Shown here one piece after another: positions 1 to 64,000 of a stretch of 64,000 nucleotides of DNA; position 1 is the first letter of the stretch, and every line of letters starts with the position of its first letter. The notes beneath the pieces were generated by a model that did not search any database, was not told where the DNA came from, and saw only the letters and a list, made by a program, of their open reading frames with translations. Origin of the DNA: Stutzerimonas nosocomialis (lineage in GTDB: Bacteria; Pseudomonadota; Gammaproteobacteria; Pseudomonadales; Pseudomonadaceae). The stretch is from contig NZ_QLAE01000010.1 of NCBI RefSeq assembly GCF_005876855.1, forward strand, positions 62,001-126,000. The letters are read 5' to 3'. The translations under genes were made by a program, and so were the position numbers.

Positions 1-477
1 GCTCCGGCAGGCGGCGCAGAGACCGACCACTTCCACGGTCTGGCCTTCGACGGCGAAGTCGACGGTGGCGGCGGCGGCGTTGATCGCATCGGCCACGGTC
101 GCCTTTTCCAACTCGATGGCGGCATGGCAGTTGCGGCAGATGAGGAACTGGCCCTGGTGCGGGCTCTGCGGATGGCTGCAGCCGACGAAGGCGTTGAGCG
201 AGGCGATGCGGTGCACCAGGCCGTTCTCGAGCAGGAAATCCAGCGCCCGGTAGACCGTCGGCGGCGCCGCGCGGCGGCCATCGGCCTCGCTCAGCACGGC
301 GAGGATGTCGTAGGCGCCGAGCGGCTTGTGGCTCTGCCAGACCAGCTCCAGCACGCGACGGCGCAGCGCGGTCAGCCGCACGCCCTGGCGCGCGCACAAG
401 TGGTCGGCTTCGGCCAGTGCGTGACTGACGCAATGGTCGTGATCGTGGGGCGTGCAGGCCAGCGGAGGAGTGGTCAT
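1..477 (-). CDS. zur: Zur, zinc uptake regulator of the Fur family (3' end outside window)
   Basis: A Fur-family repressor that in its zinc-bound form represses zinc importer genes. The ATG is at 477 on the minus strand and 159 codons are visible, close to the full family length of about 160, so only the last residues are missing. A His-rich N-terminus (CTPHDHDHC) precedes the winged helix (RLTALRRRVLEL, then APPTVYRALDFLLENGLVHR). After it comes the dimerisation domain with structural zinc pairs CRNC and, at the visible end, CAAC. The gene is divergent from znuA with only a short shared upstream region, the usual Pseudomonas arrangement in which Zur controls both directions. znuC and znuB would be expected beyond the left edge; this is known synteny and is not seen here. 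Family assignment is firm. Zur rather than Fur or PerR rests on the partner gene and the cysteine pattern. Confidence 0.93.
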   Translation of the reverse strand, partial: MTTPPLACTPHDHDHCVSHALAEADHLCARQGVRLTALRRRVLELVWQSHKPLGAYDILAVLSEADGRRAAPPTVYRALDFLLENGLVHRIASLNAFVGCSHPQSPHQGQFLICRNCHAAIELEKATVADAINAAAATVDFAVEGQTVEVVGLCAACRS

Positions 478-499
478 GGTCGGCGACGGGCTAGTGAAG

Positions 500-520
500 A
501 GACGTTATTATGTTACCTGT
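500..520 (+). promoter_or_regulatory. Candidate Zur box between zur and znuA
   Basis: The only AT-rich stretch of the zur-znuA intergenic region reads AGACGTTATTATGTTACCTG and a following T. By eye it matches 13 of 20 defined positions of the gammaproteobacterial Zur box (AAATGTTATANTATAACATTT). It overlaps the first possible znuA ATG at 510, which favours the GTG at 543 as the true start. Site function is inferred. Confidence 0.5.
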
Positions 521-542
521 TCACTCTGCCCGGTATCCCCTC

Positions 543-1517
<975 letters not shown>

Positions 1518-1521
1518 CGCG

Positions 1522-2472
1522 TCAGAACGCGAAAGGCAGCTCGATGTTGACCTGCTGGCGGTGCTGCAGGCGCCGCTGGAACTCGTTCGGGTCGTGGATC
1601 AACACCTGCTGCCCCGCGTTGGCCTGGGAGGCGATCAGCCGGGACAGCCAGAAGCGCACGCAGGCGATGCGCAGCATGGCCGGCCACAGCTCGGCCTCGG
1701 CGGGGGTAAAGCGGCGATGCGCCGAGTACGCGGCCAGCAGCGCGCGCACCCGCGGCGGGTCGAGGCGGCCGTCCTTATGGGAACACCAGTCGTTCACGGT
1801 GATCGCCAGGTCGTAGAGCATCGGCCCGGAGCAGGCGTTGTAGAAGTCGATCACCCCCGAGAGCCTGGGGCCGTCGAACAGCGCGTTGTCGCGGAACAGG
1901 TCGGCATGCAGGTTGGCCTGGGGCAAGGCGAGAATCTGCCACTGCAGCCGGCCGATCTCGGCCAGCGCATCGCGCAGCAGCGGCAGCTGCGCCTCCGGCA
2001 GGCTCAGCGCCAGGCTCGGCCCTTCGCGCAGCATCCAGTCCAGGCCCCGGTCGCTGCGACGTTCGAGCAGATGCTCGCGGGTGGCCAGATGGATGTCCGC
2101 CAGCAGTGCGCCCACTTCGGCGCAGTGATGCGCGTTGGGCGTGGAGAGATGCCGCCCCGGCAGGCGCGGCTGCAGCAGCGCCGGCTTGCCGGCGAGCTGG
2201 CGCAGGGCTTCGCCGCTCTCGGTCGTCAGCGCGTAGGGCACCGGCAACCCGGCCTGGTGCAGCACTTCGAGCAGCTCGACGAAGAACGGCAGGTCGGCCG
2301 TCGGGCCGCGCTCGACCAGGGTCAGCACGTACTCGCCGTGCTCGAGGGTGACGAAGAAGTTGCTGTTCTCGCTGCCCGCGGCGATGCCTTCGAAGGCGAT
2401 CAGACGCCCGAGCCGGTAGGGCGCGAGGAAGGCTTCCAGCTCGTCATGCTGCAGGGGCGTGAACACCGACAT
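1522..2472 (-). CDS. thrB: Homoserine kinase, ThrB of the APH-like family
   Basis: Phosphorylates homoserine with ATP, the penultimate step of threonine synthesis in the cytoplasm. The 316-residue product has the aminoglycoside-phosphotransferase fold used by pseudomonads instead of the GHMP-type ThrB of enterics. It starts [16 protein letters not shown], has a nucleotide-binding N-lobe ([20 protein letters not shown]), the catalytic loop [13 protein letters not shown] and the Mg-binding motif [13 protein letters not shown]. An AAGG Shine-Dalgarno precedes the ATG at 2472. It lies directly downstream of the DUF2782 gene (16 bp gap), so the two are probably co-transcribed. The same thrB-DUF2782-polA order is found in other Pseudomonas genomes. 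Confidence 0.95.
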
Positions 2473-2488
2473 CCGAGAGTCCTTGGGT

Positions 2489-2767
2489 TTACCAGCTGAA
2501 GATTTCCCAGGCCGGGATCAGCATGTCCGGCCGGTCGGAGCGAATGAAATTGCTGTCGCCGTCGGCGCGCACCAGGAAGTACGGCTTGCCGTGCTTGGGC
2601 GTCACCTTGACCGCGTAGAGAAAGCCATTGACGCGGTATTCCTCGACCGTGCGGTCGCCTTCCTGGCGGATCGTCACGTCCGGCTCGCTGTCCGGTTGCT
2701 GCGCCTGGGCGGCGACCGGCAGACAGGCCAGCAGGCTGGCCAGCAGCAGGTGTTTCAGAGTACGCAT
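2489..2767 (-). CDS. DUF2782 family exported protein
   Basis: A 92-residue protein with a clear signal peptide ([22 protein letters not shown]) followed by a small domain: [18 protein letters not shown], then [16 protein letters not shown] and a C-terminal PAWEIFSW. This is the DUF2782 pattern conserved beside polA in Pseudomonas. Its function is unknown to me and nothing catalytic is visible; a periplasmic location is inferred from the signal peptide. It is divergent from polA with about 75 bp between the starts, and it precedes thrB, with which it probably shares a transcript. Confidence 0.85.
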
Positions 2768-2842
2768 GATAACCTTGTCCCTTTGTCGTCAATGGTCCTG
2801 CGCATTCTAGCCCCGGACCCGCCGAAAAGGTTGATCCTGCTC

Positions 2843-5587
2843 ATGAGCCAAGCGCCCCTCGTTCTGGTGGACGGTTCGTCCTACCTCTATCGCGCCTTCC
2901 ACGCCCTGCCTCCCCTGACCACTTCCACCGGCAAGCCCACCGGGGCGGTCAAAGGCGTGCTCAACATGCTGCTGTCGCTGCGCCGGCAGTACCCGGACAG
3001 CCCCTTCGCGGTGGTCTTCGATGCCAAGGGGCCGACCTTCCGCGACACCCTGTTCGCCGAATACAAGTCCCACCGCCCGCCGATGCCCGACGACCTGCGT
3101 TCCCAGGTCGAGCCTCTGCATGCCAGCGTGCGTGCGCTGGGCATGCCGCTGCTCTGCGTCGACGGGGTCGAGGCCGACGACGTGATCGGCACGCTGGCGC
3201 GCCAGTGCGCGGCGCTCGGTCGCGACGTGATCATCTCCACCGGTGACAAGGACATGGCGCAGCTGGTCTGCCCCCACGTCACCCTGGTCAACACCATGAC
3301 CGGCAGCGTGTACGACATCGAGGGCGTGAAGACCAAGTTCGGCGTCGGCCCTGAGCTGATCATCGACTTCCTCGCGCTGATGGGCGACAAGGTCGACAAC
3401 ATCCCCGGTGTGCCCGGTGTCGGCGAGAAGACCGCCTGCGGCCTGCTCAACGGCATCGAAGGCGGCCTCAAGGGCCTCTACGAGAACCTCGACAAGGTCT
3501 GCGACCTGCCGATCCGCGGGGCCAAGTCGCTGGCGGCCAAGCTCGCGGAACACCGCGAGGCGGCGTTCATGTCCTACGAGCTGGCGACGATCAAGATCGA
3601 CGTGCCGCTGGATGTCGAAGTCGCCGACCTGATGCCCGGCGAGCCGCACCGCGAAGCGCTGATCGCGCTGTACCGCGAGCTGGAGTTCAAGGCCTGGCTC
3701 GACGAGCTGCTGCGCGAAGCCAAGGCGGCCGGCGAGGATTGCGAAGTCCAGCCCGAGGGCTGTTCGATCCAGGCCGAGGCCGAGTACACCACGATTTTCG
3801 ATCAGGCCGAGTTCGACGACTGGCTCGAGCGCCTGAAGGCGGCCGACTGCTTCGCCTTCGACACCGAGACCACCAGCCTCGACGCGCAGAAGGCCCAGCT
3901 GGTCGGCGTGTCCTTCGCCCTGGAGACCGGCAAGGCCGCCTACGTGCCGCTCGGCCACAGCTACATGGGCGTGCCGCAGCAGCTCGACCGGGACGCCGTG
4001 CTCGGCGCGCTCAAGCCGCTGCTCGAGGACCCGTCCAGGCGCAAGGTCTGCCAGCACGGCAAGTACGACATGAACGTGCTGATGCACTACGGCATCGAGA
4101 TGCGCGGCATGGCCTTCGACACCATGCTCGAATCCTACGTGCTCGACGCCACGGCCACCCGCCACGACATGGACAGCCTGGCGCTCAAGTACCTGGGCCG
4201 CGGCACCATCCGCTTCGAGGACATCGCCGGCAAGGGCGCCAAGCAGCTGACCTTCGACCAGATCGCCGTCGAGCAGGCCGGCCCGTACGCCGCCGAAGAC
4301 GCCGACGTCACCCTGCGGCTGCACCAGACCCTGATGGGCAAGCTGGAAGCCACGCCTTCGCTGCTCAAGGTACTCAACGAGATCGAAATGCCGCTGGTGC
4401 CGGTGCTGGCGCGCATCGAGCGCAACGGCGCGCTGGTCGATGCCAACCTGCTCGGGCTGCAGAGCGTCGAGCTGGGCAACAGGCTCACCGAGCTGGAGCG
4501 CGAGGCATTCGAGATCGCCGGCGAGGAATTCAACCTGGGTTCGCCCAAGCAGCTCTGCGCGATCCTCTACGACAAGCTCGGCTGTCCGGTGCTGTCGAAG
4601 ACCGCCGGGGGCCAGCCGTCCACCGCCGAAAGCGTGCTGGCCGAGCTGGCCGAGCGGGACTACCCGCTGCCCAAGGTGATCATGCAGCACCGTAGCTTGA
4701 GCAAGCTCAAGGGCACCTACACCGACAAGCTGCCGCAGCAGATCAACCCGCGCACCGGGCGCATCCACACCAGCTACCACCAGGCCGTGACGGCGACCGG
4801 CCGGCTGTCCTCCTCGGACCCGAACCTGCAGAACATCCCGATCCGCACCGCCGAGGGCCGGCGCATCCGCCAGGCCTTCGTCGCCGCGCCGGGCTACACC
4901 CTGCTGGCCGCCGACTATTCCCAGATCGAGCTACGGATCATGGCGCACCTGGCCCAGGACGCGGGCCTCTTGCACGCCTTCCAGAACGACCTGGACGTGC
5001 ACCGCGCCACTGCCGCCGAGGTGTTCGGCGTCGAGCTGGATCAGGTCACCAACGACCAGCGGCGCAGCGCCAAGGCGATCAACTTCGGTCTGATCTACGG
5101 CATGAGCGCCTTCGGCCTGGCCAAGCAGATCGACGTCGCGCGGGGCGAGGCGCAGGCCTACATCGACCGCTACTTCGCCCGCTACCCCGGCGTGCTCGCC
5201 TACATGGAGCGCACCCGTACCCAGGCGGCGGAGCAGGGCTACGTGGAAACCCTGTTCGGACGTCGGCTGTACCTGCCGGAGATCCATTCCAAGAACGGCG
5301 CCATGCGCAAGGCCGCCGAGCGCACCGCGATCAACGCGCCGATGCAGGGCACCGCGGCGGACATCATCAAGCGCGCCATGATCGCGGTGGACGGCTGGCT
5401 GCAGGAGAGCGGGCTGGATGCGCGGGTCATCCTGCAGGTGCACGACGAACTGGTGCTGGAAGTGCGCGAGGACCTGGTCGATCAGGTCCGCGAGCGGATC
5501 TGCCCGCTGATGAGCGAGGCGGCCACGCTGGACGTGCCGCTGCTGGTCGAGGCCGGCGTGGGCGCCAACTGGGACGAGGCGCACTGA
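2843..5587 (+). CDS. polA: DNA polymerase I
   Basis: Repair and Okazaki-fragment polymerase. I start it at ATG 2843 ([22 protein letters not shown]). The open frame runs 128 codons further upstream but crosses the promoter and the divergent neighbour. The product is 914 residues, the normal size. Domains in order: 5'-3' exonuclease (residues 1 to about 290, with [14 protein letters not shown] and [11 protein letters not shown]); 3'-5' exonuclease, apparently intact at its first motif ([10 protein letters not shown], about 339); polymerase with motif [14 protein letters not shown] (about 691), the O-helix [14 protein letters not shown] and motif [10 protein letters not shown] (about 865). An ErsA-type sRNA gene follows it, as in P. 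aeruginosa. Confidence 0.98.
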
Positions 5588-5621
5588 GCTGAAACTTTTT
5601 TCGGCTCCCTAGAAAAAAAGC

Positions 5622-5650
5622 GGAACTATTCCTGTTTGCAACGGGTCTGA
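5622..5650 (+). promoter_or_regulatory. AlgU (sigma-22/RpoE-type) promoter of the ErsA-like sRNA
   Basis: The -35 hexamer GAACTA (5623-5628) is followed after exactly 17 bp by the -10 element TCTGA (5646-5650). This closely matches the AlgU consensus GAACTT-N16/17-TCTGA. Its place directly behind polA matches the envelope-stress promoter described for ErsA in P. aeruginosa. Confidence 0.8.
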
Positions 5651-5655
5651 GTTCA

Positions 5656-5786
5656 CGAAGGGCGTTAAACCTCTTCGATGCTCCTTGTTGTGTTAAGTGT
5701 TGGCAGATCTCTGGACCCCGCCCTAGCGGTCCGGACTTGAACCTCGAACTTCCCCCTCCCCCATAAGAAGTTCGAGGTTTTTTTTC
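5656..5786 (+). ncRNA. ersA: ErsA-like small regulatory RNA
   Basis: No protein fits between polA and the next gene. The region instead has an AlgU-type promoter, a roughly 130-nt transcribed segment and a strong intrinsic terminator. This is the size and genomic position of ErsA in P. aeruginosa (132 nt, downstream of polA), an Hfq-dependent sRNA induced by envelope stress that acts on exopolysaccharide, porin and biofilm genes. The 5' end is placed 6 to 9 nt after the -10 element and the 3' end in the T-run of the terminator. An internal hairpin GGACC-N11-GGTCC is visible around 5713-5733. The identification rests on position, promoter and architecture; I could not compare the sequence directly. 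Confidence 0.8.
5740..5786 (+). terminator. Intrinsic terminator of the ErsA-like sRNA
   Basis: A 12-bp perfect stem, AACCTCGAACTT (5740-5751) with AAGTTCGAGGTT (5768-5779), is followed by a run of Ts to about 5785. It is a textbook Rho-independent terminator on the plus strand. Confidence 0.92.
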
Positions 5787-5830
5787 GTCCCGGGAAAACC
5801 CACGACCAGGCCCCGCGCACTCGCCGGGTG

Positions 5831-7789
5831 TCAGGGCAGGACGAGCCCGCCGCCGGCCTTGTGCAGGGCCTGCAGGTGGTCGCGAATGCCGGTGAGGTTG
5901 ACCTCGATCGCCTCCAGCTCGCGGCGGCGCTCGTCGCCCAGAAGCTTGCGCACTTCCTGGTCCAGCGTCTGGTTCAGCGCGTTGAGCCGGGCCTGGCGCT
6001 CGCCGCTTTCGCGCTCCAGGCGCTTCCATTCGCCCAGCTGCGGCAGCCCGTACCCTTCACCTTCGAGCAGTTCGGCCGGGCGGCTCAGGTAGCCACTGTT
6101 GGCGAGGATCTCCTGCAGCGCGCCGTCGGCCTTGTCCAGGCCGCTGTCGCGCTGCTTGCGGCCGCCCAGGTAGCGGCGCTTGAGTTCGTCCTGGGCCAGC
6201 AGCAGCTCGCGACGAAGCGCCGCCTGCTCGACCAGCAGCAGCGCGGCGCTGGCCCGCAGGTCGGCCTGCTCGAACCAGCGCCGCCGTTCCGCCGCCGGCA
6301 GCGCCAGCCAGTCCTCGACTTCGGTCTGCGGCAGCGTCAGGCGCTCGCGCAGCACGGCGAACATGGCCTGGTAGCGGTCCCGGTAGGAGTCGAAGCGATA
6401 GCCCAGGCGCAGCGCCTCGCGCGGGTCGTCGAGCACGCTCGCGTCGGCCAGGCCGCGGTTGATCAGGATCTCCAGCAGGCCGTTGGGCATGATGCTGTCC
6501 AGCGCCGCCAGCTCCGGCCGGGCGGTGCCGCTGCGCATCAGCTTGAGCGTTTCCACGGCGCAGTTGTTGGAGAGGAAGAAGTAGTCGCCATCGTAGCTCC
6601 AGTGCACCTCGGCGCTGCGCTCGACCAGCGATTCGATGTCGCTGCGTTCGAGCTTCAGCGGGACCGAGGCGAGGCTGCGCAGCTCGACCTTGGTGTATTC
6701 CTCGATCACCTGGCCCAGCGGCAGGACGAACAGGCGCGACGGATAGGCGCCGGTCAGGCCGTCCCAGCTCGACAGCTGCACGTCGCCGACGAAGGCGCGG
6801 TAGGACAGCACCAGGTGCTCGTCCAGGTCCAGCCGGCAGTCCGGGCCGCGCGGGCGTCCGGGCGCGCAGATCACCAGGCGCAGCATGGTGTGGCCCCAGC
6901 GGCTCGCCCAGGCGTCGTTGGCCTCGGCGAACAGGTAGTCCACTTCGTAGACGCGCTGCGGGTCGAGGGTGACCAGGGGCGTGCGGCCGAAATCCCGGCC
7001 GGCGTTGAGGATCGGGTAACCCGGTGCGCACTCGGCGCGGTCCGGCGGCTGCCAGCCGAAGTGCTCGGAGAAATGGCGATTGAGCGAGGGCCGGCGGCAG
7101 GCGTAGGTCGGGTCGAGGAGAAAGTACTCCATGTTCACCGCGACGAATTCCAGCGGGCTCGTCAGCTCGTAGCTGTCCGGGCTGCGGGCGACCTGGGCGT
7201 TGTGCGTTTCCCGCTCGCCACGCTGGCCGACGCGCTGCGGCCAGCCGGCCAGGTCCAGCAGGCGGGGATCGTCGCTGAGTGTGAAGCGGCGCGCGGTCTG
7301 GCCCCGGCAATGGTCGGGCAGCCCGACCGGGCCGAGCACCTGCTCGCGCTGACGGCAGTGCATCAGCACCTGCGCCTGGCCGGGCGTCCACAGGCGCGCC
7401 CGGTCATAGAGGTGGGTCAGTTCATGCAGGACGGTGGCCAGCAGCTCCTGGCGCACCGTGCCGTGGGGGCGGGCGGTGCGCTGGGTCGCCGCGCTGCCAT
7501 CGGTCAGGCCCGCCAGCAGACGACGGTTGAGGTCCAGGGTATCGAGCCCGGCGCGGCCATAGGCCTGTTCCGGCAGGTCGGTTCGCCAGCGCACCCGCAC
7601 GCTGCGGTCCAGGCGTTCGACGAAGGCGGGTGGCAGCGCGGCCATGGCCTCGTCGAGCAGGGCCTGGGTGGCCTGGCGCTGCGCGGGTTGCAGGTCGGCC
7701 TGATCGAGCGACAGGCGCAGCCCGGCGTTGGCGGTGCCGGTCAGCAGACCTAGCGCGATCGCCGCCAGCCAGGCCCGGGCGGCCTTCAC
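5831..7789 (-). CDS. DUF4105 family exported protein
   Basis: A 652-residue protein with an N-terminal signal peptide (KAARAWLAAIALGLLTGTANA). An N-terminal part contains LHELTHLYDRARLW, which resembles a zinc-protease HExxH helix. A central DUF4105 region includes WGHTMLRLVIC, SYRAFVGDVQ and SNNCAVETLKL. The C-terminal 200 residues are rich in Arg/Glu/Leu and probably form coiled coils. The start is a GTG at 7789 that overlaps the stop of the upstream DUF2388 gene by 4 nt (GTGA), so translation is probably coupled. Function is not established. DUF4105 contains a conserved His/Cys arrangement reminiscent of cysteine peptidases or amidases; that is family-level speculation. Confidence 0.8.
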   Translation of the reverse strand: MKAARAWLAAIALGLLTGTANAGLRLSLDQADLQPAQRQATQALLDEAMAALPPAFVERLDRSVRVRWRTDLPEQAYGRAGLDTLDLNRRLLAGLTDGSAATQRTARPHGTVRQELLATVLHELTHLYDRARLWTPGQAQVLMHCRQREQVLGPVGLPDHCRGQTARRFTLSDDPRLLDLAGWPQRVGQRGERETHNAQVARSPDSYELTSPLEFVAVNMEYFLLDPTYACRRPSLNRHFSEHFGWQPPDRAECAPGYPILNAGRDFGRTPLVTLDPQRVYEVDYLFAEANDAWASRWGHTMLRLVICAPGRPRGPDCRLDLDEHLVLSYRAFVGDVQLSSWDGLTGAYPSRLFVLPLGQVIEEYTKVELRSLASVPLKLERSDIESLVERSAEVHWSYDGDYFFLSNNCAVETLKLMRSGTARPELAALDSIMPNGLLEILINRGLADASVLDDPREALRLGYRFDSYRDRYQAMFAVLRERLTLPQTEVEDWLALPAAERRRWFEQADLRASAALLLVEQAALRRELLLAQDELKRRYLGGRKQRDSGLDKADGALQEILANSGYLSRPAELLEGEGYGLPQLGEWKRLERESGERQARLNALNQTLDQEVRKLLGDERRRELEAIEVNLTGIRDHLQALHKAGGGLVLP

Positions 7790-8115
7790 AGGACGAGGAT
7801 GGCTTCGGCCAGGGCCTGGTCGCTGGCGTCGCGGGCTTCGGCGAATTCGCTGCGAAGGGCGCCGAAGGCGGCCTCCAGGCGGGCACCACGGATGTCGCCC
7901 TGGCTGGCGACGAAGCTGGCGGCTTCGTCGCGTGCCTCCTGGACCACCTTCATGTCGCTGATGCGGCTGGTGACGTCGGATGTGAAGTTGATGCTGCGGT
8001 CGAGGGCGCGAACGACCAGGTTGCTGGTGGCGACCAGCGTCTGTGCCTGGGCGGCGGCCGCGCCGAGCACCAGGGCGGAGGCCAGCGCGGCCTGTGCGAT
8101 CGTGGATTTACGCAT
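7786..8115 (-). CDS. DUF2388 family small exported protein, copy 1
   Basis: A 109-residue protein with signal peptide (MRKSTIAQAALASALVLGAAAAQA). Its mature part matches the two neighbouring copies: TLVATSNLVVRALDRS near the start, then EARDEAASFVASQGDIRGARLEAAF and an ending ASDQALAEAILVL. This is the DUF2388 pattern, found mainly in Pseudomonas and of unknown function. It lies 18 bp downstream of copy 2 and overlaps the DUF4105 gene, so the three form a likely operon. The protein should be periplasmic or secreted. No catalytic motif is visible. Confidence 0.82.
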   Translation of the reverse strand: MRKSTIAQAALASALVLGAAAAQAQTLVATSNLVVRALDRSINFTSDVTSRISDMKVVQEARDEAASFVASQGDIRGARLEAAFGALRSEFAEARDASDQALAEAILVL

Positions 8116-8133
8116 GGGAGAGTCTTCCTGGGT

Positions 8134-8430
8134 TCATTGAACGAGGATCGCCTCGGCCAGTTCCCGGTCGCTGGCGGCGAGCTCGGGGCTGGTCTGGCGC
8201 AGGCGTGTCAGGACCGCTTCCAGCCGGGCGCCGCGCATCAGCCCGTCGCTGGCGACGAAGGAGGCGGCATCGTCCCGCGCGCCGATGACGAGCTTGTTCT
8301 CGAAGGGCGCGCTGGTCAGCAGGCTGCTCACGTAGCTGGTCCGCACGAGCGCGGCGGTGGAGACGTCGAGCACTTGGGCATGGCAGCCGAACGAGAGGCC
8401 GGCGATCGAAAGGGCTGTAAGCAGACGCAT
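8134..8430 (-). CDS. DUF2388 family small exported protein, copy 2
   Basis: A 98-residue paralogue of the genes on either side. The signal peptide is MRLLTALSIAGLSFGCHA, followed by the family core: TAALVRTSYVSSLLTSAPF, then GARDDAASFVASDGLMRGARL and the ending ASDRELAEAILVQ. It is the first gene of the short operon with copy 1 and the DUF4105 gene. A GGTACAACTGTA motif lies 84 bp upstream of its start and may be an operator. Function unknown. Confidence 0.82.
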   Translation of the reverse strand: MRLLTALSIAGLSFGCHAQVLDVSTAALVRTSYVSSLLTSAPFENKLVIGARDDAASFVASDGLMRGARLEAVLTRLRQTSPELAASDRELAEAILVQ

Positions 8431-8513
8431 GGCGAAGCGGAACCGTAACGAAAAACGGCGCCAAGGCTAGCGAAACCCGGCGGCTGCGGCCAGTCCTGGC
8501 GCGCCGTTGCGCC

Positions 8514-8527
8514 GGTACAACTGTAGC
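8514..8527. promoter_or_regulatory. Candidate operator GGTACAACTGTAGC upstream of DUF2388 copy 2
   Basis: A near-palindromic site that resembles the GGTACAGT/ACTGTACC half-sites upstream of the DUF1127 gene 700 bp away. Such half-sites are typical of MocR-type (GntR/aminotransferase) regulators. The assignment is inferred from the motif only. Confidence 0.35.
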
Positions 8528-8539
8528 GGCACGTTGCGG

Positions 8540-8857
8540 TCAGCGCGCCAGGATCGCTTCGGCGAGCTGACGGTCGCTGGCGTTCAGTTCCGGCGCCTGG
8601 CTGCGGATGTGGTCGAGCGCCGCTTCCAGGTGCACGCCGCGCTGCTGCCCGTCGCTGGCGACGAAGCGCGCCGCGTCGTCACGCGCCTGCAGCACGAGCT
8701 TGTCGTCGCGGGCCGAGGAGGTGAGGTCCGACGTCGCTTCGACGCTGTTGATCAGCCCGCCCACCACCAGGTCGGTGGTGGCGAGAAAGCTGCTGGCCGA
8801 GGCGTGGCCGGCCAGCAGGCACAGGGCGATACCGAGGGAGGGGTACAGGCGGGGCAT
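8540..8857 (-). CDS. DUF2388 family small exported protein, copy 3
   Basis: A 105-residue third paralogue. The signal peptide is MPRLYPSLGIALCLLAGHASA, then SSFLATTDLVVGGLINSVEATSD and the shared core LQARDDAARFVASDGQQRGVHLEAAL, ending NASDRQLAEAILAR. It is separated from copy 2 by 109 bp, long enough for its own downstream signals, and it probably has its own promoter in 8858-8928. The conserved RDDAA-FVASDG and LAEAIL blocks in all three copies suggest selection on the same, unknown, periplasmic role. Confidence 0.82.
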   Translation of the reverse strand: MPRLYPSLGIALCLLAGHASASSFLATTDLVVGGLINSVEATSDLTSSARDDKLVLQARDDAARFVASDGQQRGVHLEAALDHIRSQAPELNASDRQLAEAILAR

Positions 8858-8928
8858 GGCGGAGTCTCCAGTCTATCGTCGACTCTAGACTCCCGGCCGG
8901 ACGTTGCGTTCCCGCTGCGCGGGCGCGC

Positions 8929-9141
8929 TCAGCGCCAGAACGGCTTGTCGAGCTCGACTTCGCGGGCCGCCGGGCTGATGCCGATGTCGGCCAGCTGGCG
9001 TTCATCGAGGCGGGCGAGCTGGCGGCGGGTGCGGCTGCGCTGGCGCCACAGGCGGATGAGCTGCAGCATCGCGAGAAGGTGGCCGAAGGCTGCGTCGCGG
9101 GAGAAGGTGGGCAGGGTGGTGCGAGGCAGTGTGCGTTGCAT
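8929..9141 (-). CDS. DUF1127 (YjiS-like) small protein
   Basis: A 70-residue basic protein. I chose the ATG at 9141 because the DUF1127 domain follows it directly; the open frame extends much further upstream but only as a shadow of pntB. The C-terminal half has the family pattern: IRLWRQRSRTRRQLARLDERQLADIGISP, a helix rich in Arg and Trp followed by the DIGIS turn. DUF1127 proteins are short, and some are RNA-binding regulators of phosphate or carbon metabolism in alphaproteobacteria. No role is established here. A GGTACAGT-N15-ACTGTACC dyad lies about 100 bp upstream. Confidence 0.78.
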   Translation of the reverse strand: MQRTLPRTTLPTFSRDAAFGHLLAMLQLIRLWRQRSRTRRQLARLDERQLADIGISPAAREVELDKPFWR

Positions 9142-9243
9142 GGCGGACTGACCTTCCCGTCTCTGAACGGGTGTGGGGGCATGGGTCAGTAGGATCGCGC
9201 GAAGGGGTGTTCGGTTACAGTCACAGGCGGCGGGGATTGTGCG

Positions 9244-9274
9244 GGTACAGTCGGCGCCCTGGCGCAACTGTACC
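9244..9274. promoter_or_regulatory. Perfect dyad GGTACAGT-N15-ACTGTACC upstream of the DUF1127 gene
   Basis: An 8-bp perfect inverted repeat (9244-9251 and 9267-9274) with a related half-site GGTTACAGT at 9213. In Pseudomonas, DUF1127 genes often sit beside MocR-type PLP-dependent regulators that bind ACTGTACC-like half-sites; no such regulator gene is in this window. Operator function is inferred. Confidence 0.5.
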
Positions 9275-9316
9275 GGCAGCTGGCGCAGGAACTGTTTGTA
9301 GCCGTCCGCAAGGCAG

Positions 9317-9343
9317 GACACCGGCACGGGGCCGGTGTCTTTT
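9317..9343 (+). terminator. Hairpin downstream of pntB
   Basis: A 9-bp perfect stem, GACACCGGC (9317-9325) with GCCGGTGTC (9331-9339), is followed by TTTT on the plus strand. It lies just beyond the pntB stop. For the minus-strand pnt transcript it gives a hairpin without a U-run, so it may end or protect that mRNA rather than act as a classic terminator. Confidence 0.45.
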
Positions 9344-9359
9344 GGTGCACGCGAGTGCT

Positions 9360-10811
9360 CTATTCCACGGCCTTGACCATGTCCTCGACCACTTTCTTGG
9401 CGTCGCCGAAGACCATCATCGTCTTGTCCATGTAGAACAGTTCGTTGTCCAGGCCCGCATAGCCGCTGGCCATGGAGCGCTTGTTGACGATGATCGTCTT
9501 GGCCTTGAAGGCTTCGAGGATCGGCATCCCGGCGATTGGCGACTTGGGATCGTTCTTGGCCGCCGGATTGACCACGTCGTTGGCGCCGAGCACCAGCACC
9601 ACGTCGGCCTGGCCGAACTCGGAGTTGATGTCGTCCATCTCGAACACCTGCTCGTAAGGCACCTCGGCCTCGGCCAGCAGCACGTTCATGTGGCCGGGCA
9701 TGCGGCCGGCGACCGGGTGGATCGCGTACTTCACGGTCACGCCGCGGTGGGTCAGCTTCTCGGCCAGCTCCATCAGGGCGTGCTGCGCGCGCGCCACCGC
9801 CAGGCCGTAGCCGGGCACGATGATCACGGTGTCGGCGTTGCCCAGCAGGAAGGCGGCATCGTCGCTGGAGCCGGACTTGACCGGACGCTGCTCCTTGCTG
9901 CCCGTCGCCGCGCCGGCATCGGCGTCGGCACCGAAGCCGCCGAGGATCACGTTGAAGAACGAGCGGTTCATCGCCTTGCACATGATGTAGGAGAGGATCG
10001 CGCCGGAGGAGCCCACCAGGGAGCCGGCGATGATCAGCATCGAGTTGTTCAGCGAGAAGCCGATGCCGGCCGCCGCCCAGCCCGAGTAGCTGTTGAGCAT
10101 CGACACCACCACCGGCATGTCGGCGCCGCCGATGGGGATGATGATCAGCACGCCGATGACGAAGGCCAGCGCCAGCATGATCGCGAAGGCCGAGAGGCTG
10201 CCGGTGAACATGTAGATCAGGCCGAGGGCCAGGATCGCGATGCCCACCGCCAGGTTGACCAGGTGCTGGCCCTTGAACACCACGGGCGTGCCCTGGAACA
10301 GGCGGAACTTGTACTTGCCCGAGAGCTTGCCGAAGGCGATGACCGACCCGGAGAAGGTGATCGCGCCGATGGCCGCGCCGAGGAGCAGCTCCAGCCGGTT
10401 GCCCAGCGGGATGCTGTAGCCGGCCGCCGGGACGATGCCGAGCGACTGCGGCTCGACCACCGCGGCGATGGCGATGAACACCGCGGCCAGGCCGATCATG
10501 CTGTGCATGAAGGCCACCAGCTCCGGCATCTTGGTCATCTCGACGCGGCGCGCCATCAGGGTGCCGGCGCTACCGCCGACCAACAGGCCGATCAGCACGA
10601 AGACGATGCCGGTGGCGGCGTTGTTGCTCTCCGACAGCTGTGCGCCGAGCTTGAACACCAGGAACACCGTGGTGATCACGGCGATCGCCATGCCGGCCAT
10701 GCCGAACAGGTTGCCGCGGCGCGAGGTGGTCGGGTGGGAGAGCCCCTTGAGGGCCTGGATGAAGCACACCGAGGCCACGAGGTAGAGCAGGGTGATGGTA
10801 TTCATGCTCAT
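9360..10811 (-). CDS. pntB: NAD(P) transhydrogenase beta subunit, PntB
   Basis: Membrane and NADPH-binding subunit of the proton-translocating transhydrogenase, which uses the proton gradient to reduce NADP+ with NADH. The product is 483 residues. The N-terminal 260 residues form hydrophobic helices (ITLLYLVASVCFIQALKGLSHP and onward). The C-terminal domain III carries the NADP site, with VIIVPGYGLAVARAQHAL, GRMPGHMNVLLAEA and KTIIVNKRSMASGYAG. It is the last gene of the pntA1-pntA2-pntB operon and starts 1 bp after the pntA2 stop, which implies translational coupling. Confidence 0.97.
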   Translation of the reverse strand: MSMNTITLLYLVASVCFIQALKGLSHPTTSRRGNLFGMAGMAIAVITTVFLVFKLGAQLSESNNAATGIVFVLIGLLVGGSAGTLMARRVEMTKMPELVAFMHSMIGLAAVFIAIAAVVEPQSLGIVPAAGYSIPLGNRLELLLGAAIGAITFSGSVIAFGKLSGKYKFRLFQGTPVVFKGQHLVNLAVGIAILALGLIYMFTGSLSAFAIMLALAFVIGVLIIIPIGGADMPVVVSMLNSYSGWAAAGIGFSLNNSMLIIAGSLVGSSGAILSYIMCKAMNRSFFNVILGGFGADADAGAATGSKEQRPVKSGSSDDAAFLLGNADTVIIVPGYGLAVARAQHALMELAEKLTHRGVTVKYAIHPVAGRMPGHMNVLLAEAEVPYEQVFEMDDINSEFGQADVVLVLGANDVVNPAAKNDPKSPIAGMPILEAFKAKTIIVNKRSMASGYAGLDNELFYMDKTMMVFGDAKKVVEDMVKAVE

Positions 10812-10812
10812 C

Positions 10813-11127
10813 TTAGTGCTTCTCCACCGAGGCCTTCGGGGCCTTCTTCTTGAACATTTCCAGCATCCGGCGCGTGACCAGGAAGCCGCCGAACACGTTG
10901 ACCGCGGCCAGGGCCACCGCCAGGGTGCCCATCGCCTTGCCCAGCGGGGTCACGGTGAGGGCGGCGGCGAGCATGGCGCCGACGATGACGATCGCCGAGA
11001 TCGCGTTGGTGACCGCCATCAGCGGCGTGTGCAGGGCGGGGGTGACGTTCCACACCACGTGGTAGCCGACGTAGATCGCCAGCACGAAGATGATCAGGTT
11101 GTAGAGGCCGTCCGAAATCAGGTCCAT
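10813..11127 (-). CDS. pntA2: NAD(P) transhydrogenase alpha subunit part 2 (membrane part)
   Basis: A 104-residue integral membrane protein corresponding to the C-terminal membrane segment of E. coli PntA. In pseudomonads and alphaproteobacteria the alpha subunit is split into two genes. Three hydrophobic helices are visible (LYNLIIFVLAIYVGYHVVW, NAISAIVIVGAMLAAAL, MGTLAVALAAVNVFGGFLV), followed by a basic tail (FKKKAPKASVEKH). It lies 12 bp after pntA1 and 1 bp before pntB. Confidence 0.95.
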   Translation of the reverse strand: MDLISDGLYNLIIFVLAIYVGYHVVWNVTPALHTPLMAVTNAISAIVIVGAMLAAALTVTPLGKAMGTLAVALAAVNVFGGFLVTRRMLEMFKKKAPKASVEKH

Positions 11128-11139
11128 GGTTCGTCTCCC

Positions 11140-12261
11140 TTAGCCGTTGGTGCGCACGATCCGGCCGCCTTCGCACATCAGGCAGGCGGCGACGATGTCG
11201 TCTTCGAGGTTGAGCTGGAAGCGGCCTTCGCTGTCGATCACCAGCTTCAGGAAGTCCAGCAGGTTGCGGGCGTACAGCGCCGAGGCGTCGGCCGGCACCC
11301 AGGTGGCCAGGTTGGCATAGCCGACCAGGGTCACGCCGTGGGCGACCACCACCTGATCGAGCACCGTCAGCGGGCAGTTGCCGCCCTGGGACGCGGCCAG
11401 GTCGATGACCACCGAGCCGGGCTTCATCTGCTGCACGGTTTCCTCGTGGAGCAGGGTCGGTGCCTTGCGGCCGGGAATCAGCGCGGTGGTGATGACGATA
11501 TCGGCCTGCTTGGCCCGCTCGTGCACGGCCTGGGCCTGACGCGCCATCCACGAGGCCGGCATCGGCCGCGCATAGCCGCCGACGCCTTCGGCGCACTCGC
11601 GCTCCTCGTCGGTCTCGAAGGGCACGTCGACGAACTTGGCGCCGAGCGACTCGATCTGTTCCTTCACCGCCGGACGCACGTCGGACGCCTCGATCACCGC
11701 GCCCAGGCGCTTGGCCGTAGCGATCGCCTGCAGACCGGCGACCCCGGCGCCCAGCACCAGCACCCGCGCGGCTTTCACCGTGCCGGCGGCGGTCATCAGC
11801 ATCGGCATGAAGCGCGGATAGTGATGGGCGGCCAGCAGCACCGCCTTGTAGCCGGCGATGTTGGCCTGCGAGGACAGCACGTCCAGGCTCTGCGCGCGGG
11901 AGGTGCGCGGCGCCGCTTCGAGGGCGAAGGCGGTGATGCCGCGTTCGGCCATGCGGGCGATGGTCGCGTTGTCGAAGGGGTTGAGCATGCCGATCAGCAC
12001 GGCGCCGGGGCGCATTTGCGCAAGTTCGGCGTCGTTCGGGGCGAGCACCTTGAGCACGATCTCGGCGCCGAGCGCGGCACCGGCATCGCCGATGATCGCG
12101 CCGGCGGCCTCGAAGGCGCTGTCCGGTACGCTGGAGCGCTGGCCTGCGCCGCTCTGCACCGTGACCTGGTGGCCCTGGCCGATCAGCTTCTTGATGGTCT
12201 CCGGGGTCGCGGCGACGCGTGTTTCCCCAGCCTGGGTTTCGAGAGGAACACCGATGTGCAC
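11140..12261 (-). CDS. pntA1: NAD(P) transhydrogenase alpha subunit part 1 (NAD-binding part)
   Basis: Soluble NAD(H)-binding domain I of the transhydrogenase, 373 residues. The N-terminus is MHIGVPLETQAGETRVA, as in the alanine dehydrogenase/PntA family. The Rossmann motif VLVLGAGVAGLQAIATAKRLGA sits near residue 170. A mobile loop region (RPMPASWMARQAQ) and the block ITTALIPGRKAPTLL follow. The start is a GTG at 12261 with an AGGAG Shine-Dalgarno 8 bp before it. It is the first gene of the operon; its promoter must lie in the long gap to gspE. Confidence 0.96.
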   Translation of the reverse strand: MHIGVPLETQAGETRVAATPETIKKLIGQGHQVTVQSGAGQRSSVPDSAFEAAGAIIGDAGAALGAEIVLKVLAPNDAELAQMRPGAVLIGMLNPFDNATIARMAERGITAFALEAAPRTSRAQSLDVLSSQANIAGYKAVLLAAHHYPRFMPMLMTAAGTVKAARVLVLGAGVAGLQAIATAKRLGAVIEASDVRPAVKEQIESLGAKFVDVPFETDEERECAEGVGGYARPMPASWMARQAQAVHERAKQADIVITTALIPGRKAPTLLHEETVQQMKPGSVVIDLAASQGGNCPLTVLDQVVVAHGVTLVGYANLATWVPADASALYARNLLDFLKLVIDSEGRFQLNLEDDIVAACLMCEGGRIVRTNG

Positions 12262-12847
12262 GTCTTGTTCTCCTGCGTGATCTTTTCAGGTGCTTGCGCG
12301 GCTCCAAGCCGTCTGTTCAGCGACCCAATCGTGATTGACCAGCGCACTGCGTTGGCGCCCTGGCATGCGGATCAGCGGTACCGGCATCGCCGGCAGAAGG
12401 CCGGCGGCGCGGCATTTTGCAGGCGAAGCGGTGGCCCGACAACCATTTTGAAGTAAAACGATTCGTTCACTACAAGTCACGAGCTGACCAAAAAAGCGTC
12501 ATCGCCTGATTCGGCCTCGCTGCAGGCCACAGGCGCCGAGGCGTATGGCCTCAGGTCCTGCTGGCTGAATGGCCCCGCATTTCCCTTCGCTATGGACAGA
12601 CGCGGGCCGATCGGGCCCGCCGCAGGGCTGCGTCGGCGATTTGTAGCGAACCGCGATGAGACACTACCTGCCCGTCGGCGTTTCATGGCAGTGCTTAAAT
12701 GTTTATAAACGGAGCCCGAAAAACCGGCGCGTCTGCAATGTCATCGAAACCTTGTAGTCCAAAGATAACGCCACGTTGATGAACGCCTCGTCGTCCGCCC
12801 GTGGAAACGGCGTCCCAGACGTTCCGCAGCGCCAGCAGGAGCCCGCC
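12262..12847. other. Intergenic region between divergent pntA1 and gspE
   Basis: About 585 bp without a convincing gene; two short minus-strand frames here have no Shine-Dalgarno and no recognisable composition. Toward pntA1 there is an AT-rich stretch near 12450-12475 containing the palindrome AACGATTCGTT. Toward gspE there is a TTAAATGTTTATAAAC stretch at 12696-12711 that could hold a -10 element. In other pseudomonads gspC and gspD lie divergently from gspE; they are not here. Confidence 0.5.
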
Positions 12848-14365
12848 ATGCCCGAACTCGACATGAATCCCATCGCCCCGTTGCTGGACGAACCGCCCGT
12901 CCAGCGGCGCCTGCCTTTCGCCTTCGCCCGTCGTCACGGCGTGATCCTGCTCGACGGGGCGGGCGGCCTGCGCCTGTGCGTGCGCGAAGGCGCCCCGCTG
13001 ACCGCCCTGCAGGAGGCCCAGCGCCTGGCCGGCGGGCCGCTGGCCATGCAGTGGCTGAGCGCCGAGGCGTTCGACCAGGCGCTGTCGACGGCCTACCAGC
13101 ACGATTCGTCGACGGCCATGCTGATGGTCGAGGGGCTGGGCAACGACATGGACCTGGCCAGCCTGGCCGACCAGGTCCAGGAAACCGAGGACCTGCTCGA
13201 GCAGGAGGACGATGCGCCGATCATCCGCCTGATCAACGCCATCCTCGGCGAAGCGATCAACGAGAACGCCTCCGATATCCACGTCGAGACCTTCGAGAAG
13301 CGCCTGGTGATCCGTTTTCGCATCGACGGCATCCTGCGCGAGGTGGTCCAGCCCAAGCGCGAGCTGGCGGCGCTGCTGGTGTCGCGGATCAAGGTCATGG
13401 CCAGGCTGGACATCGCCGAGAAGCGCGTCCCCCAGGACGGGCGCATTTCCCTGCGGGTCGGTGGCCGCGAGGTGGACATCCGCGTCTCGACCCTGCCCTC
13501 GGCCAACGGCGAACGGGTGGTGCTGCGTCTGCTCGACAAGCAGGCCGGGCGCCTGACCCTGCGCCACCTGGGCATGAACGAACAGGACCGCCGCCAGCTC
13601 GAGCAGGCGGTGAAGAAGCCCCACGGCATCATTCTGGTCACCGGCCCGACCGGTTCGGGCAAGACCACCACCCTGTACGCGGCGCTGACCACCCTCAACG
13701 ACCGCACGCGCAACATCCTCACCGTCGAGGACCCCATCGAATACCACCTCGAGGGCATCGGCCAGACCCAGGTCAACACCAAGGTCGACATGACCTTCGC
13801 CCGCGGCCTGCGCGCCATCCTGCGCCAGGACCCGGACGTGGTGATGGTCGGCGAGATCCGCGACCAGGAGACCGCCGACATGGCGGTGCAGGCCTCCCTG
13901 ACCGGCCACCTGGTGCTCTCGACCCTGCACACCAACAGCGCCATCGGCGCGGTCACGCGCCTGGTGGACATGGGCGTGGAACCCTTCCTGATTTCCTCCT
14001 CGCTGCTCGGCGTACTGGCCCAGCGCCTCGTGCGGGTGTTGTGTAATGACTGCAAACGCGCCTACGTCGCCGACGAGGCCGAGTGCGCGCTGCTCGGTGT
14101 CGACCCGGCCGACGCGCCGACCCTCTATCACGCCGAAGGCTGCGAGGTCTGCCGCAACCTCGGCTATCGGGGGCGAACCGGGATCTACGAACTGGTCGTG
14201 CTCGACGACACCCTGCGCACCATGATCCATACCCGGGCCTCGGAGCAGGACATGACCCGTCATGCGCGCCTGCTCGGGCCGAGCATCCGCGACGACGGGA
14301 TGCGCAAGGTGCGCGAAGGCGTGACCACCATCGAAGAAGTACTGCGCGTGACGCGGGAGGAGTAA
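12848..14365 (+). CDS. gspE: Type II secretion ATPase GspE (XcpR)
   Basis: Cytoplasmic hexameric ATPase that powers pseudopilus assembly in the type II secretion system. I chose ATG 12848 ([18 protein letters not shown]), which has an AGGAG 7 bp upstream and gives 505 residues, the size of XcpR; an in-frame ATG at 12776 would add 24 residues. Motifs: N-terminal GspE_N region; Walker [14 protein letters not shown] (about 266); Asp box [19 protein letters not shown]; Walker [13 protein letters not shown]; His box [14 protein letters not shown]; and the zinc-binding CxxC pair set (CNDC and CEVC, about 398 and 434). It is the first gene of the gspE-M operon, and its transcript must cross a REP cluster before gspF. 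Confidence 0.97.
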
Positions 14366-14398
14366 CGGTGAAGGGTTTGTTCGACTCCACCGGGATGA

Positions 14399-14513
14399 TC
14401 GCGGTCAAGACCGCTCCCACGGAGCACGCGCACAGGCGTGCTCCCTCGAAGCCCGAGCACAGGCTTGCTCCCATGACGGCGCCCGGTCCCTGTGGGAGCG
14501 GTCTTGACCGCGA
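14399..14513. repeat. REP cluster (REPIN-like) between gspE and gspF
   Basis: Two 22-bp arms in inverted orientation, built on CGGTCAAGACCGCTCCCAC (first arm, 14399-14420) and GTGGGAGCGGTCTTGACCG (second arm, 14492-14513), match the common Pseudomonas REP sequence. Between them lie an inverted repeat GGAGCACGC-N6-GCGTGCTCC (14421-14444) and a related element GAGCACAGGCTTGCTC (14456-14471). The whole can fold into a large cruciform in the mRNA. Confidence 0.9.
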
Positions 14514-14549
14514 ATGGCCGTTTCACGCATCTGCTGCGGGGCCGTGCTG

Positions 14550-15764
14550 ATGGCGGCCTTCGAATACCTGGCCCTCGACGGCCGCGGCCGCGAGCAGAAA
14601 GGGCTGATCGAGGCCGACAGCCCACGTCAGGCGCGGCAGCTCCTGCGCGAGAAACAGTGGTCGCCGCTGGAGGTCAAGCAGGCCCGGGCGCGGGAGGACA
14701 CCGGCGGCGGTGGCTTCTCCTTCGGCCGCGGGCTGTCGGCGCGCGACCTGGCGCTGGTGACCCGCCAGTTGTCGACCCTGGTCCAGGCGGCCCTGCCGAT
14801 CGAGGAAGCCCTGCGCGCCGCCGCGGCGCAATCGAGTTCGCAGAAGATCAAGTCGATGCTGCTGGCGGTGCGGGCGCGGGTGATGGAAGGCCACAGCCTG
14901 GCCGCCGCGCTGCGCGAGTACCCGTCGGCGTTCCCCGAGCTCTACCGCGCCACCGTGGCGGCCGGCGAGCATGCCGGGCACCTGGGGCTGGTGCTCGACC
15001 AGCTGGCCGACTACACCGACCAGCGGCAGCAGTCGCGGCAGAAGATCCAGCTCGCGTTGCTCTACCCGATCATCCTGATGATCGCCTCGCTGACCATCGT
15101 CGGCTTCCTGCTCGGCTACGTGGTGCCGGACGTGGTCAAGGTCTTCGTCAACACCGGGCAGGAGCTGCCGGCGCTGACCACCGGGCTGATCGCCGCGAGC
15201 GAACTGGTCCAGTCCTGGGGCTGGCTGATGGTGCTGGTGGCGGTCGGCGGGGTGCTGGCGATGCGCCGGGCGCTGCGCGACGAAAACCTGCGCCGGCGCT
15301 GGCATGCGTTCATTCTCAAGCTGCCCCTGATCGGCCGCCTGTCGCGGGCGACCAACACCGCGCGCTTCGCCTCGACCCTGGCGATTCTCACCCGCAGCGG
15401 CGTACCGCTGGTCGAGGCGTTGTCCATCGCAGCGGCTGTGATCGCTAACCTACGCATCCGCGACAAGGTGATCGAAGCCGCCCAGAAGGTGCGCGAAGGC
15501 AGCAGCCTGACGCGTTCGCTGGATGCGACCGGCGAATTTCCGCCGATGATGCTGCACATGATCGCCAGCGGTGAAAAATCCGGCGAACTGGACCAGATGC
15601 TGGCGCGTACCGCGCGCAACCAGGAGAACGACCTGGCGGCCCAGGTCTCGCTGCTGGTCGGCCTGTTCGAGCCCTTCATGCTCGTGTTCATGGGCGCCGT
15701 GGTCCTGGTGATCGTCCTTGCGATCCTCATGCCGATTCTTTCTCTCAATCAGTTGGTAGGTTAA
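14550..15764 (+). CDS. gspF: Type II secretion inner-membrane platform protein GspF (XcpS)
   Basis: Polytopic inner-membrane protein on which the ATPase acts to extrude the pseudopilus. I start it at ATG 14550 (MAAFEYLALDGRGREQKG), the conserved GspF N-terminus, which gives 404 residues as in XcpS; the upstream extension of the frame is REP sequence. Two repeated cytoplasmic T2SSF domains surround three hydrophobic helices (for example LLYPIILMIASLTIVGFLLGYVV and the C-terminal FMGAVVLVIVLAILMPIL). No good Shine-Dalgarno is visible before the start, probably because the REP insertion replaced the usual gspE-gspF junction. Confidence 0.95.
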   Translation: MAAFEYLALDGRGREQKGLIEADSPRQARQLLREKQWSPLEVKQARAREDTGGGGFSFGRGLSARDLALVTRQLSTLVQAALPIEEALRAAAAQSSSQKIKSMLLAVRARVMEGHSLAAALREYPSAFPELYRATVAAGEHAGHLGLVLDQLADYTDQRQQSRQKIQLALLYPIILMIASLTIVGFLLGYVVPDVVKVFVNTGQELPALTTGLIAASELVQSWGWLMVLVAVGGVLAMRRALRDENLRRRWHAFILKLPLIGRLSRATNTARFASTLAILTRSGVPLVEALSIAAAVIANLRIRDKVIEAAQKVREGSSLTRSLDATGEFPPMMLHMIASGEKSGELDQMLARTARNQENDLAAQVSLLVGLFEPFMLVFMGAVVLVIVLAILMPILSLNQLVG

Positions 15765-15766
15765 AC

Positions 15767-16201
15767 ATGACGTTGCGTACACGCACACAGGGTGGTTTCA
15801 CCCTCATCGAAATCATGGTCGTGGTGGTGATCCTGGGGATCCTCGCCGCGTTGGTGGTCCCGCAGGTGATGAGCCGTCCGGACCAGGCCAAGGTCACCGT
15901 CGCCAAGGGCGACATCAAGGCCATCGCCGCGGCGCTGGACATGTACAAGCTGGACAACTTTGCCTACCCGAGCACCCAGCAGGGGCTCGATGCGCTGGTC
16001 CAGCGGCCCACCGGCAACCCGCAGCCGAAGAACTGGAACCGCGACGGCTACCTCAAGCGCCTGCCGCAGGACCCCTGGGGCAATGACTACCAGTACCTGT
16101 CGCCCGGTACCCGCGGCCAGTTCGACCTCTATTCCTTCGGTGCCGACGGCAAGGAAGGCGGCTCCGACCTGAACGCGGACATCGGCAACTGGGATCTCTG
16201 A
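15767..16201 (+). CDS. gspG: Major pseudopilin GspG (XcpT)
   Basis: Major subunit of the type II secretion pseudopilus, 144 residues. The prepilin leader ends at the peptidase site GG/FTLIE (MTLRTRTQGGFTLIEIMVVVVILGILAALVVPQVM), with the conserved Glu at +5 of the mature protein. The calcium-binding C-terminal region is visible: KRLPQDPWGNDYQYLSPG and FGADGKEGGSDLNADIGNWDL. It starts 2 bp after the gspF stop. Confidence 0.98.
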   Translation: MTLRTRTQGGFTLIEIMVVVVILGILAALVVPQVMSRPDQAKVTVAKGDIKAIAAALDMYKLDNFAYPSTQQGLDALVQRPTGNPQPKNWNRDGYLKRLPQDPWGNDYQYLSPGTRGQFDLYSFGADGKEGGSDLNADIGNWDL

Positions 16202-16206
16202 CGCCC

Positions 16207-16788
16207 ATGCTTCACGGCCGCCGGGCCGCCGGCTTCACGCTGATCGAGCTGATGGTGGTGCTGGTGATCCTCGGCACGCTGATCAGCCTGGCGGTACTTT
16301 CGACTGGCAGCGCCAGCAGCGCGCGGGAGCTGCGTGACGAGGCGCAGCGGATCGCCGCGGTGATCGGCCTGCTGGCCGACGAGGCCGTGCTCGACAGCCG
16401 CGAGTACGGGCTGCTGATCGACGACGAAGGTTATCGCGTGCTGCGTTACGACGATGCCCAGGGCCGCTGGGTCGACGATGGTGCCCGCGGCACTCACCGC
16501 CTGCCCTCCTGGGCGCGGCTGGACCTGGCGCTCGACGGCACGCCCCTGCGGCTGCTGGCGCCGGTTCGCCAGGGCGGCGACCGCGCCGGGCTTTCCCGCG
16601 ACGAGGACGAGGAGCAGCGCAAAAGGGAGGCCGCGCGGTTGCAGCCGCAACTGCTGATCCTCTCCAGCGGCGAACTGTCGCCGTTCAGCCTGCGGGTCTC
16701 GGAGCGACGGCCCGATGGCAACGCCTGGGTCGTGGCAAGCGACGGTTTCGCCCTGCCCGAAGCCGTGCCGGCGCAGGAGCGGCGATGA
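16207..16788 (+). CDS. gspH: Minor pseudopilin GspH (XcpU)
   Basis: A 193-residue minor pseudopilin of the pseudopilus tip. The prepilin leader is MLHGRRAAG/FTLIELMVVLVILG with Glu+5, followed by a globular domain with the GspH pattern (EAQRIAAVIGLLADEAVLDSREYGL and WVDDGARGTHRLPSW). It lies 5 bp after gspG and overlaps gspI by 4 bp. Confidence 0.95.
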   Translation: MLHGRRAAGFTLIELMVVLVILGTLISLAVLSTGSASSARELRDEAQRIAAVIGLLADEAVLDSREYGLLIDDEGYRVLRYDDAQGRWVDDGARGTHRLPSWARLDLALDGTPLRLLAPVRQGGDRAGLSRDEDEEQRKREAARLQPQLLILSSGELSPFSLRVSERRPDGNAWVVASDGFALPEAVPAQERR

Positions 16789-17204
16789 AACGACCGGCGC
16801 CGAGGCGCCCGGCGAGTGCCGCCGGGTTCACCCTGCTCGAAGTGCTGGTCGCCCTGGCCATCTTCGCCACCGTCGCCGCGGTGGTCCTCACGGCGGCCGG
16901 GCGCAGCCTGAACAACGCCGCGCGGCTGGAGCAGATCACCTTCGCCAACTGGATCGCCGACAACCGCATCACCGAACTGCAGCTGGCCGAGCCCATTCCC
17001 GCCGAGGGCAGCGAGACCCGCGAGCTGGAATTCGCCAACCGTCGCTGGCAGGTGCTCAGCGAAGTCGAGGCGACCTCCGAGCCGCTGATGCGTCGCGTCA
17101 CCGTGTGGGTGGCCGAGGCCCAGCCGCGAGGCGCCAATCGCAACGCCAACCTGCGCGACCGCTCGATCAGCAGCCTGACCGGCTTCATCGAGGTGCGCCC
17201 GTGA
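16785..17204 (+). CDS. gspI: Minor pseudopilin GspI (XcpV)
   Basis: A 139-residue minor pseudopilin. The leader ends SAAG/FTLLEVLVALAIFATVAAVVLT. The short C-terminal domain has the GspI pattern NWIADNRITELQL and ends in a LTGFIEVRP strand. In the tip complex GspI, J and K form the cap that starts pseudopilus assembly. It overlaps its neighbours on both sides. Confidence 0.96.
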   Translation: MKRPAPRRPASAAGFTLLEVLVALAIFATVAAVVLTAAGRSLNNAARLEQITFANWIADNRITELQLAEPIPAEGSETRELEFANRRWQVLSEVEATSEPLMRRVTVWVAEAQPRGANRNANLRDRSISSLTGFIEVRP

Positions 17205-17914
17205 GCCGGCCGGGCAGACGCATGGCGCAGGGTTTCACCCTGCTCGAGCTGCTGATCGCCATCGCGCTGTTCGCCCTGCTCGGGCTGGCCACCTACCGGA
17301 TGCTCGAATCGGTGCTGCGCAGCGACGAGGCGACGCGCCTGCAGGAGCAGCGGCTGCGCGAGCTCAACCGCGCGATCGCGAGTTTCGAGCGGGACCTGCA
17401 GCAGGCCGTGCCCAGGCCGATCCGCGACGGCTACGGCGACGAGCGCAGTGCTTTCATCGGCCAGCAGGGCGCCGAGGACGGCCAGTCGATCGTCGAGCTG
17501 ACCCGCAGCGGCTGGCGCAACCCCACCGGGCTGCAGCGCGCCAACCTGCAGCGGGTGCGCTGGCGGCTCAACGAGCAGACCCTCGAGCGCGTCTACTGGG
17601 TCGTCCTCGACCGCGATCTCGACAGCGAGCCGCGGGTGCAGCGCGTGCTCGAAGACCTCGAGGACATGCGCCTGCGCTACATGGACGAGCAGGGCGGCTG
17701 GCGCGACGAGTGGCCGCCGTTCGACTTCAATCGCGGCAGTCCGCAGACCTCCGCCGAGCGGCTGCCGGTGGCCGTCGAGCTGAGTTTCGTGCACCCGCGC
17801 TACGGCGCCATCAGCCGCCTGCTGCGCCTGCCCGACCCGCAGAGCGCCGGAACCCAGGTGCCGCTGCCGGACGCCGGCGGCGTGCCCGCGCCGCAGCTGG
17901 AGCTGACCCAATGA
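17201..17914 (+). CDS. gspJ: Minor pseudopilin GspJ (XcpW)
   Basis: A 237-residue minor pseudopilin. The start is a GTG at 17201 that overlaps the gspI stop by 4 bp (GTGA); the frame is open further upstream but only as a shadow of gspH and gspI. The leader is VSRPGRRMAQG/FTLLELLIAIALFALLG. The C-terminal domain shows the GspJ features FERDLQQAVPRPIRD and YMDEQGGWRDEWPP. The length equals that of XcpW. Confidence 0.95.
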   Translation: MSRPGRRMAQGFTLLELLIAIALFALLGLATYRMLESVLRSDEATRLQEQRLRELNRAIASFERDLQQAVPRPIRDGYGDERSAFIGQQGAEDGQSIVELTRSGWRNPTGLQRANLQRVRWRLNEQTLERVYWVVLDRDLDSEPRVQRVLEDLEDMRLRYMDEQGGWRDEWPPFDFNRGSPQTSAERLPVAVELSFVHPRYGAISRLLRLPDPQSAGTQVPLPDAGGVPAPQLELTQ

Positions 17915-18894
17915 AGCGCCAGCGCGGCGTCGCCCTGATCACCGTGCTGCTGGTGGTGGCCATCGTCACCGTGGTCAGCGCGGGGCTGATCGCGCGCCAG
18001 CAACTGAGCATCCGCTCGGTCACCAACCAGGTGCAGGCGCGCCAGGCCTTCCAGTACGCCCTCGGCGGCGAGACGCTGGCCAAGGCGATCCTGCGGCGCG
18101 ACATCCAGGACGCCGCGCCGGGCGACCCCGGGGCCGTGGTCGATCACATGCTAGAGGCCTGGGCGCGGCCGCTGCCGGCGTTCCCCATCGACGAAGGCGA
18201 GATCCGGGTGCGCATCGAAGACCTCAGCGCACGTTTCAACCTCAACAGCCTGGTGCTCAACGAGCAGCCCGACGCGGCCGCGCTGGCCCAGTTTCGTCGG
18301 TTGCTGCTGCGGCTGCAGATCAGCGAGCCCTATCCGGAGCGGCTGATCGACTGGCTCGACCGCGACCAGGAGCCGAGCGGCGAGCTGGGTGCCGAAGACA
18401 ACGCCTACCAGCTGCTCGATCCGCCCTACCGCACGGCCGGCCGTCGCCTGTACGACCTTTCCGAGCTGCGTCTGCTGCTGGGCATGCGCGAGGAGGATTT
18501 CCAGCGCCTGGCGCCCTATGTCACGGCGGCGCTGCCGCCGGAGACGGGGCTGAACGTCAATACCGCCAGCGCCATGGTGATATCCAGCCTGTCCGACAGT
18601 CTGAGTCTGAGTGCGGCCGAGGCGGCCGTCGAAGTCACCCGCAACGCCGGCGGCTTCAAGGACGTGGCCGCGTTTCTCGCCCAGCCGGCGATGTCGGGGA
18701 CACAGCTTCAGGGCACCCGGCTCGCGGTTGGCAGTCAACTCTTTCAGGCGACCAGCGAAGTGCGCGTCGGCGACCGCCGGCTGTCGCTGGTCAGCGTACT
18801 GCAGCGCGAGGAGGACGGCTCGGTGCAGGTGCTCTACCGTAACCTGGGCCAGCCGTTGCGCCTGCCTTCCCAATCCGACGATGGAGACCGATAG
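17911..18894 (+). CDS. gspK: Minor pseudopilin GspK (XcpX)
   Basis: The large 327-residue tip pseudopilin. The leader is short and of the GspK type (MKRQRG/VALITVLLVVAIVTVVSAGL), lacking Glu+5 as is normal for this family. The body contains RFNLNSLVLNEQPD, a helix-hairpin-helix-like stretch (GLNVNTASAMVISSLSD) and LIDWLDRDQEPSGELGAEDNAY, which matches the GspK calcium-binding loop. It overlaps gspJ by 4 bp (ATGA). Confidence 0.95.
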   Translation: MKRQRGVALITVLLVVAIVTVVSAGLIARQQLSIRSVTNQVQARQAFQYALGGETLAKAILRRDIQDAAPGDPGAVVDHMLEAWARPLPAFPIDEGEIRVRIEDLSARFNLNSLVLNEQPDAAALAQFRRLLLRLQISEPYPERLIDWLDRDQEPSGELGAEDNAYQLLDPPYRTAGRRLYDLSELRLLLGMREEDFQRLAPYVTAALPPETGLNVNTASAMVISSLSDSLSLSAAEAAVEVTRNAGGFKDVAAFLAQPAMSGTQLQGTRLAVGSQLFQATSEVRVGDRRLSLVSVLQREEDGSVQVLYRNLGQPLRLPSQSDDGDR

Positions 18895-18897
18895 CCG

Positions 18898-20031
18898 ATG
18901 GATTGCCTGTTTCTGCCCGCCGACTGCGGCACCCGGCTGACCGAAGAGACGTCGGTCTATTGGCTGCCGGGTACGGGCGCCGGCGCCTGGCTGAGCCTGG
19001 CCGAAAGCGCCGCGCAGGCCCGCGGCCCGGTGGCCCTGATACTGCCGGCCGAGGTCTGCAGCTTCTTCGCGGTCAGCCTGCCGACGCGCAAGGCGCGCTG
19101 GGTCAACCAGGCGCTGGCCTATGCCGTCGAGGAACTGCTCGCCGAGAATGTCGACGACCTGCACCTGACCCATGGCGACGTGCTCGAAGACGGCCGCCAC
19201 CGGGTGATCGCCATCAACCGTGAGCGGCTCGCCGCCTGGTACGAGGACCTGCAGGCGCTTGGTCTCGCCATCGGCGCGATCCACGTCGATGCCGACCTGC
19301 TGCCGCGCGAGGGCGCGCAGCTGCTGTTCATCGGCGAGCGCGGCCTGCTCGGCGGCAGCCCCGAGCCGCGCCTGGCCTTCGCCAGCGAACACTGGCCGAT
19401 GCTCGCCGCGCAGTGCCCTTCGCCGCGTCACGCCCAGGGCACCGACGCCCAGCCGCCGGTGGAGGTGGATGACTATCGCCAGGTCGAGGACCCCTATCGA
19501 CTGCTCGGCGATGGGCGCGCCGAGGCGGTCGACCTGGCCCAGGGCGATTTCGCCGCGCGTACGGCCGCCACCGGCATCGGCCCCTGGAAGCCGCTGTTCG
19601 GCGCCCTTGCGCTGGTGCTGCTGATCCAGCTGGGCTTCAACGTCGCCCAGGCCTGGTACTTGGAACGCCAGGGCGACGCCTATGCCGAGGCGAGCCGCGC
19701 GCTGTACAGCGAGCTGTTTCCCGAGGACACGCGCATCGTCAACCTGCGGGCGCAGTTCACCGACCGCATCGGCCAGCACGCCGGGCCCGGCGCCGGCTTC
19801 ATGACCCTGCTCGGCAACGCCGCGCAGGCGGTGGAGGAGACCGCGGTGACCGTCGGCCAGCTCGATTACAACGAGGACCGCGGCGACCTGTCGATGCAGG
19901 TGCGGGCCAACGATTTCCCTGCCCTCGAACAGCTGCGCCAGCGCCTGGCCGAGATCGGCCAGTCGGTCCAGCTGGGCTCGGCCAGTCGCGAAGGCGACGG
20001 CGTGACGGCGCGGGTGGTGATAGGAGGATGA
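18898..20031 (+). CDS. gspL: Type II secretion protein GspL (XcpY)
   Basis: Inner-membrane protein, 377 residues, that recruits the GspE ATPase to the platform. The N-terminal cytoplasmic part has the actin-like GspL fold (LPAEVCSFFAVSLPTRKARWVNQALAYAVEELL). One transmembrane helix lies near residues 230-250 (LFGALALVLLIQLGFNVAQAW), and a periplasmic ferredoxin-like domain follows. It starts 3 bp after gspK and overlaps gspM by 4 bp. Confidence 0.94.
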   Translation: MDCLFLPADCGTRLTEETSVYWLPGTGAGAWLSLAESAAQARGPVALILPAEVCSFFAVSLPTRKARWVNQALAYAVEELLAENVDDLHLTHGDVLEDGRHRVIAINRERLAAWYEDLQALGLAIGAIHVDADLLPREGAQLLFIGERGLLGGSPEPRLAFASEHWPMLAAQCPSPRHAQGTDAQPPVEVDDYRQVEDPYRLLGDGRAEAVDLAQGDFAARTAATGIGPWKPLFGALALVLLIQLGFNVAQAWYLERQGDAYAEASRALYSELFPEDTRIVNLRAQFTDRIGQHAGPGAGFMTLLGNAAQAVEETAVTVGQLDYNEDRGDLSMQVRANDFPALEQLRQRLAEIGQSVQLGSASREGDGVTARVVIGG

Positions 20032-20540
20032 CGATGAAGAACCCGTTGAGCGCGCGCCTGGCCGCCTCGCCCCTGTGGGCCCGCTGGCAGCGCCTGGCAC
20101 CGCGCGAGCAGCTGTCGCTGGCGCTGCTCGGCGCCTTTCTCCTGGCGGTGATCTTCTACCTGGCGCTGTGGCTGCCGGCCCAGCGCAACGTCCAGGACGC
20201 GCGCGCCTATTTCCAGCAGCAGCGCGAGCTGTACGCCTTCATCGAACAGAACACCGAACTGGCCCGGCAGATGTCCCGGGTCAACCGGGTCGAGCTGGCG
20301 CCCGAACAGCTGCAGGGGTTGGTGACCCAGACGGCGCAGCAGCATGGCCTGGTGATCGCGAGCTTCGACAACAGCAGCGACGGCGGCCTGCTGGTCTCGC
20401 TGCCGACGGCCTCCTACGGGGTGTTGTTGCGCTGGCTCGACGAGCTGCAAGGCCAGGGCGTGACCCTGGCCGAAGTCAGCCTCAACCGTGCCGGGGAGGG
20501 TCAGGTCGATGCGCGGCTGAGCCTTCGCGCCGGCAGCTGA
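20028..20540 (+). CDS. gspM: Type II secretion protein GspM (XcpZ)
   Basis: A 170-residue bitopic inner-membrane protein that pairs with GspL. A short cytoplasmic segment with WARWQRLAPREQ leads into one transmembrane helix (LSLALLGAFLLAVIFYLALWLP), then a periplasmic ferredoxin-like domain (RVELAPEQLQGLVTQTAQQHGL, RWLDELQGQGVTLAEVSLNR). It is the last gene of the operon. No gspN follows; the next gene is convergent. Confidence 0.94.
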   Translation: MTMKNPLSARLAASPLWARWQRLAPREQLSLALLGAFLLAVIFYLALWLPAQRNVQDARAYFQQQRELYAFIEQNTELARQMSRVNRVELAPEQLQGLVTQTAQQHGLVIASFDNSSDGGLLVSLPTASYGVLLRWLDELQGQGVTLAEVSLNRAGEGQVDARLSLRAGS

Positions 20541-20551
20541 GACCTGTACGA

Positions 20552-20574
20552 GGCGCGCGACCCTGTCGCGCGCC
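20552..20574. terminator. Hairpin between convergent gspM and the HDOD gene
   Basis: A 9-bp perfect stem, GGCGCGCGA (20552-20560) with TCGCGCGCC (20566-20574), sits between two convergent genes. Neither side has a T-run, so it is a likely bidirectional mRNA-end hairpin rather than a proven intrinsic terminator. Confidence 0.5.
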
Positions 20575-20584
20575 CAGCCGCTGG

Positions 20585-21982
20585 TCAGCCGTTGAACTGG
20601 CCGGCCAGCTCACGCAGCGCCGCTTCGGCTTCCAGCACCTTGTCCACGGCCTTGTTGGCCGCTTCGCGGGTCAGCCCGAGGCGGTCGTAAAGCCCCTGGG
20701 GAATCTCGACCTGCGGATCGGAGCCGATCCCGCGGTCGCGCAGCAGGCGCACGGCCAGGCACACCAGGTTGGCGTAGGCGGCGTGATCGCCCTGGTAGTC
20801 CGGGTCGTGCTGGAAGCGCAGGGCGACGGTCAGCTCCTCGGGCATGCCCCAGTAGCGCATCAGCCAGGCGCCGATCTGCTCGCGGGTGATTCCCAGCAGG
20901 TGCTGCTCGATGTAGCTGTGGCCCAGGTGCGGGTTGACCTCCAGATGGCGGCAGATCAGCGAGAAATGCGGCGGGAACACGTGGGCCAGCACCAGGTAGC
21001 CGAAATTGTGCAGCAGGCCGGCCAGGTAGGTCAGCCCGCCTTCGGGACGCTGCGCGCGCGGGATGGCGCGGGTCAGCCCCTCGATCACCGCGGCGGTGTA
21101 GATCGACTGCTGCCAGTAGGGCGTCGAATGCTGCGGCTTGTCCGTCGGCAGGCTCAGGGTCTTGCCCAGGGCCAGGCCCAGGGCCAGGTTGATCACCAGG
21201 TCGAAGCCGAGCACCCGGACGATCGCGTCCTCCACCGAGCGAATCCTGCCGGGAGCGGCGTAGTAGGGCGAGGCGGCCCAGCTGACCACCTGGGCCGCCA
21301 GTGCCGGGTCGGTCTCCACCACGCCGGTGATGTCGTCGACGCTGGCGTTGGGGTCCACGCGCAGCTTGATGATGCGCTGCGCGGTGGACGGCAGCGGGGG
21401 AATCTCGATGGTCTCTTCCAGGCGCTGCTGGATGCGCCGCGCGGTGAAGGCCTGGACCGCCTGGGTGATCTCGGCGCGGTCGTCGTCGGGACGGTCCAGG
21501 TTCGGGCGGATCTCGCCGAGCGGCACGGCGAAGCGGCCCGCGCTGCCCTTGGTCACCAGCTGCCTGAACGACTCGCCGTCGAATTCGAGCAGCATGCCGG
21601 GCTGGCCGGACTCGATCAGCAGGCGTGGGCGCTGCAGCAGCACGTCCTCGTAGAGGCAGGGCGAACTGGTCAGCGGCGGCAGGCCCGGCAGCACGCCGAG
21701 GTTGTGCTTGCCGAGCATCCGCTCCAGGCGCTCGGGCTTGACGGCGGTGAGCTGGCGGCCGGTGAGTTCGGTCAGGCGCGGCAGGTCGAGCAGGTGATCC
21801 TGCGGGTAGAGCACCAGCAGCGCGCCGACGGCGTCGTCCAGCAGTACAGCTTGTACCCGCTGTGCGGCGGGTATCCCCGGCTCTTCCCGGCGGACCTGAT
21901 AGTGCAGGCCCAGCTTTTCCAGCAGCTGTGCGATCAGCGGTGGCAACTCCGGGTTCAAGGCGGTCTCGTAAGCTGTATTCAT
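20585..21982 (-). CDS. YbaK-like plus HDOD domain protein
   Basis: A 465-residue cytoplasmic protein. The N-terminal 150 residues look like a YbaK/ProX-type tRNA-deacylase domain (LLEKLGLHYQVRREEPGIPAAQRVQAVLLDD and LTELTGRQLTAVKPERLERML). The rest is an HDOD domain (IPPLPSTAQRIIKLRVDPNASVDDITGVVETDPALAAQVV, then YLAGLLHNFGYLVLAHVFP). The canonical HD pair is replaced by HN in LLHNFG, as is usual for HDOD proteins, which are signalling modules without hydrolase activity. The same gene precedes recG in P. aeruginosa. Its exact role is unknown; some HDOD proteins link to c-di-GMP or stress signalling. Confidence 0.85.
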   Translation of the reverse strand: MNTAYETALNPELPPLIAQLLEKLGLHYQVRREEPGIPAAQRVQAVLLDDAVGALLVLYPQDHLLDLPRLTELTGRQLTAVKPERLERMLGKHNLGVLPGLPPLTSSPCLYEDVLLQRPRLLIESGQPGMLLEFDGESFRQLVTKGSAGRFAVPLGEIRPNLDRPDDDRAEITQAVQAFTARRIQQRLEETIEIPPLPSTAQRIIKLRVDPNASVDDITGVVETDPALAAQVVSWAASPYYAAPGRIRSVEDAIVRVLGFDLVINLALGLALGKTLSLPTDKPQHSTPYWQQSIYTAAVIEGLTRAIPRAQRPEGGLTYLAGLLHNFGYLVLAHVFPPHFSLICRHLEVNPHLGHSYIEQHLLGITREQIGAWLMRYWGMPEELTVALRFQHDPDYQGDHAAYANLVCLAVRLLRDRGIGSDPQVEIPQGLYDRLGLTREAANKAVDKVLEAEAALRELAGQFNG

Positions 21983-22058
21983 TGCAATATCCGACGTCTG
22001 GACTCTGCGGCAGTATAGCCATACCTGTACAAGGGTGATGCAAACGCCCGACAGAGCG

Positions 22059-24134
22059 TCAGACTTGCCCGTATTGCTGCCCGTGGCGCAGCCACCGCTC
22101 TAGCAAGGGGCTCACGTGCCCCGGCCACTGCGCCAGCAGGGTCTGCGCGGCCTCGCGCACGGCGGGCAGCAGATCCGCGTCGCGCATCAGGTCGGCCACC
22201 TTGAACTGCAGCAGGCCGGTCTGGCGAGTGCCGAGCATCTCGCCGGGGCCGCGCAGCTCCAGGTCCTTCTCGGCAATCACGAAGCCGTCGCAGGTCTCGC
22301 GCATGATCGCCAGGCGTTCGCGGCCCATCTGCGACAGCGGTGGGTGGTAGAGCAGCACGCAATGGCTCGCCGCGCTGCCGCGTCCGACCCGTCCGCGCAG
22401 CTGGTGCAACTGTGCGAGGCCCAGGCGCTCGGGGTTCTCGATGATCATCAGGCTGGCGTTGGGCACGTCCACGCCCACCTCGATGACCGTGGTCGCCACC
22501 AGCAGCTGCAGGCGGCCTTCCTTGAATTCGAGCATCACGGCGGCCTTTTCCGCCGGCTTCATGCGACCGTGGATCAGCCCGACCTGCAGGCCGACCAGGG
22601 CCGCGCTCAGGTCCTCGAAGGTGCTCTGCGCCGCCTGGCAGGTGAGCTCTTCGGATTCCTCGATCAGCGTGCAGACCCAGTAGGCCTGGCGCCCTTCGTT
22701 GCAGGCCGAGCGCACCCGTTCGATGACTTCGAGACGGCGGCTGTCGGCGACCAGCACCGTATTGACCGGCGTGCGCCCCGGCGGCAGCTCGTCGAGGATC
22801 GAGGTGTCGAGGTCGGCGTAGGCGCTCATCGCGAGCGTGCGCGGGATGGGCGTCGCGGTCATGATCAGCTGATGGGGGCAGAGCCTGCCGTCGATGCCCT
22901 TCTGGCGCAGCGCCAGGCGCTGCTGGACGCCGAAGCGGTGTTGCTCGTCGATGATCACCAGCGCCAGGCGCTGGAAACGCACCTCGTCCTGGAACAGCGC
23001 ATGGGTGCCGACCACCATCGGGCAGCCGGCGGCGATCCGCTCCAGCGCCGAGGCGCGGGCCTTGCCCTTGAGCTTGCCGGCCAGCCAGGCGACCTCGATG
23101 CCGAGCGGTTCGAGCCAGCGGCTGAAGTTGATGAAGTGCTGTTCGGCGAGGATCTCGGTGGGTGCCATCAGCGCCACCTGGTAGCCGGCTTCCAGCGCCT
23201 GCAGAGCGGCGAGGGCGGCGACCACCGTCTTGCCGGCGCCGACGTCGCCCTGCACCAGGCGCAGCATCGGCTCGGGCTGGCTGAGGTCGTAGGCGATCTC
23301 GGCGCCGACCCGCTGCTGGGCGCCGGTGGGCTGGAAGCCGAGATTGGCCAGAAACCGCTCAGGCAGCCGCCGCGCCGGCGGCAGCTGCGGCGCCTGCTGC
23401 GCACGGACGCTTTCGCGCAGCCGCTGCAGCGACAGCTGGTGGGTCAGCAGTTCCTCGAAGGCCAGGCGGTGCTGGGCCCAGTGGCGGCCTTCGGCGAGTT
23501 CGTCGAGATCGGCATCCGGTGGCGGTCGGTGCAGGTAGCGCAGCGCCTCGTCCAGCGCGCCGAGCCGGTGCTCGCGGGCCAGTTCGGGCGGCAGCCAGTC
23601 CGGCAGGCTCTGCGGGCCGAGCCGCGCCAGCGCCTGGGCGCTGAGCTGGCGCAATCGCTGCTGGGTCAGCCCCTCGGTGGTGGGGTAGATCGGCGTGAGG
23701 GTCTGTTCCACCGGCGGCGTTTCCTCGCCGTTCAGGGGCCGGTATTCGGGGTGGTAGATTTCCAGTCCCGAGGCTCCGGGGCGCGCCTCGCCGTAGCAGC
23801 GCAGGTGGGTGCCGCGCTTGAGCGCTTCCTTCTGCGCCTGGCTGAAGTGGTAGAAGCGCAGCGACAGCGTGCCGCTGCCGTCCTGCAGCCGCACCAGCAG
23901 GCTGCGCCGGCGTCCCATGACGATGTCGGCGCCCGACACCACGCCTTCGACGACCGCATCCTGACCGGGACGCAGGGCGCCGATCGGGGTGATGCGGGTG
24001 CGGTCCTGGTAGCGCAGCGGCAGGTGGAAGAGGACGTCCTGCAGGGTTTCCAGGCCGACCCTGGCGAGCTTTTCGGCCAGGGCCGCGCCCACGCCCTTGA
24101 GGGCGGTGACCGGGATCGCCGACAGCTCGCTCAT
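22059..24134 (-). CDS. recG: ATP-dependent DNA helicase RecG
   Basis: Branch-migration helicase that regresses stalled forks and processes Holliday junctions. It is 691 residues, the normal size. The N-terminal wedge/OB domain includes GVGAALAEKLARVGLETLQDVLFHLPLRYQDRT and VVEGVVSGADIVMGRRRSLLVRLQDGSG. The helicase motifs are all visible: QGDVGAGKTVVAALAAL (motif I), the DEQHRFG box (II), TATPIPRTLAMS (III), VATTVIEVGVDVPNA and QLRGRVGRG (V-VI). It is followed 7 bp upstream by oxyR on the same strand, so oxyR-recG may be one transcript, as in P. aeruginosa. Confidence 0.98.
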   Translation of the reverse strand: MSELSAIPVTALKGVGAALAEKLARVGLETLQDVLFHLPLRYQDRTRITPIGALRPGQDAVVEGVVSGADIVMGRRRSLLVRLQDGSGTLSLRFYHFSQAQKEALKRGTHLRCYGEARPGASGLEIYHPEYRPLNGEETPPVEQTLTPIYPTTEGLTQQRLRQLSAQALARLGPQSLPDWLPPELAREHRLGALDEALRYLHRPPPDADLDELAEGRHWAQHRLAFEELLTHQLSLQRLRESVRAQQAPQLPPARRLPERFLANLGFQPTGAQQRVGAEIAYDLSQPEPMLRLVQGDVGAGKTVVAALAALQALEAGYQVALMAPTEILAEQHFINFSRWLEPLGIEVAWLAGKLKGKARASALERIAAGCPMVVGTHALFQDEVRFQRLALVIIDEQHRFGVQQRLALRQKGIDGRLCPHQLIMTATPIPRTLAMSAYADLDTSILDELPPGRTPVNTVLVADSRRLEVIERVRSACNEGRQAYWVCTLIEESEELTCQAAQSTFEDLSAALVGLQVGLIHGRMKPAEKAAVMLEFKEGRLQLLVATTVIEVGVDVPNASLMIIENPERLGLAQLHQLRGRVGRGSAASHCVLLYHPPLSQMGRERLAIMRETCDGFVIAEKDLELRGPGEMLGTRQTGLLQFKVADLMRDADLLPAVREAAQTLLAQWPGHVSPLLERWLRHGQQYGQV

Positions 24135-24141
24135 GCGGCGA

Positions 24142-25059
24142 TCAGCTGGCTGACGGTGGTTTGGCGACCGAGCACAGGCGAATGGAGTCGGCCAGCACTT
24201 CGATGGCCTTGGGCCGCGGGAAGCTGGCGCGCCAGGCGATCGCCACGGTGCGGTATGGCACCGGCGGCGTCAGCGGACGCACCTCGATGACGCCGGGCGC
24301 GTAGTGGTGGCTGTCCACCGCCGACAGCGGCAGGATCGAGATGCCGAGGCCGGAGGCGACCATGTGGCGGATGGTTTCCAGCGAGCTGGACTCGACCGTG
24401 GTGTGGGTGGCGGTGTCGCCCTTGCGCGTGGTCGGGCAGGCCTCGAGCACCTGGTCGCGGAAGCAATGGCCCTCGCCGAGCAGCAGCAGGCTCTTGTCGT
24501 TGAGCGCCTCGGCGTCGATGGTTTCCCGCTCGGTCCAGGGGTGGCCGTGGGGCATCAGCACGTAGAAGGGCTCGTCGTAGAGCGGCTTGGTCAGCACGTC
24601 GGCTTCCTGGAACGGCAGCGCGATGATGATCGCGTCCAGCTCGCCGGTGCGCAGCTTGTCGCGCAGGATGTGGGTGAAGTTCTCTTCGATGTACAGCGGC
24701 ATGTCCGGCGCAACGCGATGAAGCTGCGGGATCAGATGCGGGAAGATGTACGGGCCGACGGTATAGATGGCGCCGACCTTGAGCGGCGCGGCCAACTGGT
24801 TCTTGCCGACCTGGGCCAGTTCGCGGATGCCCTGTGCCTGTTCGAGCACCTTCTGTGCCTGGGTGACGATGCCTTCGCCCACCGGTGTCAGGCGTACCGC
24901 GCTCTTGCTGCGTTCGAAGATCAGCACGCCGAGCTCGTCTTCGAGCTTCTTCACGCCGACGGAGAGGGTCGGCTGGCTGACATGGCAGCGCTCGGCGGCG
25001 CGGCCAAAGTGCTGTTCCTGGGCGAGGGTGACGATATAGCGCAGTTCGGTCAGTGTCAT
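24142..25059 (-). CDS. oxyR: OxyR, hydrogen-peroxide-sensing LysR-type regulator
   Basis: Activator of catalase and peroxidase genes. I start it at ATG 25059 (MTLTELRYIVTLAQEQHFGRAAERCHVSQPTLSV), the conserved OxyR N-terminus; another ATG three codons upstream is possible. The product is 305 residues. The LysR helix-turn-helix occupies residues 1-60. The redox cysteine pair is intact in GEGHCFRDQVLEACPTT (about 199 and 208), so the protein should form the peroxide-induced disulfide. The gene is divergent from the epimerase-like gene and 7 bp from recG. Confidence 0.97.
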   Translation of the reverse strand: MTLTELRYIVTLAQEQHFGRAAERCHVSQPTLSVGVKKLEDELGVLIFERSKSAVRLTPVGEGIVTQAQKVLEQAQGIRELAQVGKNQLAAPLKVGAIYTVGPYIFPHLIPQLHRVAPDMPLYIEENFTHILRDKLRTGELDAIIIALPFQEADVLTKPLYDEPFYVLMPHGHPWTERETIDAEALNDKSLLLLGEGHCFRDQVLEACPTTRKGDTATHTTVESSSLETIRHMVASGLGISILPLSAVDSHHYAPGVIEVRPLTPPVPYRTVAIAWRASFPRPKAIEVLADSIRLCSVAKPPSAS

Positions 25060-25194
25060 AGCGAGCATCCATCAGCGTGCCGGCTAGCATAGCCTTTGCA
25101 ACGCCTCGAACCAACCGCTGAAACCGTCACAAGGCTAGACTCTGCACCCTTCATTCTGACCACGGCTCCTCGTTGCGAGCCCGGGAGACTGCCC

Positions 25195-26067
25195 ATGTCG
25201 AACCCTCCTTCTGTGCTGATTGCCGGCTGCGGCGATGTCGGCAGCCGCCTGGGGCTGCAGCTGCACGCGCGTGGCTGGACCGTCTACGGGCTGCGTCGAA
25301 ATACCGCGGCGCTGCCCGAGCCGATCCACCCGGTTGCCGGCGACCTCGAGCGGGCCGAAGCCCCCGCCGCCTGGCCGACGGGCGAGCTCGATTACCTCGT
25401 CTATGCCGCTTCGGCCAACCAGCACGACGAGGCCGGCTACCAGGCCGCCTATGTCCAGGGGCTTTCCCACGTGCTGGGCTGGCTCGCCGGCCACGGGCAG
25501 CGCCCCCGGCGCCTGCTGTTCGTCTCCAGCACCAGCGTCTACGGGCAGCACGAGGGTGAGTGGGTGGACGAAACCTCGGCCACCGAGCCGGCCGGCTTTT
25601 CCGGGCGGATCATGCTGCAGGCCGAGCGCCAGGCCCTCGACAGCGGCCTGCCGGCCAGCGTGGTGCGCCTGAGCGGCATCTACGGGCCCGGCCGACAGGC
25701 GCTGCTGCGTCAGGTGCGCAACGGCTATCGCCCCGTCAGCGAGCCGCCGCTGTATGGCAACCGCATCCACGTCGACGACGCCGCCGGGCTGCTGGCGTTC
25801 CTGCTGCTCGCCGATGCGGGCGGCGCCGCGCTGGAGCGCTGCTACCTGGGCGTCGACGATGCGCCCGCGCCGCTGGCCGAGGTGGTGGACTGGCTGCGTG
25901 AACGGCTGGGCGTCACCCATTCGTCCGAAGAGGCCGGCATGCGCCGCTCCGGCAGCAAGCGCTGCAGCAACGCCCGCGCCCGGGCGCTGGGCTGGTCGCC
26001 GCGCTATCCGAGCTATCGCGACGGCTATGCCGCGATCATCGCCGAACGGGGGGCGACACTGGCGTGA
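25195..26067 (+). CDS. NAD(P)-dependent epimerase/dehydratase-like (extended SDR) protein
   Basis: A 290-residue cytoplasmic protein starting at ATG 25195 (MSNPPSVLIAGCGDVGSRLG), with a Rossmann dinucleotide site GCGDVGSRLG. The frame extends upstream but lacks a signal. Other features of the extended SDR family are YAASANQHDEAGY, the block LFVSSTSVYGQHEGEWVDE and RLSGIYGPGRQALL. The catalytic Tyr-x3-Lys does not appear in the usual form (the region after SSTSVYG lacks a YxxxK), so the enzyme activity is uncertain. It resembles E. coli YeeZ-type proteins. The same neighbour beside oxyR occurs in other pseudomonads. Confidence 0.8.
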   Translation: MSNPPSVLIAGCGDVGSRLGLQLHARGWTVYGLRRNTAALPEPIHPVAGDLERAEAPAAWPTGELDYLVYAASANQHDEAGYQAAYVQGLSHVLGWLAGHGQRPRRLLFVSSTSVYGQHEGEWVDETSATEPAGFSGRIMLQAERQALDSGLPASVVRLSGIYGPGRQALLRQVRNGYRPVSEPPLYGNRIHVDDAAGLLAFLLLADAGGAALERCYLGVDDAPAPLAEVVDWLRERLGVTHSSEEAGMRRSGSKRCSNARARALGWSPRYPSYRDGYAAIIAERGATLA

Positions 26068-26261
26068 ATACAGCCCGTCGGTGAAGGGCCGCCTGACGGG
26101 CAACTCTCGCGGGGCGCTGTGTACTAAACCCTTGTGCGCGCCGCGACGTTCCAGCCCAGGCTGAGAAGGTGAGGGAGCAACAAGCCGTGCCCCGGTGAGC
26201 GAGGGCACCCAGGGATAGACACCAGGCGGCGTTTCGATCACCGACCAGGAGAATGTCCCGT

Positions 26262-27434
26262 ATGAGAGCCCTCCGCTGGCATGGCAAGCATGACATCCGC
26301 TGCGACAACCATGTGCCCGATCCCTCGATAGAAGATCCGCGCGACGCCATCATCAAGGTCAGCTCCTGCGCGATCTGCGGTTCCGACCTTCACCTCTACG
26401 ACGGCTTCATGCCGGGCATGCAGCACGGCGACATCATGGGCCACGAGTTCATGGGCGAGGTGATGGAAGTCGGCTCGGCCAACAAGAAACTCAAGGTGGG
26501 CGACCGGGTGGTCGTGCCCTTCACCATCGTCTGCGGCGAATGCGACCAGTGCCGGCGCGGCAACTTCTCGGTGTGCGAGCGCAGCAACCGCAACAAGGAC
26601 CTCGCCGACAAGGTGTTCGGCCACGCCACGGCCGGCCTGTACGGCTACACCCACCTCACCGGCGGCTATCCGGGCGGGCAGGCCGAATACGTGCGCGTGC
26701 CCTTCGCCGACGTCGGCCCGGTGGTGATTCCCAACGGCCTCACCGACGAGCAGGTGCTGTTCCTCGGCGACATCTTCCCCACCGGCTGGCAGGCCGCGGC
26801 CCAGTGCGAGATCGAGCCCACCGACACCGTGGCGATCTGGGGCGCAGGTCCGGTCGGCCAGTTCGCCATCCGCAGCGCGGTGATGATGGGCGCCGAGCAG
26901 GTGATCTGCATCGACAACGTGCCCGAGCGCCTGTCCATGGCGCGCGCTGGCGGGGCCATCACCATCAACTTCGACGAGGAAAGCGTGCTCGAGCGGCTCA
27001 AGGAGCTGACCCGGGGCAAGGGGCCGGAGAAGTGCATCGACTCCGTCGGGATGGAGGCCCACGCCGCGCGCTCGATCGACTCGATGTACGACCGCGCCAA
27101 GCAGGCGGTGATGCTGGAGACCGATCGCCCGCACGTGCTGCGCGAGATGATCTACGTCTGCCGGCCGGCCGGCATCATCTCCATCCCCGGCGTCTATGGC
27201 GGGCTGATCGACAAGATCCCCTTCGGCGCGGCGATGAACAAGGGCCTGACCTTCCGCATGGGCCAGACCCACGTGAACCGCTGGACCGACGACCTGCTCA
27301 ACCGCATCCAGGAAGGGCAGATCGATCCGTCGTTCGTGATCACCCATACCGTCGGCCTGGAGCAGGGGCCCGACATGTACAAGACCTTCCGCGACAAGCA
27401 CGACGGCTGCGTCAAAGTCGTGCTCAAGCCCTGA
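26262..27434 (+). CDS. Zinc-dependent alcohol dehydrogenase (formaldehyde dehydrogenase-like MDR)
   Basis: A medium-chain dehydrogenase, 390 residues. I chose ATG 26262 because the AGGAG lies 10 bp before it, while the in-frame ATG at 26253 is only 1 bp after that AGGAG. Catalytic zinc ligands: Cys in [13 protein letters not shown] (about 36) and the GHEFMGEV His-Glu. Structural zinc: the four cysteines in [15 protein letters not shown]. The NAD site is [19 protein letters not shown]. The sequence is closest in pattern to glutathione-independent formaldehyde dehydrogenase and threonine-dehydrogenase-like members; substrate not determinable. It is followed 11 bp later by a small membrane protein, so the two are likely co-transcribed. 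Confidence 0.88.
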
Positions 27435-27445
27435 GGAGTTTCCCC

Positions 27446-27985
27446 ATGTCTCGTCACTATCAGGAATACCGCCACAACCATGCGGCGCGTCGCATGGCCC
27501 GCGGGCTCGGCTGGTTCAGCATCGGCCTGGGCGTCGCCCAGCTGCTGATGCCGCGCCCGTTCGCCCGCGTGCTGGGCATGCCCGAGCAGGAGGGGCTGAT
27601 GCGCCTGTACGGCCTGCGCGAGATCGGCACCGGCGTGGGCCTGCTGCTGTCAGACAACCCCGAGCCCTGGATCTACGGCCGCATCGCCGGCGATGCGCTG
27701 GACCTGACGACCCTCGGCGTGGGCATGCAGCAGGGCGACAACCCGGCCGGCGCCGCCGTCGCGGCCGGCGCCGTGCTGGGCATCACCACCCTCGACGTCG
27801 CCTGCGCCAGGGGCCTGGCCGAGGAACATCACCCGGTGACCGTCTATGACTACAGCGACCGCAGCGGCTTCCCCAAACCGGCGGAGCAGATGCGCGGGCT
27901 GGTGAGCAGCGATGGCCGGATGGACAGCATCCCGCAGATCACCGGAATGGATGCCGCCGACCGCGAGACCGAGGTTCGGCATTGA
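27446..27985 (+). CDS. Small predicted membrane protein, unknown function
   Basis: A 179-residue protein starting at ATG 27446 with GAGGAG upstream. After a basic start (MSRHYQEYRHNHAARRMARG) come hydrophobic segments (LGWFSIGLGVAQLLM; a Gly-rich LMRLYGLREIGTGVGLLLS; DALDLTTLGVGMQ; AAVAAGAVLGITTLDVACA), then a polar tail (YDYSDRSGFPKPAEQMRG). This resembles proteins found beside zinc alcohol dehydrogenases and annotated as cyclase/dehydrase partners; I do not recognise a specific family. It probably works with the upstream dehydrogenase. Confidence 0.7.
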   Translation: MSRHYQEYRHNHAARRMARGLGWFSIGLGVAQLLMPRPFARVLGMPEQEGLMRLYGLREIGTGVGLLLSDNPEPWIYGRIAGDALDLTTLGVGMQQGDNPAGAAVAAGAVLGITTLDVACARGLAEEHHPVTVYDYSDRSGFPKPAEQMRGLVSSDGRMDSIPQITGMDAADRETEVRH

Positions 27986-28080
27986 GGCCTCGGCTGCGCT
28001 GACGGCGGCGGGGGCTTCGACCGCCGTCGCCGCTGCGTCGGTCCGTGCGGTGGGGTGTAGGTCGGACCGCTGGAGCCCTT

Positions 28081-28190
28081 TTCGCGGCCGAGACCGCTCC
28101 CCGGGACGAACCTGAAGGGGAGCGTTCAGGGTTGGTCGACGCCATCCCCGATGCGCCTATGACCTGTTCCGTGGAAGCGGTCGGGGACGT
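28081..28190. repeat. Decayed REP pair in the gap before the AEC transporter gene
   Basis: The left arm TTCGCGGCCGAGACCGCTCC (from 28081) and the inverted right arm GTGGAAGCGGTCGGGGACG (28171-28189) are degenerate copies of the REP arms at 14.4 kb, with the same orientation and nearly the same spacing. The rest of this 339-bp gap (27986-28324) shows no gene. A TTTTTTGC stretch at 28270 precedes the next gene. Confidence 0.55.
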
Positions 28191-28324
28191 CTGGTCGTGA
28201 CCGCCAGGCGTCGGGCGAGGCGGTCTGCCGCATGCCAGAGGCCACGCAAGCGAAACCGGCGGTGACACTTTTTTGCTAAGGTGGTCGGCCGGGCCCGAGG
28301 GGGTCGTTCATCGCGCGGAGTGCA

Positions 28325-29263
28325 ATGTCTTCGGTCATCAATGTCGTATTGCCCGTCTTCGCGCTGATCCTGCTGGGCTACCTTTGCCTGCGCAGCGGTC
28401 GTCTCGGCCCCACGGCGGCGTCGGAGCTCAACCGTTTCGTGGTCTGGCTCGGGCTGCCGGCGCTGCTGTTCAGCATCACCGCCAGATCCACCTGGGAGGA
28501 GATCTGGCAGCCGGGTTTCATCATCGCCTTCTCGGTCGGTTGTCTTGGCGTATTCGGTTTCACGCTGCTGTACCGGATGCTCTGGCAGAAACTGCCCCTG
28601 GTCGACGCCAGCCTCGATGCGCTCGGCGCGTCCTATGCCAATACCGGCTACATCGGTATTCCGCTGTGCATGCTGATCCTGGGCGACCAGGCGCTGCAGC
28701 CTGCGCTGGTGTCCAGCCTGATCGTCGTATGCGTGCTGTTCGCGATCGCCCTGGCCTGCGTGGAGACCGGCCTGCATGGTGGGCAGGGTTTAGGCCAGAC
28801 GCTGCGCAAGGTGAGCCTGGCGCTGGTGCGCAATCCGCTGGTGATCGCGCCCGTGCTGGGCGGACTGTGGGCCGCCGGCGGGGCACCGTTGCCGGTGCCG
28901 GTCGATACCCTGCTTCGCCTGCTCGGCGCGGCCGCGGCGCCGTGCGCGCTGGTCTCGCTCGGCCTGTTCCTGGCGCAGCCGCAGCCGGGTGGGCCGGTCA
29001 AGGGCGTCTGGCCGCTGGTGCTGCTCAAGCTGGTCGGCCAGCCGCTGATCACCTGGTACCTGGCCGCGAAGGTCTTCCATCTGCCGCCGATGTGGACCTA
29101 TTCGGCGCTGCTGCTCAGCGCGCTGCCCACCGGCACCGGGCCCTTCATGCTCGCCGAGTTCTACGGCCGCGAAGCGGCCCGGGTGTCGCGGGTGGTGCTG
29201 CTGTCGACCCTGGGCTCGCTGCTGACCCTGTCGGCGTGCCTGTATCTGCTGCCGGTGGATTGA
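28325..29263 (+). CDS. AEC family transporter (auxin efflux carrier-like permease)
   Basis: A 312-residue integral inner-membrane protein with about ten hydrophobic helices in two inverted halves. It starts VINVVLPVFALILLGYLCLRSG and includes GASYANTGYIGIPLCMLILGDQAL, which carries the family NTGYIGIPL motif near the centre of the first half, and LLLSALPTGTGPFMLAEFYGR in the second half. Members export organic acids or amino-acid derivatives; substrate unknown here. It is a single gene, convergent with the methyltransferase gene 18 bp away. Confidence 0.88.
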   Translation: MSSVINVVLPVFALILLGYLCLRSGRLGPTAASELNRFVVWLGLPALLFSITARSTWEEIWQPGFIIAFSVGCLGVFGFTLLYRMLWQKLPLVDASLDALGASYANTGYIGIPLCMLILGDQALQPALVSSLIVVCVLFAIALACVETGLHGGQGLGQTLRKVSLALVRNPLVIAPVLGGLWAAGGAPLPVPVDTLLRLLGAAAAPCALVSLGLFLAQPQPGGPVKGVWPLVLLKLVGQPLITWYLAAKVFHLPPMWTYSALLLSALPTGTGPFMLAEFYGREAARVSRVVLLSTLGSLLTLSACLYLLPVD

Positions 29264-29281
29264 GGTCGAACGCCAGTTCGG

Positions 29282-30241
29282 CTACGCCAGCCCGGTGTGG
29301 CTCGGACGGGTGACTTCCAGGACCACCGCCGCGATGCGGTCGCAGTGGACGTAGGCGCCGCTGAGCAGCTCTTCGCCGAACACGTCGGGGTCGGTCTCGC
29401 GGTAGTGCCAGTCGAAGCCGCGGCCTTCCAGGCGCCGTTCGATCTCGGCGAGGAAGGGGTCGCCGTTGTCGATCATCGCCACGCCGGTGTAGAGCAGCAG
29501 GCAGCCACCCGGTGCCAGGCGATCCAGCGCGGCATCGACGATCTTCAGTGACAGCCCCGCCCCCAGCGGCCCGCCGCCGTGCCGGTAGGCGCGCTCGTGC
29601 GGATCGACCAGGTAGGGCGGGTTGGCGACGATCAGGTCGAATTCGCCAGTGACGTCCGCCAGCAGGTCGCTGTGCTGCGCGCGCAGGTTGGCGACGTCGG
29701 CCAGCGCCGCGTTCAGGCGGGTCAGGCGCAAGGCTTCGGGGTTGATGTCGATCGCCAGGACCTCGGCCTGGGGGCGCGCCTTGGCCACCAGGATGGCGCC
29801 GGCGCCCGAGCCGCAGCCGATGTCGATCGCCCGCTCGATGGTGGTGAAGCGGCTCGCGAGGTATGCCTGGATCGCATTGGCGAAGCGGTAGGTGTCCGGG
29901 CCGAAGAACACCGAGTCCGCCGCCCGCGTGGGGTAGGCCGAATGCAGGAACAGCTCGCCGGCCAGGCTCGAGAGGCGCACCTTGCTGTGCCAGCGGTGCT
30001 CTCGTGCCTCGAGCACGCCGGCCTGGTCCATCAGGGTGAAGAGGGCCGGCGGCAGCAGCTCGGCGGGAAACAGCCGGCTCCAGCCGAAGACGCCGGCCAG
30101 GTCGTGGGCGACGGCGTTTTCGGGGCGCTGATTGACCCGTTCGTGGGTCAGGGGCGAAGGGGTGGTGAAGCGGTAGCCACTGTCGCGCAGGCTCTCGGCC
30201 AGCTTCAGCAGTGCGCGGTCCTGCGCGGTTTCCAGGGTCAT
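29282..30241 (-). CDS. Class I SAM-dependent methyltransferase (HemK/RsmC-like, NPPY type)
   Basis: A 319-residue cytoplasmic protein. The SAM site motif I is AIDIGCGSGAGAILVAKA (about residue 139), followed by VLAIDINPEALRLTRLNA and the catalytic FDLIVANPPYLVD. The NPPY motif is typical of methyltransferases acting on a planar nitrogen (glutamine side chain or base amino group). The N-terminal 110 residues form a separate substrate-recognition part. It follows the haem-oxygenase-like iron enzyme gene by 24 bp on the same strand, so they probably form an operon. The target is unknown. Confidence 0.82.
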   Translation of the reverse strand: MTLETAQDRALLKLAESLRDSGYRFTTPSPLTHERVNQRPENAVAHDLAGVFGWSRLFPAELLPPALFTLMDQAGVLEAREHRWHSKVRLSSLAGELFLHSAYPTRAADSVFFGPDTYRFANAIQAYLASRFTTIERAIDIGCGSGAGAILVAKARPQAEVLAIDINPEALRLTRLNAALADVANLRAQHSDLLADVTGEFDLIVANPPYLVDPHERAYRHGGGPLGAGLSLKIVDAALDRLAPGGCLLLYTGVAMIDNGDPFLAEIERRLEGRGFDWHYRETDPDVFGEELLSGAYVHCDRIAAVVLEVTRPSHTGLA

Positions 30242-30265
30242 GGCGAATCCTTGTTGTCGTTGCGA

Positions 30266-31723
30266 TCAGCTGAACAGTTCGGCGAATACCCGGGTGGCCA
30301 TCAGGCCGGGAAGGGTGTGGTGGCGCGTCGGCGCCAGCAGCGGCAGCAGCAGCGCCATCTTCGCGTCCCGCGTGGGCAGCGAGGCGAGTTGCCGTTCCAG
30401 GTCACGCAGTTCCTGGTCGAAGTCGCTGTCGGCGGTCGGGGCGGCCGGGCCCGGTTCGCCCAGGGGCAGTCCCGCGCGGCGGCGCAGCAGCTGGCGGCGG
30501 CCTTCGAGCACATGGCGCCCGGGCGCGGAAGTCACGCTGGGCCCTTCGGATGCCGTGCCGCTGGCCGACCAGTCGCCGGCGATCCAGTCGTGGATCAGCT
30601 GCTGCTCCTGCGCACTGAAGACGCCGAACATCTCCGCCTGCTCGCCCTGGATCAGCCCCCAGAAGCGGCTGTTGCGCGGGTCTTCGTTGCGCTTGATCCA
30701 GCCGCGCTGCTCAAGCGTCTGGAGGAATTCCGGGATCAGCGCCGGGTTGGCCAGCAACTGGTTGACGGTGCGCCCGGCGAAGCGGCAGTAGTCGGAATGG
30801 ACGAACTGGCCGACGGCGCTCTTCTTTTCGAAGACCTTGAGCACCTCGCGGTCCAGATCGAAGTTCGCGATCACCGACAGGGTGCTGGCGCCCAGGTCGT
30901 TGAGCCGATAACCGTTGGCCACCCGGCGGTAGAACGCCTTGCTGTCGCCGACCTGTGGCCAGGCGGCGTGTACGCCCTGCACGGCCTTGCGGGCGTGGCC
31001 GCTCGACGCGTTGTCGACGGTGACGTGCAGGGTGAAGTAGTAGGGGTCGATCCCCAGCTCGGTCAGCTCGTAGCTGGTGATCAGCAGGTGCAGCGGCAAC
31101 TGCTCGTAGCCCAGGTTGAAGCCGATCACCTCGGGCAGGAAGTGCTCGGCGTGCTCGGCCAGCGACAGCTGGATGGCGCCCTGCACGAAGTGCTCGTCAT
31201 CCAGGCTCTGCCAGTCCTCGCAGCCCTGGCTGGCCAGCAGCTTGCGGTAGAGCACCACGTGGTTCTTTTCCGGCAGCCCGTCGCCCAGCTCTTCCAGGTA
31301 GGTCTGGATCAGCGCGGTGAAGCGCGGATCGTTCCAGTGCTGCAACAGGCCGTAGAGCCAGGCGCCGTCCACCAGCTTGGTCGGCGCGACGCCCTGCAGG
31401 AAATGCAGCGCGTGGGACTTGTTGCGAAAGTAGCGCCGCGGTGCGCCGGCCGCGCGGCTCTGCAGGTAGGCCTGGTATTGCTGGCCCACCTCGGCGGTGT
31501 GGCGCTCGATCCAGTCGATCAGCCCCTGCGGGTCCTCGGGCAGGTCGCAGGGCAGGGCCGCGGCCCGCTCCAGCTGGGTGACGAGGTAGTCCTCGGCACG
31601 GCGCCGGGTGCGTTCGTCCAGATGCGGTTCGGACAGGGCGAAATAGAGGGCCTTTGCCGGTTCGTTCGCCTCGGCCGAGGCGACTACCGGTTCTATCGGA
31701 AGGCTTCGAGTCGTCAGTTGCAT
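30266..31723 (-). CDS. Iron-containing redox enzyme family protein (haem-oxygenase-like diiron fold)
   Basis: A 485-residue protein of the haem-oxygenase-like diiron oxidase/oxygenase type. The core region (about residues 150-260) carries the expected metal-ligand pattern: EKNHVVLYRKLL, then SLAEHAEHFLPEVIGFNLGYE, then GIDPYYFTLHVTVDNASSGHARKA, with Glu/His residues spaced as in the family. The flanks are a polar N-terminal part and a C-terminal 150 residues rich in Arg and Leu. Members cleave or desaturate lipids and amino acids; the reaction here is not predictable. It is transcribed together with the methyltransferase downstream and is divergent from a 63-residue protein. Confidence 0.75.
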   Translation of the reverse strand: MQLTTRSLPIEPVVASAEANEPAKALYFALSEPHLDERTRRRAEDYLVTQLERAAALPCDLPEDPQGLIDWIERHTAEVGQQYQAYLQSRAAGAPRRYFRNKSHALHFLQGVAPTKLVDGAWLYGLLQHWNDPRFTALIQTYLEELGDGLPEKNHVVLYRKLLASQGCEDWQSLDDEHFVQGAIQLSLAEHAEHFLPEVIGFNLGYEQLPLHLLITSYELTELGIDPYYFTLHVTVDNASSGHARKAVQGVHAAWPQVGDSKAFYRRVANGYRLNDLGASTLSVIANFDLDREVLKVFEKKSAVGQFVHSDYCRFAGRTVNQLLANPALIPEFLQTLEQRGWIKRNEDPRNSRFWGLIQGEQAEMFGVFSAQEQQLIHDWIAGDWSASGTASEGPSVTSAPGRHVLEGRRQLLRRRAGLPLGEPGPAAPTADSDFDQELRDLERQLASLPTRDAKMALLLPLLAPTRHHTLPGLMATRVFAELFS

Positions 31724-31912
31724 AATTCACGCAGGTGGCAGCGGGACATCCCCGTTGATAATTGGGCCCGCGCCCGCGCGCATAAGTTCAGCGTCGCCGC
31801 CAAGCGGCCACCGGTCACATGGCCCGACGCGCCATGCAACTTTCGGCGGTTCCGGCTCTTCTACCCAGAGGGCGCCCGTGTCGAGGCGCGTCATCGCAAC
31901 GGAGGAATCCTC

Positions 31913-32104
31913 ATGAGCCAGAGCGAACGTGGCCGCGAGAACGCGGACATCATGCAGCCGAAAACCGGCCAGGGCGGGTCGGCGGGATCGAGCAACGGCG
32001 AGCGCGCCGGAGGCGACGACCGGGACGTGCCGGGCGGTGCCTACAACGTGCCGGAAGAGATCGCCGAGGACGTCAGCGAGGACGAGGCGCAGCAGCGCCG
32101 CTGA
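31913..32104 (+). CDS. Small acidic hydrophilic protein
   Basis: A 63-residue protein with an excellent GGAGG Shine-Dalgarno just before ATG 31913. The composition is polar and Gly/Glu/Asp-rich (MSQSERGRENADIMQPKTGQ at the start, PEEIAEDVSEDEAQQRR at the end), with no hydrophobic core, so it is probably intrinsically disordered. I do not recognise a family; similar short acidic proteins in pseudomonads are of unknown function. The 189-bp gap before it, shared with the divergent iron-enzyme gene, contains a TTGATAATT stretch at about 31754 that may be a -10 region. Confidence 0.65.
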   Translation: MSQSERGRENADIMQPKTGQGGSAGSSNGERAGGDDRDVPGGAYNVPEEIAEDVSEDEAQQRR

Positions 32105-32110
32105 GTCACC

Positions 32111-32134
32111 GGGCCCGGTCGTGCAGCCGGGCCC
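32111..32134. terminator. Hairpin between convergent genes
   Basis: An 8-bp perfect stem, GGGCCCGG with CCGGGCCC and an 8-nt loop, lies between the small acidic protein gene and the convergent lactonase gene. There is no T-run. Confidence 0.45.
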
Positions 32135-32142
32135 GACCGGCG

Positions 32143-33312
32143 TCAGGGCGTGTTCAGGAAGCGGATCGACGAGGGTCGGCTCAGGGGCAGCGCCTGCACC
32201 TTATCGCCCAGCTCGCCGCTTTGCGGGTCGCGCCGCAGCACCACGATCTCGTCGCTCAGCTGGTTGGCGACGAGCAGGAATCTCCCGCTGGGGTCGAAGG
32301 CGAACTCGCGCGGCTCCTTGCCTTCCACGTCCCGGCGCTGTATCTCGCGCAGCTCGCCGTCCTCGGCGATCGAGAACACCAGAATGCGGTTCACCTCGCC
32401 GCGGTCGCTGACATAGAGAAAGCGCCCGTCGGGCGAAGGATGGATCGCGCCGGCCGAATGCTTGCGGCCGTCGGCTTCGCCGACCAGGTCGACCAGCTGG
32501 CGCTGGGTCAGCCTGCCGTCGTCATGGCTGAAGCGTGCGACCTGGGCGGTCAGCTCCAGGGTCAGGAAGGCATGGCGGCCGTCCGGACTGAATACCAGGT
32601 GACGCGGGCCGCTGCCCGGCGGCAGGCTGACTTCGGCGGGCTCTGCCGGTTGCAGCGGGCGCTCCTGGTTGTCCGGCTGGTAGCGGTAGACGAAGACCTT
32701 GTCGGCGCCCAGATCGCTGCTGAAGACATGCCGGCCATCGGGCGACAGCACCGCCGAGTGCACGTGGGACGAGCGCTGGCGCTCGGGGTTCACCCCGCTG
32801 GCCTGGTGGGTGCTGAGCTGCGTCACCGGCCCCGGCCGACCCTGTTCGTCCACCGGCATCACCACCAGGCTGCCACCCGGATCTTCCCGCGAGCCGTAGT
32901 TGGCGACCAGCAGGTAGCGGCCATCGGGCGTCAGGCTGGCGTGGGTCGGCTCGTCGCCCAGGGTCATCTGCTGGCCGATGGGCGTCAGGGTGCGATCCTT
33001 GGGGTCGATCGAAAAACTGCTGACGCGGCCGACCGGGTCGGGCTTGCCCGGGCCGTTCTCGTTGGTGGCGAACAGCAGGCGCTGCTCGGCGTCGAGCGTC
33101 AGCCAGGACGGGTTCTGGCTGGGGATCACCTGTACCGGCGCCGGGTCCAGCCGCCCGCTCTGGCCGTCGAAGCGCAGGTGATAGATGCCCTGGCTGTCGT
33201 TTTCGGTATAGGTGCCGATCAGTACGTCATGCATGGGTGCCGTGATCCCCGCTGTGCTGAAGGTCGAAAACCCTAAGACCAGCGCGAGGCGAAGGGGTGC
33301 GCCAGCGTTCAT
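32143..33312 (-). CDS. Lactonase family (YbhE/6-phosphogluconolactonase-like) beta-propeller protein
   Basis: A 389-residue protein with a signal peptide (MNAGAPLRLALVLGFSTFSTAGITA) and a seven-bladed propeller made of repeats such as HASLTPDGRYLLVANYGS, HVHSAVLSPDGRHVFSSDLGADKVFVY, GPRHLVFSPDGRHAFLTLEL and HPSPDGRFLYVSDRGEVNRILVF. This is the YbhE lactonase pattern. The signal peptide places it in the periplasm, unlike the cytoplasmic 6-phosphogluconolactonase of E. coli, so the substrate is probably a different lactone. It is a single gene. Confidence 0.87.
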   Translation of the reverse strand: MNAGAPLRLALVLGFSTFSTAGITAPMHDVLIGTYTENDSQGIYHLRFDGQSGRLDPAPVQVIPSQNPSWLTLDAEQRLLFATNENGPGKPDPVGRVSSFSIDPKDRTLTPIGQQMTLGDEPTHASLTPDGRYLLVANYGSREDPGGSLVVMPVDEQGRPGPVTQLSTHQASGVNPERQRSSHVHSAVLSPDGRHVFSSDLGADKVFVYRYQPDNQERPLQPAEPAEVSLPPGSGPRHLVFSPDGRHAFLTLELTAQVARFSHDDGRLTQRQLVDLVGEADGRKHSAGAIHPSPDGRFLYVSDRGEVNRILVFSIAEDGELREIQRRDVEGKEPREFAFDPSGRFLLVANQLSDEIVVLRRDPQSGELGDKVQALPLSRPSSIRFLNTP

Positions 33313-33520
33313 CGCGTCTCCTCATGGTCGTTGCGCGTTAGGCGACGCGCATTGGACCGCTCGCAGCGCGGGAACGTGCTGTTGGCGTCATGGCGGTGCC
33401 TCGCGCGGGTAGCCCTTGGCGTGTGACCCGCCGCGCTCATCGTGGCCCTCGGGGTGGCGCGTCGCAGGAGCTTGGGTGTATACAGACGGCCACCCTTTTG
33501 CCAGCACGTCAGACCGTCCC

Positions 33521-33853
33521 ATGCGTCAACACAGCCGTATCGCCTTCCGGCACATGTCCCGTATCCAGGCCACCAACCGCCTGAGTGGCGAGCCCATGGG
33601 CTACGTCGCCGACGTCTCCCTGGCCGGCCTGCGCCTGGTAGCCAGCCAGCCATTGGTGATTGGCGGCTGCTACGAGATGACCCTGAGGGTGCCCGAGCAC
33701 GGTGAGCGCATCACCGATGTGGACGTCCATGTAATCTGCCAGTGGTCGCGCAAGGATTCGCGCCGCGACAGCTTCGACATGGGTTTCGCCCTCGACCGGC
33801 CCTGCCCGGCATTCACCGAGATGGTGGCGCGGCTGCTGCCGCGCCGGCGCTGA
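33521..33853 (+). CDS. PilZ domain protein (predicted c-di-GMP receptor)
   Basis: A 110-residue protein consisting of one PilZ domain. The start at ATG 33521 (MRQHSRIAFRHMSRIQ) places the RxxxR c-di-GMP-binding motif (RQHSR) at the very N-terminus. The second motif, DVSLAGLRL (D-x-S-x2-G), follows about 30 residues later, so both binding motifs are intact. The gene sits at the edge of the lateral flagellar cluster and converges on flhA with only 16 bp between stops. PilZ proteins such as YcgR slow flagellar motors, so a link to this second flagellum is possible but inferred from position. Confidence 0.88.
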   Translation: MRQHSRIAFRHMSRIQATNRLSGEPMGYVADVSLAGLRLVASQPLVIGGCYEMTLRVPEHGERITDVDVHVICQWSRKDSRRDSFDMGFALDRPCPAFTEMVARLLPRRR

Positions 33854-33869
33854 CCGGCCCGGCTGGCCA

Positions 33870-35966
33870 TCAGCCGAGCGTGCCGAGGATGTTCACGCCG
33901 ACCCGGTCCGGAATCTCGTTCTGGGACAGCACGTGCAGCCCGGGGCTGAACACCCGGGCGTAGCGCGCCAGCAACGGGCGCAGCTGCGGCATCACGGTGA
34001 GGATCGGCGGATGGCCGTCCTTGCGCAGTTTCTCCTTCACCACCGGCATGCTGTTCTGCAGCTGATTGAGCAGGCTCGGCTCCACCGGGATGTTGTCCAG
34101 GCTCACCGGGCCGGCCTGCTGGGCGATCGCCAGGGCATTGAGCAGGGTGTTCTCCAGCGCGTTCTCCAGCACGAAGACGCCCAGTTCGCGCCGGTCTCCG
34201 GCGATGGCGCCGACGAGGGTGCGGCGTAGTGCGTAGCGCACGTCGGCGGTCAGTAGCACCGGGTCCTTGGTGCTCTCGCTGCTTTCGAGCAGGGTGCTGC
34301 CGATGGTCTCGATGTCGCGCAGCGGCACTTCTTCCTGGAGCAGCTGGCGGTATACGCGCAGCTGCTGGGTATAGCTGAGCTGGGCCTTCAGGCTTTCGGC
34401 GAGCTTGGGCGCCTGTACCGTCAGGCGCTGCATCAGATGCTCGACGTCGTCGTGCTTGAAGAGGTCCGGCAGGTGCTCGCGGATCGCCTTGTTCAGGTGG
34501 GTGGCGACCACGCTGGCGCAGTCGATCACCTGGTAGCCGAGGTTCAGCGCACGGGACTTGTCGGTGGGCTGGATCCACACCACCTGCATGCGGTACGCCG
34601 GGTCCGTGCCGAGGATGCCGTCGACCTCGCCATAGAGTTCCGGCGAGGGAATCGCCATCAGCCGATCGGCGTGCAGTTCGGCGCCGTCGATCTTCTCGCC
34701 GTTGATGTAGATGGCGTATTCGGAGGCCTTCAGGCGCAGGCTGTCGCGAATCCGCACCTCCGGCAGCAGGAACCCCAGGTTCTCCGACAGCGTCTGGCGA
34801 ACCCCGCGTACCCGCTGCGGCAGTGGCGCGCCGGAAGCCTCGTTGACCAGCCCCACCAGCTTGTAGCCCAGCGAGATCGACAGCCGCTCCACCAGCGGGA
34901 TGTCGTCCCAGGCCAGGGTCTGGCTGCGTTCCTGCTCCATCGCCTTGCTGATCGCCTGCACCTGATCGAGGCTGGCGGCCTCGGCGATCGGCTGGTGCAG
35001 CGAGACCCGCCAGGCGATGAAGCCGATCAGCGCGGCGAAGCCGATGAAGGCCAGGTGCGGCATGCCCGGCACCAGGCCGAGCACGAAGAGAATCCCCGCC
35101 ACCGTGTACAGCGAGCCCGGGTTGGCCAAGAGTTGGCGCTGCACCTGGCTGGTGATGTCGCTGGACTCGTTGATCCGCGTGACGATGATCGCCGCCGCGG
35201 TGGACAGCAGCAGCGCCGGGATCTGTGCCACCAGGCCGTCGCCGATGGTGAGCAGGGCGTACTGCCTGAAGGCCTCCCCCGCGCCCAGGTCATGGATGAA
35301 CACGCCGATGGCGAAGCCACCGAACAGGTTGATCAACAGGATCAGGATGCCGGCGATGGCGTCGCCGCGAACGAATTTCGAGGCGCCGTCCATCGCGCCG
35401 TAGAAGTCCGCTTCCTTGGCCACTTCCTGGCGCCGCGCCTTGGCTTCTTCCTGGGTCACCAGACCTGCGTTCAGGTCGGCGTCGATGGCCATCTGCTTGC
35501 CCGGCAGGGCGTCCAGGGTGAAGCGCGCGGTGACCTCGGAGATCCGCTCGCCGCCCTTGGTGATGACGATGAAGTTGATGATCATCAGGATCACGAACAC
35601 CACCAGGCCGACGATGAAGTTGCCGCCGATCACCACCTCGCCGAAGGCCTCGATCACCTTGCCCGCCGCGCCGGTGCCCGAGTGGCCTTCGAGCAGCACC
35701 ACGCGGGTCGAGGCGACGTTGAGGGTCAGGCGCATCAGCGTGGTGACCAGGATCACCGTGGGGAACAGGGAGAAGTCCAGCGGGCTCCTGGACGACACGC
35801 TGACCAGCAGCACCAGCACCGCCATGGCGATGTTGAAGGTGAACAGCACGTCCAGCAGTTGCGGCGGCAACGGCAGGATGATCATCGCCAGGATCGACAG
35901 GATGATCAGCGGGATCCCTATCCGGCCGCTGCGAAAGGTCGGCGTCAAACGCTGCAGTAGGTTCAT
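33870..35966 (-). CDS. flhA: Lateral flagellar export gate protein FlhA
   Basis: Main component of the flagellar type III export gate, 698 residues. The N-terminal half has about eight membrane helices (GIPLIILSILAMIILPLPPQLLDVLFTFNIAMAVLVLL at the start) and the conserved cytoplasmic loop region SLFPTVILVTTLMRLTLNVASTRVVL and DFYGAMDGASKFVRGDAIAG. The C-terminal half is the cytoplasmic domain that forms the nonameric ring and binds export chaperones. It is the last gene of the minus-strand fliM-N-P-Q-R-flhB-flhA operon, 2 bp after flhB. The primary polar system of this organism should have its own copy elsewhere. Confidence 0.95.
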   Translation of the reverse strand: MNLLQRLTPTFRSGRIGIPLIILSILAMIILPLPPQLLDVLFTFNIAMAVLVLLVSVSSRSPLDFSLFPTVILVTTLMRLTLNVASTRVVLLEGHSGTGAAGKVIEAFGEVVIGGNFIVGLVVFVILMIINFIVITKGGERISEVTARFTLDALPGKQMAIDADLNAGLVTQEEAKARRQEVAKEADFYGAMDGASKFVRGDAIAGILILLINLFGGFAIGVFIHDLGAGEAFRQYALLTIGDGLVAQIPALLLSTAAAIIVTRINESSDITSQVQRQLLANPGSLYTVAGILFVLGLVPGMPHLAFIGFAALIGFIAWRVSLHQPIAEAASLDQVQAISKAMEQERSQTLAWDDIPLVERLSISLGYKLVGLVNEASGAPLPQRVRGVRQTLSENLGFLLPEVRIRDSLRLKASEYAIYINGEKIDGAELHADRLMAIPSPELYGEVDGILGTDPAYRMQVVWIQPTDKSRALNLGYQVIDCASVVATHLNKAIREHLPDLFKHDDVEHLMQRLTVQAPKLAESLKAQLSYTQQLRVYRQLLQEEVPLRDIETIGSTLLESSESTKDPVLLTADVRYALRRTLVGAIAGDRRELGVFVLENALENTLLNALAIAQQAGPVSLDNIPVEPSLLNQLQNSMPVVKEKLRKDGHPPILTVMPQLRPLLARYARVFSPGLHVLSQNEIPDRVGVNILGTLG

Positions 35967-35968
35967 GA

Positions 35969-37099
35969 TCAGGCTCGGTTCAGGTGTTCGGGAATGTGGA
36001 TGTCACTGGAGAGCTTCGGCTTGGCGCGGCGCCCCTGCTTCCAGGCCTTGAGTTGCAGGATGTAGGTCAGCACGTGGGCCACCGCGGTGTAGAGCGGCGC
36101 GGGAATCTGCTGGTTGACCTGGGTGCTGAAATAGATCGCGCGGGCCAGCGGCGGCAGCTCGACCACCTCCAGCGCGTGGGCCTGGGCCATCTTGCGGATG
36201 TACAGCGCGGTCTCGTCCATGCCCTTGGCGATCACGTAGGGCGCCTCGGCCTTCTTGCTGTCGTAGCGGATCGCCACGGCGTAGTGCACCGGGTTGACGA
36301 TCACCACGTCGGCTTCCTTGATCACCCGCGCGATCTGCCGCTGGGCCATCTGCCGCTGCAGTTGGCGGATGCGCGCCTTCACTTCGGGGCGGCCTTCCTG
36401 GTTCTTGTGTTCTTCCTTGCGCTCCTGCTTGGTCATGCGCATTTTCTTGAGAAAGAAGAAGCGCTGCAGCGGAATGTCGATCAGCGAGAACAGCACGAAC
36501 ACCAGCAGCAGCGAGAAGGCCAGGTCGAAGGTCAGCGAGAACGCGCCGCCGATGGCGGTGAAGATGTCGCTGCGCTGCAGGGCGATGTAGCGCGGCGCCG
36601 CGTAGGACAGCTGCCAGGCGGCGACGCCGAGCAGGGCGGTGATCTTCAGGATCGACTTGGCCAGTTCGGTCCAGTTCTGCGCGCCGACCATCCGGCCCAG
36701 CCCGGTGATGGGGTTGAGCTTGCTGAACTTGGGCGCGAAATTCTTGGCCGAGAACACCCAGCCGCCGGGAATCAGCCCCAGCGCGATCACCAGCAGCGGC
36801 GTGACCAGCAGCGGCACAAGCACGCCGATGAACAGGAACAGGTTGTGCAGCATGATCAGCTGCAGGTCGTCGACGCCGATCTCGCTGTGGCCGAAGTTGA
36901 TGTAGGAGAGGCTGAAGCTCTCGTGCATCGCATCCATGAACAGCCCGGCGCTCATCTTGAGCACCAGCAGCGTGACCAGCAGCGAGACCATGGTCGCGAC
37001 GTCCTTGGAGCGGGGGACCTGGCCGTCCTTGCGGCTCTTGGTCAGCTTGTGCTGGGACGCCTCTTCGGTCTTTTCCTGGGAGCTGTTCTGCTCAGACAT
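35969..37099 (-). CDS. flhB: Lateral flagellar export switch protein FlhB
   Basis: Substrate-specificity switch of the export apparatus, 376 residues. Four membrane helices lie in the first 210 residues, then the cytoplasmic domain. The autocleavage site, almost always NPTH in this family, reads NPVH here (VVIVNPVHYAVAIRYD, about residue 270). The N-P bond is present, and mutagenesis of family members indicates the third residue is the most tolerant, so cleavage may still occur. The start overlaps the fliR stop by 8 bp and flhA follows after 2 bp. Confidence 0.94.
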   Translation of the reverse strand: MSEQNSSQEKTEEASQHKLTKSRKDGQVPRSKDVATMVSLLVTLLVLKMSAGLFMDAMHESFSLSYINFGHSEIGVDDLQLIMLHNLFLFIGVLVPLLVTPLLVIALGLIPGGWVFSAKNFAPKFSKLNPITGLGRMVGAQNWTELAKSILKITALLGVAAWQLSYAAPRYIALQRSDIFTAIGGAFSLTFDLAFSLLLVFVLFSLIDIPLQRFFFLKKMRMTKQERKEEHKNQEGRPEVKARIRQLQRQMAQRQIARVIKEADVVIVNPVHYAVAIRYDSKKAEAPYVIAKGMDETALYIRKMAQAHALEVVELPPLARAIYFSTQVNQQIPAPLYTAVAHVLTYILQLKAWKQGRRAKPKLSSDIHIPEHLNRA

Positions 37100-37889
37100 T
37101 GGCGCCGCTCCGTAGCAGCAGGCCGATGTTGTCCAGCAGTTGCCGGGTCAGCTGCAGGTAGGCCTCCGACAGATTGGGCAGGGTCAGGTAGATCAGGATC
37201 AGCCCGGCGATGATCGCCATGGGAAAGCCCAGGGAGAACAGGTTCATCGCCGGCGAGATGCGGTTGAGCAGGCCGAAGCAGAACTGCACCAGGGTCATGC
37301 AGAAGACGATCGGCAGGGCGATCAGCAGCGCGGCCGAGAGCACCCAGCTCATGGCGAAGGCGATGGTCTGCAGGCCGTCGAACGGGATGCCGCTGCCGAT
37401 CGGCCAGTAGACGAAGCTCTGGTAGATGATGCTCACCGTGACCAGATGGCCGTCGACGGCGAAGAACAGCAGTACCAGCAGGATGAAATACAGCTGGTAG
37501 ATGATCGACGAAGACGACACGCCGTTGACCGGGTCGTTGTAGACCGCCATGGACAGGCCCAGCTGGGTCGAGACCACGTCGCCGATCAGCGTGAACACGG
37601 TGAACACCAGCAGCAGCGCCAGGCCCAGCATCAGCCCCATGGCCACCTGCTCGAGCGCGGTGAGGATGCCCGTCACCGAGAGCGGGTCGATCATCGGCGG
37701 CGTCGGCAGGGCCGCGGCCAGCGTCACGGTCAGCACCAGCGCCAGCAGCACCCGTACCCGCACGCTGATCGCCTTGTGGTTGAACAGCGGCGCGAGGCTG
37801 AACACCGCCATGATCCGGCAGAACGGCCACCAGTAGGCGAGCAGCGATTGCAGGTAGTGGCCGACCTGCATCAGGGGTTCGTTCGCCAT
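37092..37889 (-). CDS. fliR: Lateral flagellar export protein FliR
   Basis: Integral membrane protein of the export gate, 265 residues with about six hydrophobic helices. The sequence shows FCRIMAVFSLAPLFNHKAISVRVRVLLALVLTV near the N-terminus and IALPIVFCMTLVQFCFGLLNRISPAMNLFSLGFPMAIIAGL towards the C-terminus, the conserved FliR pattern. With FliP and FliQ it forms the export core. It starts 1 bp after fliQ. Confidence 0.95.
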   Translation of the reverse strand: MANEPLMQVGHYLQSLLAYWWPFCRIMAVFSLAPLFNHKAISVRVRVLLALVLTVTLAAALPTPPMIDPLSVTGILTALEQVAMGLMLGLALLLVFTVFTLIGDVVSTQLGLSMAVYNDPVNGVSSSSIIYQLYFILLVLLFFAVDGHLVTVSIIYQSFVYWPIGSGIPFDGLQTIAFAMSWVLSAALLIALPIVFCMTLVQFCFGLLNRISPAMNLFSLGFPMAIIAGLILIYLTLPNLSEAYLQLTRQLLDNIGLLLRSGANV

Positions 37890-37890
37890 G

Positions 37891-38163
37891 TCAGCCCACC
37901 AGGCGCCCCGCCTGGGTGAAGGTCTCGATGAACAGGTCGCTCAGGGTGCGAAGGATCCAATGCCCGGCGAACACCAGCATGCCGAGGGTGATCAGCAGGC
38001 GCGGCAGGAAGCTGAGCATCTGCTCGTTGATCTGGGTCGCGGCCTGGAAAATGCTCACCAGCAGGCCGCCGATCAGGCTCGGCACGATCAGCACGCAGAC
38101 CACCAGCACGATGATGTGGATCGCGTTGGAAATCAGGTTCACGGCGGTATCCGGAGTGAGCAT
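37891..38163 (-). CDS. fliQ: Lateral flagellar export protein FliQ
   Basis: A 90-residue export-gate protein with two hydrophobic helices (NAIHIIVLVVCVLIVPSLIGGLLVSIFQAATQINEQ and the second after LSFLPRLL), the canonical FliQ layout. It lies between fliP (9 bp gap) and fliR (1 bp gap). Confidence 0.95.
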   Translation of the reverse strand: MLTPDTAVNLISNAIHIIVLVVCVLIVPSLIGGLLVSIFQAATQINEQMLSFLPRLLITLGMLVFAGHWILRTLSDLFIETFTQAGRLVG

Positions 38164-38172
38164 GGCGCGCCT

Positions 38173-38925
38173 CTAGAAGGGTTGGACACTGGTGGTGAGG
38201 GTGCCCATCAGCAGCGCCCAGCCGTCGACGAGCACGAACACCATCAGCTTGAACGGCAGCGAGATCATCATTGGCGAGAGCATCATCATGCCCATGGCCA
38301 TCAGCACGCTGGCGACCACCAGGTCGATCACCAGAAAGGGCACGAAGATCATGAAGCCGAGCTGGAAGGCGGTCTTCAGCTCGCTGAGCACGAACGCCGG
38401 CAGCAGCAGCGAGAAGTCCAGATCCTCGAGGTTTTCCGGCAGTTCCTCGCCGGCCAGCGAGACCATGGTCTCGAGCGACGTCTCGTTGGTCTGCGCCAGC
38501 ATGAACTTCGACAGGCTGCCCTTGGCCGAGTCGAGCCCCTGTTCCAGGCTGATCTCGTCGTTCTGGAAGGGCTCGAAGGCCTGGCTGTGGATCTCCTGCC
38601 AGACCGGGCGCATCACCAGCAGCGTGACGATCAGGGCGATGCCGATCAGCACGTTGTTCGGCGGGCTCTGCTGCAGGCCGATGGCCTGGCGCAGGATCGC
38701 CAGCACGATGATGAAGCGGGTGAAGCAGGTCATCATCATCAGCATCGCCGGCAGGAAGCCGAGCAGCGTCATGACGATCAGGATCTGCAGCTTGACCGAG
38801 AATTCCTGCCCGTTTTCCGTATCGTTCAGGTTGAACAGGGTGATCTCGCCGTTCGCCGCCTGCGCCAGCAGGGGGCAGAGCCCCAGCGCCAGGACGCCGA
38901 GCGAGGCGAGCAGGCGGCGGTTCAT
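38173..38925 (-). CDS. fliP: Lateral flagellar export protein FliP
   Basis: Core export-gate protein, 250 residues, with a cleavable signal peptide (MNRRLLASLGVLALGLCPLLAQA), as usual for FliP. The family signature is present: ILIVMTLLGFLPAMLMMMTCFTRFIIVLAILRQAIGLQQSPPN and, near the end, FVPFLVIDLVVASVLMAMGMMMLSP. There is no fliO between fliN and fliP; Vibrio lateral clusters have the same order without fliO. The start overlaps the fliN stop by 4 bp. Confidence 0.96.
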   Translation of the reverse strand: MNRRLLASLGVLALGLCPLLAQAANGEITLFNLNDTENGQEFSVKLQILIVMTLLGFLPAMLMMMTCFTRFIIVLAILRQAIGLQQSPPNNVLIGIALIVTLLVMRPVWQEIHSQAFEPFQNDEISLEQGLDSAKGSLSKFMLAQTNETSLETMVSLAGEELPENLEDLDFSLLLPAFVLSELKTAFQLGFMIFVPFLVIDLVVASVLMAMGMMMLSPMMISLPFKLMVFVLVDGWALLMGTLTTSVQPF

Positions 38926-39290
38926 GCGGTCAGCTCGTCCAGGCTGGTGCCCGACAGCTCGACGATGCGCAGGCCGTAGTTGCCGTTCATCACCACCACT
39001 TCGGCCTTGGCGAACAGGGCGCCGTTGACCTTCACGTCCAGCGGCTCGCCGGCCAGCTTGTCGAGCACGATCACGCTGCTGGTGTCGACTTCCATCAGCT
39101 CCTTGAGGGTGATTTCCACCGAAGCCACTTCCAGAGTGACGTTCACCGGAATCTTGCCGAAGAAGCTCATGTCCGGGCGGCTGGGCTGGATCGGCGCTTC
39201 GGCGCGCGGCGGCTCGGCCGGCTGCGCGGGGTTGAGGTCGCCCTCGTTGAGCAGGCTTTCGAACTCGTTATCGGAAATATCGCCGTTCAT
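38922..39290 (-). CDS. fliN: Lateral flagellar motor switch protein FliN
   Basis: C-ring protein, 122 residues. A Pro-rich linker (NPAQPAEPPRAEAPIQPSRP) precedes the SpoA-type domain (IPVNVTLEVASVEITLKELMEVDTSSVIVLDKLAGEPLDVKVNGALFAKAEVVVMNGNYGLRI), matching FliN. It overlaps fliM and fliP by 4 bp each, indicating coupled translation in this operon. Confidence 0.95.
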   Translation of the reverse strand: MNGDISDNEFESLLNEGDLNPAQPAEPPRAEAPIQPSRPDMSFFGKIPVNVTLEVASVEITLKELMEVDTSSVIVLDKLAGEPLDVKVNGALFAKAEVVVMNGNYGLRIVELSGTSLDELTA

Positions 39291-40156
39291 TGGGATTTCA
39301 CGCTTTCAAGTGATGTGAGGAACAGGCCACCGTCTTCCTCGAAGACGGTGCCGCGAAAGAGCTTCTGGCCATTGATGCGGACGTCGTAGCGGTCCAGCGG
39401 GCGCAGCATGAGGATGTCGTTGAGCTCCAGGCCCAGTACCTGCGCCAGCGGCACCTGCGCCGCCGCGATCACGCAGTCGAGGCGTACCGGCAGGTGCTTG
39501 ATGTTGTCTGCGGGGCTGGCGTTGAGGCGTGGCGGCGGGCCGGCGAGCAGCAGGGTCAGCTCGTCGGCCAGATGCGTGTCCAGATAGATCAGGATCGACG
39601 ACTTCGCCCCGGTCAGGTGGCTCAGGTATTCGAACTCGGCGACATATTCCCAGACGGTTTCTTCGTAATCGTTCTCGAACCGTTCGAGTGCGCCGAAGGT
39701 GCTGCCCGACAATAACGAGCGCGCGAATATATCGATGACGTCGCGGCCCAGGCGATTGCGCATCCGTTGTTCGGATGAACTGATCGGCGGGGTTTCCTGG
39801 TTGGCGACGAGGGTGCCGCCGTAATAACACTCCAGTGCTTCGGTCAGCAGCGCGCGATCGATGGCAAAACCCACTTTGCCCAGCGGTGACCGATAGATGC
39901 AGTCCGGTGCGCGAGCGGCATGTTCCTGCACATCGATTCGGCACAACTCGATATTGACCCGGTAATTGCGCAGGAAATAGTCGCCGACCAGTCGCGGATG
40001 CTTGTGGGTGATTTCCCGGATGTATTGAGGAATCCGGTGGTAGTGCCGGCCAAGCTTCTGAGGTTTCAACACAGTCAGACTTTGGGCGGGCACGCCATGG
40101 TGGACTTTTGAATTGCCAGTCATGTTGTGAGCGAAGTGTCCTGTCGTTGACAGCAT
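39287..40156 (-). CDS. fliM: Lateral flagellar motor switch protein FliM, without CheY-binding peptide
   Basis: C-ring protein, 289 residues, shorter than the usual 320-330. The N-terminus (MLSTTGHFAHNMTGNSKVHH) has no LSQDEIDALL-like peptide, the segment of FliM that binds phospho-CheY, so chemotactic direction switching through this protein is unlikely. FliM2 of the second flagellum of Shewanella putrefaciens lacks it too. The central domain contains YYGGTLVANQETPPIS where most FliMs have a GGxG motif. A C-terminal SpoA domain ends LRPLDRYDVRINGQKLFRGTVFEEDGGLFL. It is the first gene of the minus-strand operon and is divergent from lafK. Confidence 0.93.
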   Translation of the reverse strand: MLSTTGHFAHNMTGNSKVHHGVPAQSLTVLKPQKLGRHYHRIPQYIREITHKHPRLVGDYFLRNYRVNIELCRIDVQEHAARAPDCIYRSPLGKVGFAIDRALLTEALECYYGGTLVANQETPPISSSEQRMRNRLGRDVIDIFARSLLSGSTFGALERFENDYEETVWEYVAEFEYLSHLTGAKSSILIYLDTHLADELTLLLAGPPPRLNASPADNIKHLPVRLDCVIAAAQVPLAQVLGLELNDILMLRPLDRYDVRINGQKLFRGTVFEEDGGLFLTSLESVKSQ

Positions 40157-40551
40157 TAGCGGCAGGTTGGCCGCGAACTGCAGAATGCCTGGAGGGCCTG
40201 GATGGATGGCGCAGGGTCGGCCACGCGACAGCCGAAGGGCTGCAAGGCGCGCAGGACGGGCTCTGGCGTGGGCGCAGTGTAGGAGGGAGGGCGCGGCGCG
40301 ATTAAATCAATAGATCTCAAATGACCTTTTTTGAGGTCGTGGCTTGGTCTTTGATCTGCTTTGAGCACATCTGATTGGCTCGGCACGCGCGACGCTTGTT
40401 AGCGTGCGCGCAATCGCTCGATGTCGGCTGAAGCGGCATCGGAAAGTTGCCGACAGTTGGACAGGCAGGGCGACGAAAGTTCCCAGAGATTTAAAATTTT
40501 TTTTGCAGCGTCGGCGCAGCGTTCACCGAACGGTGAGCAGCAGCGGACAAG
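40157..40551. other. Divergent regulatory region between fliM and lafK
   Basis: About 395 bp without a gene. From 40300 the DNA becomes AT-rich, with a dyad GACCT-N6-AGGTC (40323-40338) inside repeated TTTGA/TCAAA words. It also holds a hairpin-forming CGCGACGC-N6-GCGTGCGCG (around 40387-40410). A T-run after TTTAAAATT lies at 40490-40504. No sigma-54 or TTAAG-N15-GTCGCC site as good as those elsewhere in the cluster was found toward fliM. Confidence 0.5.
40380..40396 (+). promoter_or_regulatory. Weak sigma-54 promoter candidate upstream of lafK
   Basis: TCGGCACGCGCGACGCT has the GG-N10-GC spacing and a good -24 (GGCACG), but the -12 reads GACGCT instead of TTGCT. It lies about 155 bp before the lafK start. 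Low confidence. Confidence 0.3.
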
Positions 40552-41973
<1,422 letters not shown>

Positions 41974-41987
41974 GGAATCCGCAAGCG

Positions 41988-42320
41988 ATGAGCTCAATCA
42001 TGCAGGTGCAGCAACAGATGCTGGGACGGATGCAGGCGCTGGCCAGCGCCGCCGAGGGCGAGGCGATCAAGCCCGCCAACCCGTTCGCGCCCGGGCAGGG
42101 CGCCGGTATGGGCAACCTGTTCGCGGCGGCGATGCGTGCCGTGGACGCCGACCAGCACAAGGCCAGCGCGGCCATGGCGGCGGTGGACAGCGGCAGGAGC
42201 GACGACCTGGTCGGGGCGATGATCGACAGCCAGAAGGCCAGCGTCTCGTTCTCCGCGCTGCTGCAGGTACGCAACAAGCTGACCACGGCGTTCGACGACG
42301 TGATGAGGATGCCGCTGTGA
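41988..42320 (+). CDS. fliE: Lateral flagellar hook-basal body protein FliE
   Basis: Junction protein between the MS ring and the rod, 110 residues, starting at ATG 41988. The family C-terminus is clear: SQKASVSFSALLQVRNKLTTAFDDVMRMPL. The first half is variable (MSSIMQVQQQMLGRMQALAS). It begins the fliE-F-G-H-I-J run directly behind lafK (14 bp). Confidence 0.93.
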   Translation: MSSIMQVQQQMLGRMQALASAAEGEAIKPANPFAPGQGAGMGNLFAAAMRAVDADQHKASAAMAAVDSGRSDDLVGAMIDSQKASVSFSALLQVRNKLTTAFDDVMRMPL

Positions 42321-42340
42321 TCGGGCGTGGGTACTGAACC

Positions 42341-44020
42341 GTGCTGGAGACAATCAAGAGCAAGCTGTCGGCAGAGGGCTTCAAACTCGATCCGCGCCTG
42401 GCACTGGTCGGGATGGCTGCCGCCGCGGCTGCACTGGCGCTGGCGGTGGTCTACTACCTGTGGCGCGACGGCGATTCGTTCCGCCCGCTGTACGGCACGG
42501 GCGAGTCCTTTCCCGCCGCCGAAGTGATGCAGGTGCTCGACGGCGAATCGGTGCCCTATCGCATTCACCCGCAGAGCGGGCAGATCCTGGTGCGCGACGA
42601 CCAGCTGGCGCGCGCGCGGATGCTGCTGTCGGCCAAGGGCGTGAAGGTCAGCCTGCCGGCCGGCTATGAGCTGTTCGACAAGGAAGAGCCGCTGGGCACC
42701 AGCCAGTTCGTCCAGGACGTGCGCCTCAAGCGCAGCCTGGAGGGGGAGCTGGCGCGCACGGTGATGTCGCTCAAGGGCATCGACCGCGCACGGGTCCACC
42801 TGGCCCAGGAGGAGAACAGCTCCTTCGTGGTCAGCCGTCGCGGGCCGACCAAGGCCTCGGTGGTGCTGCAGCTCGACCCGGGCTACAAGCTCCAGCCCGA
42901 GCAGGTCGGGGCGATCATCAACCTGGTGGCCAATAGCGTGCCCCAGCTCAAGGCCGAAGACGTCAGCGTGGTCGACCAGTACGGCACGCTGCTCTCGCGC
43001 GGCGTCAACGCCGGCGGCGGTCCCTCGCAGAACTGGCAGGTGGTCGACGACTACCAGAACAAGGCCGTGGCCAACATCGAGCAGGTGCTGGCGCCGGTAC
43101 TGGGCAGCGGCAACTACCGCATCAGCGTCGCCGCGGACATCGACTTCAGCCAGAAGGAAGAAACCTTCCAGGCCTTTGGCGAAACGCCACGCCTGCGCAA
43201 CGAGGTGCTGCGCAACGAAAGCGCGCTGGACCAGCTCGCCCTCGGGGTCCCCGGTTCCCTGGCCAACCGCCCGGTAGCCCCGCCCAAGGAAGGCGAAACC
43301 CCGCCGGCGAACACGGAAAACAAGGCGGCGACCTCGCTGCGCGAAGAGTCCACCCGCCAGCTCGACTACGACCAGAGCGTTACCCATGTGAAGCACCCGG
43401 GCTTTTCCCTGCGCCAGCAGAGCGTGGCGGTGGTGCTCAACGCGGCCAGCGCGCCGGAAGGCGGCTGGACCGCCGAAGCGCGCGCCGAGATGGAAGCCAT
43501 GGTGCGCAGCGCGGTGGGTTTCAACCAGGCGCGTGGCGACCTGCTGACCGTCAGCGTGTTCCCGTTCGCCACCACCGAGGCCTCGATCGAGGAAACGCCC
43601 TGGTGGGAGAACCCGCAGATCCATTCGCTCGCCAAGCTCGCGCTGTTCGGCCTGATCGCCCTGCTCCTGCTGCTGATCGTGGTCCGCCCGGCAGTGCGCA
43701 AGCTGACCCAGGCCGCCGATCCCCAGGCCGGGCAGCCGAACGCCGATCTCGCCGCACCGGGCGCCCTCGCCGCGGGCGGTGTCGCGGCACTCGAAAGCGA
43801 GCGCCTGCCGGCGCTGCCGGGCCGCACGGATGCCGATGGTTCGCCGATCTTCGGCGAGCTCAACCCGCTCTCGGAAATCCGCCTGCCGGCGCCGGGATCG
43901 GGTCTGGAACTGCAGATCGAGCATCTCCAGATGCTCGCCAAGAACGACCCCGAGCGCGTTTCGGAAGTCATCAAGCATTGGATAGGGCGCAATGAAAGAG
44001 ACCTCAACCCAGCCGGCTAG
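42341..44020 (+). CDS. fliF: Lateral flagellar MS-ring protein FliF
   Basis: Forms the MS ring in the inner membrane, 559 residues, starting with GTG 42341. The first membrane helix is near residues 22-42 (ALVGMAAAAAALALAVVYYLW) and the second near 428-448 (SLAKLALFGLIALLLLLIVV). Ring-building motifs between them include YELFDKEEPLGTSQFVQDVRLKRSLEGELARTV and VSVVDQYGTLLSRG. The C-terminal peptide that binds FliG ends the protein. The fliG start lies inside the fliF end (29 bp overlap). Confidence 0.95.
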   Translation: MLETIKSKLSAEGFKLDPRLALVGMAAAAAALALAVVYYLWRDGDSFRPLYGTGESFPAAEVMQVLDGESVPYRIHPQSGQILVRDDQLARARMLLSAKGVKVSLPAGYELFDKEEPLGTSQFVQDVRLKRSLEGELARTVMSLKGIDRARVHLAQEENSSFVVSRRGPTKASVVLQLDPGYKLQPEQVGAIINLVANSVPQLKAEDVSVVDQYGTLLSRGVNAGGGPSQNWQVVDDYQNKAVANIEQVLAPVLGSGNYRISVAADIDFSQKEETFQAFGETPRLRNEVLRNESALDQLALGVPGSLANRPVAPPKEGETPPANTENKAATSLREESTRQLDYDQSVTHVKHPGFSLRQQSVAVVLNAASAPEGGWTAEARAEMEAMVRSAVGFNQARGDLLTVSVFPFATTEASIEETPWWENPQIHSLAKLALFGLIALLLLLIVVRPAVRKLTQAADPQAGQPNADLAAPGALAAGGVAALESERLPALPGRTDADGSPIFGELNPLSEIRLPAPGSGLELQIEHLQMLAKNDPERVSEVIKHWIGRNERDLNPAG

Positions 44021-45059
44021 CGAAGGCAAGGCCTCGGCGAAGGAAATCAAGCCGCGCCCCAGCCAGATCCGCTCGGTCAGCTCCCTCGACCAGGCGGCGA
44101 TCCTGATGCTGAGCATGGGCGACGACATTTCCGCCGGCATTCTGCGCAACTTCTCGCGCGAGGAAATCATCAGCATCAGCCAGGCGATGGCGCGGCTGTC
44201 CAACGTCAAGCAGCCGATGGTTTCCGACGTCATCAGCCGCTTCTTCGAGGACTACAAGGAGCAGAGCAGCATCAAGGGCGCCTCGCGCAGCTACCTGGCC
44301 GGGATGCTCGGCAAGGCGCTGGGCGGGGAGATCACCCGCAGCCTGCTCGACAGCATCTACGGCGAGGAAATCCGCGCCAAGATGGCCAAGATGGAATGGC
44401 TCGATCCCAAGCAGTTCGCCGCCCTGATCGCCAAGGAACACGCCCAGATGCAGGCCGTGTTCCTCGCCTTCCTGCCGCCGGGCATGGCCACCGACGTGCT
44501 CGAATGCATGCCGGCCGAGCGCCAGGACGAGTTGCTCTATCGCATCGCCAACCTCTCGGAGGTCAACAGCGACGTGATCGCCGAGCTCGAGCAGCTGATC
44601 GACCGCAGCCTCAAGGTGCTCTCGACCCAGGGTTCCCAGGTGCGCGGCGTCAAGCAGGCGGCCGACATCATGAATCGCTTCAAGGGCAACCGCGACCAGA
44701 TGTTCGAACTGCTGCGCGCGCACAACGAGGAGTTGGTGGAGAAGATCGAGGACGAGATGTACGACTTCTTCATCCTTTCGCGGCAGAACCCCGATGTCCT
44801 GCAGACGCTGCTGGAAGTGATCCCGCTGGAAGAGTGGGTGGTCGCGCTCAAGGGCGCCGAGCCCGCGCTGGTCAAGGCGATCCAGGCGGCGCTGCCCAAG
44901 CGCCAGGCGCAGCAGATGGAGTCGATCAACCGCCGCCAGGGCCCGGTACCGCTGTCGCGGGTCGAGCAGGTCCGCAAGGACATCATGGGTGTGGTGCGGG
45001 AAATGACCGCCAACGGCGAGCTGCAGGTGCAGCTGTTCCGCGAACAGACCGTCGAGTGA
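43992..45059 (+). CDS. fliG: Lateral flagellar motor switch protein FliG
   Basis: Rotor protein that contacts the stators, 355 residues, with a 20-residue N-terminal extension before the usual start of the domain (SLDQAAILMLSMGDDISAGILRNFSREEI). The middle domain has KEHAQMQAVFLAFLPPGMATDVLECMP, where most FliGs read EHPQ. The C-terminal torque domain includes LEVIPLEEWVVALKGAEPALVKAIQAALPKRQAQQMESINRRQGPVPLSRVEQVRK; the RDDL charge pair typical of enteric FliG is not in its usual form. It overlaps fliF by 29 bp. Confidence 0.94.
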   Translation: MKETSTQPASEGKASAKEIKPRPSQIRSVSSLDQAAILMLSMGDDISAGILRNFSREEIISISQAMARLSNVKQPMVSDVISRFFEDYKEQSSIKGASRSYLAGMLGKALGGEITRSLLDSIYGEEIRAKMAKMEWLDPKQFAALIAKEHAQMQAVFLAFLPPGMATDVLECMPAERQDELLYRIANLSEVNSDVIAELEQLIDRSLKVLSTQGSQVRGVKQAADIMNRFKGNRDQMFELLRAHNEELVEKIEDEMYDFFILSRQNPDVLQTLLEVIPLEEWVVALKGAEPALVKAIQAALPKRQAQQMESINRRQGPVPLSRVEQVRKDIMGVVREMTANGELQVQLFREQTVE

Positions 45060-45066
45060 GCCGAGC

Positions 45067-45768
45067 ATGAGCATCAAGGTGATCAAGGGGGCCGGCAAGA
45101 ACTGGCGCCCGTTCCGCTTTCCGCCGCGCTTCAAGGTTGCCGGGCCGGGCCTGGCCGAGGCGCTGGAAGGCGATCCGGCGGCGCTGCAGCGAGCGCCCTC
45201 CGAAGGCTTCCAGGAAGGGATCGAGAAGGGCTACGGCGAGGGGCTCGAACAGGGCCGCGCCGCTGGCCATGCCGAAGGCTTCGAGCGCGGCATCGAGGAT
45301 GGCAAGTCCCTGGGCCGTGAAGAGGGCCGGCTGCAGGGGCGACAGGCCTTCGACGAGGCCGCGCGTCCGCTGGACCGTCTGATCGAACGCTTCGAGCAGT
45401 TCCAGGGCGAGTACCAGCAGGCCCGTCGCGACGAGTTGCTGGAGCTGGTGCAGAAGGTCGCCCGCCAGGTGATTCGCTGCGAGCTGACGCTGCATCCGAC
45501 GCAGTTGCTGTCCCTGGCCGAGGAGGCCCTGGCGGCGATGCCGGGCGATCAGGAGGACGTGCGTATCCTGCTCAACCCCGAGGAGTGCGCCCGGATCCGG
45601 GAGCTGGCGCCGGAGCGCGCCGCGGCCTGGCGGCTGGTGCCGGATGAGCGCCTGGCGCTGGGCGAGTGCCGGGTGATCACCGCCGAGGCCGAGGCCGATA
45701 TCGGGTGCCAGCAGCGCCTCGATGCCTGCATGGAAACCCTGGGCGAACACATCCGGACGTCCGCCTGA
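45067..45768 (+). CDS. fliH: Lateral flagellar export ATPase regulator FliH
   Basis: Cytoplasmic partner and negative regulator of the FliI ATPase, 233 residues. The N-terminal part contains a run of GxxxG-type repeats (EGFQEGIEKGYGEGLEQGRAAGHAEGFERGIEDGKSLG), the hallmark of FliH helices, followed by a long amphipathic region and the C-terminal FliI-binding domain. It ends 1 bp before fliI starts and begins 7 bp after fliG. Confidence 0.93.
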   Translation: MSIKVIKGAGKNWRPFRFPPRFKVAGPGLAEALEGDPAALQRAPSEGFQEGIEKGYGEGLEQGRAAGHAEGFERGIEDGKSLGREEGRLQGRQAFDEAARPLDRLIERFEQFQGEYQQARRDELLELVQKVARQVIRCELTLHPTQLLSLAEEALAAMPGDQEDVRILLNPEECARIRELAPERAAAWRLVPDERLALGECRVITAEAEADIGCQQRLDACMETLGEHIRTSA

Positions 45769-45769
45769 G

Positions 45770-47101
45770 ATGTCGCTGCGCGAAGCCTTCAAGCTCGACG
45801 AGGCGCTGCGCTCGCTCGACGGCGTGCAGCTGGCCAAGGTCAGCGGCCGGCTGGTGCGCGTCTCCGGCATGCTGCTCGAATCGCTCGGCTGCCAGCGCAT
45901 GACCGGCCAGCGCTGCTACGTCGAACAGGGCGACGGCAGCATGCTCGAAGCCCAGGTGGTGGGCTTCAACCGCGAAATCACCTACCTGATGCCGTTCAAG
46001 AAGCCGGTGGGCCTGACCTCCGGCTCGCGCGTCTTCCCGGCGCCGGACGAAGCCTCGCTGCACATCGACGAGACCTGGCTGGGGCGAGTGGTCAACGGCC
46101 TGGGCGAGCCGCTGGACGGGCTGGGCAAGCTGTCCGGCCGCGACCCGTTGCCGGCCGAACTGCCGTCGGTCAATCCGCTCCGGCGCCGGCCGGTCAGCGA
46201 GCCGCTGGATGTCGGCGTGCGGGCGATCAATGCGCTGCTGACCCTGGGCAAGGGCCAGCGCGTCGGCCTGTTCGCCGGCAGCGGCGTGGGCAAGAGCGTG
46301 CTGCTGGGGATGATCACCCGGCAGACCAAGGCCGACGTGGTGGTGGTCGGGCTGATCGGCGAGCGCGGCCGCGAGGTGCAGGAGTTCATCCTGCACTCGC
46401 TCGGCGAGGAAGGTCTGAAGAAAGCCGTGGTGGTGGTCGCGCCCGCCAACGAATCGCCGCTGATGCGGCTCAAGGCGACCGAACTCTGCCACAGCATCGC
46501 CGCCTACTACCGCGACCAGGGCCAGGACGTCCTGCTGCTGGTCGATTCGCTGACCCGCTACGCCATGGCCCAGCGCGAAATCGCCCTGGCGCTCGGCGAG
46601 CCGCCGGCGACCAAGGGCTATCCGCCGTCGGTGTTCGGCATGCTGCCGGAGCTGGTGGAAAGCGCCGGCAATGGCGCCAACGAATCCGGCAGCCTCAGCG
46701 CGCTCTACACGGTGCTGGCCGAGGGCGACGACCAGCAGGACCCGATCGTCGACTGCGCACGGGCGATTCTCGACGGGCACATAGTGCTCTCGCGGCGTCT
46801 GGCCGAAATCGGCCACTACCCGGCCATCGACATCAGCGCCTCGGTCAGCCGCTGCATGAGCCAGGTCAGCCCGCCGGCGCAGCTGGGCGCGGCCAGGCAG
46901 CTCAAGGAGCTGTACGGCACCTTCGAGAAGATCAGGGAGCTGATCCCGCTCGGCGGCTACACGCCGGGCATGGACGTCAAGACCGACCGGGCGGTGCAGC
47001 TCGCGCCGCGGATCGAGCGCTTCCTGCGCCAGGAAGTGGGCGAGGCCGCGGAGCTGCAGACCAGCCTGGCCACCCTGCAGGGAGTGCTCGGCAAGTCATG
47101 A
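45770..47101 (+). CDS. fliI: Lateral flagellar export ATPase FliI
   Basis: Rotary-type ATPase that feeds the export gate, 443 residues from ATG 45770 (MSLREAFKLDEALRSLDGVQ); the frame extends upstream inside fliH. Walker A is FAGSGVGKSVLLGM (about residue 165). Other conserved blocks are LIGERGREVQEF, LLLVDSLTRYAMAQREI (Walker B) and EPPATKGYPPSVFGMLPELVE. The fliJ start overlaps its stop by 4 bp. Confidence 0.97.
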   Translation: MSLREAFKLDEALRSLDGVQLAKVSGRLVRVSGMLLESLGCQRMTGQRCYVEQGDGSMLEAQVVGFNREITYLMPFKKPVGLTSGSRVFPAPDEASLHIDETWLGRVVNGLGEPLDGLGKLSGRDPLPAELPSVNPLRRRPVSEPLDVGVRAINALLTLGKGQRVGLFAGSGVGKSVLLGMITRQTKADVVVVGLIGERGREVQEFILHSLGEEGLKKAVVVVAPANESPLMRLKATELCHSIAAYYRDQGQDVLLLVDSLTRYAMAQREIALALGEPPATKGYPPSVFGMLPELVESAGNGANESGSLSALYTVLAEGDDQQDPIVDCARAILDGHIVLSRRLAEIGHYPAIDISASVSRCMSQVSPPAQLGAARQLKELYGTFEKIRELIPLGGYTPGMDVKTDRAVQLAPRIERFLRQEVGEAAELQTSLATLQGVLGKS

Positions 47102-47523
47102 AGGAGCAGATCGACACCCTTTCGCGGCTGGCCAGCCTGCGCGGCAACAAGGTTCGGCAGATGCTCGGCCGGGTCCAGTACCAGCAGAACCTCTGCCAGC
47201 GCTACCGCAACAACATCACCGGCCTGAGCCGCCTGTGCGGCTTCAGCGTGCCCATGAGCACGCCGCTGCAGCGCGACAACCAGCAGCGCTACAAGGCCAC
47301 CCTGTACAAGATGGTCGAGTTGCAGCGGCGCGAACTGGAAGTGGCCGAGCAGGCGCTGGAGCGGATCCAGCGCGAACTCCTGCAGGCGATGCGCAGCGAA
47401 AAGGTCGTGGCCCAGCTGATCGAGACCAAGATGGACCAGTGGCAGCTGCTGCTGGCCCAGCAGGAGCAGAAGATCCAGGATGGCCTTGCCGCCCAGGCGT
47501 GGTGGCGTGGACAGGCGTTCTGA
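47098..47523 (+). CDS. fliJ: Lateral flagellar export protein FliJ
   Basis: A 141-residue, mostly helical coiled-coil protein that escorts chaperones and stimulates FliI. It starts MKEQIDTLSRLASLRGNKVRQMLGRVQYQQNLC and contains long heptad-like stretches rich in Gln, Arg and Glu (LYKMVELQRRELEVAEQALERIQRELL). This fits FliJ in size, composition and position after fliI. The last gene of the lafK-fliJ run; a promoter and flgM follow. Confidence 0.9.
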   Translation: MKEQIDTLSRLASLRGNKVRQMLGRVQYQQNLCQRYRNNITGLSRLCGFSVPMSTPLQRDNQQRYKATLYKMVELQRRELEVAEQALERIQRELLQAMRSEKVVAQLIETKMDQWQLLLAQQEQKIQDGLAAQAWWRGQAF

Positions 47524-47554
47524 CGGCCGGCGCGAGGCGCGGCGAAAAATTGAT

Positions 47555-47580
47555 TTAAGTTATCCGTCCTCGCGGTCGCC
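47555..47580 (+). promoter_or_regulatory. Lateral sigma-28 promoter, flgM copy
   Basis: TTAAG (47555-47559), 15 bp, GTCGCC (47575-47580), followed by TGTT. One of three sites with this exact spacing in the cluster, 37 bp before the flgM ATG. Confidence 0.7.
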
Positions 47581-47616
47581 TGTTTGGCTGTAACCGAAAC
47601 ATTTCTGGAACCTCTC

Positions 47617-47904
47617 ATGGAAATCAGCAGGCACTTCAAGCCCGTCCTGGCGACTCCGGTCGAAGCCTCCGGCAAATCCCGCGCCGTCGAAGCGAACGCC
47701 GCGTCGAGCGCCTCGCAGCGCCCGGCCGTCACGGCACAGGACCTGCCGCTCGAGCAGCTCCAGGCTGCGCTGCGCGCCATGCCCGACGTCGATCTGGACA
47801 AGGTCGCGGCGATCAAGCAGGCGCTGCAGCGCGGCGAAATCTCCACCGACCCGGCCGCGCTCGCCAGCAGCGTGATGACCTATCACAGCGGAAGCGATGC
47901 GTGA
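47617..47904 (+). CDS. flgM: FlgM, anti-sigma-28 factor of the lateral system
   Basis: A 95-residue protein starting at ATG 47617 (MEISRHFKPVLATPVE). The C-terminal half has the FlgM pattern: MPDVDLDKVAAIKQALQRGEISTDPAALASSVMTYH, the helices that hold sigma-28. It would keep LafS inactive until hook completion allows FlgM export. A TTAAG-N15-GTCGCC promoter lies upstream, so it is probably part of the sigma-28 regulon and acts as a feedback brake. flgN overlaps its stop by 4 bp. In Vibrio lateral clusters flgM and flgN sit next to flgA instead. Confidence 0.88.
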   Translation: MEISRHFKPVLATPVEASGKSRAVEANAASSASQRPAVTAQDLPLEQLQAALRAMPDVDLDKVAAIKQALQRGEISTDPAALASSVMTYHSGSDA

Positions 47905-48341
47905 GCCAGCGTGAAAAACTGCTTGGCGTGATCGAGGCGGACCTGCGTCAGGACTGCGGCGACTACCTGAGCCTTCGCGGCCTGATGCAGGAGCTCTACG
48001 GGTGCCTGCTCGAGCGCGACAGCGCGCAGATCGACGTGCTCAATCCACAGATCGTCGCCCTGGTCGACCTGTTGCGCCTGCGCGCCCAGCGCCGCAGCAA
48101 GGTGCTCGCCGCCTTCGGGCTGGGCCAGCGCGGCGAGGACATGCTGGCGCTGCTCGCCCAGCTGCCCGCGTCCCAGTCCCGCGATCTGCAGAACGTCTGG
48201 CAGCAGCTGGGCAATCTGGCCGAACAGTGCAAGGGACTCAACGATCGCAACGGGGCGTTGCTGGCGATGCATAACGACATCCTCAGCCAGCTGCTCGACG
48301 CCCAGGCCGACGCGCGCCTGTACGGCCCGCAAGGCTACTGA
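47901..48341 (+). CDS. flgN: FlgN, export chaperone
   Basis: A 146-residue, largely helical cytoplasmic chaperone for hook-filament junction proteins FlgK and FlgL. It starts with GTG 47901 overlapping the flgM stop (GTGA). The sequence shows LRGLMQELYGCLLERDSAQIDVLNPQIVALVDLLRLRAQRRSKVLAAFGL and ends DILSQLLDAQADARLYGPQGY, a typical FlgN layout and position. The following 240-bp gap carries two promoters for fliD. Confidence 0.85.
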   Translation: MSQREKLLGVIEADLRQDCGDYLSLRGLMQELYGCLLERDSAQIDVLNPQIVALVDLLRLRAQRRSKVLAAFGLGQRGEDMLALLAQLPASQSRDLQNVWQQLGNLAEQCKGLNDRNGALLAMHNDILSQLLDAQADARLYGPQGY

Positions 48342-48378
48342 TCCCGCTCCATCCTCCTGGCCCCTCGGCCACCCCGCC

Positions 48379-48404
48379 TTAAGTAATCGTCCGCCCGGGT
48401 CGCC
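48379..48404 (+). promoter_or_regulatory. Lateral sigma-28 promoter, fliD copy
   Basis: TTAAG (48379-48383), 15 bp, GTCGCC (48399-48404), followed by TGTT. Same spacing and flanks as the flgM site. It lies about 180 bp before the fliD ATG. Confidence 0.68.
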
Positions 48405-48437
48405 TGTTATCAGGACAGCTTCAGCTTTGCACCCTGG

Positions 48438-48456
48438 GCGGAAACGGCTTTTCCCC
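48438..48456. promoter_or_regulatory. Proposed LafK enhancer site, fliD copy
   Basis: GCGGAAACGGCTTTTCCCC, containing the perfect dyad GGAAA-N5-TTTCC. The same 19 bp occur once more, upstream of flgB. Its centre is about 94 bp from the -24 GG of the fliD sigma-54 promoter, a typical enhancer distance. Function inferred from position and identity. Confidence 0.65.
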
Positions 48457-48538
48457 GTTGCGTCGTCGTCTTGCGAGGCGGAAGTAGATTTTCTGCGCGA
48501 GGCCTGCGCAAAGCCGCGTGATTCGTGGCTTTGGATCG

Positions 48539-48555
48539 TTGGCACTCATCTTGCT
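48539..48555 (+). promoter_or_regulatory. Sigma-54 promoter of fliD
   Basis: TTGGCACTCATCTTGCT matches the sigma-54 consensus TTGGCAC-N5-TTGCT at every defined position. GG is at 48541-48542 and GC at 48553-48554. Transcription should start near 48566, just before the fliD Shine-Dalgarno. Confidence 0.9.
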
Positions 48556-48581
48556 TTTTCGCTTGGGAAGAGGGGGCCGTC

Positions 48582-49904
48582 ATGGCAATAGATTCCGATT
48601 ACATTCAGCAGATGTCGAAGCAGCTGGCCGATTACGAGGTGCAATCCTCGCTGAACCGGCTCAACCGCAACGAAGCCAACTACAAGGCCCAGCGCACGGC
48701 CCTGTCGACGCTGCGTACCTCGCTGAGCACCTTCAATTCGGTGGTCAAGGGACTCAAGAGCACCACCTCGACCATGCTGGTCAACAGCGCGACTTTCAGC
48801 CAGGACGGCTATGCCAGCGCAACCGTCGGAACCAAGGCCGTCCCCGGCTCCTACAACTTCTTCGTCGAGCAGCTGGCCAGCGCCCATCAGGTCGCGATCG
48901 GCGGGCTGAGCGCCGCCGACATCGGCACCCAGGGCACCCTCACCATCGGCCAGGGCGGCAGCAGTTTCGACATCGACCTGTCCACGGTCGACAGCGACGG
49001 CAACGGCAGCACTTCCCTGGAAGAACTGGCCGCCGCGATCAACCAGCACGCCGGCAACACCGGCACCAAGGCGACCCTGGTGCGCAGCAACGGCGAGGTT
49101 TCGCTGGTGCTCTCGAGCGAGAAGAGCGGGGCGGACAACGCCATCAGCCTGCAGACCAGCGGCACCACCGCCGCGCTGAGCGCCGCGATCGACGCGCGCC
49201 AGGAGCTGACCCGTGCCCAGGACGCGCGAGTGCGTCTGGGCGGCGAAAGCGGCATGCTGCTGACCAACGCCAGCAACACCTTCGACAGCGTCATCGACGG
49301 CGTCAGCCTGACCTTCACCAAGACCCACGCCGCCGGCGAGCAGCCGCTGAGCCTGGAAATCGGCCAGGACAAGAGCGCGACCAAGGAGAAGGCGCAGAGC
49401 TTCGTCAATGCCTTCAACACCTTGATGACCAGCCTGGACAGCCTCACCGCCAGCGGCAACGACACCACCGCCCGCGGCCCGCTGGCCGGCGATTCGAGCA
49501 TTCGCGCCATCGAAAACCGCCTGAACCAGCTGCTGCGTACCGACTTCGGTGGCGTCAACCTGATCAGCTTCGGCATCAGCGCCGACCGCAACGGCAAGCT
49601 GACCATCGATGCCGCCCGCTTCGACGCGGCGGTGGCCAATGATCCGGAGGGCTTCGAAAAGCTCTTCACCGGCAAGGGCAACCTGCTCGATTCCATCGAC
49701 AAGAACCTGTCGGTCTACACCAGCAGCGCCAACGGGGTGCTGAAGAATCGCATGGACACCCTGGACATGAACCTGCGGCGGATCGACGAACAGTTCGACA
49801 AGCTGCAGGAGCAGTACAACAGCTTCTATGCCCGCTACCTCAAGCAGTACACCTCCATGATGCAGACGATGCAGGCCATGGAGCAGACCTTTGGAATGTT
49901 CTGA
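48582..49904 (+). CDS. fliD: Lateral flagellar cap protein FliD
   Basis: Filament cap that helps flagellin polymerise, 440 residues starting at ATG 48582 (MAIDSDYIQQMSKQLADYEVQSSLNRLNRNE), with a strong purine-rich Shine-Dalgarno (GAAGAGGGGG). The N-terminus and the C-terminal coil (RMDTLDMNLRRIDEQFDKLQEQYNSFYARYLKQYTSMMQTMQAMEQTFGMF) are the conserved parts of FliD, and the middle is the variable cap domain. The upstream region has both a sigma-28-like and a sigma-54 promoter. fliS begins at its stop. Confidence 0.95.
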   Translation: MAIDSDYIQQMSKQLADYEVQSSLNRLNRNEANYKAQRTALSTLRTSLSTFNSVVKGLKSTTSTMLVNSATFSQDGYASATVGTKAVPGSYNFFVEQLASAHQVAIGGLSAADIGTQGTLTIGQGGSSFDIDLSTVDSDGNGSTSLEELAAAINQHAGNTGTKATLVRSNGEVSLVLSSEKSGADNAISLQTSGTTAALSAAIDARQELTRAQDARVRLGGESGMLLTNASNTFDSVIDGVSLTFTKTHAAGEQPLSLEIGQDKSATKEKAQSFVNAFNTLMTSLDSLTASGNDTTARGPLAGDSSIRAIENRLNQLLRTDFGGVNLISFGISADRNGKLTIDAARFDAAVANDPEGFEKLFTGKGNLLDSIDKNLSVYTSSANGVLKNRMDTLDMNLRRIDEQFDKLQEQYNSFYARYLKQYTSMMQTMQAMEQTFGMF

Positions 49905-50302
49905 TGAATCCCTATTCGTTCAATGACAGCTACGACAGCTACCGCTCCGTGGACCTCGAGGCCCGCGCGGCCGCGGCGTCGCCCTACGAGCTGGTGCTGG
50001 TCCTGTTCGACGGCCTGCTCGACGAGCTGGCGCGTGCCCGCGGGCACATCGAGCACAAGCGCTTCCAGCAGAAGGGCGCTTCGCTGGAAAAGTGCATGAA
50101 CATCCTCAATGGCCTCAACGGCGCGCTCGACTACGAGGGCGGCGGCGAGGTGGTGCAGGAGCTGGCGCGTCTGTACGACTACTGCATCTACCGGCTCTCC
50201 GATGTCAGCGTCACCCTTTCGCTGGAGGGGCTGGACGAAGTCGTGCGCCTGCTCGGCATCCTGCGCGAAGGCTGGGAGGGCGTCAGTGCCGCACGCAAAT
50301 GA
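49904..50302 (+). CDS. fliS: Lateral flagellar flagellin chaperone FliS
   Basis: A 132-residue cytoplasmic chaperone that binds the C-terminus of flagellin before export. It has YDSYRSVDLEARAAAASPYELVLVLFDGLLDELARARGHIEHKRFQQKGASLEKCMNILNGL, the conserved FliS core. Its ATG overlaps the fliD stop by 1 bp, and the fliT-like gene overlaps its end by 17 bp. Confidence 0.95.
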   Translation: MNPYSFNDSYDSYRSVDLEARAAAASPYELVLVLFDGLLDELARARGHIEHKRFQQKGASLEKCMNILNGLNGALDYEGGGEVVQELARLYDYCIYRLSDVSVTLSLEGLDEVVRLLGILREGWEGVSAARK

Positions 50303-50609
50303 CATCCGCCGCCTGAAGGAGCTGGGTCAACAGCTCGAGCAGGCGATGCAGCTCGATGACTGGAGCCTGATCAGCGAAGCCGACCAGGCGATCGCGCAGT
50401 GCCTGAAGGCTCTGGGCGAGCGCCTGCATCCGAGCGACGAGCTGATGCGCGCCCGCGCCGAGCTCCAGCAGTCGCATGCCCGGGCGCTCAAGCGTTGCGC
50501 CGAGGAGTGCGAGCGCCTGCGCCAGCTGCTGGAGAACTGCGTCGAGCACGCCGAAGGGCGCGCGGCCTACCAGCGCATCGGTCTCTACGCGGTAGGGGAC
50601 CAGCCATGA
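50286..50609 (+). CDS. fliT: FliT-like export chaperone
   Basis: A 107-residue helical protein between fliS and fliK. The start is GTG 50286, inside the end of fliS, because no in-frame ATG is available. The sequence (LKELGQQLEQAMQLDDWSLISEADQAIAQCLKALGE, then LMRARAELQQSHARALKRCAEECERLRQLLENC) forms helices typical of FliT/FlgN-type chaperones. The assignment rests mainly on position, which matches Vibrio lafD. Its stop overlaps the fliK ATG (ATGA). Confidence 0.72.
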   Translation: MPHANDIRRLKELGQQLEQAMQLDDWSLISEADQAIAQCLKALGERLHPSDELMRARAELQQSHARALKRCAEECERLRQLLENCVEHAEGRAAYQRIGLYAVGDQP

Positions 50610-51718
50610 TGCGCCCGGTCAGCCTGCCGCAGCAGGCCGGCGCCGCGGTCGAAGGGCAGCCCCAGGTGGCGCGCCCGGCGGGTTTCGCCCAGCGTTCGGC
50701 AGAGCTGTCGGAGCGCGCGGTTGGCCGCCTCCAGGGGCGTTTCGCCGAGCAGATGACGAGCGCGGCGGCCGCCGGCCAGGTGCTCGCCGCGCAGGAGGAG
50801 CGCCTCGCGCAGCCGCAGCCGGACCTGCCGCAAGGGCGACCCGGACAGCCGGAGTCCGCCGAGCAGCCGGAACTCACCGCCGAGCAGTGGCTGCAGGGCA
50901 TGCTCGAGCAGAGCCTGGCCGTGGTTGAGGCGCGCGAGGGCGGCCGGATCGCTGGCGACGGCGCCGAAGCGCTGTCCGAGCAGCAGGTGCTGTCGCAGGA
51001 CGTCGCTGCGCAGCCGCAGCCGGAAGCCGCCGTGACCGACGAGGTCCTGCTGGCGATGCCGGCCGTCCTGCTCGATCGCTGGAGCGGGCCGGCCGCGGCC
51101 GCGAAACTGGTCCAGCGTCCGCTCGACCTGACGGCCACGCCCATGGCCGGTGTCGGACGGTCCGAACAGGCGCTCGGCGCTCAGCTGGACGCTCTGCTGG
51201 CGACCGGCGATACCGGGCTCGCCGACACGGCCCTGCCAGGCGGGGAGCGCCAGCTGCTGGCCCAGCCGCAGGGCAATGAGCGGCTGCTCCGGTTGGAGGC
51301 GCCGCACGCCAAGTGGGGCGAGCAGATGCTCCAGGCGCTGCGCGACAACGTCGAGATGCAGCTGCAGCAGCGTGTACAGAACGCGACCATCCGCCTCGAT
51401 CCGCCGGAACTCGGCAGCATGGAGATCTTCCTCAGCCATGAGTCCGGCCGCCTGACGGTGCAGATCTCCGCCACCAACGGCGACGTGGCGCGGCTGCTGC
51501 AGCAGACCAGCGACCGTCTGCGCCACGAGCTGGTGGGGCAGAACTTCACCCAGGTCAACGTCCAGGTCGGCGCCGACGGCCAGTCCGGGCGTGGCCAGGG
51601 ACAGGGCCGCCAGCCGCACCTGCCGGCCGACGAGCCTCAGATCATGGGCAACTTCGCCACGGCGCCTGCGGCCGACAATGCGCGCGGTAGCGACAGCGAT
51701 GTCCTGGTCACCGTATGA
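50606..51718 (+). CDS. fliK: Lateral flagellar hook-length control protein FliK
   Basis: Molecular ruler for the hook, 370 residues. A long Gln/Ala-rich N-terminal part (LPQQAGAAVEGQPQVARPAG onward) is secreted and of low complexity. The C-terminal domain that contacts FlhB is conserved: ALRDNVEMQLQQRVQNATIRLDPPELGSMEIFLSHESGRLTVQISATNGDVARLLQQTSDRLRHEL. It corresponds to Vibrio lafE. It starts at ATG 50606 overlapping fliT. Confidence 0.88.
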   Translation: MMRPVSLPQQAGAAVEGQPQVARPAGFAQRSAELSERAVGRLQGRFAEQMTSAAAAGQVLAAQEERLAQPQPDLPQGRPGQPESAEQPELTAEQWLQGMLEQSLAVVEAREGGRIAGDGAEALSEQQVLSQDVAAQPQPEAAVTDEVLLAMPAVLLDRWSGPAAAAKLVQRPLDLTATPMAGVGRSEQALGAQLDALLATGDTGLADTALPGGERQLLAQPQGNERLLRLEAPHAKWGEQMLQALRDNVEMQLQQRVQNATIRLDPPELGSMEIFLSHESGRLTVQISATNGDVARLLQQTSDRLRHELVGQNFTQVNVQVGADGQSGRGQGQGRQPHLPADEPQIMGNFATAPAADNARGSDSDVLVTV

Positions 51719-51755
51719 CCGGGCTCAACAGTGATTTCTCGAATATGGGTGTGAT

Positions 51756-52226
51756 ATGACGGCGCCTCGCCTTTTGATTCTGATGGTCGTGCTCAACGTG
51801 CTGATCGTGGCGGGTGGCGTGGGCGTGGCCTACTGGCTGCTCAAGCCGGGCCTGAACGCGGCGGGCGAGCCCCTGTCTGGCCAAGCCGAGATCGCCCCGG
51901 AGGCGACCATCGTCGACTACGCCTTCCATCCGGTGGAGAAGATCATCGTCAGCCTGCGCGGGGACGGGCGCGAGCGCTATTTCGTCCTCGACCTGATGCT
52001 GCAGGCCGAGTCCGGCGACGAGCCGAAGAACTTCGCGCAGGCCGAGCCCCTGGTGCGCAACTCGGTGGTGTCCTACCTCTCGACGCTGTCCTTCGAGGAA
52101 CTGCGCGGCCTGCAGATCACCGAGTTGCAGACGCGCCTGGAGCAGGCGCTGTTCGCCGACTTCGCCAGCAAGAAGGCCGCGGTGCCCTTCAAGCAGGTGC
52201 TGGTCAGCAAGCTGATCGTGCAGTAA
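51756..52226 (+). CDS. fliL: Lateral flagellar FliL (LafF)
   Basis: A 156-residue inner-membrane protein around the stator. One N-terminal membrane helix (LLILMVVLNVLIVAGGVGVAYWLL) is followed by the periplasmic FliL domain (VEKIIVSLRGDGRERYFVLDLMLQAES and NSVVSYLSTLSFEELRG). It lies between fliK and the sigma factor gene, as lafF does in Vibrio. Confidence 0.9.
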   Translation: MTAPRLLILMVVLNVLIVAGGVGVAYWLLKPGLNAAGEPLSGQAEIAPEATIVDYAFHPVEKIIVSLRGDGRERYFVLDLMLQAESGDEPKNFAQAEPLVRNSVVSYLSTLSFEELRGLQITELQTRLEQALFADFASKKAAVPFKQVLVSKLIVQ

Positions 52227-52231
52227 CCACC

Positions 52232-52966
52232 ATGATCGCGAACCATGCTCTCGACTATGGCTACGAGGCCGAGCCCGCCGGACATTCGCTGTTCGCGCCC
52301 GGGGCCGAGCAGCGTTGGCTGATGCAGTACCTGCCGCTGGTCAAGCGCATCGTCCGGCAACTGTCGCTGCAGGCCAACCAGGTCCTTGATCGGGAAGACA
52401 TGGAGCAGATCGGCCTGATGGGGCTGCTCGAAGGATTGCGTCGCTATGGCGTTCCGGACGAGCAGTTCGGGTCGTTCGCGGCGCTGCGCATCCGTGGCGC
52501 GATCCTGGATGAGCTGCGCCGCCAGGACTGGCGGCCGCGCCAGGTCCGCCAGCAGGTGCACAAGGTCCGTGATGCCATTCGAGGCCTGGTGCGGCAACTC
52601 GGTCGCCAGCCGACCGACGAGGAAATCCGCAGCCATGCCGGCCTTACCGAGGCGCAGTACCAGGAGTTTCTCTGGGCTGATTCCTCCGAGGCCATCGAGA
52701 GCCTGGACGAGTTGCTGCAGAGCGGCCAGGAGGGCTTTGCCGAGGGCGGGGACGGCCTCGAGGAGCGCTTCGTCAAGGAGCGTCTGCTGACCCAGGCGCT
52801 GAGCCGCCTGGACGAGCGCGAGCGGCTGGTGCTGACGCTTTATTACCAACATGAGCTGAGCCTGAAGGAAATCGCGCTGGTGCTCGAAGTGAGCGATGCG
52901 CGGGTCTGCCAGCTCAGCAAGCAGGCCATCGCCAAGGCCTGCCGTTTTCTCACGGACCGCCAGTAG
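52232..52966 (+). CDS. lafS: LafS, lateral flagellar sigma-28 factor (FliA-type)
   Basis: A 244-residue sigma factor of the FliA group. Region 2: LMQYLPLVKRIVRQLSL and DREDMEQIGLMGLLEGLRRYG, with AALRIRGAILDELRRQDWRPRQVRQ. Region 3: RQLGRQPTDEEIRSHAGL. Region 4: LSRLDERERLVLTLYYQHELSLKEIALVLEVSDARVCQLSKQAI. It probably recognises the TTAAG-N15-GTCGCC promoters found in this cluster, which differ in the -10 from the usual GCCGATAA. It lies between fliL and the stator genes, the position of lafS in Vibrio. Confidence 0.93.
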   Translation: MIANHALDYGYEAEPAGHSLFAPGAEQRWLMQYLPLVKRIVRQLSLQANQVLDREDMEQIGLMGLLEGLRRYGVPDEQFGSFAALRIRGAILDELRRQDWRPRQVRQQVHKVRDAIRGLVRQLGRQPTDEEIRSHAGLTEAQYQEFLWADSSEAIESLDELLQSGQEGFAEGGDGLEERFVKERLLTQALSRLDERERLVLTLYYQHELSLKEIALVLEVSDARVCQLSKQAIAKACRFLTDRQ

Positions 52967-53036
52967 CGGCCGATACCCAGGCGCGGCGTCCGCCGCGGCG
53001 TTCAACAGTCTGCCACCAACGGAAGTAGTCATCGTC

Positions 53037-53909
53037 ATGCAGAAATTCATAGGAGCCCTGATCATCGTCGCCTGCGTCCTGGGCGGCTACGCCATGGCCA
53101 ACGGCGATATGCGCGTGCTCTGGCAGCCCGCGGAGGTGGTGATCATCCTGGGGGCCGCGTTCGGCAGCCTGGTGGTCGGCAATCCCAAGGAAGTGCTGAT
53201 CGAGATGCTGCATCAGATCAAGGGCGTGTTCGCTTACCAGCGCCGCGGCGAGGAGTTCCAGCGCCAGTTGCTGATGCTGCTGTACGAGCTGCTGGAAATG
53301 GTCGACGTGGGCGGCCTCAAGGTGCTCGATTCGCACATCGAGGAGCCGGAAAGCAGCGAGCTGTTCGCCCGCTATCCGCTGATCCTCAAGGAAAAGAACC
53401 TGATGGCGTTCATCGCCGACAACTTCCGGCTGATGGCGATGGGCAAGATCAGCGCCCATGAGCTCGAAGGCTTCCTCGAGCAGGAGCTCGAGGCCATGGA
53501 GCACGCCCTGCTGCAGCCGGCGCGCTCGCTGCACAAGATCGGCGAGGCGATGCCGGGCTTCGGCATCCTGGCGGCGATCATGGGCATCATCATCACCATG
53601 GGCAGCATCGGCGGCTCGGTCGCCGAGATCGGCGCGCACGTCGCGGCGGCGCTGGTGGGTACCTTCCTCGGCATCTTCTTCTGCTACTGCCTGATGGACC
53701 CGCTCTCCAATGCCATGAGCCAGCGCATCAAGACCGAACTCTCGGCGCTCGAATGCGTGCGTACCACCCTGGTGGCGCACGTGGCCGGCAAGCCCACGCT
53801 GCTGGCGGTCGACGCCGGGCGCAAGCTGATCGAGCAGGACGTCAAACCCGCCTTCAAGCAGCTCGAGGTCTGGGTCAACCAGTACGAGGAAGAAAGGGAC
53901 GCCGCATGA
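53037..53909 (+). CDS. lafT: Lateral flagellar stator protein MotA/LafT
   Basis: Stator subunit, 290 residues, starting at ATG 53037 (MQKFIGALIIVACVLGGYAMANGDMRVLWQPAEVVIILGAAFGSLVV). Four membrane helices are visible in two pairs. The cytoplasmic loop between helices 2 and 3 contains the charged region (KGVFAYQRRGEEFQRQLL and onward) that meets FliG. The third helix region reads PGFGILAAIMGIIITMGSIGG. It forms the ion channel with LafU; the MotA-type start and lateral context suggest protons, not tested. lafU overlaps its end by 4 bp. Confidence 0.95.
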   Translation: MQKFIGALIIVACVLGGYAMANGDMRVLWQPAEVVIILGAAFGSLVVGNPKEVLIEMLHQIKGVFAYQRRGEEFQRQLLMLLYELLEMVDVGGLKVLDSHIEEPESSELFARYPLILKEKNLMAFIADNFRLMAMGKISAHELEGFLEQELEAMEHALLQPARSLHKIGEAMPGFGILAAIMGIIITMGSIGGSVAEIGAHVAAALVGTFLGIFFCYCLMDPLSNAMSQRIKTELSALECVRTTLVAHVAGKPTLLAVDAGRKLIEQDVKPAFKQLEVWVNQYEEERDAA

Positions 53910-54808
53910 AGGGCCGGGCCGGCAAGGATCACGAAGTCACCATCGTCAAGCGCCGTGGCAAGAAGGGCCACGGCGACGAGCACGGCGGTGCCTGGAAGGT
54001 GGCCTTCGCGGATTTCACGCTGGCGATGATGGCGCTGTTCATGGTGCTCTGGATCATCCAGCCGCAGATCGACCAGTCCAACCCCTCGTTCGGGCAGATG
54101 GACACCAACCCGATCGTCGACGGCGGCGCGGGTATCTTCGATGGCAACAGCAACACCCCGCTGGATCTGGACGGGGTGCCGTTGCCGGCGCCCCAGGCGC
54201 GGGCGGATGACGGTCAGGCCGAAAGCGATCAGTCAGGGAGCAGGCGCTACAGCTCGGCCGCCGAGATGCAGTCGCTGGCCGATCTGATGCGCGAGGTGGC
54301 CGAAGAGGTAGATGCGCTGGCCAACATTGAGGTCAACGTGGTGCCCCAGGGCCTGCGCATCCTGATCAAGGACGACCAGCAGCGTTTCATGTTCCAGCGC
54401 GGCAGCGCGACGCTCAACCCGCATTTCAGCCAGCTCCTCGCGGTGCTCTCCGGGGTGCTGGCCAAGGTCGAGAACAAGCTGATCATCAGCGGCCATACCG
54501 ATGCCACGCCGTACCGCCTGGCGTCGGGTTACGACAACTGGAACCTCTCCGGCGACCGGGCGCTGCGTGCGCGCAACGTGCTGGTGGCGGCTGGTCTGCC
54601 GGAGCGTTCGGTGCTGCAGGTCTCGGCCCAGGCCGACGTCATGCCGCTGCGCCCGGAGGACCCCGAGAACGGCGCCAACCGCCGGGTCGAGATCCTGTTG
54701 CTCACCGATGCGGCCGAGACGCTGTATCGCGAGCTGTTCGGCGAAGCGTACGAGCAGGTGCGCTTCACCGAGAGCGGTGCCCGCTACCGCGGCGCGAGCC
54801 AGCCATAA
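53906..54808 (+). CDS. lafU: Lateral flagellar stator protein MotB/LafU
   Basis: Stator subunit, 300 residues. A single N-terminal membrane helix (WKVAFADFTLAMMALFMVLWIIQP) carries the ion-binding Asp in FADF (about residue 36). After a linker and plug segment, a C-terminal OmpA-type domain binds peptidoglycan (LIISGHTDATPYRLASGYDNWNLSGDRALRARNVLVAAGL). The start at ATG 53906 overlaps lafT. It is the last gene of the plus-strand fliD-to-lafU run; the following genes converge on it. Confidence 0.95.
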   Translation: MKGRAGKDHEVTIVKRRGKKGHGDEHGGAWKVAFADFTLAMMALFMVLWIIQPQIDQSNPSFGQMDTNPIVDGGAGIFDGNSNTPLDLDGVPLPAPQARADDGQAESDQSGSRRYSSAAEMQSLADLMREVAEEVDALANIEVNVVPQGLRILIKDDQQRFMFQRGSATLNPHFSQLLAVLSGVLAKVENKLIISGHTDATPYRLASGYDNWNLSGDRALRARNVLVAAGLPERSVLQVSAQADVMPLRPEDPENGANRRVEILLLTDAAETLYRELFGEAYEQVRFTESGARYRGASQP

Positions 54809-54944
54809 CCGTCACGGGGCCTGGGAAGGCCTCGGCGCAGAAGAGGAAAGCCGGGTGGTCTGGGTGCGTCCGATACGCCTGGGTCCAGGCGCGCCGCGGC
54901 GCGAAGGCGCGTCGAACGGGGCGGCTTGGGCCGTACCGCGACGG

Positions 54945-55424
54945 TCAGAGCAGGTCGGCGCGGTTGTCGGCGCAATAGACCTGCTGGGTTTCAACGCCGT
55001 AGAAGCAGGCCCCGACACGCTCGAAGGTGATCTGGGCGCCTTTGTGGCGTCCGTAGAGCAGGTTGAACAGCAATTCGTCATCCAGCGCCGTCTCGTCGGA
55101 CAGGCCCGAGATCTCCCCGGATTCGACATGCAGCCTGATGCGCCCGCGCAGATCGGTCTCGACCCTTCCGGAGGCTTCCAGGACGGCGGGCGCCTTGCGG
55201 GTCATCGAGTAGAAGCGGCCGTTGCTGAGCACCACGCTGTGGCTGACGTTGAGCACTTCGCCATTGCCGGTGATCACCTGTCCGGTCGAGGTGTAGCGGC
55301 CGTCCAGGCTCGACGGGGCGACATAACTTGCCGTCGCCACGAACGCCCAGAACAGCAGCGCCGCGGGCACCATCACCAATAGCAGAAGTTTGCCTACCGC
55401 GCCGGTTTCGCTGTGGAGGTTCAT
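54945..55424 (-). CDS. ToxS-like membrane partner of the ToxR-like regulator
   Basis: A 159-residue bitopic protein. The start is ATG 55424, overlapping the stop of the upstream regulator gene by 4 bp (ATGA), so the two are translationally coupled. One membrane helix near the N-terminus (KLLLLVMVPAALLFWAFVATASYVA) is followed by a periplasmic domain (SLDGRYTSTGQVITGNGEVLNVSHSVVLSNGRFYSMTRKA) with two cysteines near the end (GACFYGVETQQVYCADN). The size, topology and coupling to a ToxR-type gene match ToxS, the chaperone-like partner of ToxR; homology by sequence is not shown. It sits inside the lateral flagellar cluster, convergent with lafU. Confidence 0.7.
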   Translation of the reverse strand: MNLHSETGAVGKLLLLVMVPAALLFWAFVATASYVAPSSLDGRYTSTGQVITGNGEVLNVSHSVVLSNGRFYSMTRKAPAVLEASGRVETDLRGRIRLHVESGEISGLSDETALDDELLFNLLYGRHKGAQITFERVGACFYGVETQQVYCADNRADLL

Positions 55425-56254
55425 TTCAGGCACCCTTGAAGTTGCTCATCGGCGACTGAATTCAGCCGGCTCTTGTGCACTTTTAACCAATTGATGCTGC
55501 CGTCAGGTTGCAGGCAACGAATTTCGTAAAAGCCAGGCGACATGTTGACGATCAGTCGAGCCGGTTTGTCGGTGAGCTGTGCGATGTCCTGTACCAGGCT
55601 GCGGGTGTCGGCGACCAGCGCCTGCAGCAGCCGGTCGGTGCTTTCCACATAAAGTACGTGCAGCGGACCGAGGTCCAGGCTGTGGGTGACGCTCCCCGCT
55701 ACCGGGGGCGGCAGGCGGCCGTAGCCCAGCATGCCGGCCGCGACCAGCATCGCCGCGGCGACACCGGTGAGCCAGCGCCTCGTCCGCCGGCGCTGCGGTG
55801 CGACGGTTTCCGTTCGGGGCGGTTCTGCCGGCGCTGTCCGGGCTTCGGCTGCGATGGCCGCGGCTGCGGGTTCGGGTGCCGGTTCCACCTCGAGAAACTG
55901 CGGATTGAACAGATAGCCACGCCGGGGCAGGGTCTGGATGATGCGGTTGGCGTCATCGGACAGGCACTGGCGCAGCGTGTAGATCTGCTGGTTCAGGCTG
56001 CCCTGGCTGACCACCCGGCTCTGCCAGGCGTAGGCCAGCAATTCGTCTCGCGAGACCACTTCGCCGCAACTGGCCAGCAGGCGCTCCAGGACACGACTGC
56101 CGGAGAAGCCGAGATCGACGCCCTGCACGGCGCCATCGCCGAACTCCAGGCGATACAACGCAGGAAAGAACCGTACGGTCTGACCGGGAAGTCCCGTTTT
56201 AAGGGACAGGCAGCGAGCGACGCCCGAAGCCGGGGGAGCGTTGTCTGTAGTCAT
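55421..56254 (-). CDS. ToxR/CadC-like membrane-anchored transcription regulator in the lateral cluster
   Basis: A 277-residue protein starting at ATG 56254 (MTTDNAPPASGVARCLSLKTG); an in-frame TTG six codons upstream is possible. Residues 30-115 form a winged helix of the OmpR type (LEFGDGAVQGVDLGFSGSRVLERLLASCGEVVSRDELLAYAW, SQGSLNQQIYTLRQCLSDD, RIIQTLPRRGYLF). After a Pro/Ala/Arg-rich linker comes one membrane helix (RWLTGVAAAMLVAAGMLGYGRL) and a periplasmic domain with two cysteines near the end (EIRCLQPDG and LQGCLK), like the ToxR disulfide. It is coupled to the ToxS-like gene. E. coli Flag-2 has, from memory, a transmembrane regulator LafZ in a similar place. Confidence 0.82.
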   Translation of the reverse strand: MTTDNAPPASGVARCLSLKTGLPGQTVRFFPALYRLEFGDGAVQGVDLGFSGSRVLERLLASCGEVVSRDELLAYAWQSRVVSQGSLNQQIYTLRQCLSDDANRIIQTLPRRGYLFNPQFLEVEPAPEPAAAAIAAEARTAPAEPPRTETVAPQRRRTRRWLTGVAAAMLVAAGMLGYGRLPPPVAGSVTHSLDLGPLHVLYVESTDRLLQALVADTRSLVQDIAQLTDKPARLIVNMSPGFYEIRCLQPDGSINWLKVHKSRLNSVADEQLQGCLK

Positions 56255-56485
56255 GGAAGCCCGAAACTGCAAAAAGGACTGGGTATGACCGGACGGTCTG
56301 GCGATATATTGGCGTCAGTATTTTGATGATACAAGCCTTGTTTTTTACCGCTGGTCGTTTTCTGCTCGATTGATGTCGCGGATTGCGCTAGGGCCGGCGA
56401 GGTCGTTCGGGCGCGGAACGCTATCGGCAGACGGTACCGATTGCTGAGGCGGGGGCGACGAATGGTCGTCACTGTCATCGGACAT

Positions 56486-56511
56486 GAAAACGCCCCGACA
56501 AGCGGGGCGTT
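56486..56511 (-). terminator. Intrinsic terminator after the second flagellin gene
   Basis: On the minus strand an 8-bp GC stem (ACGCCCCG with CGGGGCGT, 5-nt loop) is followed by TTTT. It lies about 45 bp beyond the flagellin stop at 56553. The rest of the gap up to the ToxR-like gene start (56273-56485) has no gene and an AT-rich region at 56300-56350, probably the regulator promoter. Confidence 0.82.
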
Positions 56512-56552
56512 CGGGTACAGCGAGGCCGCTTGGGCGGCCCGTGTGACGCGGC

Positions 56553-56763
56553 TTAGCCGAGCAGGGACATGACCATGCTGGGCATCTGGCCGGCTTGCTT
56601 GAGCATGGAGATGCCGGACTGCATGAGCATGGAGTTCTTGCTCATGTTGGCGCTTTCGACGGCGAAGTCGGCGTCCATGATGCGACCCTTGGCCATGTCG
56701 GTGTTGTCCTTCATGTTGGCCAGGTTGTTGTTGGTGTGATTCAGGCGGTTGATGTTGGCACCA
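56553..56763 (-). repeat. Near-identical 3' flagellin segment (pair with 57589-57799)
   Basis: The last roughly 210 bp of both flagellin genes are nearly identical at the DNA level, including silent positions. This suggests recent duplication or gene conversion. Confidence 0.85.
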
Positions 56764-57494
56764 AACTGAGCGCGCACCTCGCCCAACGAGTTGAGCAGGG
56801 TTTCCAGCTTGGTGATGGTGCCGTTGGCATTGTTCACCGCGGTGTCGGGCGCGGGGGCGGTACCGGCAGTGATGGTGGCGATTTCGGTGCCGACGGTGGT
56901 TGGGTCATCGCCGTTGTCGGTGAAGATCGCCGACGCCGCGCCCAGGTTGGTGGCCAGGGTGCCGAGCGCGGTGGAGACGTTGACCTCCATGGTCTCGCTC
57001 GAGCTCGAACCGATCTGGAAGTTCACGCCCTCGGCTTCGCCGAACTTGCCGCTGGCGCCGTCGACGCCGTCGCCGTCGCTGAACAGGCCCTCACCGGCGT
57101 ACTTGGTGTTCTTGAAGATGTTCAGCAGTTCCTTGCCCAGCTCGTCGTACTCGGCCTGGATCGACTTGAGGTCGTCTACGCCGTTGGTGCCGTTGGCGCC
57201 CTGAGTGGCCAGGTCCTTCATGCGCTGGACGATGTCGGTCATCTCGCTGAAGGCGCCTTCGGCGGTCTGCAGCATGGATACCGAATCGCCGACGTTGCGC
57301 ATGGCGACGCCCATGCCGCGGCTCTGGGCGTTCAGGCGGGTGGCGATCTGCAGGCCGGCGGCGTCGTCGGCGGCCGAGTTGATGCGCAGGCCGGTGCCCA
57401 GACGCTGCTGGTTGGTGGCCAGGGCGCTGTTGAACTTGTTCAGGCTGGTGTTGGTGGTCAGCGCGGAATAGTTGGTATGGATGGACAATGCCAT
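56553..57494 (-). CDS. lafA2: Lateral flagellin, second copy
   Basis: A 313-residue flagellin. The N-terminal D0/D1 region (MALSIHTNYSALTTNTSLNKFNSALATNQQRLGTGLRINSAADDAAGLQIATRL) and the C-terminal D0 (MKDNTDMAKGRIMDADFAVESANMSKNSMLMQSGISMLKQAGQMPSMVMSLLG) are identical to those of the upstream copy. The middle is different and 34 residues longer (KNTKYAGEGLFSDGDGVDGASGKF and the Thr/Ala-rich stretch after it). It has no TTAAG-N15-GTCGCC promoter of its own. Only a GC hairpin separates it from copy 1, so read-through from copy 1 is likely. An intrinsic terminator follows. Confidence 0.95.
   Translation of the reverse strand: MALSIHTNYSALTTNTSLNKFNSALATNQQRLGTGLRINSAADDAAGLQIATRLNAQSRGMGVAMRNVGDSVSMLQTAEGAFSEMTDIVQRMKDLATQGANGTNGVDDLKSIQAEYDELGKELLNIFKNTKYAGEGLFSDGDGVDGASGKFGEAEGVNFQIGSSSSETMEVNVSTALGTLATNLGAASAIFTDNGDDPTTVGTEIATITAGTAPAPDTAVNNANGTITKLETLLNSLGEVRAQFGANINRLNHTNNNLANMKDNTDMAKGRIMDADFAVESANMSKNSMLMQSGISMLKQAGQMPSMVMSLLG
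57200..57494 (-). repeat. Near-identical 5' flagellin segment (pair with 58134-58428)
   Basis: The first roughly 290 bp of the two flagellin genes differ at only a few positions by eye, while the central parts are clearly different. Confidence 0.85.
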
Positions 57495-57559
57495 GTCTTG
57501 GATCCTTATGAGCGGTTGGCGATCGTCGCCCCGTAAGCGGTCGCGTTCGGGGCGTCAAT

Positions 57560-57579
57560 GGCGCCCGTCGCCGGGCGCC
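57560..57579 (-). terminator. GC hairpin between the two flagellin genes
   Basis: An 8-bp perfect stem, GGCGCCCG with CGGGCGCC and a TCGC loop, without a T-run. It may slow or partly stop transcription between the copies, or set the 3' end of an mRNA for copy 1. Confidence 0.45.
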
Positions 57580-57588
57580 TTCGTGTCA

Positions 57589-58428
57589 TCAGCCCAGGAG
57601 GGACATGACCATGCTGGGCATCTGGCCAGCTTGCTTGAGCATGGAGATGCCGGACTGCATGAGCATGGAGTTCTTGCTCATGTTGGCGCTTTCGACGGCG
57701 AAGTCGGCGTCCATGATGCGGCCCTTGGCCATGTCGGTGTTGTCCTTCATGTTGGCCAGGTTGTTGTTGGTGTGGTTCAGGCGGTTGATGTTGGCACCCA
57801 GGGTGGCACGCATCGCCCCGACCGCATTGAGCGCGGTTTCCAGCTCGTCCATGGCGGTGCCGGCGTTGGTGGCGTCGTCCAGGGCCTCGGCCTTGACGGT
57901 GGTGATGGCGTCAGTGACTTCGGTCAGCTTGTCGCTGGCGTCCAGCTCCATGGTCTCGGCGCTGCTGGAACCGATCTGGAAGTTGATCCCGGCGGTGAAC
58001 TTGCCGCCGGCGCCGAACAGGGCTTCGCCGGCATACTTGGTGTTGTCGATGATGTTGGTCAGTTCCTTGCCCAACTCGTCGTATTCGGCCTGCAGCGCGG
58101 TGCGGTCATCGGCGCTGTTGGTGTCGTTGGCGGCCTGGGTGGCCAGATCCTTCATGCGCTGCATGATGTCGGTCATTTCGCTGAAGGCGCCTTCGGCGGT
58201 CTGCAGCATGGAAACGGAGTCGCCGACGTTGCGCATGGCAACGCCCATGCCGCGGCTCTGGGCGTTCAGGCGGGTGGCGATCTGCAGACCGGCGGCGTCG
58301 TCGGCGGCCGAGTTGATGCGCAGGCCGGTACCCAGGCGCTGCTGGTTGGTGGCCAGGGCGCTGTTGAACTTGTTCAGGCTGGTGTTGGTGGTCAGCGCGG
58401 AGTAGTTGGTATGGATGGACAGGGCCAT
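57589..58428 (-). CDS. lafA1: Lateral flagellin, first copy
   Basis: A 279-residue flagellin, the promoter-proximal copy. The same conserved D0/D1 ends as copy 2 and a shorter central part (DNTKYAGEALFGAGGKFTAGINFQIGSSSAETMELDASDKLTEV). It lacks the large D2/D3 outer domains of enteric flagellins, so the filament should be thin. The TTAAG-N15-GTCGCC promoter lies 63-88 bp upstream. It is exported through the lateral apparatus with FliS as its chaperone. Confidence 0.96.
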   Translation of the reverse strand: MALSIHTNYSALTTNTSLNKFNSALATNQQRLGTGLRINSAADDAAGLQIATRLNAQSRGMGVAMRNVGDSVSMLQTAEGAFSEMTDIMQRMKDLATQAANDTNSADDRTALQAEYDELGKELTNIIDNTKYAGEALFGAGGKFTAGINFQIGSSSAETMELDASDKLTEVTDAITTVKAEALDDATNAGTAMDELETALNAVGAMRATLGANINRLNHTNNNLANMKDNTDMAKGRIMDADFAVESANMSKNSMLMQSGISMLKQAGQMPSMVMSLLG

Positions 58429-58490
58429 GTTGATTCCTTCGTGCGAGTGGGCGTTTGGGAGCTGGCTTCGACTGCCTGCTGAAGGAACAA

Positions 58491-58516
58491 GGCGACACCT
58501 TTGGGCGATGCCTTAA
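58491..58516 (-). promoter_or_regulatory. Lateral sigma-28 promoter, flagellin copy
   Basis: On the minus strand TTAAG (58516-58512), 15 bp, GTCGCC (58496-58491), followed by TTGTT. It is 63 bp before the lafA1 ATG. Same spacing as the flgM and fliD sites. Confidence 0.75.
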
Positions 58517-58602
58517 AGGTTGGCGCCAAATTTTTTTGCAGGCCCCCGCGGCCCGATGCCTTGCCCACCGCCGGGCTGACGCGCACCCGCGCACCCGCCG
58601 CC

Positions 58603-59424
58603 CTAGAAGGTGCTGCTGACCACTCCGTCTTCCACGACCTTGGCGTCGATCACGTTCTGGCTGCGCAGGTTGCGCACCCGGATCACGTCACCGGGGCGGC
58701 CGTCGGCCAGCGCCTCGCCACTGGCCGAGGCTTCGATGCCGTCCTGGCTGGCGATGATCTTCACCGGCTGGCCGCGTCGAACGGCCAGGGTCTCGGCCAG
58801 CAGGACCGGGGTCAGCAGCTGGTTGGGGCGTATCCGGCGCTTGGCGTCCATCCCGACCACGTCTTCGAGCCGGTTGTAGAAGCCGCGGTTGGCCCTGGCG
58901 ATGTTCAGCGGCTCCAGCTTCACGTCGCCTGCGCCGATGGTCTGGCCGCGCTCGATGAGCCCCTGGGCGTGGACCGCCGGCAGCAGCGCATTGGCCTGGC
59001 TGCTGAGCGACAGCGACCAGCCACCGGTTCCGGGGCATGAAACCTGTAGCCGCTGGCGATCCAGGGGCGAGGCGGCCGGCCCGGTAGGTCTCACCTGCAG
59101 CGCCCGGCTGCATGGCGACAAGCCGGCGACCCGTGGCGGCAGTTCGGTGGCATGGCTCACCCGCAGTCCTTGCCAGCCCTGGCGCTTCGCCTCGAGTTCC
59201 AGCGCCTGACGCAGGTGGTTCTCCACGGCCTGGTTGATCTGCTCGGCAGCGCTCGTGGCGGCCGATGCTTCGCAGATGCCCAGGGCGAGCAGCAGCGCTG
59301 CAGCGGAAACGGCTTTTCCCCTTGTCCGGCTCCGGCGGCCGCCAAGCGGAAGCGGGGCGCCCGAACGAGGTCGATTGGGCTGGATTTTATTATTTAAAAT
59401 CAAAGGCTTATCCATGTTCTTCAT
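58603..59424 (-). CDS. flgA: Lateral flagellar P-ring assembly protein FlgA
   Basis: Periplasmic chaperone for the P ring, 273 residues starting at ATG 59424. The start has a long basic N-terminal stretch before a hydrophobic export segment (KAVSAAALLLALGICEASA); a later start inside it cannot be excluded. The SAF domain is typical: ALLPAVHAQGLIERGQTIGAGDVKLEPLNIARANRGFYNRLEDVVGMDAKRRIRPNQLLTP and the C-terminal KIIASQDGIEASASGEALADGRPGDVIRVRNLRSQNVIDAKVV. It is divergent from flgB; its coding region holds the proposed LafK enhancer. Confidence 0.92.
   Translation of the reverse strand: MKNMDKPLILNNKIQPNRPRSGAPLPLGGRRSRTRGKAVSAAALLLALGICEASAATSAAEQINQAVENHLRQALELEAKRQGWQGLRVSHATELPPRVAGLSPCSRALQVRPTGPAASPLDRQRLQVSCPGTGGWSLSLSSQANALLPAVHAQGLIERGQTIGAGDVKLEPLNIARANRGFYNRLEDVVGMDAKRRIRPNQLLTPVLLAETLAVRRGQPVKIIASQDGIEASASGEALADGRPGDVIRVRNLRSQNVIDAKVVEDGVVSSTF
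59303..59321. promoter_or_regulatory. Proposed LafK enhancer site, flgB copy
   Basis: The same 19 bp, GCGGAAACGGCTTTTCCCC, as at 48438, here inside the 5' part of flgA. Its centre is about 116 bp from the -24 GG of the flgB sigma-54 promoter. The difference from the fliD spacing (22 bp) equals two helical turns. Function inferred. Confidence 0.65.
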
Positions 59425-59425
59425 C

Positions 59426-59442
59426 TAGGCATGGTTCCTGCA
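59426..59442 (+). promoter_or_regulatory. Sigma-54 promoter of the flgB operon
   Basis: TAGGCATGGTTCCTGCA has GG (59428-59429) and GC (59440-59441) 10 bp apart and matches 9 of 12 defined consensus positions. It lies about 75 bp before the flgB ATG. Confidence 0.72.
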
Positions 59443-59505
59443 AATAGCCTTGCGAAGAGCGGCGAACGCTATTTCTGACCACTCGGCATTTCCAGGGTAA
59501 GGCCA

Positions 59506-59868
59506 ATGAGTATACGGATCGACGACACCTTGAACGTCCATGCGCGCGCGCTGGGGCTGCGCATGCAGCGCAGCGAGATCCTCGCCGCGAACCTCGCCAA
59601 CGAGGACACCCCGGGCTTCCAGGCACGCGATATCGACTTCACCCAGGAGATGCGGCGGCTGGAAGACCATGCCCCGCGGCTGGCCATCGCCGGGGGCGAT
59701 CCGCGTCCGTTGTACCGCGTGCCGACCCAGGCTTCGCAGGACGGCAACACCGTCGAACTGTCGGTCGAGCAGGCGCAGTTCTCGCGCAACTCGATGGATT
59801 TCCAGACCAGCCTGACCTTTCTGACCATGAAGTTTCGTGGGCTCAAGCAGGCCATTGAAGGACGCTGA
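59506..59868 (+). CDS. flgB: Lateral flagellar proximal rod protein FlgB
   Basis: A 120-residue rod protein. The N-terminal rod motif is RIDDTLNVHARALGLRMQRSEILAANLANEDTPGFQARDIDF (conserved NLAN-x-TPG). The C-terminus, VEQAQFSRNSMDFQTSLTFLTMKFRGLKQAI, also fits FlgB. It is the first gene of the plus-strand flgB-C-D-E-F-G-H operon with a sigma-54 promoter before it. Confidence 0.95.
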   Translation: MSIRIDDTLNVHARALGLRMQRSEILAANLANEDTPGFQARDIDFTQEMRRLEDHAPRLAIAGGDPRPLYRVPTQASQDGNTVELSVEQAQFSRNSMDFQTSLTFLTMKFRGLKQAIEGR

Positions 59869-59871
59869 TAG

Positions 59872-60300
59872 ATGTCATTCGACTCGATCTACCGCATCGC
59901 GGGTTCCGCGATGAACGCCCAGACCGTTCGCCTGAACACCGTTGCCAGCAACCTGGCCAACGCCGACTCGGCGGCCACCAGTGCCGAAGACGTCTATCAG
60001 GCGCGCAAGCCGATGTTCGCCGCCGTCTACCAGAACGGCTCCCTGACCCGCAGCGTCGGGCTCGGCGGCGCCCATGTCCAGGTGCTGGACGTGGTGACGT
60101 CCGGGCGCGACCCGCAGCGTCGTTACGAGCCCGGCAACCCGCTGGCCGACCGTGACGGCTACGTCTACTACCCCGACGTCAACGAGATCGAGGAAATGAC
60201 CGACATGATGTCGGCCACGCGCAGCTTCGAGACCAGCGTCGAGGTGCTCAACCGCGTCAAGAGCATGCAGCAGGGCCTGCTGCGGCTGGGAGAGTCCTGA
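59872..60300 (+). CDS. flgC: Lateral flagellar proximal rod protein FlgC
   Basis: A 142-residue rod protein: SFDSIYRIAGSAMNAQTVRLNTVASNLANADSAATS at the N-terminus and PDVNEIEEMTDMMSATRSFETSVEVLNRVKSMQQGLLRLGES at the C-terminus, both standard for FlgC. It begins 3 bp after flgB and its stop overlaps the flgD ATG by 1 bp. Confidence 0.96.
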   Translation: MSFDSIYRIAGSAMNAQTVRLNTVASNLANADSAATSAEDVYQARKPMFAAVYQNGSLTRSVGLGGAHVQVLDVVTSGRDPQRRYEPGNPLADRDGYVYYPDVNEIEEMTDMMSATRSFETSVEVLNRVKSMQQGLLRLGES

Positions 60301-60980
60301 TGAGCGCCGTGAGCAATGACCTGGGCGCCAACGCGCTGACGAACAACGGCTCGACCGGCCTGCCCCGGCAGGCGGTCAACGTCAGCGACGCCACCCAGAT
60401 GGAGAATCAGTTCATCAGCCTGATGGTCGCCCAGATCAAGTACCAGGACCCGACCAACCCGGTGGACAGCACCGAGTTCCTCAACCAGTTCTCGGCCATG
60501 TCCCAGGTCAAGAGCATGGAGAACATGGCCAGCCTGTCGCAGAGCAACCTGGTGCTGCTGGACAACCTGCAGACCCTGACCGCCGCCGGCCTGGTGGGCC
60601 AGCAGGTCACCGTGTCGGTCGACGCGCTGGAGCTGTCCGATCAGCCGGTCAGCGGCCAGTTCCAGCTGGGCCATGCCTCGGGTAGCACGGTATTGCAGCT
60701 GACCGATGCCAATGGCCTGAAGACGGACATCACGCTCGGCCCGCAGGGCGCGGGGAGCGTCGCGTTCGAGGTCGATCCGCGTGCGCTCGGACTGGCGCCG
60801 GGGCGCTACGCCGTCGAGATCAAGACCGACACCGGTGAGTTTCCGCCGATCGAAGTCGCCGGCCTGGTCGGCCACGTCCGCGTCAGCGCCGAAGGCCCCG
60901 TGCTGGACGTGAAGGGCGCCGGGTCGGTGCCGTTCTACAAGATCCTCGAATTCGGCCGCAACGACGGCGCACTCCTTTAG
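60300..60980 (+). CDS. flgD: Lateral flagellar hook assembly scaffold FlgD
   Basis: Hook-cap protein, 226 residues. The conserved N-terminal part is QMENQFISLMVAQIKYQDPTNPVDSTEFLNQFSAMSQVKSMENM. The C-terminal half (VSVDALELSDQPVSGQFQLGHASGSTVLQLTDANG) forms the beta-rich FlgD domain. It is removed when hook growth stops. flgE follows after 43 bp. Confidence 0.95.
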   Translation: MSAVSNDLGANALTNNGSTGLPRQAVNVSDATQMENQFISLMVAQIKYQDPTNPVDSTEFLNQFSAMSQVKSMENMASLSQSNLVLLDNLQTLTAAGLVGQQVTVSVDALELSDQPVSGQFQLGHASGSTVLQLTDANGLKTDITLGPQGAGSVAFEVDPRALGLAPGRYAVEIKTDTGEFPPIEVAGLVGHVRVSAEGPVLDVKGAGSVPFYKILEFGRNDGALL

Positions 60981-61023
60981 CCGCTCGCAGCGGACATCCC
61001 CTTAGCAGATCGAGACCCTTGCC

Positions 61024-62211
61024 ATGAGCTTCAATATCGCCCTGACCGGTCTTTCGGCCGTCAACGAACAACTCAACACCATCGGCAACAACATCGCCAA
61101 CTCGGCCACCGTCGGCTTCAAATCCTCGCGTACCGACTTCGGCAGCCTCTATGCCGACAGCCAGGCGATGGGTGTCGAGGTGCTCGGCAGCACCCAGAGC
61201 ATCAGCCAGGGCGGTGCGCTGACCACCACCAACCGCACGCTCGACCTGGCGATTTCCGGCGGCGGATTCTTCGTCACCCGTGCCAGCAACGGCGACATCG
61301 CCTACACCCGCGCCGGTATCTTCGGCACCGACACGGCCAACAACATCGTCAACAGTCAGGGCCAGCGCCTGCAGGGCTATCCCACCGACGCCGCCGGCAA
61401 CCTGCAGACCGGTACCGTGGGCGACCTGAGCCTGCAGGCCGGCAGCCTGCCCGCCAAGGCCACCGACTCGATCGCCTTCGTCGCCAACCTCAACGCCAAC
61501 CAGGACGTGCCGGCGACCGCCGTGTTCGATCCCCAGGACGCCACCAGCTACAACTCCACCTACACCACCAAGGTGTACGACTCCCTCGGGCGCGAGCACA
61601 CCCTGACCCAGTACTTCGCCAAGACCGGCGACAACACCTGGGATGCCCACTACTACCTCGACGGCGCCGCTATCGGCGGTCCCGATGCGCTGACCTTCAG
61701 CACCGCCGGGCAGCTCACCGCGCCGGTCGGGGCGGTCAACCTCACGGCAACGCTGCCGGGCGTCGATCCCCTGAACATCGCGCTCGACTACAGCGGCAGC
61801 AGCCAGTACGGCTCCGAATTCATGGTCAGCACCAACCGTCCGACCGGCTATTCGGCGGGCGAGCAGACCGGCATGACGGTGGAAAGCGACGGCAGGATCT
61901 ACGCCAGCTACAGCAACGGCCAGCGCCTGCTGCAGGGTCAGGTGGTCCTGGCCAGCTTCGTCAATGCCGAGGGGCTCAAGAACATCAGCGGTACCGCCTG
62001 GACCGAAACCGCCGCCTCCGGCAACGCCCTGATCGGGGCGCCGGGCGTCGGCCAGTTCGGCAGCCTGGTGGCCGGTGCCCTGGAAAGCTCCAACGTCGAC
62101 CTCACCCAGCAGCTGGTGGGCCTGATGGAAGGCCAGCGTAACTACCAAGCCAACACCCAGGTCATTTCCACGAACAAGGAACTGACCCAGGTGCTGTTCA
62201 ACGCGATCTGA
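61024..62211 (+). CDS. flgE: Lateral flagellar hook protein FlgE
   Basis: Hook subunit, 395 residues. N-terminus SFNIALTGLSAVNEQLNTIGNNIANSATVGFKSSRTDFGSLY and C-terminus LESSNVDLTQQLVGLMEGQRNYQANTQVISTNKELTQVLFNAI are the conserved rod/hook ends. The surface domain in between is variable. Preceded by a GAGACC-type weak Shine-Dalgarno. Confidence 0.96.
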   Translation: MSFNIALTGLSAVNEQLNTIGNNIANSATVGFKSSRTDFGSLYADSQAMGVEVLGSTQSISQGGALTTTNRTLDLAISGGGFFVTRASNGDIAYTRAGIFGTDTANNIVNSQGQRLQGYPTDAAGNLQTGTVGDLSLQAGSLPAKATDSIAFVANLNANQDVPATAVFDPQDATSYNSTYTTKVYDSLGREHTLTQYFAKTGDNTWDAHYYLDGAAIGGPDALTFSTAGQLTAPVGAVNLTATLPGVDPLNIALDYSGSSQYGSEFMVSTNRPTGYSAGEQTGMTVESDGRIYASYSNGQRLLQGQVVLASFVNAEGLKNISGTAWTETAASGNALIGAPGVGQFGSLVAGALESSNVDLTQQLVGLMEGQRNYQANTQVISTNKELTQVLFNAI

Positions 62212-62220
62212 GGCTGACCG

Positions 62221-62949
62221 ATGGACCGTCTGGGATACACCGCGATGACCGCCGCCAGCCGCACGATGATGTCGCTGCAGGTGCGCTCCAACAACTTGGC
62301 CAACGTCAACACCCCGGGCTTTCGCGCCGACATGGAGCGCGCCCAGGCGGTGAAGGTCGAGGGCTATGGCTACGACAGCCGGCACATGGCGCTGGTGCAG
62401 AACAACGGCGTGAACCTCGCGCCAGGGCCGCTGATGAGCACCGGCCGCGAACTCGATTTCGCGGTCAAGGGCCCGGGCCTGATCGCCCTGCAGGATGGTG
62501 ACGGCGAGGCCTACACCCGCCACGGCAGCCTGCAGCTCGACGCCGAGGGTCGTCTGACCCTCAACGGCCGGGCGGTGCTCGGCGAGGGCGGCCCGATCGT
62601 GCTGCCCGAGCACGACCGCATGGAGATCGGCAACGACGGCCTGGTCTCGATCATGGCCCCGGGGGATTACCTGATGGCCGAGGTCGACCGCATCCGGCTG
62701 GTGGACGTGCCGGCCGAAGCCCTGATGAAGAACGAGGCGGGCCTGCTGGTGACCCGCAACGGCGAGCCGGCGCCAGTGTTCGAGGACGGTCGGCTGGTCA
62801 GCGGCTTTCTCGAGGGCAGCAACGTGTCGGCGATCGACGAGCTGGCCTCGACCATGAGCCTGAACCGCCTGTTCGAAACCCAGGTAAAGATGATGAAAGC
62901 CGCCGAGGACCTCTCCGACGCGGGCAACCGAATGATTCGCGGCAGCTGA
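62221..62949 (+). CDS. flgF: Lateral flagellar proximal rod protein FlgF
   Basis: A 242-residue rod protein: DRLGYTAMTAASRTMMSLQVRSNNLANVNTPGFRADM at the N-terminus and the rod-type C-terminus SNVSAIDELASTMSLNRLFETQVKMMKAAEDLSDAGNRMIRGS. FlgF rather than FlgG is chosen by position before flgG and by the shorter length. It follows flgE by 9 bp. Confidence 0.95.
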   Translation: MDRLGYTAMTAASRTMMSLQVRSNNLANVNTPGFRADMERAQAVKVEGYGYDSRHMALVQNNGVNLAPGPLMSTGRELDFAVKGPGLIALQDGDGEAYTRHGSLQLDAEGRLTLNGRAVLGEGGPIVLPEHDRMEIGNDGLVSIMAPGDYLMAEVDRIRLVDVPAEALMKNEAGLLVTRNGEPAPVFEDGRLVSGFLEGSNVSAIDELASTMSLNRLFETQVKMMKAAEDLSDAGNRMIRGS

Positions 62950-62965
62950 TCGGAGAGACACGACT

Positions 62966-63751
62966 ATGAATTCGGCACTTTGGGTCAGCAAGACCGGCCT
63001 CGCGGCGCAGGACAAGGCCATGTCGACCGTCGCCAACAACCTGGCGAACGTCAACACCAACGGCTTCAAGAGCGACCGGGCGGTCTTCGAAGACCTGTTC
63101 TACACCATCGAAAAGCAGCCTGGTGCCCAGGCCGACGTGGTCAACACCGTGCCGTCGGGCATTCAGCTCGGTAGCGGCGTGCGCGTCGCCGGGACCCAGA
63201 AGGTCTTCACCGAAGGCAGCATCCAGACCACCGGCCAGCCGATGGACCTGGCGATCGTCGGGCGTGGCTTCTTCCAGGTCGAGGCGCCCAACGGCGACCT
63301 CTACTACACCGAGAACGGGCAGTTCCAGCTCAACGCCGAGGGGATGATGGTCAACGCGCAGGGCCTGCCCCTGGCACCGGCCATCGAAGTGCCCGAAGGC
63401 AGCAGCGGCTTCACCGTCGGCAGCGACGGCATCGTCACCGCGGTGCTGGCCGGCGACACGCTGCCGTCGGAGCTGGGGCAGATCACCCTGGTCAACTTCG
63501 TCAACCCGGCCGGCCTCGAAGCCCTGGGCGGCAACCTTTACCGCGAGACCGTGGCCAGCGGCGAGCCGGTCGAGGGCGTGCCGGGCGAAGAGGGCCTCGG
63601 TCAGCTCAAGCAGGGCGTGCTCGAAGGCTCCAACGTCCAGGTGGTCGAGGCGATGGTGGCGATGATCGCCATCCAGCGCGCCTACGAAGCCAACGCCAAG
63701 GTGCTGGACGCCGCCAGCGGCATGCAGCAATTCCTCAACCAGACCGTCTGA
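62966..63751 (+). CDS. flgG: Lateral flagellar distal rod protein FlgG
   Basis: A 261-residue distal rod protein, the standard length. N-terminus NSALWVSKTGLAAQDKAMSTVANNLANVNTNGFKSDRAVFEDLFYTIEKQPGA, including the FlgG-specific QPGA segment, and C-terminus LEGSNVQVVEAMVAMIAIQRAYEANAKVLDAASGMQQFLNQTV. It follows flgF by 16 bp. Confidence 0.97.
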   Translation: MNSALWVSKTGLAAQDKAMSTVANNLANVNTNGFKSDRAVFEDLFYTIEKQPGAQADVVNTVPSGIQLGSGVRVAGTQKVFTEGSIQTTGQPMDLAIVGRGFFQVEAPNGDLYYTENGQFQLNAEGMMVNAQGLPLAPAIEVPEGSSGFTVGSDGIVTAVLAGDTLPSELGQITLVNFVNPAGLEALGGNLYRETVASGEPVEGVPGEEGLGQLKQGVLEGSNVQVVEAMVAMIAIQRAYEANAKVLDAASGMQQFLNQTV

Positions 63752-63759
63752 GCCCGATC

Positions 63760-64000
63760 ATGCGCAAGGCACTCCTGTTCGGCCTGTTGGCGACGCTCGC
63801 CGGTTGCGCCAGCTTCCACGAGATCATCCCCGAGGACGATTCTGCGCTCTACCAGCCGCCGGAGCTGGACTACACGCCGCCGCCCACCGTCGCCGGCGGG
63901 CTGTTCCGCCAGGGCTATGCCAGCGCCCTGACCCACGACCGCCGCGCGGTGCGGGTGGGTGACATCCTGACCATCGTGCTCGACGAGTCGACCCAGTCGA
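63760..64000 (+). CDS. flgH: Lateral flagellar L-ring lipoprotein FlgH (partial, cut by window end)
   Basis: The first 80 codons of the L-ring protein are visible. A lipoprotein signal peptide (MRKALLFGLLATLAGC) ends in the lipobox LAGC, so the mature protein is anchored in the outer membrane. The conserved FlgH segment VGDILTIVLDESTQS is at the window edge. flgI and the rest of the hook genes should follow to the right. Confidence 0.93.
   Translation, partial: MRKALLFGLLATLAGCASFHEIIPEDDSALYQPPELDYTPPPTVAGGLFRQGYASALTHDRRAVRVGDILTIVLDESTQS

What the first reader, a model, noticed from the sequence alone, without database searches (positions are those of the whole stretch)
48438..59321. Identical 19-bp dyad upstream of two sigma-54 promoters: proposed LafK enhancer
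GCGGAAACGGCTTTTCCCC occurs at 48438-48456 and 59303-59321 and I noticed no other copy in the window. Each copy sits upstream of a sigma-54 promoter (fliD, GG at 48541; flgB, GG at 59428). Centre-to-GG distances are about 94 and 116 bp. The 22-bp difference is two helical turns, so both sites face the same side of the DNA. The core GGAAA-N5-TTTCC is a perfect dyad, as expected for a dimeric Fis-type domain such as that of LafK, encoded in the same cluster. One copy lies inside flgA coding sequence, where identity is not required by the neighbouring gene.
Basis: partly seen in the sequence, partly recalled or inferred. Interest (0 to 1): 0.72.

Follow-up and report, generated by a model that had tools for sequence, protein, structure and literature searches.

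The report
Conserved LafK-type enhancer of lateral-flagella operons
A short mirror-image DNA sequence sits at a nearly fixed distance before two lateral-flagellum operons in the sampled relatives that carry the regulator gene lafK, and it is most likely the docking site through which that regulator switches those operons on.

Summary
The 19-bp identity is incidental: the conserved unit is GGAAR-N5-YTTCC with a variable spacer. It lies 91.5-94.5 bp (fliD) or 116.5-117.5 bp (flgB) upstream of a -24/-12 promoter. In the genus this dyad+promoter unit occurs exactly twice in each of 28 genomes with the lateral system and in none of the other 28. In a 398-genome family sample it occurs in 81 of 81 LafK+ genomes (79 with two or more) and in 13 of 317 LafK- genomes, always singly. 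The flgB copy lies in flgA and is kept through rare codons. LafK is sister to FleR. The polar flgB promoter has a similar two-element layout with a related but different dyad, typically GCGGTAA-N4-TTGCCGC. Best reading: a sigma-54 enhancer bound by LafK, diverged from the polar, presumably FleR, site. Binding is inferred. No report of a LafK operator turned up in the papers I could search.

The parts
   Evidence: perfect GGAAR-N5-YTTCC at the same place in 39 of 39 named LafK loci with a located fliD start, of 63 examined
48480..48494 (+). proximal near-dyad GGAAGTAGATTTTCT (one half-site base off), 40 bp from the distal one, centre 54.5 bp upstream of GG
   Evidence: at most 1 mismatch in 57 of 60 distinct fliD units
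48540..48554 (+). -24/-12 (sigma-54) promoter TGGCACTCATCTTGC of fliD
   Evidence: only match without mismatch in the window; conserved in the alignment
48582..49904 (+). fliD (lateral filament cap), followed by fliS and, further on, lafS
   Evidence: Pfam FliD_N/FliD_C; gene order
59305..59319 (+). distal dyad GGAAACGGCTTTTCC of the flgB promoter, inside flgA codons, centre 116.5 bp upstream of GG
   Evidence: two units in 28 of 28 lateral-system genomes of the genus
59346..59352 (+). proximal half-site GCGGAAG of the flgB promoter (no partner half)
   Evidence: GGAA at offset 43 in 39 of 40 distinct flgB units
59398..59410 (+). IHF-consensus-like AATCAAAGGCTTA between enhancer and promoter (IHF consensus recalled)
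   Evidence: perfect in 8 of 21 lateral flgB promoters, at most 1 mismatch in 18 of 21; no such site at fliD in this window
59427..59441 (+). -24/-12 (sigma-54) promoter AGGCATGGTTCCTGC of flgB
   Evidence: GGCA and CTGC columns invariant in 21 of 21
59506..59868 (+). flgB (lateral rod), followed by flgC
   Evidence: NCBIfam FlgB over cut-off
58603..59424 (-). flgA, whose 5' coding part carries the distal dyad (exact start codon not established; the candidate starts before the signal peptide lie upstream of the dyad)
   Evidence: Pfam ChapFlgA; codon analysis
40552..41973 (+). lafK: sigma-54 activator with AAA+ and Fis-type HTH, proposed binder
   Evidence: Pfam Sigma54_activat and HTH_8; FleR-sister clade

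Best explanation
GGAAR-N5-YTTCC is the binding site (upstream activating sequence) of the lateral-flagella sigma-54 activator encoded at 40552-41973 (LafK). A LafK dimer binds the distal dyad through its Fis-type helix-turn-helix. A second dimer binds the weaker proximal element (a near-dyad at fliD, a half-site at flgB). The assembled AAA+ ring contacts sigma-54 polymerase at the -24/-12 promoter by DNA looping and opens it. By this route LafK would drive two transcription units, one starting with flgB and one with fliD. Shown: the site, its place, its conservation, its strict co-occurrence with lafK in the samples, the two-element layout and the constraint on flgA codons. Inferred: that LafK is the binder, occupancy of the second element, looping, activation and operon extent.
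For: Genus: the dyad+promoter unit occurs twice in each of the 28 lateral-system genomes and 0 times in the other 28, the same 28 as the lafS+ set; the reversed pattern gave 4 hits in 56 genomes. Family: 81 of 81 LafK+ against 13 of 317 LafK- (single copies); at least two copies in 79 of 81 against 0 of 317; the reversed pattern gave 10 hits in 398 genomes. In several genomes (e.g. G570, G658, G704) lafK lies on another contig than the two units, so this is not mere gene order. Of 60 unit loci fetched, 55 lie before lateral fliD or flgB, and the 5 others come from LafK- genomes. Spacing: 56 of 56 genus units and 102 of 105 units in LafK+ genomes outside the genus fall in two narrow classes. 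Same site with LafK in Parazoarcus (Zoogloeaceae), Saccharophagus and a Lysobacteraceae bin. GGA/NYT/TCC codons kept in flgA. LafK recognition helix near-invariant over 63 named loci.
Against: No binding or expression data. A ToxR/CadC-like gene (55421-56272) is also in all 28 genus clusters, so co-occurrence alone does not single out LafK; but only a sigma-54 activator can open such promoters (established knowledge). The flgB proximal element is only a half-site. The own genome's polar flgB promoter also has a GCGGAA half-site, so FleR may read part of the lateral site. The fliM-lafK region shows no such dyad. In V. parahaemolyticus RpoN bound the flgB2 and lafA but not the lafB (cap) promoter in EMSA (PMC9817140, passages). 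Two LafK+ genomes have one unit only: in G471 the flgB unit is at 119.5 bp and no fliD was found in the stretch read; in G660 no flgB was found in the stretch read. Related genomes are not independent, so the Fisher p-value overstates.
Confidence: 0.82

Rival explanations
1. The dyads are bound in vivo by the polar-flagellum activator FleR (or jointly by FleR and LafK), since both share a very similar recognition helix.
For: LafK and FleR are sister clades with helices TPRALRYRL and SPRTLRYKL. Polar flgB has a similar two-element layout, and the left half of its proximal element is GGAA, as in the lateral site, in 11 of 30 genomes including the own one.
Against: The paired unit is absent from 317 of 317 LafK- genomes, although a FleR-like gene is present in at least one lateral-negative genus genome (G051) and a polar-type FliA in the genus genomes without the lateral one. 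At polar flgB the right half is TTGCCGC in 27 of 30, and the best LafK-type dyad has 2-3 mismatches in 30 of 30. None of 10 candidate sigma-54 sites in 60 kb of own polar regions has a LafK-type dyad with at most 1 mismatch nearby.
Confidence: 0.12
2. The dyad is the site of another cluster regulator, such as the ToxR/CadC-like protein at 55421-56272, acting beside LafK.
For: The gene is in 28 of 28 genus clusters at 45-100% identity.
Against: Winged-helix regulators of this kind usually bind direct repeats and cannot open sigma-54 promoters (recalled knowledge). The spacing to the -24/-12 promoter is nearly fixed, as for an enhancer.
Confidence: 0.04
3. Chance or coding/RNA feature: the two copies are a coincidence, a hairpin or terminator, or conserved FlgA residues.
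For: In the window alone the core is only mildly unusual (12 of 100 shuffles).
Against: Conservation across genera with variable spacers; no T-run follows the fliD dyad; in flgA the two middle residues vary while rare codons are kept.
Confidence: 0.01

Closest known systems
NtrC-type sigma-54 enhancers (glnA UAS; recalled, not compared here)
   Same: dyad sites in tandem about 100 bp upstream of a -24/-12 promoter, activator of the same broad class
   Different: different sequence (GGAAR-N5-YTTCC), 40-43 bp between elements, flagellar targets
FleR / FlrC flagellar enhancers
   Same: FleR-clade activator; flgB target; polar flgB of the same genus has two elements at 115-121 and 71-74 bp against 116.5 and 73.5 at lateral flgB here; FleR is said to recognise the flgBCDE and flgFGHIJKL promoters (PMC8335546, passages)
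   Different: right half YTTCC against TTGCC and spacer 5 against 4; the left half overlaps in 11 of 30 polar sites. FlrC sites are typically downstream of the start (PMC6504787, passages). A FleR motif from HT-SELEX exists for P. syringae (PMC7532196, passages); its letters were not in the text I saw, so I could not compare
LafK of Vibrio/Aeromonas lateral flagella
   Same: sigma-54 activator in a lateral cluster; Aeromonas PflgB, PfliM and PlafA fall in a lafK mutant (PMC5013049, passages); the Vibrio fliM operon is LafK-independent (PMC3930126, passages)
   Different: Vibrio/Aeromonas LafK is described as similar to FlaK (PMC11242183, passages), whereas this protein is FleR-like; orthology was not tested here; no binding site was given in the passages read

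Membership tests
sigma-54 enhancer (UAS) | -24/-12 promoter downstream | tested here: met
sigma-54 enhancer (UAS) | dyad upstream at a fixed distance, conserved in relatives | tested here: met
sigma-54 enhancer (UAS) | more than one site for the activator | tested here: met
   proximal near-dyad 57 of 60 (fliD); at flgB only a half-site, 39 of 40
sigma-54 enhancer (UAS) | cognate activator gene co-occurs | tested here: met
sigma-54 enhancer (UAS) | activator binds and activates from it | not testable with these tools
   needs EMSA/footprint and reporter
FleR/FlrC enhancer | same dyad as the polar flgB promoter of the genus | tested here: not met
   right half TTGCCGC in 27 of 30 with N4, best LafK-type dyad 2-3 mismatches in 30 of 30; but left half GGAA in 11 of 30. 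That the polar dyad is the FleR site is itself inferred
LafK activator | sigma-54 AAA+ domain and C-terminal Fis-type HTH | tested here: met
LafK activator | gene within a lateral flagella cluster | tested here: met
LafK activator | orthology to Vibrio/Aeromonas LafK | not tested
   no Vibrio or Aeromonas record is among the 79 loci kept; the E. coli record tried is not held

The most novel reading that the evidence does not exclude
Lateral and polar flagella in pseudomonads are run by paralogous FleR-clade activators on paralogous enhancers. These kept much the same two-element geometry at flgB (about 116 and 73 bp) but diverged in one half-site (YTTCC against TTGCC) and in spacer length (5 against 4 bp). 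This would make a largely insulated pair of regulator-site couples within one cell, with the lateral regulon reached through this site reduced to two transcription units.
Probability: 0.45. Interest if true: 0.62.

Novelty: new member of a known kind. Interest (0 to 1): 0.5.

Why it matters
It gives a defined candidate operator for a pseudomonad lateral-flagella activator (no LafK operator was seen in the listings of searches) and predicts its targets in 81 of 398 sampled genomes. It turns a question, how a cell with two flagellar systems keeps its paralogous sigma-54 activators apart, into a test of one half-site and one spacer base pair.

Tried and rejected
Rejected or not borne out: the 19-bp identity as meaningful; a third element at about 14 bp, seen only weakly in a few loci; a divergent sigma-54 promoter for flgA using the same enhancer (best candidate 4 mismatches); general IHF dependence (the consensus-like site is perfect in 11 of 27 lateral fliD, 8 of 21 lateral flgB and 16 of 30 polar flgB promoters, and absent at fliD here); class-wide spread (8 of 368 other genomes hit, all single; 11 hits of the reversed control). 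My first idea that one base (A against C/T at half-site position 5) separates lateral from polar sites did not hold for the left half: GGAA stands there in 11 of 30 polar sites, the own genome included. After that check I lowered the novel case from 0.55 to 0.45, the best explanation from 0.84 to 0.82 and the interest from 0.52 to 0.5, and raised the FleR rival from 0.10 to 0.12. A first script for the polar flgB reading frame was off by one base and found nothing; corrected. The codon comparison uses the 24 of 25 clusters with an flgA match in which the perfect dyad lay in the stretch; the 25th (L016) is cut at the end of the fetched stretch and its copy was found; 3 of 28 clusters had no flgA in the stretch. 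No structure prediction was run.
Full report
Observation. The 19-mer is present twice and only twice in the window, each time upstream of a -24/-12 promoter. The strict core has four places in the genome, two of them these. The relaxed core has 17 places against 24 for the reversed control, so the motif as such is not enriched; its place is what matters.

Conservation in the genus. LafS (window 52232-52966) is present at 79% identity or more in 28 of 56 genomes including the own one (one, G018, an incomplete genome, has a stop in it). I fetched 20 kb around it, less where a contig ended, from the 27 others. A fliD start was found in 27 of 28 clusters and an flgB start in 21 of 28. In all of these the dyad, allowing R/Y at the inner base, sits at one place. 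The alignment shows the dyad and the promoter standing out of an otherwise diverged upstream region.

Co-occurrence. One pattern, dyad + 81-111 bases + GGCAY-N6-TGC, was run on whole genomes. Genus: 28 of 56 genomes, two copies each, exactly the lafS+ set; the reversed pattern gave 4 hits in all. Family: 94 of 398 genomes. LafK at E up to 1e-150 is in 81 of 398. All 81 have the unit and 79 have two or more; of 317 without LafK, 13 have one and none has two; the reversed pattern gave 10 hits in 398 genomes. Class: own genome two, 8 of 368 others one each, reversed control 11 hits. Of 60 unit loci fetched from the genus and family searches, 55 sit before lateral fliD or flgB; the five others are single hits in LafK- genomes. 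In G570, G658 and G704, among others, lafK is on a different contig from the two units, so shared gene order does not explain the link.

Geometry. The 56 genus units fall at 91.5-94.5 bp (28) and 116.5-117.5 bp (28) from dyad centre to GG. Of 105 units in LafK+ genomes outside the genus, 51 and 51 fall in these classes; the outliers are at 104.5, 105.5 and 119.5 bp. The 104.5 case (G437) is a lateral fliD promoter whose distal dyad is 10 bp further out while its proximal dyad stays at 52.5, about one helical turn. The 119.5 case (G471) is a lateral flgB promoter. The 105.5 case is a third unit in G458 that was not examined. Among 60 distinct fliD units a proximal dyad with at most one mismatch follows in 57, and its GGAA lies 40 bp from that of the distal dyad in 54 of 60. 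Among 40 distinct flgB units a bare half-site GGAA follows at 43 bp in 39; no dyad with at most one mismatch is there. The 5-bp spacer takes 37 forms in 60 and 29 in 40, though CGG is favoured at fliD. The two copies in this window being identical is therefore incidental.

Inside flgA. The flgB distal dyad lies in flgA codons in one fixed phase. Where it was in the stretch (24 of 25 clusters with an flgA match; the 25th is cut) it reads Gly-Lys/Ser-X-X-Ser with free middle residues. It uses GGA (14 of 458 Gly codons in the rest of these flgA genes), an N-C/T-T codon (T in 150 of 1288 such codons) and TCC (38 of 280 Ser codons). The DNA, not the peptide, appears to be what is kept. The genomes are related, so these are not 24 independent events.

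Beyond the genus. Of 63 named LafK loci (L057-L119; several are the same genomes as above), 39 had a fliD start in reach, and all 39 carry the perfect relaxed dyad at 91.5-95.5 bp, including Saccharophagus, Parazoarcus (Zoogloeaceae) and a Lysobacteraceae bin. The proximal element with at most one mismatch is there in 36 of 39.

The binder. LafK (40552-41973) has the sigma-54 AAA+ domain and a Fis-type HTH. Its best own paralogue over the C-terminal part is the polar-cluster FleR-like protein (51%, residues 98-470); the FleQ-like protein matches only residues 139-381. In a tree of 26 activators LafK (13 rows, 100/100) groups with FleR (99/97), apart from FleQ. The FleR-like rows other than the own one were themselves found with the LafK query, and some branches are long. 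The recognition helix is near-invariant: [TS][PST]RALRYRL in LafK against SPRTLRYKL in own FleR and a different helix in FleQ. Vibrio/Aeromonas LafK was not compared, so the name is used by position and role only.

Polar comparison. At the polar flgB promoter of 30 genus genomes two elements stand upstream of the -24 GG. The proximal one is centred at 71-74 bp; its right half is TTGCCGC in 27 of 30; its left half is GGTA in 15 and GGAA in 11, among them the own genome; GCGGYAA-N4-TTGCCGC is complete in 14 of 30. A distal GCGGC-type element lies at 115-121 bp in 30 of 30. The best LafK-type dyad has 2-3 mismatches in 30 of 30. FleR is said to recognise the P. aeruginosa flgBCDE promoter (PMC8335546, passages) and to be needed for rod and hook genes (PMC7064773, passages). 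I infer that the polar dyad is the FleR site and the lateral dyad its diverged paralogue. The shared left half in a third of polar sites means that insulation need not be complete.

Mechanism and rivals. The simplest model is a classical enhancer: LafK dimers on two elements, ring assembly, looping to sigma-54 polymerase. An IHF-like bend site lies between enhancer and promoter at flgB (at most 1 mismatch in 18 of 21) but at fliD in only 11 of 27 and not here. FleR as the in-vivo binder and a ToxR-like cluster regulator (28 of 28 clusters) are the rivals; the first is disfavoured by absence of the paired unit from 317 of 317 LafK- genomes, the second by biochemistry known from elsewhere. The pattern predicts fliD and flgB units as direct targets while the fliM and lafK operons are not reached by this site. 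This agrees with a LafK-independent fliM operon in Vibrio (PMC3930126, passages) but not with Aeromonas, where PfliM falls in a lafK mutant (PMC5013049, passages), nor with the V. parahaemolyticus report that RpoN did not bind the lafB (cap) promoter in EMSA (PMC9817140, passages).

Literature. Searches (open PMC papers only) listed no paper whose title or abstract start announces a LafK operator. I read passages of eleven papers, none in full. A FleR motif by HT-SELEX exists for P. syringae (PMC7532196, passages), its letters unseen by me. The FlrC enhancer paper and the LafK cross-regulation paper are not held.

Verdict.

Noticed in passing
48380-48403 (+), 47556-47579 (+), 58515-58492 (-): A shared TAAG-N15-GTCGC element (sigma-28-like, presumably LafS) precedes fliD, flgM and the second flagellin gene; GTCGCC upstream of fliD is kept in 25 of 27 aligned genus sequences. 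The looser pattern TAA-N13-17-GTCGC also matched at 39963 (+) and 40493 (-). fliD may thus have both a sigma-54 and a sigma-28 promoter.
   Followed up: partly
L197-L226 (polar flgB upstream); about 9690-9720 of L136 in the own genome: Polar flgB carries a dyad, typically GCGGTAA-N4-TTGCCGC, 71-74 bp and a GCGGC-type element 115-121 bp upstream of the -24 GG; candidate FleR operator. In the own genome it reads GCGGAAAAGCGTTGCCGT.
   Followed up: partly
55421-56272 (-): ToxR/CadC-like winged-helix regulator, present in 28 of 28 genus clusters; 80% identical in the nearest relative but only 45-53% in the others.
   Followed up: partly
56553-57494 and 57589-58428 (-): Two tandem flagellin genes with near-identical N- and C-termini; the sigma-28-like element was seen only before the second one.
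   Followed up: no
   Followed up: no
G570, G658, G704 and similar genomes (unit loci L169, L167, L189): lafK lies on another contig than the fliD and flgB units, so the lateral system is split there.
   Followed up: partly
48440-48462 (in many genus relatives, not complete in the window): In many Stutzerimonas the fliD distal dyad overlaps a longer mirror repeat GGAAACGG-N7-CCGTTTCC; its right arm is not intact in this genome.
   Followed up: no
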